A program made the translations under genes and the position numbers. DNA of 36,114 bases, taken from NCBI GenBank assembly GCA_024405415.1, contig JAKSOV010000008.1, positions 1 to 36,114 on the forward strand, given 5' to 3'. Source of the stretch: Akkermansia sp. (GTDB lineage Bacteria > Verrucomicrobiota > Verrucomicrobiia > Verrucomicrobiales > Akkermansiaceae). The notes under the pieces are model-generated. The model saw only the letters and a list, made by a program, of their open reading frames with translations, was not told the origin of the DNA and did no database searches. Below are positions 1-36,114 of the stretch, piece by piece. Within the stretch, counting starts at the first letter, position 1. Every line of letters starts with the position of its first letter.

Positions 1-4
1 TAAA

Positions 5-34
5 TAGTACCTAGTACATAGTACCTAGTAAATC
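5..34 (+). repeat. heptanucleotide repeat array (TAGTACM), left end
   Basis: Four tandem 7-bp units: TAGTACC (5-11), TAGTACA (12-18), TAGTACC (19-25) and TAGTAAA (26-32), ending in TC. The sequence just after it, to about position 54, is also partly shared with the reverse complement of the last bases of the window, so related elements lie inverted at the two ends. No hairpin partner is visible; it may lie outside the window. This is one of at least eleven 7-bp-period arrays in the window. Confidence 0.85.
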
Positions 35-106
35 CCGACAAATTCTCATTTATCTCTCTCCAATCCCCTCCACATGCACAATTTTCCCCAAAAAATCAAA
101 AATCTC

Positions 107-135
107 TTGACGCACACGCAGCGCGCATGTATACT
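107..135 (+). promoter_or_regulatory. sigma70-type promoter of tRNA-Cys
   Basis: The -35 box TTGACG (107-112) and -10 box TATACT (130-135) are separated by exactly 17 bp. Expected transcription start is near 142, giving a 5' leader of about 30 nt before the mature tRNA at 172. It is one of the best consensus matches in the window and helps define the housekeeping promoter of this genome. Confidence 0.75.
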
Positions 136-171
136 CTGCCCCGCAACCACGTTCAACGCGCTTGCAACAGC

Positions 172-245
172 GGCGGGATAGCCAAGTGGCCTAAGGCAAC
201 GGTTTGCAAAACCGTCATTCGTGGGTTCAAATCCCACTCCCGCCT
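172..245 (+). tRNA. tRNA-Cys (GCA)
   Basis: The cloverleaf folds completely. Acceptor strands GGCGGGA (172-178) and TCCCGCC (238-244) pair, followed by discriminator U at 245. The D stem is GCC/GGC. The anticodon stem ACGGT/ACCGT encloses loop TTGCAAA with anticodon GCA at 206-208. The T stem GTGGG/CCCAC encloses TTCAAAT. GCA plus the U73 discriminator identifies cysteine. The 3' CCA is not encoded and must be added by the tRNA nucleotidyltransferase. A promoter lies upstream and a strong terminator begins 6 nt downstream, so it is a single-gene transcription unit. Confidence 0.95.
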
Positions 246-250
246 CTCAA

Positions 251-280
251 AAAAGGACACCCGAATGGGTGTCCTTTTTT
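251..280 (+). terminator. Rho-independent terminator of tRNA-Cys
   Basis: Stem AAAAGGACACCC (251-262), loop GAAT, and complementary arm (267-278) run into a six-T tract. An incomplete second copy lies at 522-545: it keeps the right arm and T tract but has lost the outer left arm. Confidence 0.85.
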
Positions 281-563
281 GTTCGGCGGAGTGGGATTAA
301 GCCCCACAAGACGGGCGCGCAGCGACCGTCTTTGTGGGTTGGAAAGCGCAGTGCGCTTTCCAACCCCGAGCCGCCCACACACCTGTGGGCGGGAAGTCCT
401 GCGCAGCAGGACCGAGGGGGCGGCCCGAAGGGAAATCCCACTCCCGCCGACTGCGCCCTTCCCTGTGCCCGCAGGGCACACAATTTTCTTCTTCTCCTAC
501 CTCCCTGCGCCCCATTACTAGCACCCGAACGGGTGTCCTTTTTTTGTTCGGCGGAGTGGGATT
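281..563. repeat. gene-free tandem-hairpin region with tRNA-Cys tail duplications
   Basis: No credible gene lies between the tRNA and the methyltransferase. The stretch holds consecutive inverted repeats: 303-338 (12 bp, one bulge), 336-366 (15-bp arms around one base), 371-392 (9 bp), 396-412 (7 bp, loop GCA) and 464-480 (7 bp, loop GCA). It also holds copies of the tRNA 3' end. The 16-bp segment AAATCCCACTCCCGCC of the tRNA (229-244) recurs directly at 433-448. A near-complementary GGCGGAGTGGGATT occurs at 285-298 and 550-563, each time just after a terminator copy, making a direct repeat of about 32 bp (267-298 and 531-563). It could be a degraded integration site or a composite hairpin repeat. 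Confidence 0.7.
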
Positions 564-566
564 TTC

Positions 567-595
567 TCGACATGGCTCGCGCGGGCGCGTATGAT
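567..595 (+). promoter_or_regulatory. promoter upstream of the RlmI-type methyltransferase
   Basis: The boxes TCGACA (567-572) and TATGAT (590-595) are 17 bp apart, each one mismatch from consensus. The predicted transcription start falls at about 602, which is also an in-frame GTG. That favours a leaderless start at 602 over the ATG at 572, which lies inside the -35 box. Confidence 0.55.
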
Positions 596-601
596 AGTCG
601 C

Positions 602-1912
602 GTGAACGAACGCCGAGACAGAGACGCGGGCAAGCCGCGCTATTGGGAGAAGAAGAAGCGCCCTGCGGGACAGGGCAGCACGCGCCCGCGCACGTTTAAG
701 AGCGCTGAGGCGCCCGAGGGCAGCGAGCAGTGGCAGCGCCCGTGGGTGCAGCTCAAGTACTTTACCTACAACCCCGCGGTTTTCCCGCGCATGCTCGGCG
801 CCGTCAGCCCCGATGCCGTGGCGGGCGGCCTCATCAATGTCTACGATAAGAACGGCGAGCTCTTCGGCGGCGGTTTCTGGAACCCGCAGAGCCGCACGCC
901 CCTGCGCATGCTCTACCACGGGCCGGAGGTGCTGACGGAGAAGGACCTGACGGAGTCCCTGCGCCGCGCCGTTGCCTGGCGCCGCGAAAACTGCGCGCTG
1001 GAGGAACGCACGGATGCCTACCGCGTCATCCACGGCGATTCGGACGGGCTCGGCGGCCTCATCGTCGACCGCTATGCGGATGTGCTCAGCCTCGAGGTGT
1101 CCTGCCTCGGTGTTTGGCTGCGCCTGAAGGAGTGGCTGCCCCTGCTCCACGAGCTGTGCGGCACCAAGCGCCATGTCATCACCGTGGACGAGGGCATTGC
1201 CCGCATGGAGGGCATCGACACCACACAGGCCCCGCCCAGCGAGCCGGTGCGCAAGGTGCGCATCTGCGAGAACGGCGTCAACTTTGAGGTAGACTTCGCG
1301 CAGGGCCACAAGACGGGCTTTTTCTGCGACCAGCGCGAGAACCGCGAAAAGCTGTCGCAGCTGGTGCGCGGCAAGAGCATGCTTGACCTCTGCTGCTACA
1401 GCGGCGGGTTCTCCATCTACGCCAAGCTCAAGGGCGGAGCGGCGAATGTCACCGCCGTGGATTTGGATGAAAAGGCCATCGACATGGCCAAGCGCAACGC
1501 CAATATCAACGCCGCAGGCGGCCCGCTGCGCATCGACTTCGTGCATGCAGATGCCTTTGTCTACGCCCGCCAGATGGTGCGCAACGGCAAGCTTTTCGAT
1601 GTGGTGCTGCTCGACCCGCCCAAGTTCGTGCTCGGCCGCGATGAGGAGAAGGAGGAGGGCATCAAGAAGTACAACGACCTGAACATGCTCGGCCTGCAAT
1701 GCGTGCGCCGCGGCGGCCTGTTCGTCACCTGCTCCTGCTCCGGGCTGCTCACGCCGCCCGAGTTTGAGAAGGTGGTCATCAAGGCGGCGCAGCGCCTCGG
1801 CCGCCGCCTGCAAATCGTGGAGATGAGCGGCCCCGGCTGGGACCACCCCTTCCTCTCCACCTACCCCGAGGGGCGCTACCTGAAGGTGCTCTGGGCCCGC
1901 GTCATCGTCTGA
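602..1912 (+). CDS. rlmI: class I SAM-dependent 23S rRNA methyltransferase, RlmI/RlmK type
   Basis: Predicted to methylate a cytosine or guanine of 23S rRNA using S-adenosylmethionine in the cytosol. A basic N-terminus precedes a PUA-like RNA-binding region (ending near NPQS and RML), a central EEHEH-type domain, and a C-terminal Rossmann methyltransferase domain. That domain shows motif I (LDLCCYSGGFS), the acidic ribose-binding residue in AVDLDE, and the DPPKF motif. At about 436 aa it is slightly longer than the usual 390-400 because of a charged N-terminal extension. The start is uncertain: GTG 602 fits the promoter, while ATG 572 would add ten residues. A cation antiporter follows after 25 bp, so co-transcription is likely. 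The family is clear; the exact target base (RlmI or RlmK-like) is not. Confidence 0.85.
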   Translation: MNERRDRDAGKPRYWEKKKRPAGQGSTRPRTFKSAEAPEGSEQWQRPWVQLKYFTYNPAVFPRMLGAVSPDAVAGGLINVYDKNGELFGGGFWNPQSRTPLRMLYHGPEVLTEKDLTESLRRAVAWRRENCALEERTDAYRVIHGDSDGLGGLIVDRYADVLSLEVSCLGVWLRLKEWLPLLHELCGTKRHVITVDEGIARMEGIDTTQAPPSEPVRKVRICENGVNFEVDFAQGHKTGFFCDQRENREKLSQLVRGKSMLDLCCYSGGFSIYAKLKGGAANVTAVDLDEKAIDMAKRNANINAAGGPLRIDFVHADAFVYARQMVRNGKLFDVVLLDPPKFVLGRDEEKEEGIKKYNDLNMLGLQCVRRGGLFVTCSCSGLLTPPEFEKVVIKAAQRLGRRLQIVEMSGPGWDHPFLSTYPEGRYLKVLWARVIV

Positions 1913-1937
1913 TTTCCCACGCCACCATTCCCCTGCC

Positions 1938-3659
1938 ATGATTTTCACCCTCGCCATCGGACTCACGCTTGCGCTCGTCCTCGGTATTCTGGCGCAAAAG
2001 CTCAGCCTCTCCCCCCTTGTCGGCTATCTGGCCGCGGGCATCATCGCGGCGCAGCCGTGGTGGGGGCTGCATGTGGATGAGCAGATGGTGGAGGAGTTTT
2101 CCCACATCGGCGTGGTGCTGCTGCTGTTCGGTGTCGGTCTGCAGTTCCATTTCAAGGACCTGCTGGCCGTGCAGAAGGTGGCGGTGCCGGGGGCGGGTGT
2201 CTGCATCCCGCTGATGGCGGTGGGCGGCATGCTCATGTTCCGCTGCTTCGGCATGGGGGAGCACGGCTGGCTGCAGGGGCTGATGTACGGCCTGTGCATC
2301 TGCGTGTCCTCCACGGTGGTGCTCACGCGCGTGCTCTCCGACAACAAGGTATTCCAAACCCCCGCGGGTCACACAGCCCTCGGCTGGCTTGTGGTGGAGG
2401 ATATTTTCACGATTATCCTACTTGTGCTGCTCCCCGCCGTGTTCAGCGGAGAATCGCTGGGCATGGCGCTGCTCTTCATGGCGCTGAAGCTCGCGGCCCT
2501 CATTGTCGTCGTGGCGCTCATCGGCGGCAAGCTCATCGGCAAGGTACTGACGCTTGTTTCCCGCAGCGCGAGCGGCGAGCTGTTTACGCTGGCGGTGCTG
2601 GTCTGCGCGCTGGGCATTGCGGTGCTCTCGGCCTATGTCTTTAACGCCTCCATGGAGTTCGGCGCCTTCCTCTCCGGCATGGTGGTGGGACAAAGCAAAT
2701 TCGCCAACCGCGCGGCGAGCGATGCTCTGCCGATGCGCGATGCCTTCGCCGTGCTTTTCTTCGTCTCCGTGGGCCTGGGCTTCAACATCTCAGGGCTGGT
2801 GACCTACTGGCCGCTGGCGCTGGGCACGCTGCTGCTCTGTCTGCTGCTCAAACCCATTGTCGCCTACCTGATGACGCGTCTCATGGGCAAGCCGATGCGC
2901 CTCGCCCTGCTCGTGGGCGGATCGCTCTCGCAAATCGGTGAATTTTCCTTCATCCTCGCCACGCTCATTGCGGGCACCTACAAGATGCTGCCCGCCGAGG
3001 CCGCCAACGTCATCACGGGCGTGGCCATCGTCTCCATCGTGCTCAACGCGGCGCTCTACCGCTTCGTGCCCAAGAGCGCCGATGCGCTGGAGAAGCGAGG
3101 CATCGGCCTGTCCGCGCCCGAGGAGACGGACGCCGTGCCCCCTGTCACGGAGGCGCGCGACCGTATCATCATCATCGGCTTCGGCCCCACGGGAGAGCTG
3201 ATTTACAACACGCTCAAGCCCTTTGATTTGGACATGGTGGTCATCGAGATGAACATCGACACAGTGAACCGCCTCACCGCCGCGGGCATCCCTGCCCTGC
3301 ACGGCGATGCCCGCTCCCGCACCATGCTGCAAGCGGCGGGCTGCGAGAAAGCCAAGGGGCTTATCATCTCCGCCCCCGCCGCGCCCGCGCAGCAGATTAC
3401 GCAAGCCGCCCGCGCCCTCAACCCCGATGTGCATGTCATGGTGCACACCACCTATATCCGCAACGTGAAGACCATCACGCAGGAGGGCGCCCAGGCCGTC
3501 TACTCCGGCGAGGCGGAAGTCGCCTTCGCCATGACATCGCATGTGCTCCGCGCCCTCGGCGCCACGGAGGAGCAGGTGCAGCAAACGCGCCACCAAGCCC
3601 GCCGCCGCTTCTTCGGCGAGCTGAAGGCGGAAATCGGCCGAGTGCCCGAAAAAATCTGA
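1938..3659 (+). CDS. CPA2 monovalent cation:proton antiporter with TrkA-N domain (YbaL/KefB-like)
   Basis: An inner-membrane antiporter of 573 aa, expected to exchange K+ (or Na+) for H+. Residues 1 to about 380 form a dozen hydrophobic segments of the Na+/H+ exchanger fold, with typical stretches such as VVEDIF and FFVSVGLGFN. From about residue 409 a regulatory NAD(H)-binding Rossmann domain begins with the GFGPTG glycine motif and runs to about 520. No clear second TrkA-C domain is visible. The order of domains and length match YbaL/KefB-type proteins. It sits 25 bp after the methyltransferase and 28 bp before a small membrane protein gene. With the TrkAH system at 14522-17069, the window carries both K+ uptake and probable K+ efflux. 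Ion specificity is not decided by sequence alone. Confidence 0.88.
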   Translation: MIFTLAIGLTLALVLGILAQKLSLSPLVGYLAAGIIAAQPWWGLHVDEQMVEEFSHIGVVLLLFGVGLQFHFKDLLAVQKVAVPGAGVCIPLMAVGGMLMFRCFGMGEHGWLQGLMYGLCICVSSTVVLTRVLSDNKVFQTPAGHTALGWLVVEDIFTIILLVLLPAVFSGESLGMALLFMALKLAALIVVVALIGGKLIGKVLTLVSRSASGELFTLAVLVCALGIAVLSAYVFNASMEFGAFLSGMVVGQSKFANRAASDALPMRDAFAVLFFVSVGLGFNISGLVTYWPLALGTLLLCLLLKPIVAYLMTRLMGKPMRLALLVGGSLSQIGEFSFILATLIAGTYKMLPAEAANVITGVAIVSIVLNAALYRFVPKSADALEKRGIGLSAPEETDAVPPVTEARDRIIIIGFGPTGELIYNTLKPFDLDMVVIEMNIDTVNRLTAAGIPALHGDARSRTMLQAAGCEKAKGLIISAPAAPAQQITQAARALNPDVHVMVHTTYIRNVKTITQEGAQAVYSGEAEVAFAMTSHVLRALGATEEQVQQTRHQARRRFFGELKAEIGRVPEKI

Positions 3660-3687
3660 TTTTCTTCATTCTCCCCCCCCTGCCCCC

Positions 3688-4101
3688 ATGAACAAGCACC
3701 TCGCCCCCCTCGCCCTGATTCTCGCCCTCGGCGCATCCCCTGCCCCCGCTAAGCCCGACATGGGCAAAATCCTCGACCGCCTGGCGGATGCGGGCGCGCA
3801 GGTCGTGCAACAGGCGGATGAATTGCCCTCCCCCATCGCTGCGGTGAAACAGGAGCTGAGCGCCATCAAAGAGGCCTACAAAGAGGAAGGCCGCGCCTAT
3901 GCCCGCGAGCTGGGCGACATCATGATGGAACGCGCCATGGCCAACAAGAAGGTGGACCGCACGCTGGACTCCGTCCGCGCGCTCTGCTGGGGCGTCGTGG
4001 CCTACATCACGGTGATTTCCCTGCTGCTCTTTGCCATGATGCTGCGCATCCAATCCCTGCTCAAAAAGGCGGAGAAGCGGCAGGACGAGCAAGAACGCTG
4101 A
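3688..4101 (+). CDS. small membrane-anchored coiled-coil protein, unknown function
   Basis: A 137-aa protein I do not recognise. It begins with a likely signal peptide (MNKHLAPLALILALGASPAPA), followed by a charged helical stretch rich in A, E and K (about residues 25-95) that may form a coiled coil. A hydrophobic segment (about 100-122) is followed by a basic, highly charged tail. This suggests a periplasmic helical part anchored by a C-terminal membrane helix. It is the last gene of the plus-strand run after the antiporter (28-bp gap) and could be an accessory to it, but nothing in the sequence proves this. A repeat element and a convergent TetR gene lie downstream. Confidence 0.65.
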   Translation: MNKHLAPLALILALGASPAPAKPDMGKILDRLADAGAQVVQQADELPSPIAAVKQELSAIKEAYKEEGRAYARELGDIMMERAMANKKVDRTLDSVRALCWGVVAYITVISLLLFAMMLRIQSLLKKAEKRQDEQER

Positions 4102-4151
4102 TTGAATTGCAAATACCCTTTATCCGTTCGGCAAGAGGGGATTTATAGGGA

Positions 4152-4226
4152 TGTACAAAGTACAATGCACAATGTACAAATCAAAAAGTTAGGCGGCTGC
4201 GCCGCACTCTATTCCGTGATTTGTAC
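4152..4226. repeat. heptamer-hairpin element (TGTACAA type)
   Basis: Four 7-bp units at 4152-4179 (TGTACAA, AGTACAA, TGCACAA, TGTACAA) end in ATC. After a short A-rich linker comes a hairpin, GCGGC (4193-4197), loop TGC, GCCGC (4201-4205). Beyond it TGATTTGTAC (4217-4226) is the exact inverted complement of GTACAAATCA (4174-4183), so the hairpin lies inside a larger inverted repeat. The element fills the gap between two convergent genes; its inverted arm lies 10 bp from the TetR stop codon. Confidence 0.8.
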
Positions 4227-4236
4227 TTACAAGCAC

Positions 4237-4851
4237 TCACGCATAAGTCCTGAGCAGCGCAAGCATATCGCCCGCGAGGCGGCGGATGGCCGCCTCCTTG
4301 CCGCGGATGGCGGGCAAGCCCCACAGAGTAAAATCGTTGTGCGCCACGATGTTGAAATACATGCCGCGCAGGCAGGTGAGGCACCAGAGCCAGTCCGCGC
4401 GCTGCATCTTGGGGAAGAAGGCGCGCACGGCCTCCTCCCACTCCTGCTGAGCGTAGGAATAGTGGCTTTCGTACACCTCGCGGGTCAGTTCGGGGTCCTC
4501 GTAGCCCATCTTGTTGAGGAAGCAGAGCACCTCCTCCCCGCCCGCCACGCGATTGTCCTGCCAATCCGTAATCGGGGCCAGCAGCCACGAAACCAGAATT
4601 TCCTCCGCGCTGCCGCTCTCCTTCGCCGCGCGCAGGGCGGCGAGACAGACCGCGTTGTACGGCTCGGCCAGATAGGCCAGCGTGTCGCGGTACAAATCCG
4701 CCTTGGTGCCGAAGTGGTAGCGAATCAGGCCGATGTTCACCCCCGCGGCGCGGGCGATGTCGCGCACGGCAGAGCCCTCATAGCCGAGCAGCGTGAACTG
4801 CTGCACGGCGGCGCGCATAATGCGTTCCTTGGTCTCATCGGATTTACTCAT
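4237..4851 (-). CDS. TetR/AcrR-family transcriptional regulator
   Basis: A 204-aa DNA-binding repressor. The N-terminal 50 residues are a classic TetR helix-turn-helix: ERIMRAAVQQFTLLGYEG, then VRDIARAAGVNIGLIRYHFG, then TKADLY. The C-terminal ligand-binding part, rich in W and F, resembles the CerR/YbiH-type TetR_C group by general pattern only; the ligand is unknown. Its ATG overlaps the stop of the upstream lipoprotein gene (ATGA), so translation is probably coupled and it is the last gene of a five-gene minus-strand run. The usual divergent target arrangement is absent; possible targets are its own operon or distant genes. Confidence 0.9.
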   Translation of the reverse strand: MSKSDETKERIMRAAVQQFTLLGYEGSAVRDIARAAGVNIGLIRYHFGTKADLYRDTLAYLAEPYNAVCLAALRAAKESGSAEEILVSWLLAPITDWQDNRVAGGEEVLCFLNKMGYEDPELTREVYESHYSYAQQEWEEAVRAFFPKMQRADWLWCLTCLRGMYFNIVAHNDFTLWGLPAIRGKEAAIRRLAGDMLALLRTYA

Positions 4852-5840
4852 CGGAGGGCGGCTTTGGCGGCCTTAGCGGCCTTTTTCTCGAGATATTCTT
4901 TGATGAAGTCCACGTCCTCCTGCGAGAAGCGCGTGAGTTTCGTCTTGGTGATGCGCCCGCCGTATTCCTTGAGGTAGACGAGCTGCTTTTCCTCATCAAA
5001 GCGTTGCAGTTTAGCAAAGAGGCTCATGTTGCCCTTGGCGGAGTGCCAGGTGCGGTAGCCCTTCTTCTCCAGCTTGGCGCGGTAGGCGTCCATGTCCCGC
5101 TCGCACTCGGCCACACCTTGGCGGATGATGTCATCCACCTCCTGCGTGAAGCCGTTGTAGCCGTCCATGCCGACGATGAACTTGCCGCGCGGGGAAATAA
5201 CGGCGATGGAGGGGCGCTTGCGCAGGCCGTACTTGGCGGCCAGGCTCTCAATGGCGTTGCGGCTGTACTTGGCACCGCTTGTTTTAGCCTCATCCTTGAT
5301 GGAGGCGCCGGAGTCGAGCTTCACGCGCACCACGCGGTCCTTGCACCACGCGTTGAACTTGGGCGTATCGAGCAGCTGCTCGCCGAGCTGCGAGCTTTTG
5401 GGGCTGATCACGGAGTCGTGAAACCAGATGAGCAGCGGACGGTTCTCGCGGTGGGCGAAGCGAATGGCACGGCCGTAATCGCTCATCCAGCCGTTGCCGT
5501 TGCGGCGGCTCTCAAACGCGGCGGTGATGCCCTCAATCTCCTTGTCGGGGTTATCGGGGTCGGTGAAGTACACCTCGCCCTCCGCGCCGTTGTCAATCTT
5601 CTCCAGCTCTTCGGAGGTCGAGACGTTGTAGTTGACCGCCGAGGGGTCGCCCTTGTTCGGCAATAGCGGGTTGCCCGTATCCTCTGCTGCCGATTGCATA
5701 TTCATGGCTGCAATCGGGTTGGAGGGATAGCTCGGTTCAGGAGCTTTTTTCGCGGATGAACAGCAGCAGAGGGATGTACAATGTACAATGTACAATGTAC
5801 AAATCAAGATGTTCAGGCCGTGGCTTTTTTTGAATGCCAT
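4848..5840 (-). CDS. thioredoxin-fold protein with C-terminal SHD1-like domain, probable lipoprotein
   Basis: A 330-aa exported protein. The start chosen is ATG at 5840, 2 nt after the mazG stop; an upstream ATG would lie inside mazG. A short basic N-terminus (MAFKKSHG) is followed by a hydrophobic core and a Cys cluster (SLCCCSS) that may act as a lipobox. A region near residues 100-225 looks like a thioredoxin-like fold (RPLLIWFHDS), but where CxxC is expected there is SPKS, so disulfide chemistry is unlikely. Residues near 260-320 (from YRTWHSAKG to FIKEYLEKK) resemble SHD1 domains, which are common in Planctomycetes and Verrucomicrobia. The tail is AAK-rich. The signal-peptide core is encoded by a heptamer array. 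The stop overlaps the TetR start. Confidence 0.72.
   Translation of the reverse strand: MAFKKSHGLNILICTLYIVHCTSLCCCSSAKKAPEPSYPSNPIAAMNMQSAAEDTGNPLLPNKGDPSAVNYNVSTSEELEKIDNGAEGEVYFTDPDNPDKEIEGITAAFESRRNGNGWMSDYGRAIRFAHRENRPLLIWFHDSVISPKSSQLGEQLLDTPKFNAWCKDRVVRVKLDSGASIKDEAKTSGAKYSRNAIESLAAKYGLRKRPSIAVISPRGKFIVGMDGYNGFTQEVDDIIRQGVAECERDMDAYRAKLEKKGYRTWHSAKGNMSLFAKLQRFDEEKQLVYLKEYGGRITKTKLTRFSQEDVDFIKEYLEKKAAKAAKAALR
5775..5805 (+). repeat. heptamer array (TGTACAA x4) inside a coding region
   Basis: Four perfect TGTACAA units (5775-5802) followed by ATC, preceded by GGGA as in the array at 4152. On the minus strand the array is read through as ICTLYIVHCT, part of the signal-peptide core of the lipoprotein gene. 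No GC hairpin is attached here, unlike most of the intergenic copies. Confidence 0.9.
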
Positions 5841-5842
5841 CG

Positions 5843-6667
5843 TTAGCTGTGTTCTGCGGCTTTTTCTTCCTGCCATGCGGACTCCATCTGCTCAGCGGTG
5901 GCGGCGGTGAGCGTCAGGCCCTGCTCTTTCAGGCGGCGCTCAATGCCGTTGAAACGGCGCTCGAACTTGCGGTTGGCGGCATCCAGCGCCAGCTCGGGGT
6001 CCACCTTGCGGCGGCGGCAGAGATTGACAATCACAAAGAGCAAATCTCCGAGCTCCTCCTGCACGCGCGGGTCGGCGTCGTCAAAGGCAAGCGTTTCCTC
6101 CACCTCACGCGTTTCCTCGCGGATTTTGTCCACCACGCCCGCGTGGTCCGGCCAGTCGAAGCCGACCTTGGCCACCTTCTTGGTGAGCTTGTAGGCGCGC
6201 AGCAGGGAGGGCAGACCCTTGCCGCAGTCGTGCAGATAGGGCTTGTCTTCGATGTCGTGCTCCTTGCGCTTCACGGCATCCCACACGGAGAGCACGCCCT
6301 CGGCATCCTTCGCCACGGCATCGCCGAACACATGCGGGTGGCGGCGCACCAGCTTGTCGGACAGCTCCTGCGCCACATCGGTGATACCGAAGCCGGCCTC
6401 GGGGTTCTCGCTTGCCATCTCGGCGTGGAAAAGCACCTGCATGAGCACGTCACCCAGCTCCTCGCGCAGGTGCGGCCAGTCACGACTGCGGATAGCGTCA
6501 ATCGCCTCGTAGCACTCCTCCAGCATGTTGCTGACGATGGAGTCGTGCGTCTGCGCGGCGTCCCACGGGCAGCCGTCGGGCTGACGCAGGCGGTGCATGA
6601 GGGCAATCGCGCGCTCCAGCTGCCGCTCCGGCTCGCGGCAGGAAATCATCTCCTGCTCGGTCATCAT
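5843..6667 (-). CDS. mazG: nucleoside triphosphate pyrophosphohydrolase MazG
   Basis: Hydrolyses (d)NTPs to NMP and pyrophosphate in the cytosol, a house-cleaning role. The 274-aa length matches full-length tandem MazG. The N-terminal domain has the CPWDAAQTHDSI segment and the metal-binding EECYEAIDAI plus EELGDVLMQV pattern. The C-terminal domain repeats it with KVGFDWPD, REETREVEE and EELGDLLFVIVNL. The ATG at 6667 overlaps the upstream stop (TGATG); ATG 6664 and GTG 6670 are alternatives. It lies in a minus-strand run with a 97-aa protein before it and the SHD1-domain lipoprotein 2 nt after it. Confidence 0.93.
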   Translation of the reverse strand: MMTEQEMISCREPERQLERAIALMHRLRQPDGCPWDAAQTHDSIVSNMLEECYEAIDAIRSRDWPHLREELGDVLMQVLFHAEMASENPEAGFGITDVAQELSDKLVRRHPHVFGDAVAKDAEGVLSVWDAVKRKEHDIEDKPYLHDCGKGLPSLLRAYKLTKKVAKVGFDWPDHAGVVDKIREETREVEETLAFDDADPRVQEELGDLLFVIVNLCRRRKVDPELALDAANRKFERRFNGIERRLKEQGLTLTAATAEQMESAWQEEKAAEHS

Positions 6668-6960
6668 CACTTCTTCCTCCTGTCGCGGCGCTCGTTGACG
6701 GCCTTGCCGGCCAAAATATCATCGATGTGCTGCACCATGTCCCACGACACGCGGCGGCGCTGGTACTTGCGCCACAGGTGGTCGCGCAGGGCCTGCCAGA
6801 TTTCCTCCGTGAAATCCGCGGGCGAGAACTCCACCTCATCGCGCATAGAACGCCCCACCTTGGGAGCCACCATAAGCTGCCACCAGCCGCCGAAGTGCTG
6901 GGCTTCGTAAATCACCTTGTTGCCGTCGGCATCCTTGTCCTGCCAAGAAAATGTTTCCAT
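6667..6960 (-). CDS. conserved-looking 97-aa protein of unknown function
   Basis: A 97-aa soluble protein I do not recognise. It has no signal peptide. The middle has aromatic residues and a basic stretch (FGGWWQLMVAPKVGRSMRDE), then a helical part (FTEEIWQALRDHLWRKYQRRR) and a very basic tail (NERRDRRKK). The stop overlaps the mazG start, so the two are translationally linked, which suggests a related cytosolic role; nothing more specific is supported. The ATG at 6960 is 22 bp after the preceding secreted-protein gene. Confidence 0.75.
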   Translation of the reverse strand: METFSWQDKDADGNKVIYEAQHFGGWWQLMVAPKVGRSMRDEVEFSPADFTEEIWQALRDHLWRKYQRRRVSWDMVQHIDDILAGKAVNERRDRRKK

Positions 6961-6982
6961 GTGTATCTCCTGTTGTGGTTGT

Positions 6983-7510
6983 TCAGCGGCGGGCTTTTTT
7001 CATCTCGCTGTTGATGGCGTTCACGTCATCCTTCATCGTGGGCGCGATTTCCTGCGTAGTCACGCCGCCGCCCGTGTTGAGAGAGATGATGACGGGCTTG
7101 GAGCGCTCGCCGTTGCGGTCGTACTTGTAAATCACGCGCTGCACGAGCTTGCCCGCGGGGTGGTTGTACATGCGCTCCTCCACGAGGCGCGCGCGCTGGT
7201 CGTAGCCGTAGGCCACCTTGTAGATGATATTCTTCTTGCTGCTGTCGTAGATGATGCAGGAGACCAGCTGGCCGTACTTACCCTCCGTGTAGTCATTGAC
7301 AGCGGCCAAGCGCCCGCTCGCGGAGTAGGTGGAGCAGCGCATGCCCTTCCACCCCACCTGCCGCTGGTAGATGGAGCGCGTGCCGTCAGGGTGGCGCACC
7401 ACGCGCACCATGTCGCCCGTATCATTGGCCAAATCCGCGCTCTGCGCGAACACACAGGGCGTTCCGCACAGCGCAACAGCGGCGAGAAGGACAGTCAGCA
7501 ATCTCTTCAT
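6983..7510 (-). CDS. secreted protein with YD-like repeats, unknown function
   Basis: A 175-aa exported protein. A clear Sec signal peptide (MKRLLTVLLAAVALCGTPCVFAQ) is cleaved probably after FAQ. The mature part contains tyrosine-rich, repeat-like strands such as SIYQRQVGW, CIIYDSSKKN, YGYDQRARL and YKYDRNGER, reminiscent of short YD/RHS-type beta strands but too short for a real RHS protein. It is the first gene of the minus-strand run leading to mazG and TetR. The start is well supported: the promoter at 7518-7546 places the transcription start at about the ATG. The function is unknown. Confidence 0.75.
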   Translation of the reverse strand: MKRLLTVLLAAVALCGTPCVFAQSADLANDTGDMVRVVRHPDGTRSIYQRQVGWKGMRCSTYSASGRLAAVNDYTEGKYGQLVSCIIYDSSKKNIIYKVAYGYDQRARLVEERMYNHPAGKLVQRVIYKYDRNGERSKPVIISLNTGGGVTTQEIAPTMKDDVNAINSEMKKARR

Positions 7511-7517
7511 GCCCGCG

Positions 7518-7546
7518 ATGATACACCAAAACGCCCGACAAATCAA
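7518..7546 (-). promoter_or_regulatory. promoter of the secreted-protein/mazG/TetR run
   Basis: On the minus strand, TTGATT (7546-7541) and TATCAT (7523-7518) are 17 bp apart. Only 7 nt separate the -10 box from the ATG at 7510, so the mRNA should be leaderless. It is divergent from the murC-murB promoter at 7617-7644. Confidence 0.6.
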
Positions 7547-7616
7547 GGGAAAGTCCGAAGGAGGATGGATGCACGCCGCGGTCTGCCGAAAAACTTCCTC
7601 TCCCCCCCCTTTAGCC

Positions 7617-7644
7617 TTGAATGTTGTACCATATCGGTTATAAT
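7617..7644 (+). promoter_or_regulatory. promoter of the murC-murB-ddl-ftsQ cluster
   Basis: TTGAAT (7617-7622) and a perfect TATAAT (7639-7644) are 16 bp apart. The -10 box ends 10 nt before the ATG at 7655, so the 5' leader is only about 3-4 nt. No Shine-Dalgarno is possible. Confidence 0.65.
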
Positions 7645-7654
7645 ACCGCGCGAG

Positions 7655-9952
7655 ATGATTGAACAACTTCGTAAGCGCCTTTTGGACCGGGAGCATCCGG
7701 TGAGAATTCATCTGATCGGTGTGGCCGGTGCGGGCATGAGCGGTCTTGCGCGCATGCTGCTGGAGATGGGGCACCGCGTGAGCGGCTGTGACCGCGTGAC
7801 AAGCATGGAGACGGAGCGCCTGCAACAGGCGGGGCTGATGTTCTCCTGCCCGCATAACCCCGATGCCGTGAAGGACGCCGAGGTGGTCATCTACTCCTCC
7901 GCCATCCGCGAGGACAACGTGGCGCTGCACGCCGCGCGCGAAAACAACTGTCTTTGCCTGCGCCGCGCCGAGTGTCTGGCCGCTATCCTCAACAACAAGA
8001 AGGGTGTGGTCGTGGCCGGCACGCACGGCAAAACGACGACCTCTTCCCTGACGACCCACCTGCTCCGCGAGGGTCGTCTGCGCCCCTGCCACTATGTGGG
8101 CGCGGAAATCCCCGTGCTGGGTGCGAACGCCCATTGGAACGCCGACAGCGACTACCTCATCGCCGAGGGCGACGAGAGCGACGGCACGCTGGTGAACTAC
8201 ATCCCCGAGCACAGCATCATCCTCAACATCGAGGCCGAGCACCTCGATTTCTACCGCGACCTCGACCACATCAAGAGCGTCTTTGATACCCTCTGCAAGC
8301 AGACGCGCGGCATCATCTTCTACTGCAAGGCCGATGCGGGCGCCGCCGATGTCTGCGGCAAGTACGAAAACGCCATCTCCTACGGCTGGCAGGATGCGGA
8401 CTACACCGCCACCGACGTGACCGTGAAGCGCGGCCGCACGCTCTACACCATCAACCACCACGGCACGCCGCTGGGTCGCGTGGAGCTGGGCATCCCCGGT
8501 CGCCACAATGTGCTGAACTCCCTTGCCGCCACCGCCGCCGCGCTGGAGATGGGCTGTGATTTCGCCAGCATCACGCGCGGCCTTGCCTCCTTCGCGGGTG
8601 CCCGCCGCCGTTTTGAGACCAAGTACCTCTCCCGCGACTACCGAGTGGTGGATGACTACGGCCACCACCCCACGGAGATTGCCGCCACCCTGCAAACGGC
8701 GCAGAGCCTGAAGCCCGACCGCCTGGTCGTGCTCTTCCAGCCGCACCGCTACACCCGCACACAGCTGCTGCGCAACGACTTCGGCCGAGTGTTGCAGAAT
8801 GTGGACCAACTCTTTGTCGCCGATGTGTACCCTGCCAGCGAGCTGCCCATCCCCGGCATCAGCGGCCAGACGATTGTCGACGCCGTGCAGGAGCACGGCC
8901 CCGTACCCGCGCAGTTCCTGCCGAACCTGTCGCTGGCCCACCACGTGGTCGGCAACATCCTGCGCCCCGGCGACCTCTTCCTGACGCTGGGTGCAGGCAA
9001 TGTGCATGAGTCCGGCGCCAAGATTGCCGCAGACCTGCGCGTGCTCGCCGAGATGCACCAGGAGTGCGGCGACGTGACCGCCCGCCTGTATGAGCCCATG
9101 AGCAAGCACACGACCGTGGGCGTGGGCGGCGAGGCGCAGTACTGGATTGAGCCTGACAGCGTGAAGAGCATGCAGGCCGTCCTCAATTTCTTCAAGGACC
9201 GCAACATCCCCGTGCATATCGTGGGCCGCGGCAGCAATCTCGTAGTTCGCAACGGCGGCATCCGCGGCGCGGTGATTCACCCCGCGGGCGGTGCGTTCGA
9301 GAAGCTGGAGCTGCACGGCAACAAGATTACCGCGGGCGCGGGCGTGCGTCTCAAGAAGCTCGCCGCCTTTGCCGCGCAGAACGGCATCGCGGGCTTCGAG
9401 TGGATGGACGGCATTCCCGGCTGCGTGGGCGGCAGTCTGCGCATGAATGCGGGCAGCATGGGTTCCGACATGGCCTCCGTCTTTGTGAAGGCCACCGCGC
9501 TGGACGAGGACGGCGAGCTGGTGGAGGTGGAGCGTGACACGATGCCCGCCCCCAAGTACCGCAGCATGCCCGCCTTTGAGCACACGATGGTGGCGGAAGC
9601 CACCTTCGCGGGCACCCCCGGCGACACCGCCGCCATCGAAGCGAAGATGGAGGAATACCGCGCCAAGCGCAAGGCGAGCCAGCCGCAGGAGCCGAGCTTC
9701 GGCTGCACCTTCGTGAACCCCGCCGAGATTCCCGCGGGCAAGCTCATCGAGGAGCTGGGCCTGAAGGGCACGAGCATCGGCGGCGCGCAGGTCTCTACCG
9801 TCCACGGCAATTTCATCGTCAACACGGGCAACGCCAAGGCCACGGATGTGACGGAGCTCATCGACCTCATCCGCGCCAAAGCCAAGGCCGAGCGCGGCAT
9901 CACGCTCCGCACGGAGGTTCAGGTCATCGGCGACCGAGAAGCCGAGTTCTGA
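7655..9952 (+). CDS. murCB: bifunctional UDP-MurNAc--L-alanine ligase / UDP-MurNAc dehydrogenase (MurC-MurB fusion)
   Basis: A 765-aa fusion of two peptidoglycan precursor enzymes. Residues 1 to about 470 are MurC, with the nucleotide-binding GVAGAGMSGLA start, the ATP loop AGTHGKTTTSS near residue 121, DESDGT, and the DDYGHHPTEI motif. It adds L-Ala to UDP-MurNAc. From about residue 475 the MurB part follows, with FAD-binding GRGSNLVVRNGG and GIPGCVGGSLRMNAGS, and the conserved Glu in LRTEVQVIG. It reduces enolpyruvyl-UDP-GlcNAc with NADPH. In the PSFGCTF motif Cys684 replaces the Ser that serves as proton donor in characterised MurB. MurB precedes MurC in the pathway, but their order in the protein is reversed. 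The start fits the -10 box. ddl and ftsQ follow. Confidence 0.93.
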   Translation: MIEQLRKRLLDREHPVRIHLIGVAGAGMSGLARMLLEMGHRVSGCDRVTSMETERLQQAGLMFSCPHNPDAVKDAEVVIYSSAIREDNVALHAARENNCLCLRRAECLAAILNNKKGVVVAGTHGKTTTSSLTTHLLREGRLRPCHYVGAEIPVLGANAHWNADSDYLIAEGDESDGTLVNYIPEHSIILNIEAEHLDFYRDLDHIKSVFDTLCKQTRGIIFYCKADAGAADVCGKYENAISYGWQDADYTATDVTVKRGRTLYTINHHGTPLGRVELGIPGRHNVLNSLAATAAALEMGCDFASITRGLASFAGARRRFETKYLSRDYRVVDDYGHHPTEIAATLQTAQSLKPDRLVVLFQPHRYTRTQLLRNDFGRVLQNVDQLFVADVYPASELPIPGISGQTIVDAVQEHGPVPAQFLPNLSLAHHVVGNILRPGDLFLTLGAGNVHESGAKIAADLRVLAEMHQECGDVTARLYEPMSKHTTVGVGGEAQYWIEPDSVKSMQAVLNFFKDRNIPVHIVGRGSNLVVRNGGIRGAVIHPAGGAFEKLELHGNKITAGAGVRLKKLAAFAAQNGIAGFEWMDGIPGCVGGSLRMNAGSMGSDMASVFVKATALDEDGELVEVERDTMPAPKYRSMPAFEHTMVAEATFAGTPGDTAAIEAKMEEYRAKRKASQPQEPSFGCTFVNPAEIPAGKLIEELGLKGTSIGGAQVSTVHGNFIVNTGNAKATDVTELIDLIRAKAKAERGITLRTEVQVIGDREAEF

Positions 9953-9955
9953 AAA

Positions 9956-10058
9956 TGTACAATGTACAAAGTACAATGTACAAATCATTAAAATCGTGCG
10001 CCTCCGGCGCAGGAATTTTCTAAATCACAAATCTCAAATCACATATTTCTTATCACAA
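9956..10058 (+). repeat. double heptamer-hairpin element between murCB and ddl
   Basis: A first array at 9956-9986 has three TGTACAA units and one AGTACAA, then ATC; it begins 3 nt after the murB stop. An A-rich linker leads to hairpin GCGCC (9998-10002), loop TCC, GGCGC (10006-10010). The linker GGAATTTTCT is followed by a second array of a different unit: AAATCAC (10022), AAATCTC, AAATCAC, ATATTTC and TTATCAC (to 10056). The ddl ATG at 10059 lies within the last partial unit. Two array types therefore flank one hairpin. Confidence 0.85.
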
Positions 10059-10982
10059 ATGAAAACTTTAACCAAGCAGACCCACATCGCCCTCCTCATG
10101 GGCGGCCCCGGCAATGAACGCGAAGTCTCCCTTGTGTCCGGCAAGGCCGTGCTCGAGGCGCTGCGCGCCGAGGGCTTTGTGAACGTCACCCCCGTGGACG
10201 TGACGACCGAGCGCCCCGAGATTCCTGCGGGCACGGAGCTGTGCTACAATATCATCCACGGCACCTACGGTGAGGACGGCGGTCTGCAGAGCTACCTCGA
10301 GGAGCTGGGCCTGCCCTACACGGGTGCGGGTTCTGAGACGAGCCGCATCTGCTTCGACAAGGTGCTGACGAAGAAGGCCTTTGTGGCAGCGAACGTTCCC
10401 ACGCCCGCCAGCGAGACGATTTCTCCCGACCAAATGCCCACCATCCCCGTGCCCTGCGTTATCAAGCCCCCGTGCGAGGGTTCCTCCGTGGGCGTGCAGA
10501 TTGTGCATGAGCAGAGCGAGCTCGCCGCCGCCGTGGCGGAAGCGGGCAAGTTCGGCAAGGAGCTGCTGGTGGAAGAATACATCAAGGGCAAGGAGCTGAC
10601 CGTCGCCATCTTCAACGGTGAGGCCCTGCCCGTCATTCACATCTGCCCCCGCCAGGGCTTCTATGACTACAAGAACAAGTACCCCTCAATGACGGGTGCC
10701 GTGGGTTCGGACTACATCTGCCCCGCCGACATTTCCGAGGAGGACACCAAACGCGTGCAGGAAGCCGCGCTCGCTGCATACAAAGCCGCCCATGTGGAGG
10801 TCTACGGCCGCGTGGATGTGCTGCTGACGGATGACCACAAGCCCTACGTGCTGGAAATCAACACCATCCCCGGCATGACGGGCAGTTCCCTCTTCCCCAA
10901 GGCGGCGAAGGCGGTCGGTATCTCCTACGGCGAGCTTTGCACACGCATCGCGGAGATTTCCCTCAACCAGCCCCGCGGCTAA
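10059..10982 (+). CDS. ddl: D-alanine--D-alanine ligase
   Basis: An ATP-grasp ligase joining two D-Ala for the peptidoglycan pentapeptide, cytosolic. Length 307 aa is normal. Visible motifs: MGGPGNEREVSLVSG at the N-terminus, HGTYGEDGGLQ, the ATP-grasp KPPCEGSSVGV, the omega-loop FYDYKNKY segment typical of D-Ala rather than D-lactate ligases, and the metal-binding EINTIPGMT. The start is ATG 10059; an in-frame GTG at 9996 would translate the repeat hairpin and is rejected. The start codon lies at the end of a heptamer array and has no Shine-Dalgarno. ftsQ follows after 33 bp. Confidence 0.95.
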   Translation: MKTLTKQTHIALLMGGPGNEREVSLVSGKAVLEALRAEGFVNVTPVDVTTERPEIPAGTELCYNIIHGTYGEDGGLQSYLEELGLPYTGAGSETSRICFDKVLTKKAFVAANVPTPASETISPDQMPTIPVPCVIKPPCEGSSVGVQIVHEQSELAAAVAEAGKFGKELLVEEYIKGKELTVAIFNGEALPVIHICPRQGFYDYKNKYPSMTGAVGSDYICPADISEEDTKRVQEAALAAYKAAHVEVYGRVDVLLTDDHKPYVLEINTIPGMTGSSLFPKAAKAVGISYGELCTRIAEISLNQPRG

Positions 10983-11015
10983 CAGGCTCTCAGACACCCC
11001 CGACCACCCTACCCC

Positions 11016-11906
11016 ATGAGCCGCAACCGCAACCGATACCGCAGCTCCGGCCGCGGGCAGAATGTCCAGCTGCTGGAGAAAGCGCTGTCCCTGCGCGCGC
11101 GCCTGTTCAGCGCGCTGGCGCTGCGCCGCGGCATGGCGCGCGCCCGCCGCTGGCTGCTCTATGCCCTGATTGCCCTGCCCTTTCTGGCGCTGGTGCTGAC
11201 AGCCATCCACTTCGGCATGGAGAAGGCCTACAGCCTCAATATCGACAACATCAGCTACGAGTCCCGCCAAAAACTCATCAGCAAAGAACAGGCGCTGAAG
11301 ATACTCGGCATCGAGGGCTCCGTGAACATGGCCACACTCGACGCCGTGGGCATGGCAGCCAAGCTGGAGGAGCACCCCTGCATTGAGTCCGCCCACATCC
11401 GCGCCGAGCTGCCAGACACGCTCAACATTGAGATTGACGAGCGCATCCCCATCGCCTACGTGGAGATGGAAAGCGCCGCGGACACAGGCACACGCCAACG
11501 CCTGTTCATGGACCCGAAGGGCGTTCTCTTCCCCGTGGTAGAGGAATACCACCGCGATTTCCTCGGCGTACCCGTCTGGTACCTGCACCCCGAAGACGTG
11601 CCCGAGTTCAAGGAAGGCGCCGTGGTAGAGGAACGCGCCCGCCGCCCGATTGTGGAGCTGGTCTCGGCCTCCAACCTGTACAACCTCACCGAAATCCCCG
11701 CCATCCGCGAGATTTTCCGCCCGAAGGAGTGGAAAATCATCGCCACGCTGGACGGCGATATCGAGGTTCTCATGCAGGTCTACGATATCCGCGGCCAGAT
11801 GGAGCGCCTCGCCATGATTCTTGAGCACGCCCGCGCCACCAATCGCAAGGTCCGCAGCGCCAACGTCATCCCCCGCATCAACCCGACGGTGAAATACGCG
11901 GAGTAA
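11016..11906 (+). CDS. ftsQ: cell division protein FtsQ
   Basis: A 296-aa bitopic inner-membrane divisome protein. It has a long basic cytoplasmic N-terminus (about 45 residues, R-rich) and one transmembrane helix near residues 46-68 (WLLYALIALPFLALVLTAI). The periplasmic POTRA domain follows (about 70-145), with the family pattern KILGIEG, LEEHPCIESAHIRAELPDTLNIEIDERIPIA. The C-terminal FtsQ/DivIB beta domain includes the ATLDGDIEVL strand. It recruits FtsL and FtsB in known systems. It follows murCB-ddl as in the classical dcw order, but ftsA and ftsZ are not downstream; lysS, convergent, is next. A degenerate 7-bp motif (TATCCTTTATCC) lies just after the stop. Confidence 0.88.
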   Translation: MSRNRNRYRSSGRGQNVQLLEKALSLRARLFSALALRRGMARARRWLLYALIALPFLALVLTAIHFGMEKAYSLNIDNISYESRQKLISKEQALKILGIEGSVNMATLDAVGMAAKLEEHPCIESAHIRAELPDTLNIEIDERIPIAYVEMESAADTGTRQRLFMDPKGVLFPVVEEYHRDFLGVPVWYLHPEDVPEFKEGAVVEERARRPIVELVSASNLYNLTEIPAIREIFRPKEWKIIATLDGDIEVLMQVYDIRGQMERLAMILEHARATNRKVRSANVIPRINPTVKYAE

Positions 11907-12000
11907 TTGATATCCTTTATCCGCCGCGCACCAACGCACCCCACCTGCCTCTCGGGTTACTAGCAACCCGACATGAACGATGCGGCGCACCAACAAAACA

Positions 12001-12056
12001 GCCCCGCCTGACGGGACGTCAGGCGGGGCTTGTCCCCCTGCGCGGCGCAGCCGCGC
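12001..12056 (-). terminator. terminator pair between ftsQ and lysS
   Basis: The main hairpin has a 12-bp perfect stem GCCCCGCCTGAC (12001-12012) paired with 12018-12029 and a 5-nt loop; on the minus strand it is followed by TGTTTTG, so it ends lysS. A second hairpin, GCGCGGC (12040-12046), loop GCA, GCCGCGC (12050-12056), is of the same GC type found beside the heptamer arrays, followed by GGAATCATTTG, but no array is attached here. Confidence 0.7.
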
Positions 12057-12109
12057 GGAATCATTTGCTTGCCACGGCGAAGCCTTGGCGGAGCCGGGTA
12101 ATTCCCCAA

Positions 12110-13597
12110 TCAGCCTCTGTTCTTCAGCTGCGGGAAGAGGATAATATCGCGGATGGAAGAAGCACCCGTGAGGAGCATGCAGAGGCGGTCGATACCGATG
12201 CCGATGCCGCCCGCGCTGGGCATGCCGGACTCGAGGGTCTGCACGAAGTCGTAGTCAATCTTCTGCGTTTCCTCACCCGCCTGGTGCTTGAGGCGTTCCA
12301 GCTGTTCCACGGGGTCGTTCTGCTCGGAGTAACCGGGGCAAAGCTCCTGGCCGTTCATCACCAGCTCGAACACGTCCACCACCTCGGGGTTCTCGGGGTT
12401 GGCCTTGGCCAAGGGCACAAGGTCGCGAGCCACGTGGCAGACGAAGAGCGGGTTGGCCTGCTTCTCTTCCACCAGTTTCTCGTATACCTGCTGGGTGACG
12501 GCGGTGTCATCCAGCTCGTCACCGATTTGGATGTGCAGCTCGTTCTCCGCGCGGTCGCGGCGCTGCTCGGGCGTGAGGTCGAACCAGTCGGCACCCGCCA
12601 CCTCCTTCACGAGGTCGTTGTAGTCCGCACGGCGCCAGGGGCGCGTCAGGTCCACCGTCCAGCGGAGGTTGCCCTCGTCGTCGTACTGGTCGAACTTCAG
12701 CGTGCCGAAAATCTTCTCCGCCACGGAGGTAATCATCTCCTCCATCATGTCGGCCATGGTCTCATAGTCACCGCCGGCTTCATAAACCTCCAGCACGGTG
12801 AACTCCGGGTTGTGGCGGCGGTCAACGCCCTCGTTGCGGAAATTGCGGTTCAGCTCGAACACCTTGGGGAAACCGCCCACCAGCAAACGCTTGAGGAACA
12901 GCTCGGGCGCGATGCGGAGCGTCACGGGCTTCTTGAGCGCGTTGTAGTAGGACTCGAAGGGCTTGGCAGCGGCACCGCCCGCCACGTCTTGCAGCATGGG
13001 CGTCTCCACCTCCAGGAACCCGCGATCGGTCAGGTACTTGCGCACCTCTTGGATGATGAGGGAACGCTTCACGAAGCGGTCCGCGCTGTCAGCGTTGCTC
13101 ATGAGGTCCATGTGGCGCTTGCGGTAGCGCATATCGGCATCCGCCAGGCCGTGGAACTTGTCAGGCATGGGGCGCAGAGCCTTAGACAACACCTTGAAGC
13201 TCGCCACGCGCACGCTCGGCTCGCCCGTGCGGGTGATGAAAGTCTCGCCCTCCACGCCGACCCAGTCGCCGCGCTCCAACAGCTTCCAAAGCGCCCACGC
13301 CTCCTCGGAGATAGCCTTGCGGGTGAGCATGCACTGGATGGAGCCGCGCACATCGCCGATGGTGAAGAACTGCGTCTTGCCCATGTCTCGCAGGCCGATG
13401 ATACGGCCGATGAGTTTCACCTGTTTACCCTCCGCGAAATCAGCCTTGATTTCCGCCGCATTGGTGGTGACATCGAAACGGCCGCCGTAGGGGTTCACCC
13501 CGAGGGCGCGAATCTTGTCCACCTTCTCACGGCGCACGGCAATCAGCTCTTCCTCAGAAGAGCCCGGAGCGTTATTGACAGGTTGCGTATCGGACAT
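12110..13597 (-). CDS. lysS: lysyl-tRNA synthetase (class II)
   Basis: Charges tRNA-Lys with lysine using ATP. The 495-aa length matches LysS. An N-terminal OB-fold anticodon-binding domain includes VKLIGRIIGLRDMGKTQFFTI. The class II core has motif 2, FELNRNFRNEGVDRRHNPEF, and motif 3, GIGIGIDRLCMLLTG, near the C-terminus, which ends IRDIILFPQLK. The start is ATG 13597, 9 nt after a TATAAT box on the minus strand, so the leader would be very short. It stands alone: ftsQ is convergent on one side and a large inverted repeat lies upstream. Confidence 0.96.
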   Translation of the reverse strand: MSDTQPVNNAPGSSEEELIAVRREKVDKIRALGVNPYGGRFDVTTNAAEIKADFAEGKQVKLIGRIIGLRDMGKTQFFTIGDVRGSIQCMLTRKAISEEAWALWKLLERGDWVGVEGETFITRTGEPSVRVASFKVLSKALRPMPDKFHGLADADMRYRKRHMDLMSNADSADRFVKRSLIIQEVRKYLTDRGFLEVETPMLQDVAGGAAAKPFESYYNALKKPVTLRIAPELFLKRLLVGGFPKVFELNRNFRNEGVDRRHNPEFTVLEVYEAGGDYETMADMMEEMITSVAEKIFGTLKFDQYDDEGNLRWTVDLTRPWRRADYNDLVKEVAGADWFDLTPEQRRDRAENELHIQIGDELDDTAVTQQVYEKLVEEKQANPLFVCHVARDLVPLAKANPENPEVVDVFELVMNGQELCPGYSEQNDPVEQLERLKHQAGEETQKIDYDFVQTLESGMPSAGGIGIGIDRLCMLLTGASSIRDIILFPQLKNRG

Positions 13598-13606
13598 AGC
13601 GCGCGC

Positions 13607-13635
13607 ATTATACGGAAATTCCGCAGAATTTCCAG
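13607..13635 (-). promoter_or_regulatory. lysS promoter
   Basis: On the minus strand a perfect TATAAT lies at 13612-13607, with a weak -35 (CTGGAA, 13635-13630) at 17 bp. Nine nt separate the -10 box from the ATG, so the expected leader is 0-3 nt. Confidence 0.5.
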
Positions 13636-13652
13636 CCTAAAGTCATAGAAAA

Positions 13653-13889
13653 GTTGGAAGTTGGAGGTTGTAGGTTGGAAGTTTTTGAGTTTGGCTTCCG
13701 TCTCCGCCTACGGCTACGCCGAGACAAGCGCTGTCGCTCGCGGGGAAATAAGCCACGCAAAGCGTATGCGGTAGCCTTTAATTGAAGCCGTAGCCTGCGC
13801 TATGCGTTTCGTTTATCCCTGCGGCGACAGCCGCACGAATTTCAACACTTCCAACCTCCAACCTCCAACCTCCAACTTCCAACTTCCCC
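13653..13889. repeat. large inverted heptamer-hairpin element (GTTGGAG type)
   Basis: The left array (13653-13680) has units GTTGGAA, GTTGGAG, GTTGTAG and GTTGGAA. The right array (13848-13889) has the complementary units CTTCCAA, CCTCCAA x3, CTTCCAA and CTTCCCC. Between them the sequence is itself an imperfect inverted repeat: GCGCTGTCGCTCGC on the left answers the GCGGC-GACA-GCCGC hairpin (13821-13834) on the right, and the inner GCAAAGCG and CTATGCG segments also pair. The left side carries an extra hairpin near 13700-13726. The right array abuts the stop codon of the HAD gene at 13890. The element fills almost the whole 292-bp gap and has no gene. Confidence 0.85.
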
Positions 13890-14522
13890 TCACCCCTCCA
13901 CCGCCGGGCAGGCGCCCACGCGGCAAGTGGCCATGCCGCCCGCGCGGGCAGCGGCCAGCCCCGGCTCCGCATCCTCAAAGACGATGCAGCTCTCGGGTGC
14001 TACGCCCATGCGCTCCGCGCAGAGCAGGAAAATATCGGGGTTGGGCTTGCCGCGACCGGGCGGCACATCCCCCGGCGTCACGATGATGGGGAACCAATCC
14101 GCCAGCCCCGCCGAACGCAGCGTCTCCATGGCCCCCGGCAGCATACTGCCCGTGCCGATGGCGTAGGGAATCCCCTGCTCTCTCAGGCGGCGGACAAGAG
14201 ACACCGTCTCCGCAATCACGGGCAGGTGCTCCGACTCCAACAGGTAGGCATAGCGCTCGCGCTTCTCATCCGCCACCGTTTCAGGCTCCATCTGCAGGCC
14301 GTAGACGCGGTTCAGGTCCGCCACGATGTCGGGCGCGGCCATGCCGCCGTGGGCCACAAACTCATCCCACAAAAACACCTCGTGCGGCGCGCCGTGCTTG
14401 TGCAGCGCCCAGCGCCACGCGCGGAAATGCGTGGGCATGCTGTCCACCAGCGTGCCGTCCAAATCGAAAATATAGCCGCCGTAGCTCTGCTGCGGCAGGG
14501 TAACGCGGGGGGACGTGCTCAT
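13890..14522 (-). CDS. HAD-superfamily phosphatase, beta-phosphoglucomutase-like
   Basis: A 210-aa hydrolase acting on a small phosphorylated substrate that sequence does not reveal. It shows all HAD motifs: motif I FDLDGTLVDS with the nucleophile Asp, motif II as the GTGS segment, motif III K in GRGKPNPDIFL, and motif IV VFEDAEPGL. A cap insertion of about 70 residues follows motif I, as in subfamily IA. The ATG at 14522 overlaps the trkA stop (TGATG), so it is translated with the K+ uptake genes, although no direct link is known. The stop codon directly abuts a heptamer array. Confidence 0.85.
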   Translation of the reverse strand: MSTSPRVTLPQQSYGGYIFDLDGTLVDSMPTHFRAWRWALHKHGAPHEVFLWDEFVAHGGMAAPDIVADLNRVYGLQMEPETVADEKRERYAYLLESEHLPVIAETVSLVRRLREQGIPYAIGTGSMLPGAMETLRSAGLADWFPIIVTPGDVPPGRGKPNPDIFLLCAERMGVAPESCIVFEDAEPGLAAARAGGMATCRVGACPAVEG

Positions 14523-15226
14523 CACAGCTTGAACTTAGCGGCGAATTTCTGGAGGTCGCTGTCCTTGCCGAACAGCACCAGCACATCGCCCTCCTGGAAC
14601 TGCATGCCCGCCTCGGGCGTGTCGATGACAGGCTGCTCAGGCTCCGCGAACACATCGTCCGTCGTGGTATCCTCCTTGGCCTTGCCGCGGCGCACCGTCA
14701 GCAGGTTCAGGCGGTAATCCGCGCGCAGACCCACCTCGCTGAGCTTCTTGCCCACCCACTCCGCAGGCAGCGGAATATCCGCCAGCGAGTGCGTCTCATC
14801 CAGCTTGCGGAGGCGCACCAAGCCCTCCGCCGTGAAGCGCTGCGTGAGCTGGCGGGCGGCCACATCCTCCACGCGGAAAATATCCGTCACGCCGATGAGC
14901 TTGAGCATCTTCGTCTGCAGCTCATTCACCGAGCGAGCCAGCAGATTCTTCACGCCCATCTCGCGCAGCTGGGCGGTAATCATGAGATTGCGCTCGTAGT
15001 TCTCACCTACGGCCACAATCACATAGGTATCATCGCTCACCAGCTCCAGCTTGCCGAGCACGCGGGGGTCCGTGGCATCGCCGATGAGGGCGTAGGCAAC
15101 GCTGTCCTTGATGGCATTGATGGGCGCCTCCTGAGAATCCAGCACCGTCACCTCGTAGCCGAGAGCGGTGAGATTGATGGCGAGGGCGCGTCCGAACTGA
15201 CCGCAGCCGATAATGACGAATTTCAT
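14522..15226 (-). CDS. trkA: Trk/Ktr potassium uptake regulatory subunit TrkA
   Basis: A cytosolic regulatory subunit that gates the TrkH channel in response to nucleotides. The N-terminal RCK Rossmann domain begins FVIIGCGQFGRALA with the GxGxxG motif and the acidic LDSQE; the ribose-contacting IGDATD follows. The C-terminal TrkA-C domain covers about residues 140-230 (IPLPAEWVGKKLSEVGL). At 234 aa it has one RCK unit, as in KtrA, rather than the doubled E. coli TrkA. An acidic insertion (KEDTTTDDVFAEPEQP) in the C-terminal domain is unusual. The ATG lies 37 bp after trkH. Confidence 0.92.
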   Translation of the reverse strand: MKFVIIGCGQFGRALAINLTALGYEVTVLDSQEAPINAIKDSVAYALIGDATDPRVLGKLELVSDDTYVIVAVGENYERNLMITAQLREMGVKNLLARSVNELQTKMLKLIGVTDIFRVEDVAARQLTQRFTAEGLVRLRKLDETHSLADIPLPAEWVGKKLSEVGLRADYRLNLLTVRRGKAKEDTTTDDVFAEPEQPVIDTPEAGMQFQEGDVLVLFGKDSDLQKFAAKFKL

Positions 15227-15263
15227 GATATTTCGGGGGTTAGAAGATGAAGGGGAGGGAAAA

Positions 15264-17069
15264 TCAGTTAAGCGGGAGTCGCGTCTCGGGGTAACGGATG
15301 GGGGACGCGGGCTTCTGGCGGATAAAGAGCAGCATGAAGGTGAACATGCCCACGCGGCCGAAGAGCATGTTGAGGATGACGACCACCTTCGAGGCGGTGG
15401 AAATCTGCGTCACGGCGCCGAGGTCGAAGCCCGTGGTGGTGTAGGCGCTCACCTCCATGAACAGCACGCGCAGCGGGCCTTCCGCCGTGGCGGCGATGCC
15501 CGGCTCCAGCAGGAGAATCGTCATCGTCGTACCGATAATCCAGAAGAAAGACAGCACCACCGTAGACATCGCCCGCTCTACCGTCGAGCGGGCAATGCGG
15601 CGGCCGTGCATCTCCACATCCTGCGCGCCGCGCAGCACGCGGTACACCTCCAGCACACAGAGAGCGAACACCGGGGCAAACACGCCGCCGCCCGTGCCCG
15701 CGGGGTTGCCGCCCACAAACATCATGCAAATGAGGAACATCTTGTACACGGGGCCGTAGCCGTCAATATCCGTCAGGCCGAAACCGCCCGAGCGGCTCAC
15801 GGAGTTCCACGCCGCCTCCCACACGTTGTAGCCCACATCGCGCGCATGCACGGACGGCTCATAAAGGCTCAGCAGCGTCATGCCGACCACGCCCACCAGC
15901 AGCACAATGGCCGTCACGCGCACCACGAGCCAGCTGTTCGTGCTCCAACGCGGGGCAAGGCGCTTGCCCGCCAAGCGGTGTTTCAGGCGCGTCAGAGCCT
16001 CCAGATACACGCCGAAGCCCAGCGTGCCGAACAGCATCATGGCCATCATCACCCCCTGCACCGCATAGCCGTGCGTCACGCCCGCGTGCTCCATGCCGTC
16101 GGGGAACAGCGTGATACCCGCATTGCAGAAGGCCGAAACCGCGTGAAACACGGCGTATTCCGCCAAGTGCGCCTGCGGGATGGCGGGGTTGCCCAGCCAG
16201 AGAAAATAGAGCGCCACCGCACCCGCCGTCTCGGCCAGCAGCGTGATACCGAACACAGCCTTCAGCAGCGCGGGCACCACATTGGCGTTCTGGAGGTCCA
16301 GCACACCCGACATGGTGGTGCTGTTGCGCACCGCGAGGCGCTTGCCGAGCATCAGCAGCACGAAGTACGAGAAAGTCACGACACCCACCGCACCCACCTG
16401 GATATCGAAGAGAATCACCAGCTTGCCCAGCGCGGTGAAAGTCTGCGCCACATTGACGGTCATCAGCCCCGTGATAGAAGTAGCGGAAGCGCAGGTGAAA
16501 AAGGCGTCTATAAAGGAGATAGGCTGATGCGTGGCCCCCGGAGTGAGGAGGATGAGCGTGCTCAACAGCACGAGCGCCATCATGTAGCAGAAGAAAGTGA
16601 CGGAAGGCGTCCACCACGTGGCCGCGCGCGCGGCCGCGCTGTTGCGGCGGGCATTGCGGTAGGAGGCGATATTCACCAGCGCAAAGATACCCATTGCCAC
16701 GCAGAGGAACACCGTCAGCAGCAGCCATGCGGGGTTGATGGCGTGCAACACCGCGCCCGCCAGAATGCCGGAGTTCGCCCCGCCCACCAGCAGCTGCAGC
16801 CACAAAAAGCGGCTCGGCCAATAGCGGCGGAACACCTCCGCCAGAAAATGCACCAGCACCACCGCCGAGTTGAACCACACGAGGCAGCAAAGCATCAGCC
16901 CCGACCCGCGCAGGAACTCCGCGCGCTCCACGCCCGAGGACGCCAATCTCTCAAAACAAAACTGCCACAACAGCACAACAAGCACCAGCAGCCCGGAGAT
17001 CATCTCCGGCAGCTCCAACACGCGGCTATGGCGCTCACTCTGGCTGTGCACATTCATGCGCACCCCCAT
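15264..17069 (-). CDS. trkH: Trk/Ktr potassium transporter membrane subunit TrkH
   Basis: A K+-translocating subunit in the inner membrane, about 601 aa. The four pore-like repeats of the SKT family are visible: residues near TCASATSITGLM, SAFCNAGITLFPDG, SVSRSGGFGLTDIDGYG and SAYTTTGFDLG, each with a central glycine of a selectivity filter. About ten or more membrane helices are present. It is longer than KtrB (about 450) because of extra N-terminal helices. The start is set at ATG 17069, with AGGGG upstream; ATG 17057 is an alternative. It heads an operon with trkA and the HAD gene. Confidence 0.9.
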   Translation of the reverse strand: MGVRMNVHSQSERHSRVLELPEMISGLLVLVVLLWQFCFERLASSGVERAEFLRGSGLMLCCLVWFNSAVVLVHFLAEVFRRYWPSRFLWLQLLVGGANSGILAGAVLHAINPAWLLLTVFLCVAMGIFALVNIASYRNARRNSAAARAATWWTPSVTFFCYMMALVLLSTLILLTPGATHQPISFIDAFFTCASATSITGLMTVNVAQTFTALGKLVILFDIQVGAVGVVTFSYFVLLMLGKRLAVRNSTTMSGVLDLQNANVVPALLKAVFGITLLAETAGAVALYFLWLGNPAIPQAHLAEYAVFHAVSAFCNAGITLFPDGMEHAGVTHGYAVQGVMMAMMLFGTLGFGVYLEALTRLKHRLAGKRLAPRWSTNSWLVVRVTAIVLLVGVVGMTLLSLYEPSVHARDVGYNVWEAAWNSVSRSGGFGLTDIDGYGPVYKMFLICMMFVGGNPAGTGGGVFAPVFALCVLEVYRVLRGAQDVEMHGRRIARSTVERAMSTVVLSFFWIIGTTMTILLLEPGIAATAEGPLRVLFMEVSAYTTTGFDLGAVTQISTASKVVVILNMLFGRVGMFTFMLLFIRQKPASPIRYPETRLPLN

Positions 17070-17120
17070 TCTACCACACCCCTCCCCCCTTGGCAAGCGC
17101 AGGGAATTCAAGTCCGAAGT

Positions 17121-17235
17121 CGAGCGGCAACGCCTCGGGGGTTAATTTTTTGCAGCTTCAGAGGGGAAGCATGAGCAAAGTTCTTTCAGGACTTCCCTTT
17201 CGACCGCCTCGTTCACTACCGAGGCGGTCATTTTT
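17121..17235 (+). terminator. tandem hairpins with T tracts, plus-strand orientation
   Basis: Three structures follow each other in the gap upstream of trkH: a GC hairpin (17121-17137) followed by TTAATTTTTT; a hairpin GGGAAG (17164-17169) with CTTCCC (17192-17197); and a 10-bp stem GACCGCCTCG (17202-17211) with CGAGGCGGTC (17220-17229), then ATTTTTT. The T tracts are on the plus strand, although both neighbouring genes are read from the minus strand, so the terminator may belong to an unannotated plus-strand transcript. Confidence 0.6.
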
Positions 17236-17247
17236 TGCGGTAGAGCC

Positions 17248-17760
17248 TCAGGCTCTCGCGGCGAATTCGCGGGCGAGGCGGATGTAGTCCTGCGCGTGGT
17301 GAAGGTTGGCCTGTTCGGTGTCGTCGGGGAGGGTCTTTATCACTTTGGCGGGGGAGCCGAGGACGAGGGAGTGGGGAGGTATCACCGTGTTTTTGGTGAC
17401 GAGGGCGTGGGCGCCGACGATGGAGCCGTGGCCGATGACGGCGCCGTCCAAGATGACGGCTCCCATGCCGATGAGGCAGTTGTCTTCGACCGTGCAGGCG
17501 TGAAGGGTGACGCTGTGGCCGATGGTGACGTGGCGGCCGAGGGTGCAGCCTAGCTCGTAGTCCACGTGGATGCAGCAGTTGTCTTGGACGTTGCTGCCCT
17601 CGCCGATGCGGATGGGGGCGACATCGCCGCGGAGGGTGGTGTTGTACCAGACGGAGGAGTCGTGACTGAGGACGACATCGCCAATGATGGCCGCGCCGGC
17701 GGCGACAAAGGCGGGGGAGTCGAGCACGGGGGTGGTGCCGCGGAAGGATTCAATGGCCAT
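17248..17760 (-). CDS. gamma-carbonic-anhydrase-family (left-handed beta-helix) protein
   Basis: A 170-aa hexapeptide-repeat protein of the gamma-CA / YrdA family, probably a trimer that binds Zn. Repeated [LIV]-G-x4 units form the beta-helix from about residue 12 to 140. The metal-ligand histidines expected for the family are seen in CCIHVDYE and in VTIGHSVTLHAC. The family ranges from true carbonic anhydrases to proteins without known activity, so catalysis is not certain. The start is ATG 17760 (MAIESFRG); it is the last gene of the PBP-SufS run, 26 bp after a 100-aa protein gene. Confidence 0.85.
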   Translation of the reverse strand: MAIESFRGTTPVLDSPAFVAAGAAIIGDVVLSHDSSVWYNTTLRGDVAPIRIGEGSNVQDNCCIHVDYELGCTLGRHVTIGHSVTLHACTVEDNCLIGMGAVILDGAVIGHGSIVGAHALVTKNTVIPPHSLVLGSPAKVIKTLPDDTEQANLHHAQDYIRLAREFAARA

Positions 17761-17786
17761 GGCGTGATGAGAGGGCGCTGTGCGTC

Positions 17787-18089
17787 TTAGCCGCGGGCGG
17801 CATCGACAATCTGTTGGAGCGGGGCGCGGTCGTAGGCGTCCGCCCATTTTTTCAGCTCCTTGCCGGAGTAGGAGGCGAGGCCGTCCGCCGTGAGCTGGCG
17901 GGCGAGTTTGCCCGTGGGGATGAGCATGCAGAGAAAGTTCTCGTCACTTTCGTTGCCGGTGCAGATGGTCCCTTCTTTGGTCATGATGACGCCGTCATCC
18001 GGGCACATGGAGTTGAGCTTGATGATGGCGGCGGAGAGGGGTTCCTGCGCCACTTCGAAGGGTTGGGGGGATTGCGGTTCGTCGGCCAT
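17787..18089 (-). CDS. 100-aa protein of unknown function downstream of sufS
   Basis: A soluble 100-aa protein starting 2 nt after the sufS stop (TGACCATG). Position would suggest a SufE partner, but the length and sequence do not fit: SufE is about 140 aa with one conserved catalytic Cys in a characteristic context. Here there are three cysteines, in NSMCPDDG, GTICTGNE and FLCMLIP. The C-terminal half is helical and charged. The tight link to sufS suggests a related role, such as sulfur acceptance, but this is inference only. I do not recognise the family. Confidence 0.75.
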   Translation of the reverse strand: MADEPQSPQPFEVAQEPLSAAIIKLNSMCPDDGVIMTKEGTICTGNESDENFLCMLIPTGKLARQLTADGLASYSGKELKKWADAYDRAPLQQIVDAARG

Positions 18090-18091
18090 GG

Positions 18092-19324
18092 TCAGCGGAG
18101 CATGTTGAGGGCGCGTTCGGTGGCGCGCAGGGCGCGGTCGATGTCGTCCTCGTTGTTGTAAAGAGCGATGGAATAGCGGGTGGTGCCGGTGATGCCGAGG
18201 CTCGCCATGAAGGGCTGGCAGCAGTGGTGCCCCGTGCGGACGGCAATGCCCATCTGGTCCAGCAGGGTGCCGAGGTCGTAGTGGTGCACGCCGGGCACAT
18301 GGATGGAGATGAGCGAGCCGCGATTCTCACGTCCGCCGAGTATCTGCACACCGTCCAGCGCGGCAAGCCCGTCGTACAGGCGGCGGGTGAGCGCCATCTC
18401 GTGCGTGTCAATGGCTTCCAAGCCGACGCGCTGCACGTAGCGCAGGGCCTCCGCAAGCAGGATGTTACCGCCGATGTTCGGCGTACCCGCTTCGTACTTG
18501 AAGGGCAGCGTGTTGTAGGTTGTCTTTTCGAAGGACACCTCACTAATCATCTCGCCGCCGCCGAGCCACGGGGGCAGCTGCTCCAGCAGCTCGGCGCGGC
18601 CCCAGAGGGCGCCCGTGCCCGTGGGGGCGTAAATCTTGTGGCCTGAGAAGGCGTAGAAGTCGCAGCCCAGCTCCTGCACGTTGACGGGGAGGTGCGCGGT
18701 GCTCTGCGCGCCGTCTACCAGCACGAGAGTCTGCGGGTTGTTGCGCTTGGCGGCGGCGATGATGTCCGCCACGGGGTTGAGCGCGCCGAGGGCGTTGGAG
18801 ATGTACGGCACGGCGACAAGGCGCGTGCGGGGCGTGAGCATCTGCTCGTAGGAGGCGAAGTCAAACGAAAGCTCCGCCGTCAGCGGGATGGGGCGAAGAC
18901 GCGCCCCCGTGCGCTCGCAGAGCATCTGCCACGGCACGATGTTGGAGTGGTGCGCATCCGTGGTGACAAGGATTTCATCCCCCTGCCCCACCAAGCCCGA
19001 GAGGGCGAGCGTCTGAGAGACGAGGTTGATGCCCATGGTGGTGCCGCTCGTGAAGATGATTTCGCGGGCGGATTCGGCATGCAGGAAATCCGCGACAGTT
19101 TGGCGGGCGGCCTCATGCTGCTCGGTGGCGAGGCGGCTCAGGTAGTGCGCGCCGCGGTGGATGTTGGCGTTGGCCTGCTCGTAGTACCTCTGCGCGGCTT
19201 CCTCCACGCAGAGGGGTTTTTGCGTGGTGGCGGCGTTGTCGAGGTAGACGAGGGGTTTTTGGCCCTTGCCGATGCGTTCGCGGAGAATCGTGAACTGCGC
19301 GCGTTCCCGAAGGATGTCACTCAT
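18092..19324 (-). CDS. sufS: cysteine desulfurase SufS (group II)
   Basis: A PLP enzyme that removes sulfur from cysteine for Fe-S cluster assembly. Length 410 aa is normal. Motifs: YLDNAATTQKP at the start, NIHRGAHYLS, TTDAHHSN with the PLP-stacking His, DGAQSTAHLP with the PLP Asp, the Schiff-base Lys in FSGHKIYAPTGTGALWG, and the persulfide Cys in RTGHHCCQP. The short active-site loop is typical of group II. The ATG at 19324 overlaps the stop of the upstream 469-aa gene (ATGA). The rest of a suf operon (sufB, C, D) is not in the window, so SufS is separated from its usual partners or the others lie elsewhere. Confidence 0.94.
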   Translation of the reverse strand: MSDILRERAQFTILRERIGKGQKPLVYLDNAATTQKPLCVEEAAQRYYEQANANIHRGAHYLSRLATEQHEAARQTVADFLHAESAREIIFTSGTTMGINLVSQTLALSGLVGQGDEILVTTDAHHSNIVPWQMLCERTGARLRPIPLTAELSFDFASYEQMLTPRTRLVAVPYISNALGALNPVADIIAAAKRNNPQTLVLVDGAQSTAHLPVNVQELGCDFYAFSGHKIYAPTGTGALWGRAELLEQLPPWLGGGEMISEVSFEKTTYNTLPFKYEAGTPNIGGNILLAEALRYVQRVGLEAIDTHEMALTRRLYDGLAALDGVQILGGRENRGSLISIHVPGVHHYDLGTLLDQMGIAVRTGHHCCQPFMASLGITGTTRYSIALYNNEDDIDRALRATERALNMLR

Positions 19325-20730
19325 GCCTGCTCGCCTCCCTTCAGGTGCTCCGCCATGCGGTAGGCGGCCTCGGGCACGTACTCCTTCCACGCCTCGTCGC
19401 CGGACTGTATCATGCGGACGATGTCGCGCGGGGTGCTCATGAGCAGCTTCTGGTTGAAGTAGGGAACCTCGACAATCTTGCCGCTCTCGCGCAGGTGGCG
19501 GTAGAGGTAGAGGTATTCCTCGGGCGCGCGGTAGGTGCCCGCCGTCACGAACTCGCCCGTGCTGCGGTTAATCCACGGCGTGACGTAGAACTTCGTCTTG
19601 TTGCGGAAGATGTGGCCCATGCAGGAGAGGATGCCGCCGGGGATGTCCTCCGCCCACTTGTCCTTGAAGAGCTCGTTGAGCAGGCCGATGGAGAGGGCGA
19701 TGGCGATGGGCTCCTTGGTGTAGCTGTTGAGCAGCTCGGAAATGCGGTGGAAGTGCGCGATGTTGGTAATCATCACGGTCTTGCCCATGGCGGCGAGGGC
19801 ATCCGCGCGGTCAATGAACTCCAGCAGGTCCACCTCGTTGCCGCGCAGGAGGTTGGAGAGGGAAAGCTCGCAGATGTCGATTTCGCGGCTCTGCTGCGCC
19901 TCGGGCAGATCTTCGTAGAACTTGGTGCGCACGCTTTCCATCATTTCCATGTGGATGTTGCACAGCGGCATGAAGCTGCCGCGCATGAGCACGATGGGGC
20001 GCTTGTAGAGGAGGTCGGCGGGCTGGGCTACGGTGCCGTCCGGGCAGAAGAGGGTGGCTTCGGACAGGCCGCTGCGCACGAGCTGGAGCGCGAGGATGCG
20101 GTTGTCGAACATCGAGAAACCGTTGCCCGAGAAGCGCATGTAGTCGATTTCGAAGAAGTGGCGGTCCACATGCTCGCCCACGCTCTGCACGAAGGAGTCC
20201 ATGCGTTCGCGGTCGTAGAACAGAGCGTGCAGCAGGTTCACGCCGAGGATGCCGAGCACGCGCATCTGCAGGTCGTGGTCGGGGATGAGCAGGCGCACGT
20301 GCATCACGAGGTCGCTCGGCTCCGCACCGGGCTTGAGCTGGAAGCGCACGCCGAGCCACGCGCTCCACGGGCCGTTATCGCGGTAGCCCTTGGCTTTCAC
20401 CGTGTTGCAGAAGGCGAAGAAGCGGGTGTTTTCGCCGCGCTTTTCACCGAGGCGGTCGATGAGCTGCGCGAATTCGATGTCCATCATCTGCTCCAGTCGC
20501 TCCTCGGAGACATAGCGCTTGGAGGTGCCGTAGATGGAGTCCGAGACGGTCATGTCATACGCCGAGAGGGATTTGGCAACCGTACCCGCCGCTGCACCCG
20601 CGCGGAAGAACCAGTTGGCGGTTTCCTGACCCGCGCCGATTTCGGCGAAGGAGCCGTAGAAAGCGGGGTCGAGGTTGATGCGCAGGGCTTTTTCCTGCGT
20701 GGCGGCAAGGGCTTGTTCGATGGTGGACAT
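19321..20730 (-). CDS. conserved uncharacterised cytosolic protein, 469 aa
   Basis: A large soluble protein starting MSTIEQALAATQEKALRINLD. The early segment AFYGSFAEIGAGQETANWFFRAG is strongly patterned and looks like a conserved signature. I recall similar proteins in PVC and other bacteria whose database names, such as TonB-dependent receptor, do not fit: there is no signal peptide, plug or barrel here. Sequence shows mixed alpha/beta character without a catalytic motif I can name. It lies between the PBP gene (25-bp gap) and sufS (4-nt overlap), so it is co-transcribed with both. Function unknown. Confidence 0.8.
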   Translation of the reverse strand: MSTIEQALAATQEKALRINLDPAFYGSFAEIGAGQETANWFFRAGAAAGTVAKSLSAYDMTVSDSIYGTSKRYVSEERLEQMMDIEFAQLIDRLGEKRGENTRFFAFCNTVKAKGYRDNGPWSAWLGVRFQLKPGAEPSDLVMHVRLLIPDHDLQMRVLGILGVNLLHALFYDRERMDSFVQSVGEHVDRHFFEIDYMRFSGNGFSMFDNRILALQLVRSGLSEATLFCPDGTVAQPADLLYKRPIVLMRGSFMPLCNIHMEMMESVRTKFYEDLPEAQQSREIDICELSLSNLLRGNEVDLLEFIDRADALAAMGKTVMITNIAHFHRISELLNSYTKEPIAIALSIGLLNELFKDKWAEDIPGGILSCMGHIFRNKTKFYVTPWINRSTGEFVTAGTYRAPEEYLYLYRHLRESGKIVEVPYFNQKLLMSTPRDIVRMIQSGDEAWKEYVPEAAYRMAEHLKGGEQA

Positions 20731-20755
20731 GGCAGGCGAACGGTGAAAGGGGGTG

Positions 20756-23341
20756 TCAGAGTTGCAGCGGCACGAGCGGAAGGTGGCGCAGGGAGCGCGG
20801 CGCGGGCAGCTCGATGCGGCTGTCGGGGGAGTTGCTGTTGACTTCCTCCGGGCTGTCGTCCACGCCCACTTCCTCCGCGCCGCCGGCGGGGTCGCCGAGG
20901 TCGGCGGCGTCCTTATAGCGCGGGTTGAGGGAGGTGTCACACTCGTAGGGGTCCTTGCCCAGCAAGGCAGAGGATTTCGGCAGCACGGGCAGCACGGGCA
21001 GCACGCGGGAGGAGCTCATCTGATTGCTGCCGGAGTCCAGGAAATCCACCAGCGAGGGGCTGCCGTCCCCGTGCACGGAGCAGGAGCCGAGGGAGACATC
21101 CCCCTTGTGGAAATACTCGCGGTAGGTGGGGCGCACATAGCCCGCTTTGCCGTCCTGCATGACGGACTCGAAGCAGAAGTTAGTGGCCAGCTGGCCGCTG
21201 ACGGTGCAGATTTCCACCTCCTCGGTATCCTCGGGCAGCGGCAGGGGATTGTCCTCGTAGCGCTTGCCCGCGGCGCGGAACACGGCACCCATGACAGGGC
21301 CGCAGGTGTCGGAGCCGAAGGCCTCGGGATAGATGGGCTGATGATCGTTGAGATAGCCGATCCAGATACCGCAGGTGAAGGAGGAGTTGTAGGCGAAAAG
21401 GGCCGTATCGGAAAAGTCGTAGTTGGTGCCGCTCTTCACCGCGCCGTTGAAGCCGTCCGGCAGGTAGGGGTTCACTCGCTGGGCGGAGCCTTTGTTGAGC
21501 GACTCGCGCATGATGCTGTGCAGGCGGTAGGCGGTGCAGCCGCGCGTGCTGTTGACCATGTTGTGGGTGACGGCCAGCGGGTTCTCCCACAGGATATTGC
21601 CCGAGCTGTCGGTAATCTTGGTGACGATGTAGGGCGCAAGCGGGCGCTTACCCGCGTTCGGGAACACGGTGTAGGCCATGGTCACCTCCTTGAGGGAGGC
21701 GGGCTCGGTGCCGAGGTAGGCGCGGGGGTAGAACTGGGGCTTGGCCTCCGTGCTGCTGGGTATTCTCGGCGGCGGGGTGATACCCACGTTGGTCAGCGTG
21801 TCGGCAAAGGCTTTCGCGCCCTTCTGCGGGTGGGACCCGAGAGAAATGCCGAGGCGGGCGGAGGCGGCAATCTTGCTCCACTCCAGCGCCTGGCGCGCCG
21901 TCACGGAATCGAGGTAGCGGCCCTTGTCCACCTCCATGCCCCACTCGCCGAGGATGCCCTCCGAGCCGCCGATACCGGCCAGGCGGTTGTCCATGGCATC
22001 ATCCACCAGGCGCGAGCAGGGGGAGTAGCCGTTATCGAAGGCGCTCATGTAGAGGAAGGGGAGCATGGCCGTGCCCAGCGGACGCTTGCCCGCGTCGATG
22101 ATGTCGAAGTTGTCGCGGTCGAAGCTGCGCCCGCCCACATACACCAGCACGCCGCCCGTAGCGTTGTCCACGGTGAGCACGGCACCGTCGAGGTAGCGGT
22201 GCTGCGCGCAGCGGGGGTCGGAACGGTCGGCGAACTTGACGTGGGTGTAGCCCTCGTGCTTCTCCAGCTCATCGAGCTGCGCCGTGAGGGCCTTTTCCGC
22301 CGCCTCCTGCATCTGTTTGTCGATGGTGGTGTAGACGCGGATGCCGCGGCTCTTGACAATCTCCTCGCCGCGGGTGGGATTTTGGAAAATGTCGATAGCC
22401 TGCTGCTGCACGAGCGCATGCAGGAAGGAGGTGTTGCGGCGCAGGGGGTTGGGGTTGAGCCCCAGCGGCGTTTCCTTCACGCGGGCGGCCTCCGTGGGGG
22501 TCAGATAGCCCGCGCGCTCCATGCGGTCAATCACGTCGTTGCGCCAGCGCCAGTTAAGGTCCGCGTTGCGGATGGGGTTGTAGTTCTCGGGGTTTTTGAT
22601 GAGGGCGGCAATGCTGGCGGCCTCGCGCACGGTGAGGTCCCCGGGCTCCTTGCCGAAGTAGCCGAGCGCGGCGGAGCGGATACCGTAGAAGCCGCGGCCG
22701 AAGTAGACGCGGTTCAGGTAGAACTCCATGATTTGCTGCTTGTCGTACTTGTCCTCGATGCGGCGGGCGAGGAAAATCTCCACAATCTTGCGCTCGTAGC
22801 GGCTGCCGCCGCGGGCCTGCGTGCGGCGCTCGAGGTCGTAGGCGTTGCGGGCGAGCTGCTGGGTGATGGTGGAGGCGCCTTGGTTGGCCTTACCGTGCGC
22901 AGCGGCAGCCTCCTTGGCAGCGCGGAGAATGCCCCAGGGGTCAAAGCCGTGGTGCGTCCAGAAGTTCTTGTCCTCCTGCGCCACGAGGGCGTCAATCATG
23001 CTCGGGGAAATCTTGTCGTAGGTGACGTAGCTGCGGTTTTCATCGTAGATACGGCCTATTTCCTGCTTGTTGCGGTCGTAGATAATGCAGGGATGGTCGA
23101 GGTTGTTGATGTCCTCGAGGTTGAATTCATCTGCCCAGCGCTGGTATTTGGCTGTAATGGTGAGGAATAGCATGTAGCCGCACACCCCCATAGCCGCCAA
23201 GCCTACGAAAAACACAATCAGCAGGCGGCGGAGCAAACGCCACACCCAGCTGCCGCGGCGGTGCGGGGCAGCTTCCTTGCCGTGGCGGCGGCGATTCTCG
23301 GCCGCCTTACGGCGGTTCTGGTAATCATCCAAAGGCTCCAT
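20756..23341 (-). CDS. class A penicillin-binding protein: glycosyltransferase plus degenerate transpeptidase domain
   Basis: An 861-aa peptidoglycan synthase anchored by one N-terminal membrane helix (about residues 38-63). The GT51 domain is intact: EDKNFWTHHG, GASTITQQLARN, RKIVEIFLARRIE and IMEFYLNRVYFG. The transpeptidase domain follows, but the SxxK motif position reads T424-A-M-L427 in RPLGTAMLPFLY, so both the nucleophilic Ser and the Lys are missing. The SxN position reads SKI in LEWSKIAAS. Only KSGT (K636 onward) remains. It should polymerise glycan strands but not cross-link them or bind penicillin covalently. The C-terminal tail of about 130 residues is acidic and Pro/Ser-rich. 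It heads a five-gene run with sufS. Confidence 0.88.
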   Translation of the reverse strand: MEPLDDYQNRRKAAENRRRHGKEAAPHRRGSWVWRLLRRLLIVFFVGLAAMGVCGYMLFLTITAKYQRWADEFNLEDINNLDHPCIIYDRNKQEIGRIYDENRSYVTYDKISPSMIDALVAQEDKNFWTHHGFDPWGILRAAKEAAAAHGKANQGASTITQQLARNAYDLERRTQARGGSRYERKIVEIFLARRIEDKYDKQQIMEFYLNRVYFGRGFYGIRSAALGYFGKEPGDLTVREAASIAALIKNPENYNPIRNADLNWRWRNDVIDRMERAGYLTPTEAARVKETPLGLNPNPLRRNTSFLHALVQQQAIDIFQNPTRGEEIVKSRGIRVYTTIDKQMQEAAEKALTAQLDELEKHEGYTHVKFADRSDPRCAQHRYLDGAVLTVDNATGGVLVYVGGRSFDRDNFDIIDAGKRPLGTAMLPFLYMSAFDNGYSPCSRLVDDAMDNRLAGIGGSEGILGEWGMEVDKGRYLDSVTARQALEWSKIAASARLGISLGSHPQKGAKAFADTLTNVGITPPPRIPSSTEAKPQFYPRAYLGTEPASLKEVTMAYTVFPNAGKRPLAPYIVTKITDSSGNILWENPLAVTHNMVNSTRGCTAYRLHSIMRESLNKGSAQRVNPYLPDGFNGAVKSGTNYDFSDTALFAYNSSFTCGIWIGYLNDHQPIYPEAFGSDTCGPVMGAVFRAAGKRYEDNPLPLPEDTEEVEICTVSGQLATNFCFESVMQDGKAGYVRPTYREYFHKGDVSLGSCSVHGDGSPSLVDFLDSGSNQMSSSRVLPVLPVLPKSSALLGKDPYECDTSLNPRYKDAADLGDPAGGAEEVGVDDSPEEVNSNSPDSRIELPAPRSLRHLPLVPLQL

Positions 23342-23398
23342 GCGTACCCCCCTATCCTAGCAGGAAAGCGGCGGAATAGCAAGAGGGAAAGGGGGCAA

Positions 23399-23581
23399 TT
23401 TGAGATATGAAATATGTGATTTTCGATTTGTGATTTAGAAATAGAGTCTCGCCACACCCGAAGAAAAAGAATCGCATCTGACGGAACGTCAGATGCGGTT
23501 GCTACGGCTGCGGCGACAGCCGCACGAACTTTCCAAATCAAAAATCTCAAATCACATATTTCTTATCACAAATCCTTTATC
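23399..23581. repeat. inverted heptamer-hairpin element with internal terminator
   Basis: The left array (23399-23440) has units TTTGAGA, TATGAAA, TATGTGA, TTTTCGA, TTTGTGA and TTTAGAA. The right array (23535-23581) has the inverse-type units AAATCAA, AAATCTC, AAATCAC, ATATTTC, TTATCAC, AAATCCT and TTATC. Inside lie a 10-bp perfect stem CGCATCTGAC (23473-23482, 23488-23497) and a GC hairpin GCGGC-GACA-GCCGC (23510-23523) followed by ACGAACTTTCC. On the minus strand the long stem is followed by ATTCTTTTTC, so it probably ends the NUDIX/small-protein transcript. The right array overlaps the last codons of the neighbouring gene and supplies its stop. Confidence 0.85.
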
Positions 23582-23973
23582 AAGCAGCCGAGCGGCGCAA
23601 GCGGGTTCTGCGGCGGGGGGGCCTCGCGGAAGGTGCCCGTGCGGCGGTCGAGCAGCCATGTGCTGCCGTCCGTACGCTGGAGGAGCAGCTGTTCATCCGA
23701 AACGGATTGCCCGTAAAGCCAGCCGCAGGGACGGTCGCCGAAACGGCGGTCCCACGGTGTGTTGCCGCTGCGGCTGTAGATGGTGTAATACACCGCGCCC
23801 GCGACCTGCTTTTCCGCCAGGTACCAGTCGGGGTATGCCGCCGAGCCGATGCAGATTTCGCGCACGGCGTCATCGGGACGCGTGCTGCTCTGCCACCAGA
23901 AGGCTACCCACGCTCCCGCCGTCAACAGCACGGTGAGAAGGACGATACAGGCCTTGACGACGATGCTTTTCAT
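23566..23973 (-). CDS. small membrane-anchored protein, unknown function
   Basis: A 135-aa protein with an N-terminal hydrophobic segment (about residues 8-27, ACIVLLTVLLTAGAWVAFWW), either a membrane anchor or an uncleaved signal. The rest is probably periplasmic, with W/Y-rich strands (AAYPDWYLAEK, AVYYTIYSRSG, STWLLDRRTGTF). I do not recognise the family. The ATG overlaps the NUDIX stop (ATGA). The last residues, LIKDL, and the stop codon are encoded by a heptamer array, which suggests the original C-terminus was altered when the element arrived. Confidence 0.7.
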   Translation of the reverse strand: MKSIVVKACIVLLTVLLTAGAWVAFWWQSSTRPDDAVREICIGSAAYPDWYLAEKQVAGAVYYTIYSRSGNTPWDRRFGDRPCGWLYGQSVSDEQLLLQRTDGSTWLLDRRTGTFREAPPPQNPLAPLGCLIKDL

Positions 23974-24479
23974 CGTTCCTGTTGCAGGAAATACAGGCCC
24001 GCGTAGATGCGGGAGTCGATGGAGACGCCCGCGGCTGTCTTAGCTGCCAGCCATGCGTCGATGTCATCCAACGGGGCCTCGCAGACGGTGATGTTCTCGT
24101 TCTCCACGCCGCCGCCCTGCGCCACGCGGCGCAGCCCTGTGGCCAGGTAAAAGTGCAGCGTCTCGCTCGTCAGCCCGGGCGAGCTGGGGGAGGTGAAGAG
24201 GTAGCGCATCTCCGCTGCCTCGTAGCCCGTTTCCTCCAACAGCTCGCGGCGCGCGGCGGCGAGGTCGCTCTCGGGTCCCTCATCCCCGCTCAGCCCCGCG
24301 GGAAAGCAGAGGCTGCGCTTGCCGATGGGCGGGCGGAACTCCTCCACCAGCAGCACCTTGTTTTCGGGCGTGCAGGCAAAAATCATCACCGCGCCCGTGT
24401 TGTTCACGCGCTCGCAGTACTCCCAGCGCCCCTCGCGCACGAGATTGAGGAACTTTCCGTGGTACAGCAGCTCTGCCAT
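23970..24479 (-). CDS. NUDIX hydrolase, ADP-ribose pyrophosphatase-like
   Basis: A 169-aa cytosolic hydrolase of nucleoside diphosphate derivatives, probably ADP-ribose or a nucleotide sugar. The NUDIX box is read as GDEGPESDLAAARRELLEET followed by GY, close to the canonical pattern with an irregular first glycine. The upstream VEEFRPPIGKRSLCFPAG matches ADP-ribose pyrophosphatases. The ATG at 24479 lies 6 nt after a -10 box, so a leaderless mRNA is predicted. A small membrane protein gene overlaps its stop. The accessory islet begins just beyond its promoter. Confidence 0.9.
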   Translation of the reverse strand: MAELLYHGKFLNLVREGRWEYCERVNNTGAVMIFACTPENKVLLVEEFRPPIGKRSLCFPAGLSGDEGPESDLAAARRELLEETGYEAAEMRYLFTSPSSPGLTSETLHFYLATGLRRVAQGGGVENENITVCEAPLDDIDAWLAAKTAAGVSIDSRIYAGLYFLQQER

Positions 24480-24485
24480 GGCGTT

Positions 24486-24514
24486 GTTGTAGCACATTCC
24501 GCGCCGCGCGTCAA
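24486..24514 (-). promoter_or_regulatory. promoter of the NUDIX hydrolase gene
   Basis: On the minus strand TTGACG (24514-24509) and TACAAC (24491-24486) are 17 bp apart. Six nt separate the -10 box from the ATG at 24479, so the transcript should start at or within a base or two of the start codon. The rest of the gap up to 24736 shows no gene; it ends in an A/C-rich, Shine-Dalgarno-free leader of the capsid gene. Confidence 0.55.
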
Positions 24515-24736
24515 CCACGCTTCCCCGCGGGAGGGCAGGTCGCGCGAACGGGGCGGATAGGGGTGACAGAGGCTGAAAAGCGTGCTTTGCTTTTGCACGG
24601 CAAGTGCGCCGCCGAGCGACCAATTTCCGCCCCTGCGGAAACCGCAACACGGCACCGCGCGGTCCGACTCCGCTACCCTTGCGGACAATCACCCCACACC
24701 GTTTGCCGTCACCAACACCAAACAACACACACAACA

Positions 24737-25645
24737 ATGGCTGATATCGAACAGAACTACCAGATTAAGTATTCCGAGAAGTGGGGCTCTTACCTCCAGC
24801 AGGAGGCCTCCCGACTCGACAAGTATGTAACCGTGGAGAGCGGTCTCACCGGCAAGATGGTCGCCTATGACCAGTACGGTCTGCTGACCTTCACGGAGAA
24901 GACGGGCCGCATGGGCACCACCACCCCCGCGGAGGCTCCCACCTACCGCCGCATCATGCACCCCCACCTCTTCACCAAAGCCATCGGTTTCGATGAGTTT
25001 GACGCGAAGAAGCTCGCCAACATCGACGTGCCCGTCTCCAAGACCATCGAAAGCCTGCGCGCCGCCGCCGGCCGCTGCATGGACAAGGTGATGATTGACG
25101 CCTTCCTCGGCGTGAACTACACGGGCGAAGTGGGCGGCACGCAGGTGGCCTTCCCCGCCTCGCAGACCATCGCCGTGGACTACACCGACACGGGCGTGGA
25201 TGAGACCTCCAACCTCACCATCGACAAGCTGCGCCACGCGCTGACCATGCTGCAGAAGGCCGAGGCTTGGAGCGAGGACCGCCGCGCCTACGGCGATGAG
25301 CTCGTGCTCGCCTGCTCCAGCAGCCAGATCAACGCCCTGCTCCAGCAGCCCGAGGTCTCCAGCTACGACTACAACACCGTCCGTGCGCTGGCCGAGGGTA
25401 AGATTGACTCCTTCATGGGCTTCAAGATTATCCGCACCGAGCAGCTGCCCGTCACGACCGAGGGCGTGCGTTCCTGCCTTGCTTGGGTCAAGAGCCGCGC
25501 GCAGTTCGGCATCTGGGACGACTTCAAGGTCAAGCTCTCCGTCCGCGACGACCTCGATGAGACCCTCCAGATTCGCGCCAAGTTCGCCTGCGGCGCCACG
25601 CGTCTGCAGGAGGAAGGTTTCGTCAAGATTCTCTGCGCCGAGTGA
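24737..25645 (+). CDS. solitary phage-type major capsid protein
   Basis: A 302-aa protein that matches, by pattern, phage major capsid proteins (Phage_capsid_2-like group). The signs are the N-terminal YSEKWGSYLQQEASRLDKYV, AYDQYGLLTF, YRRIMHPHLF, FDEFDAKKLANIDVPVSKT, the AAGRCMDKVMIDAFLG helix, LTIDKLRHALTMLQKAEA, YDYNTVRALAEGKIDSFMGFKI, and the C-terminal GATRLQEEGFVKILCAE. The protein appears complete, with no frameshift. No portal, terminase, tail or scaffold gene is nearby. The start is ATG 24737, with an A/C-rich leader and no Shine-Dalgarno. Strong hairpins follow the stop, so it is a single-gene unit. It may be a prophage remnant, part of a satellite, or a domesticated shell. Confidence 0.8.
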   Translation: MADIEQNYQIKYSEKWGSYLQQEASRLDKYVTVESGLTGKMVAYDQYGLLTFTEKTGRMGTTTPAEAPTYRRIMHPHLFTKAIGFDEFDAKKLANIDVPVSKTIESLRAAAGRCMDKVMIDAFLGVNYTGEVGGTQVAFPASQTIAVDYTDTGVDETSNLTIDKLRHALTMLQKAEAWSEDRRAYGDELVLACSSSQINALLQQPEVSSYDYNTVRALAEGKIDSFMGFKIIRTEQLPVTTEGVRSCLAWVKSRAQFGIWDDFKVKLSVRDDLDETLQIRAKFACGATRLQEEGFVKILCAE

Positions 25646-25705
25646 GTGCTCGGCGCGCTTTAAGAGAGGCGCACACAAAGCCCGCTCGGCGCAAGCCGAG
25701 CGGGC
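25637..25705 (+). terminator. tandem terminator hairpins after the capsid gene
   Basis: The first hairpin, CGCCGAG (25637-25643) with CTCGGCG (25650-25656), overlaps the stop codon. The second has an 11-bp perfect stem GCCCGCTCGGC (25680-25690), loop GCAA, and its complement (25695-25705), followed by GATTT. The T tract is weak, but two stems in tandem should end or process the transcript. Confidence 0.7.
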
Positions 25706-25713
25706 GATTTGGT

Positions 25714-25770
25714 ATTTATCATTTTGAATTTATCATTTATAAAGTTTTAAATTCGCACGGCTTCGCCGTG
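25714..25770 (+). repeat. heptamer-hairpin element (ATTTATC type)
   Basis: Units ATTTATC (25714), ATTTTGA, ATTTATC and ATTTATA run to 25741, with degenerate AAGTTTT next. The linker ends AAATTCG and leads to hairpin CACGGC (25756-25761), loop TTC, GCCGTG (25765-25770). The order array, TTCG linker, GC hairpin is the same as at the other loci. Confidence 0.8.
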
Positions 25771-25781
25771 GAATAATGAAA

Positions 25782-25813
25782 AACGGCCTGACCTTGCGGT
25801 CAGACCGTTTTTG
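25782..25813 (-). terminator. bidirectional terminator
   Basis: The 12-bp stem AACGGCCTGACC (25782-25793), loop TTGC, and GGTCAGACCGTT (25798-25809) has one internal mismatch. T tracts lie on both strands. On the minus strand it sits about 20 bp after the stop of the PEP-CTERM remnant and was probably its terminator. Confidence 0.8.
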
Positions 25814-25832
25814 TTTCATTTGTTATCCGCTC

Positions 25833-25877
25833 TCACTTCCTCTTGCGGCGGGCGGCGAGGGAGGCCAGAGCGAGCAG
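25833..25877 (-). pseudogene. 3' remnant of a PEP-CTERM protein gene
   Basis: Read on the minus strand, these bases encode LLALASLAARRKRK and a stop. This is the membrane helix end and basic tail of a PEP-CTERM/exosortase sorting signal, as found in great numbers in Akkermansia and relatives. The next codon upstream (25880-25878) is a stop, so everything N-terminal, including the PEP motif, is gone. The terminator at 25782-25813 lies downstream in the right orientation. The break coincides with the 5' end of the recombinase fragment. Confidence 0.65.
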
Positions 25878-26481
25878 TTACCACAAGGGGCGTTCTATCC
25901 TGCACTCCATCTTTGCCTATGGCATCCGCCAAGAGTGGTGTGACAGGAACCCCGTGGATGCCATCGAAGCCCCGCGCGTGAAAGAAAAGCCCATCGAGCC
26001 GCTGAGCTTGGAAGAAGTCTCACGGCTGGAGCGCGCCGCCGAACGCCCAGAGCATAGGGACATGCAGCTCTCGCTGAAGCTCATGCTCTACTGCGGCATC
26101 CGCCCCGCAGAAGTGACACGCATCGACCCGCAGCGGGATATTGTGGGGGATGAGCTTATCATCCGCCCGAACACCAGCAAGACAGGCGGCGGGCGTGTGG
26201 TGCCGTTGAGAAAGGTTGCCCGGTACATCAAGCGGCACCGCGGTGCCCTCACCATCCCCAACCGCTGGGAGCAACGCTGGCGCGCCCTGCGCCGCGCCGC
26301 ACGCTTCCGAATCTGGCGCCCCGACATCTGCCGCCACACCTTCGCCACCTACCACGCCCGCCACTTCCGCGATTTGGCTGCGCTCCAACTTGAAATGGGC
26401 CACACCACCCCGCGGCTCCTCCACTCCCGCTACCTCTCGCCGATAGGGCAAACAGTAGCGCGAAAGTTTTGGCTGTCATGA
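25878..26481 (+). pseudogene. 5'-truncated tyrosine recombinase (phage-type integrase)
   Basis: About 200 residues of a tyrosine recombinase are open to a TGA at 26481. They cover the end of the core-binding domain (SYHKGRSILHSIFAYG, then WCDRNPVDAIEAP) and the whole catalytic domain. Catalytic residues: Arg in CGIRPAEVTRI, Lys in TSKTGGGRVVPL, Arg-His in DICRHTFATY, His in LEMGHTT and Tyr in HSRYLSP; the first His of the HxxR motif is Asp. There is no ATG, and the N-terminal half of the core-binding domain (some 80-90 residues) is missing. The 5' edge lies exactly where the PEP-CTERM remnant breaks off. It is probably non-functional. Confidence 0.8.
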
Positions 26482-26498
26482 GGATAAAATCGCCCTTT

Positions 26499-26580
26499 CG
26501 GCTCAGAAATGGTGTTTTTTGCTTCCTTTTCGGCTCAAAACGGGGTTATAATGAGCCGTAAACACGCTCAGAATGAGCCG
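26499..26580 (+). promoter_or_regulatory. fic promoter with four phased operator half-sites
   Basis: The heptamer CGGCTCA occurs at 26499-26505 and 26531-26537, and its complement TGAGCCG at 26552-26558 and 26574-26580, each with flanking A/T (consensus TTTCGGCTCA). A degenerate CGCTCA lies at 26565-26570. Start-to-start distances are 32, 21 and 22 bp, close to whole helical turns. A perfect TATAAT (26547-26552) lies between and overlaps the third site; no good -35 is seen. This fits repression by the winged-helix domain of the Fic protein itself. Confidence 0.65.
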
Positions 26581-26586
26581 AAAAAC

Positions 26587-27621
26587 ATGAGAGAGGAACG
26601 CCGCATTATCGAAGTCCTGCAAAATGTCGAAAGTTTAAGCCGCGCCGAGCTGGCTTCAGCCATCGCATTTCAGGATAGCGAAGCCACCCTGAAACGCGAG
26701 TTGCAACGACTCGTGCGGGACGGAAAAATCAGCCTGTTGGGTAAAGGCCGCAGCACGCGCTACGCCCTCAGCCCCGCGGGGCGTGTGCTCTCTACCGTGG
26801 ACCTTGATACCTATTTCAGCCGAGAGATTGATGAGCGCCACATCCACGCATCTTTCAACTTTGATTTAGTGGAGCACATTCTGCCGCAAGTCAAGCTGTT
26901 CTCGGAGGATGAGCTGGAACACCTGAGTTCTCTGCAATCGACCTTTAGGGCGAACATTGCAGCTCTTCCGCCGACGGAGCAGCGCCGCGAGATGACGCGT
27001 CTCGGCATTGACCTGAGCTGGAAATCTTCCCAGATTGAGGGCAACACCTACACCCTGCTGGAAACGGAGCGGCTCCTGTTGGAAAAGCAGGCGGCCAACG
27101 GCAAGACGCGGGAGGAGGCTACGATGCTGCTCAATCACAAAAAAGCACTTGATTTCATCATCGACAACCCGGATTATCTCAAGAAACTCTCGGTGGCGCG
27201 TATCGAAGATATCCACCGCCTCTTGGTGCAGGATTTAGGGATTGAGCACAACATCCGCCAACGGCGCGTGGGCATCATCGGCACCAATTATCGCCCCTTG
27301 GACAACGAGTTCCAAATCCGCGAAGCCTTGGAAGCGACCAGCCGACTGGTCAATGGCACGGAGTGCGTTTTCAGCAAGGCTCTGTTGGTGCTGGTGCTAC
27401 TCTCCTACATTCAGGCTTTTACCGACGGCAACAAGCGCACCGCTCGCATCACGGCCAATGCCGTGCTGATGGCACACGGCTACTGCCCTCTCTCTTTCCG
27501 CAGCGTGGATTCCATCGACTACAAAAAAGCGATGCTCCTCTTTTACGAGCAGAATAACCTCGCCGCCTTCAAGCAGATTTTCATGGAGCAGTTTGAGTTT
27601 GCCGTCAACACCTATTTCTGA
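26587..27621 (+). CDS. Fic-domain protein with N-terminal winged helix
   Basis: A 344-aa protein. The N-terminal 60 residues form a winged helix (IIEVLQNVESLSRAELASAI, LQRLVRDGKISLLGKGRSTRY). A linker is followed by the Fic region with the inhibitory helix motif SSQIEGN (S148, E151), which in class II Fic proteins blocks ATP binding. The core motif reads QAFTDGNKRTAR: DGN and both Arg are kept, but the catalytic His is Gln276. The C-terminal part (PLSFRSVDSIDYKKAMLLFYEQNN) is typical of DNA-binding Fic proteins. Known Fic enzymes AMPylate proteins; activity here is doubtful. The start at ATG 26587 is chosen because TATAAT lies at 26547-26552; ATG 26551 would overlap it. It probably represses itself. 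Confidence 0.85.
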   Translation: MREERRIIEVLQNVESLSRAELASAIAFQDSEATLKRELQRLVRDGKISLLGKGRSTRYALSPAGRVLSTVDLDTYFSREIDERHIHASFNFDLVEHILPQVKLFSEDELEHLSSLQSTFRANIAALPPTEQRREMTRLGIDLSWKSSQIEGNTYTLLETERLLLEKQAANGKTREEATMLLNHKKALDFIIDNPDYLKKLSVARIEDIHRLLVQDLGIEHNIRQRRVGIIGTNYRPLDNEFQIREALEATSRLVNGTECVFSKALLVLVLLSYIQAFTDGNKRTARITANAVLMAHGYCPLSFRSVDSIDYKKAMLLFYEQNNLAAFKQIFMEQFEFAVNTYF

Positions 27622-27670
27622 TAACAGGAAAGGGAAAATCAAACACCGTATTGGTGGTGCAATGATAGAA

Positions 27671-27704
27671 AAAAGCGGTCTGACGCTCGCGTCAGACCGC
27701 TTTT
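27671..27704 (+). terminator. terminator between fic and atpC
   Basis: A 15-bp perfect stem, AAAAGCGGTCTGACG (27671-27685), loop CTCG, and its complement (27690-27704), has T and A tracts on both sides. It can end both fic (plus) and the ATP synthase operon (minus). Confidence 0.88.
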
Positions 27705-27711
27705 CGAATCC

Positions 27712-27778
27712 TGCGGCGGAGCCGCACGAACTGCTCAAATCAAAAATCGTAAATCCAAAATCCTAAATCTCAGATTCA
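27712..27778 (-). repeat. heptamer-hairpin element at the atpC stop
   Basis: Hairpin TGCGGC (27712-27717), loop GGA, GCCGCA (27721-27726); linker CGAACTGCTC; then units AAATCAA (27737), AAATCGT, AAATCCA, AAATCCT, AAATCTC and AGATTCA (to 27778). The last unit contains the atpC stop codon (TGA, 27778-27776 on the minus strand). In the direction of the operon the order is stop codon, array, linker, GC hairpin, terminator. Confidence 0.85.
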
Positions 27779-28195
27779 ATGCTTGTGGAGCTTCTTGTGG
27801 AACTCCAGCATGGCGAGCTGCTTGGCTATGGCGGCCTCGAGGTTGGCCTGTTCCTCGCGAGAGAGGACGGAGGCGCTGTTGCGCAGGGCTGCCTTGGCGC
27901 GCTCGACCGCCTTTTCCACGGTATCGGTGTCGATATCCGCGGCGGCGAGGGCGGTGTCCGTCACCAGTAACACGCGGTCGTTCTCCACCTGCAGGAAGCC
28001 GCCGCCCACGAAGAGCGTCTGCGCCTCCCCGCCGACGGGGCGGTAGGTGAGCGCACCGTTCGCCACGGAGGTGATGAGGTCGGTGTGGCCGGGCAGCACC
28101 TCCATCTCGCCCTGAGAGGCGGGGAGGTGCACCGAGCTCACCTCCGTCTCCAGAGCCGTGCGCAGCGGGGTGATGATGGTGAAATGAAGACTCAT
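27776..28195 (-). CDS. atpC: ATP synthase F1 epsilon subunit
   Basis: A 139-aa central-stalk subunit that couples gamma rotation to the c-ring and can inhibit ATP hydrolysis. The N-terminal beta-sandwich is clear: LHFTIITPLRTALETEVSSVHLPASQGEMEVLPGHTDLI, then GGGFLQVENDRVLLVTDTA. The C-terminal two-helix part follows (ERAKAALRNSASVLSREEQ). It is the last gene of the operon, 5 bp after atpD. The stop codon lies inside a heptamer array. Confidence 0.95.
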   Translation of the reverse strand: MSLHFTIITPLRTALETEVSSVHLPASQGEMEVLPGHTDLITSVANGALTYRPVGGEAQTLFVGGGFLQVENDRVLLVTDTALAAADIDTDTVEKAVERAKAALRNSASVLSREEQANLEAAIAKQLAMLEFHKKLHKH

Positions 28196-28200
28196 AAGCG

Positions 28201-29649
<1,449 letters not shown>

Positions 29650-30516
29650 TTACTCCATCGCCTTCATGGCGGTGGTGATTTCGAGAAGCTCGTTGGTAAT
29701 CTGCGTCTGGCGCGCCTTGTTGTACTCCAGCGTGAGCTCGCCGATGAGGGTCTTGGCGTTCTCCGTGGCGGATTTCATGGCGACCATGCGCGCGCTCTGT
29801 TCGGAGGCCTTGCCCTCCAGCACCATCTGCGTGAGCAGGTTGGCGAAGTAGAGCGGCAGGATGGACGCAAGCAGCGCCGAGGGCGTGGGCTCCAGCAGGA
29901 AGCCGGCGTTGTCGGTGTCGGGCATCTTGTCCTGCTGCGCGACGGCAAGCAGTTCATCGGGCGTGATGGGCAGCAGCTCCGTGAGATGGGGACGCTGCAC
30001 CATGACGTTGATAAACTTCTGGTAGATGACGGAGACGCTGTTGTAGGTGCCGTCCTCGTAGCTCTTGCGGATGAAGTCGAGGATGGGCTTCAGCTCCGCT
30101 TCGCCGAAGCCGTCGGCAAGGCTGAAGGAAGCCACCAGATTGCGCCCCGTGCGGGCAAATTGCGGATTGAGCTTGGCACCGATGGTCACGTAGTCCGCCT
30201 CCTGCGGGCAGCGCACCAGCACCTCCTTCATGAGGTTGGCGTTCAGACCGCCGCAGAGACCGCGATCCGTGGTGATGACCACCACGAGCTGCTTCCCGTT
30301 GGGGCTGCGCTGCATGAGCGGGGAGTCGCAGTCCGCGATGCTCTCCTGCAGGTGACGGAAGACGTTGGCAAGCGCGCTCACATAGGCGCGCCCTGCGAGT
30401 GCAAGCTCCTGAGCACGGCGCATCTTGGCGGACGCAACCATCTGCATCGCCTTGGTAATCTGCGATGTGTTGCGTACCGACTTGATGCGGCGTTTGATGT
30501 CTCTCAGGCTGGCCAT
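29650..30516 (-). CDS. atpG: ATP synthase F1 gamma subunit
   Basis: The rotating central shaft, 288 aa. The N-terminal helix MASLRDIKRRIKSVRNTSQITKAMQMVAS and the C-terminal helix (ARMVAMKSATENAKTLI to ELLEITTAMKAME) form the coiled coil. The Rossmann-like middle includes VVVITTDRGLCGGLNANL. It begins 4 bp after the atpA stop. Confidence 0.97.
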   Translation of the reverse strand: MASLRDIKRRIKSVRNTSQITKAMQMVASAKMRRAQELALAGRAYVSALANVFRHLQESIADCDSPLMQRSPNGKQLVVVITTDRGLCGGLNANLMKEVLVRCPQEADYVTIGAKLNPQFARTGRNLVASFSLADGFGEAELKPILDFIRKSYEDGTYNSVSVIYQKFINVMVQRPHLTELLPITPDELLAVAQQDKMPDTDNAGFLLEPTPSALLASILPLYFANLLTQMVLEGKASEQSARMVAMKSATENAKTLIGELTLEYNKARQTQITNELLEITTAMKAME

Positions 30517-30520
30517 GGTA

Positions 30521-32056
<1,536 letters not shown>

Positions 32057-32100
32057 ACGCTTGGTGTGATTTTAATAAGGGGTTCGGTGAAAGCTTGGTG

Positions 32101-32493
32101 TTAGGCGAGGCGGGAGAGGCGGTCGATGCGGGAGCGGACGGAGGCGTCCGTCACTTCGTCGCCCACGCGGACAGTGAGTCCGGCGATGAGGGCGGGGTCG
32201 GTCTGCCACTCGAAGATAAGCCCCGCATGCGTGGCGGAGAGTTTCTCGGTGATGGCGGTCTTCTCCGCATCCGTCAGCGGCACGGCGGAGGTGACGGTCG
32301 CGGTGCGGCGCTTCTGCTCGGCGCGCACCATCTCGGTGAAGGCAGTGAGCAGGGCGATGCCGTTGCGGGGCTTGCGCTCCGCAATCGCCGCGGCGCACTC
32401 ACGCACGCGGTCTTCCAGCAGCAGCCCGTCCGCCCCCGTGCAGAGGCGCATCAGGCGGCGTGCCTGCGCTTGGACATCCTTGGTAATCTTCAT
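32101..32493 (-). CDS. atpH: ATP synthase F1 delta subunit, short form
   Basis: The stator subunit linking alpha to the b-subunits. It is identified by position between atpF and atpA and by its C-terminal half: VTSAVPLTDAEKTAITEKLS and DPALIAGLTVRVGDEVTDASV, followed by RIDRLSRL. At 130 aa it is about 45-50 residues shorter than usual (about 178): the N-terminal six-helix domain seems reduced to some 70 residues. No frameshift is visible upstream, where a heptamer-hairpin element separates it from atpF. Lineage-specific shortening and truncation by the element are both possible. Confidence 0.88.
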   Translation of the reverse strand: MKITKDVQAQARRLMRLCTGADGLLLEDRVRECAAAIAERKPRNGIALLTAFTEMVRAEQKRRTATVTSAVPLTDAEKTAITEKLSATHAGLIFEWQTDPALIAGLTVRVGDEVTDASVRSRIDRLSRLA

Positions 32494-32515
32494 AACGGCC
32501 TTTTCCGTTTCTCCC

Positions 32516-32575
32516 GCGCGGCAACGCCGCGCCGAATGTTCAATTTGTAATTTGTAAATTGTAATTTGTCATTCA
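32516..32575 (-). repeat. heptamer-hairpin element between atpF and atpH
   Basis: Hairpin GCGCGGC (32516-32522), loop AAC, GCCGCGC (32526-32532); linker CGAATGTTCA; then units ATTTGTA (32543), ATTTGTA, AATTGTA and ATTTGTC (to 32570) and ATTCA, which contains the atpF stop codon. The element sits inside the ATP synthase operon, with no terminator-like T tract after the hairpin on the transcribed strand. Confidence 0.85.
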
Positions 32576-33094
32576 GAGTGCCTTAATCGCCTCGTCATTA
32601 ATCTTGCGGTGGTCCTCCTCGCTGAGCACCTTCCCCGTCACCTGAGAGGTGGCGAGGGCGACAAGGCGGGCGAACTCACCCTTCAGGGCGTCCTTCTCGC
32701 GCTGGGTGTCCATGGCGGCCTGCTTCTTGGCGTTCTCGATGACGGTCTGAGCCTCCGTGGTAGCCTTGGCGACGAGCTCTTCCTGCACACGGGCGGCGGT
32801 CTGCTTGGCGTGTTCCACCTCCTGCTTGGAGGCGGCGTGGGCTTCTTCCATCATCTTGGCACCCGCTTCCTTCACCTCAGCGAGCTCCTTTTGGCTCTGC
32901 GCGTGCATGGCTTCACCCTCCTCGATACGCTTGCGGCGCTCCTCCAGCTGGCCCATGATGGGCTTGATGCCGAACTTGGCCACCGCGGCCACGAGAATGG
33001 TGAAGGCGATGAGGTGTGCAATGAAGACATCGGTATGCAGGCCGAACTTATCGGCCAGCTGCAACATATCGGCTGCGAGATACGGTGTGTACAT
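32573..33094 (-). CDS. atpF: ATP synthase F0 b subunit
   Basis: The peripheral stalk, 173 aa. One N-terminal membrane helix (about residues 23-42, FIAHLIAFTILVAAVAKFG) is followed by a long charged coiled coil (ERRKRIEEGEAMHAQSQ onward). Only one b-type gene is present, so the stalk is a homodimer. The stop codon lies in the last unit of a heptamer array. A 12-bp hairpin separates it from atpE upstream. Confidence 0.96.
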   Translation of the reverse strand: MYTPYLAADMLQLADKFGLHTDVFIAHLIAFTILVAAVAKFGIKPIMGQLEERRKRIEEGEAMHAQSQKELAEVKEAGAKMMEEAHAASKQEVEHAKQTAARVQEELVAKATTEAQTVIENAKKQAAMDTQREKDALKGEFARLVALATSQVTGKVLSEEDHRKINDEAIKAL

Positions 33095-33151
33095 AAGTTA
33101 AGTAGATTCAGTTAAAAATGACGGACGGATAAAACAGTAGGAAAGGGGGCG

Positions 33152-33180
33152 GGTTGCGCTCCCTTGCGGGGAGCGCAACC
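33152..33180 (-). other. intra-operon hairpin between atpE and atpF
   Basis: A perfect 12-bp stem, GGTTGCGCTCCC (33152-33163) and GGGAGCGCAACC (33169-33180), has a 5-nt loop. On the minus strand it is followed by C-rich sequence, not a T run, so it is more likely a processing or mRNA-stabilising structure after atpE than a terminator. Such a site would help raise c-subunit expression relative to its neighbours. Confidence 0.7.
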
Positions 33181-33195
33181 TCGGGCAGAGCGAAC

Positions 33196-33414
<219 letters not shown>

Positions 33415-33487
33415 TTATTGTATTTGTTGTTGTTAATGAACCCCTGCCCTCACGGCTTACTTCATGAACAAACAGGGGAAATCTTTC

Positions 33488-34348
33488 TTAGTGCTCCTCT
33501 TCTTCATCTCCGCCGACCTGAGTCTTCAGGAAGATGGCGGTGAGCATCAGGAACACGAGAGCCTGCACGAAGCCGACGATAATCTCCAGCCCCATGAAGG
33601 GCAGCATGGCCGCAAAGCTGATGCCGCCCATCTTCTCGAGGATAGCCTCGCCCGCGTAGATGTTGCCGAACAAACGAGCGGCAAGAGCCACGGGGCGCAC
33701 GCAGATGGAGAGAATCTCAATCATGCCGACGAAGAAGAAAATCGGCAGCAGCGCGTATTTCAGGAAGCCCGTAAGGCCGCCCTTGGGCCCGAAGGTGTGC
33801 ATCAAAAAGTGCTTGATACCCTGCTCTCGCATCACCCAGATGAACCAGAGAATCGCGTAGCCGAAACCGAGGAAAATCGTCACGTTGAGGTCGGCATTCG
33901 CGCCGCGGAAGAGGGGCTTGCCGTCAAAGGTCACCTCGCCCACACCGGGGATGAGACCCATGTAGTTGCTCACCATGATGAGCAGGAACACGGTCGCAAA
34001 GTACCAGAAATACTTGCGGGCAAGGTACTTACCCGCCAGACCTTCCACAAAGTTGTACAGAGACTCAAAGACCCACTCCACGAAGTTCTGCAGCCCGCCG
34101 GGTACGCGCTGCATTTTGCGCGTGGCAAGGCGCAGCACCACGATGAGCAGCACCACGGCCAAGGTGAACATAATCAGAGAGTTGCTGATAGGCAGCGAGT
34201 GCCCCGGCCAGAAAGGAATGGGGATATCCCACAGCACGGGGGCATCCGAGGAAAGACCTTCCGCATGCTCCGCGCCCTCCGAGGCGCAAGCCACGCCGCT
34301 CATCAGCGTGAGACCGAGCAACATTGCCTTATTGAGAAAACTTTTCAT
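33488..34348 (-). CDS. atpB: ATP synthase F0 a subunit
   Basis: The proton-channel subunit, about 286 aa. The essential Arg is in ALAARLFGNIYAGE. Other family segments are GLQNFVEWVFESLYNFV and VSNYMGLIPGVG. The start is set at ATG 34348, which gives a signal-peptide-like N-terminus (MKSFLNKAMLLGLTLMSGVACASE); ATG 34369 would precede it. A cleavable N-terminal signal on AtpB is unusual compared with E. coli. The acidic tail is GGDEEEEH. No atpI precedes it; it is divergent from kdsB. Confidence 0.94.
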   Translation of the reverse strand: MKSFLNKAMLLGLTLMSGVACASEGAEHAEGLSSDAPVLWDIPIPFWPGHSLPISNSLIMFTLAVVLLIVVLRLATRKMQRVPGGLQNFVEWVFESLYNFVEGLAGKYLARKYFWYFATVFLLIMVSNYMGLIPGVGEVTFDGKPLFRGANADLNVTIFLGFGYAILWFIWVMREQGIKHFLMHTFGPKGGLTGFLKYALLPIFFFVGMIEILSICVRPVALAARLFGNIYAGEAILEKMGGISFAAMLPFMGLEIIVGFVQALVFLMLTAIFLKTQVGGDEEEEH

Positions 34349-34446
34349 GTGATTCTCTATTTCTACCATCTGCACCCCATAAACGCAAGGGAAAAAGTAC
34401 GGCAAAGTTGACTTTTTCTTTTACACACGTGCGCGTTGTTTTTTTC

Positions 34447-34475
34447 TTGTCAAATGACGACTGCTGCGGTAGCCT
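34447..34475 (+). promoter_or_regulatory. putative kdsB promoter
   Basis: TTGTCA (34447-34452) and a weak TAGCCT (34470-34475) are 17 bp apart; the transcription start would be near 34482, giving a 24-nt leader. The complementary strand of the -35 area reads TTGACA, so the divergent atpB promoter may overlap it. Confidence 0.4.
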
Positions 34476-34505
34476 GTAAGGCAACACCAAGCAGATTTCC
34501 CCGTT

Positions 34506-35327
34506 ATGTCTCAAAACATCCTCATCGTCATTCCCGCCCGCTATGCTTCCACCCGCCTTCCCGGCAAGCCCCTCGTGAAAATCGCGGGTGTGGAGATGAT
34601 TAAGCGCGTGGCGGACATCGCCGCCTCCATCTGCCGCCACAATGACAACTGCTCCTATGTGGTAGCCACGGATGACCAACGCATCGTGGACTACTGCACG
34701 GGAGCGGGCGTGCCCGCCGTGATGACCGCCGAGACCTGCCGCAGCGGCACGGAGCGCTGCTGGGATGCCGTGAGCCAACAGGCCGTCGCGCCCGATTTCA
34801 TCATCAACCTGCAGGGCGACAATCCCCTCTGCCCCCCGTGGGTCATCCAGCAGCTCATCGACGAGTGGAAGGCTTGCCCCGCCGATGTGTTCACCCCCTG
34901 CATCCACCTCGACTGGGCGGAGTACGACCGTCTGGTGGAGTCCAAGAAGACCACGCCTTACAGCGGCACGACCGTGCTCGTGAACAAAGACGGCTACGCC
35001 CTCGCCTTCTCCAAGAGCACCATCCCCGCCATCCGCAAGCCCGAGAAAGCGCGTGAGACGATGGAGAAGAGCCCCGTGCGCCGCCATGTCGGTCTGTACG
35101 CCTACACGCACACCGCGCTCAAGAACTATTTCGAGCTTCCCGAGTCCGACTACGAAAAGGGCTGCGTGGAGGGGCTGGAACAGATGCGCTTCCTCTACAA
35201 CGGGCTGCGTGTCAAGATGGTGGAGGTGACCTACCGCGGCCGCAAGACCACCAGCGGCGTGGACTCCCCCGAAGACGTCGCCCGCGTGGAGGCCATCCTG
35301 GCCGAGTACGGCGAATACGAGCTCTGA
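34506..35327 (+). CDS. kdsB: 3-deoxy-manno-octulosonate cytidylyltransferase
   Basis: Activates Kdo with CTP to CMP-Kdo for lipopolysaccharide inner core, cytosolic. The 273-aa protein shows the nucleotidyltransferase start IVIPARYASTRLPGKPL, VATDDQRI, the CRSGTERCWDA motif, NLQGDNPLCPP with the metal-binding Asp, and RRHVGLYAYT. It implies a Gram-negative outer membrane with Kdo-containing LPS. uppS starts 18 bp after the stop, so they are probably co-transcribed. Confidence 0.95.
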   Translation: MSQNILIVIPARYASTRLPGKPLVKIAGVEMIKRVADIAASICRHNDNCSYVVATDDQRIVDYCTGAGVPAVMTAETCRSGTERCWDAVSQQAVAPDFIINLQGDNPLCPPWVIQQLIDEWKACPADVFTPCIHLDWAEYDRLVESKKTTPYSGTTVLVNKDGYALAFSKSTIPAIRKPEKARETMEKSPVRRHVGLYAYTHTALKNYFELPESDYEKGCVEGLEQMRFLYNGLRVKMVEVTYRGRKTTSGVDSPEDVARVEAILAEYGEYEL

Positions 35328-35345
35328 TTTTCCCCTCCCGCTCTC

Positions 35346-36056
35346 ATGGATAAAAAGTCCAAACAGCCTCAGCACCTTGCCTTCATCATGGACGGCAACG
35401 GGCGCTGGGCCAAGCAGCACCTCCTGCCCCGCGCCACGGGGCACCTCAACGGTGTCAAAACCGTGCAGCGCGTCATCGACCTCTGCATCGAAAAACAAAT
35501 CCCTTGGGTGACGCTCTACGCCTTCTCTACAGAGAACTGGGGGCGCTCCAAGATGGAGGTCACCGCTCTCATGGGGATGCTCAAAAAATATCTTCAGGAG
35601 CGCACGCCCGAGATGATGGAAAAGGGGGTGCGCCTGCACGCCATCGGCGAGCTGTACATGCTCCCCGAGGACTGCCGGGAGGAGCTGGCCAAGGCCATCG
35701 AGACCACGAAGCACAACACGAAGCTCAACGTGGTGCTCGCCCTCTCCTACGGCTCGCGGCAGGAAATCACCGCCGCCGCCCGATCACTGGCCGAGCAGGT
35801 GAAAGCGGGCAGCCTCTCCCCCGAGGATATCACGCCCGAGCTGCTGGGGCAGAACCTCTACACCGCGGGCATGCCCGACCCCGACCTGCTCATCCGCACC
35901 AGCGGTGAGATGCGCATCTCGAACTACCTGCTCTGGCAGATTTCCTACGCCGAAATCCACGTCACGGACACCCTCTGGCCGGATTTCGACCGCGCCGATT
36001 TCGAGGAGGCCCTTGCCGCCTTCGCCGTCCGCGAACGGCGATACGGGAAAAGGTGA
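35346..36056 (+). CDS. uppS: isoprenyl (undecaprenyl) diphosphate synthase
   Basis: A cis-prenyltransferase that extends farnesyl-PP with isopentenyl-PP to make the lipid carrier for peptidoglycan and LPS. It has 236 aa. Motifs: FIMDGNGRWAKQ with the catalytic Asp, ATGHLNG, YAFSTENWGRSK, and RTSGEMRISNYLLWQISYAE. A phosphatidate cytidylyltransferase often follows in bacteria; here the window ends in a repeat array shortly after the stop. Confidence 0.95.
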   Translation: MDKKSKQPQHLAFIMDGNGRWAKQHLLPRATGHLNGVKTVQRVIDLCIEKQIPWVTLYAFSTENWGRSKMEVTALMGMLKKYLQERTPEMMEKGVRLHAIGELYMLPEDCREELAKAIETTKHNTKLNVVLALSYGSRQEITAAARSLAEQVKAGSLSPEDITPELLGQNLYTAGMPDPDLLIRTSGEMRISNYLLWQISYAEIHVTDTLWPDFDRADFEEALAAFAVRERRYGKR

Positions 36057-36062
36057 GACTCG

Positions 36063-36110
36063 ACAAATGAGGATTTGTAGATTTACTATGTACTAGGTAC
36101 TATGTACTAT
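36063..36110 (-). repeat. heptanucleotide repeat array (TAGTACM), right end
   Basis: Units TTACTAT (36083), GTACTAG, GTACTAT and GTACTAT (to 36110) are the reverse complement of the TAGTACM array at 5-34. Preceding it, ACAAAT-GAGG-ATTTGT (36063-36078) is a small inverted repeat whose reverse complement is partly shared with 34-54. The two ends of the window therefore carry related sequence in inverted orientation over about 50 bp, with the alternating C/A in the units out of phase. Confidence 0.85.
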
Positions 36111-36114
36111 TTTT

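Follow-up and report, generated by a model that had tools for sequence, protein, structure and literature searches.

In the 2022 definition of Kogay et al., which supplies the criteria applied below, gene transfer agents (GTAs) are caudovirion-like particles that are built from caudoviricete-derived proteins and that encapsidate mostly random host DNA; their own genome is endogenized, often at multiple loci, and cannot be fully packaged in one particle; and they are vertically inherited, co-diversify with their host, and deliver the packaged DNA to other cells (PMC9662315). The genes of RcGTA are found in five loci, and that of BhGTA is probably spread across multiple sites (PMC9662315). Random host DNA is also packed by PBSX, a defective prophage (PMC7667829).

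The gene described here lies in a window (the whole stretch of Akkermansia DNA that was analysed, 36,114 nucleotides in length) for which a first-pass annotation had reported a complete, solitary major capsid gene with its own A/C-rich leader, closed by tandem hairpins and neighboured by NUDIX, recombinase-fragment and fic genes. These local features were borne out (Table 1): the reading frame is intact, the A/C-rich stretch corresponds to a linker before the start codon, both hairpins are present, and the three neighbours were recovered by family search. Capsid orthologues in other genomes likewise end in hairpins, the sequences of which differ. The encoded protein, P0001, matches the PF19821 (Phage_capsid_2) family over its entire profile (positions 1-293 of 293; E 2.6e-81, 273.5 bits against a gathering cut-off of 25), as well as the PHROG 3437 major head protein (7e-51). 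A sequence search for relatives of P0001 with solved structures found none, and the structural matches of an AF2 model built from 33 relatives (pLDDT 78, pTM 0.72) were HK97-fold capsids, including those of podophages, the RcGTA capsid (6tb9) and an encapsulin. By family match and predicted fold, P0001 is an HK97-type major capsid protein.

The further statement that no other phage genes accompany the capsid gene was correct locally, as none was found near it in the window and no phage cluster was found at capsid loci, but did not hold across the genome, in which genes for a terminase, portal, scaffold, tail tube, nozzle and internal-virion-like proteins occur at other sites. Long antisense reading frames across the capsid gene were considered and rejected as high-GC artefacts. 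A mobile unit driven by the neighbouring integrase was also rejected, since the integrase shows no conservation at the other capsid loci and the capsid gene descends vertically instead; the recombinase fragment, a 60% relative of which is found approximately 3 kb downstream of the capsid gene at another locus (L041), is probably an unrelated insertion. Within positions 23341-27775, the capsid-facing side of PBP1 has no gene in common with 19 other Akkermansia PBP1 loci, which mostly have genes in common with each other on that side, and this points to a rearrangement breakpoint around the capsid locus.

Table 1. Features at the capsid locus, in window coordinates, and family assignments of partner genes encoded elsewhere in the genome
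Feature	Position or locus	Strand	Basis
NUDIX gene	23970-24482	-	capsid neighbour
Conserved promoter-like block upstream of leader RNA, GTGACAG ... GTGCTTTGCTTTTGCA	24563..24597	+	alignment
Conserved structured 5' leader RNA	24598..24708	+	RNAalifold consensus
A/C-rich linker before start codon, unstructured, without Shine-Dalgarno	24709..24736	+	sequence; unpaired in fold
Major capsid protein gene (P0001)	24737..25645	+	ATG at 24737 to TGA at 25645, uninterrupted, 302 aa
Terminator-like hairpin, 11 bp	25680..25705	+	hairpin scan
Second terminator-like hairpin, then T-run	25788..25803	+	hairpin scan
C-terminal tyrosine-recombinase fragment, N-terminal part missing	25843-26481	+	capsid neighbour
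Fic gene	26509-27621	+	capsid neighbour
Portal	portal cluster		PF12236, E 1e-142
Scaffold-like	portal cluster		PHROG 3742
Bbp19-like	portal cluster		PF25181
TerL	terminase locus		PHROG 2
Tail protein			PHROG 394

The region upstream of the capsid gene is itself conserved. Aligned upstream regions of 45 orthologues contain TGAC-A and GTGnTT blocks at a fixed distance before the leader; a sigma-70 consensus scan did not call the corresponding block in the window, and its function as a promoter is therefore only putative. In lineages other than A. muciniphila, a conserved stretch of approximately 110 nucleotides ends about 30 nucleotides before the start codon. The RNAalifold consensus of the leader from 33 orthologues contains 16 base pairs, seven of which are changed on both sides, and the closing stem of the window leader pairs CGGCAA (24598-24603) with TTGCCG (24703-24708). 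The structure must be regarded as supported rather than proved, because the covariation energy term across those 33 orthologues is only -0.27 kcal/mol and the single-sequence z-scores extend from -0.5 to -2.9 (with the window leader at -2.9 and the others weaker). Matches to a model of this RNA (R1) were confined to the position immediately 5' of the capsid gene, where they occurred in 41 genomes; a search of Rfam with the leader returned no family, and inspection of the nozzle and portal-cluster loci found no copy upstream of either. The leader was considered as a shared regulon signal and rejected in that role, as it occurs at capsid genes only, and it is probably the 5' untranslated region through which the dosage of the capsid is controlled.

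Full-length capsid orthologues, with 60-88% identity, were found in 56 of 76 Akkermansia genomes and in nearly all cases as a single gene; beyond Akkermansia, the only matches to the capsid were phage-like (about 23-34%). The first-pass annotation had suggested that relatives be searched for the same gene in the same place, and the outcome was divided. The gene occupies one conserved place within the A. muciniphila clade, the right flank of which is also common to a further genome (G066), whereas in the remaining lineages the locus has moved many times. A neighbour common to two capsid loci was found for 8-10% of genome pairs, versus 63-100% for PBP1 and 100% for atpD, a favourable but not perfect control, as the conserved atp operon inflates the value for atpD and one conserved gene lies next to PBP1. 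Capsid and PBP1 distances were correlated both across 46 genomes (Mantel r 0.95, 0 of 2000 permutations) and across 36 non-muciniphila genomes (Mantel r 0.76, again 0 of 2000), and host clades recur in the capsid tree. By these comparisons the capsid gene has been inherited vertically and has co-diversified with its host, as the GTA definition describes.

The suggested check on selection gave capsid dN/dS values of 0.00-0.13, with a middle value of about 0.04; these values are approximate because several of the pairs have high dS, and they indicate that the gene is under strong purifying selection. The findings that were to have spoken against a retained gene (absence from close relatives accompanied by relaxed selection, or an identical copy in a complete prophage) did not materialize: orthologues are widespread in the genus, selection is not relaxed, and a search of the window's own genome (G000) for a second capsid copy found none, that genome yielding one capsid, one terminase and one portal match and no identical prophage copy. 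Elsewhere, a second capsid gene (61%) is present in G062 at L166 10382-12494, away from the conserved capsid locus, where it adjoins a gene for a 149-residue phage protein and a gene that, as read by eye, is tyrosine-integrase-like; it may represent a related remnant or element. The same 149-residue phage gene lies beside the capsid gene of G015, and was rejected as a general partner, having been found only there, at the second G062 copy and as weak matches in prophages.

The nearest phage relatives of the capsid are Akkermansia prophages, in G060 and G061, in which a 60-63% capsid is found beside scaffold, tail and internal proteins, with a portal and a terminase in the same stretch. Searches with three G061 prophage proteins (terminase, portal and nozzle) as queries gave homologues of each in a set of genomes almost identical to that of the capsid; they lie far from the capsid and are usually single in a genome. 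In the window genome, the capsid (contig C101), terminase (C68), portal (C54), nozzle (C42) and a gp14-like internal protein (C85) are each encoded on a contig of their own, and in G059 the terminase is located at 463 kb, the capsid at 1787 kb, the gp14-like gene at 1893 kb, the nozzle at 2208 kb and the portal cluster at 2504 kb; the terminase gene of G059 spans 463,024-464,562 and its capsid gene 1,787,053-1,787,949. The particle genes are thus fully endogenized at no fewer than five loci, mostly hundreds of kilobases apart in complete genomes, and their span (from 463 kb as far as 2504 kb in G059) would be far beyond the head capacity of a podovirus. Because the search for these genes relied on targeted queries, the list of them is probably incomplete.

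The terminase locus comprises TerL and two internal-virion-like genes, and the portal locus comprises a tail-tube gene, a small conserved gene, the portal, a Bbp19-like gene and a scaffold-like gene; inspection of translations indicated that the partner loci are flanked by housekeeping genes. Two more conserved small genes, encoding about 157 and 63 residues, lie upstream of the portal in L242 (7275-7745 and 7081-7269). In non-muciniphila lineages, the neighbours of all of the dispersed particle loci, and not those of the capsid only, are not conserved (0-1 of 15-28 pairs with a common neighbour; L241, L242, L261 and relatives), so that the particle genes have moved more than the control genes. 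The capsid, portal, TerL, scaffold-like and tail proteins are caudoviricete-derived by family match, and the capsid by fold as well. In an alignment of TerL from 10 genomes (one sequence being partial, and the motif assignment being our own reading), a KARQLGIST-type Walker A, an ESTHEGG motif and three acidic RNase-H-like nuclease positions are retained. The portals of the scattered set are 63-75% identical to that of the window genome and, among 142 genomes of the order, are found in Akkermansia only. No lysis gene, receptor-binding protein or shared regulator was identified in the gene set obtained with the targeted queries, which counts against its interpretation as a GTA. In G015, which lies outside the A. 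muciniphila clade, the gp14-like gene is found near TerL, an arrangement that, together with the phage gene adjoining its capsid, looks like an earlier stage of the break-up.

The behaviour of these genes as a set was examined at the four main loci (capsid, TerL, portal and nozzle), with matches assigned by score across the 76 Akkermansia genomes. All four were found in 50 genomes, none in 16, and two or three in 10, most of which are incomplete genomes. When placed on the PBP1 tree, the distribution corresponds to four whole-set changes (in G013, G097, G027 and one clade of 13), versus 14.5 for shuffled labels. The co-inheritance of TerL, portal and nozzle is judged from their presence and absence and from the ten-genome alignments, the dN/dS figures being those of the capsid only. 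A short terminase-like piece (32%) is found in G027 (C33:36869-37303), a genome without the other loci, and is possibly a remnant of their loss. The earlier description of a solitary, single shell gene was overturned by these results: partners are present elsewhere in the same genome, appear to follow the descent of the host, and disappear as a set, which argues for a dispersed GTA-like particle rather than a compartment or a satellite part.

In our assessment, the product of the gene is quite probably the capsid subunit of a dispersed, GTA-like particle that is specific to Akkermansia, is derived from a podovirus and has been domesticated by the host; the genes of the particle would have been scattered before most of the sampled species diverged. 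With the scaffold as support, the capsid protein would assemble about the portal; TerL would drive host DNA into the resulting head; and addition of the tail-tube protein, the nozzle and the internal virion proteins would give a short-tailed particle, by which DNA could be passed on to kin. That such particles form, package host DNA, are released and deliver it is predicted from the gene content. With respect to the GTA definition, an arrangement over multiple loci and vertical descent of the capsid are both evident, and so, to the extent that sequences can tell, is the phage origin of the proteins, whereas the particle itself and its DNA cargo are predicted; the system is therefore termed GTA-like here and is not counted as an established GTA.

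The same set of components would also serve in a scattered phage-derived particle that is assembled without gene transfer, acting either as a PBSX-like killer or, whether DNA-filled or empty, against competitors or phages; PBSX has been described as combining GTA-like packaging with bacteriocin-like action (PMC7667829). The terminase, portal and scaffold have, however, been kept with catalytic motifs, and a purely tail-based killer needs none of them; the internal-virion-like proteins, moreover, point to ejection of DNA, and this alternative appears unlikely. It is considerably harder to credit that the capsid forms an encapsulin-like nanocompartment or an anti-phage decoy and that the other phage genes are unrelated leftovers, even though the capsid gene lies apart from the other particle genes in every genome examined, has its own leader and terminator, and has neighbours that are not conserved outside of subclades. 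An encapsulin is recognized as a stand-alone shell with linked cargo and without packaging machinery, a description that does not fit the Akkermansia capsid; its loci have no conserved cargo neighbour, and unrelated leftovers would not be lost together, as the capsid, TerL, portal and nozzle have been in four lineages.

The break-up through rearrangement of a single ancient prophage, now in slow decay, would account for the phage ancestry of the genes, for the movement of their loci around the chromosome, and for the retention in G015 of the phage neighbour of the capsid and of a gp14-like gene near TerL. Capsid frames that are open and dN/dS values that are low across the genus, the conserved active sites of TerL and the retention of the genes as a set speak against such decay, to which we assign very little probability, and they agree with the view of the first-pass annotation that an intact gene, which is retained under strong purifying selection and appears domesticated, is not a decayed prophage. 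Its proposal of a satellite part or a stand-alone compartment fared less well, given packaging genes that are co-inherited and co-lost with the capsid. The second G062 capsid copy beside an integrase would suit a satellite or virus that keeps its structural genes in the host as a depot, but vertical descent and dispersal weigh against such an origin, no integrase, attachment site or replication gene is conserved at the particle loci, and no contiguous cluster with an integrase is found at capsid loci; its probability is negligible.

It is an even question whether Akkermansia, including A. muciniphila, possesses an active GTA made from fully dispersed podovirus-derived genes, with a capsid dosage controlled by the new leader RNA, that would move chromosomal DNA from one Akkermansia cell to another in the gut. 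In the mouse gut, Verrucomicrobia contigs were 3.5-fold over-represented among virus-like-particle (VLP) transduction patterns (Kleiner 2020; PMC7667829), a signal that fits such an agent but is not specific to it, as it is resolved at the level of the phylum and could come from prophages; several prophages of A. muciniphila YL44 are induced (PMC10197239) and provide an alternative source. Full-text searches of open-access literature for GTAs together with Akkermansia or Verrucomicrobia (as judged by title, abstract or count) yielded no report of such an agent, and a study of capsid-packaged DNA in the gut (PMC12946183) does not mention Akkermansia. If active, the dispersed GTA-like particle would be a GTA that arose independently, in a gut bacterium that is the subject of much research and is in therapeutic use, and it would offer a way for genes to be exchanged within the genus. 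Scattered genes of this type escape local prophage detection because their structural modules do not lie together, and other 'orphan' capsid genes may therefore also be parts of scattered particles.

Podophages of the PF19821 family (Pelagibacter phage HTVC010P-like and environmental phages) possess a homologous capsid (32-36%), and the Akkermansia prophages of G060 and G061 also carry counterparts of the portal, scaffold, nozzle and internal protein genes; both, however, are contiguous phage genomes, whereas the present set is scattered and appears to be inherited with the host. Encapsulins likewise display an HK97 fold and are host-encoded, but are stand-alone shells with cargo, whereas the Akkermansia capsid is co-retained with packaging machinery and has no conserved cargo neighbour. 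PBSX is a contiguous prophage-like cluster in Bacillus, from which the scattered particle genes of Akkermansia differ in arrangement. BhGTA/VSH-1 of Brachyspira and the Bartonella GTA represent, as the Akkermansia system would, independent domestication events, and differ from it in host and phage lineage. RcGTA and the alphaproteobacterial type I GTAs are likewise derived from tailed phages, occupy several fixed host loci, descend vertically and are under purifying selection. RcGTA, however, keeps most of its structural genes in a main operon and is siphovirus-like, whereas in Akkermansia the capsid, portal, terminase and nozzle genes of the predicted particle each reside at a locus of their own, the parts are podovirus-like, and the host phylum is Verrucomicrobiota.
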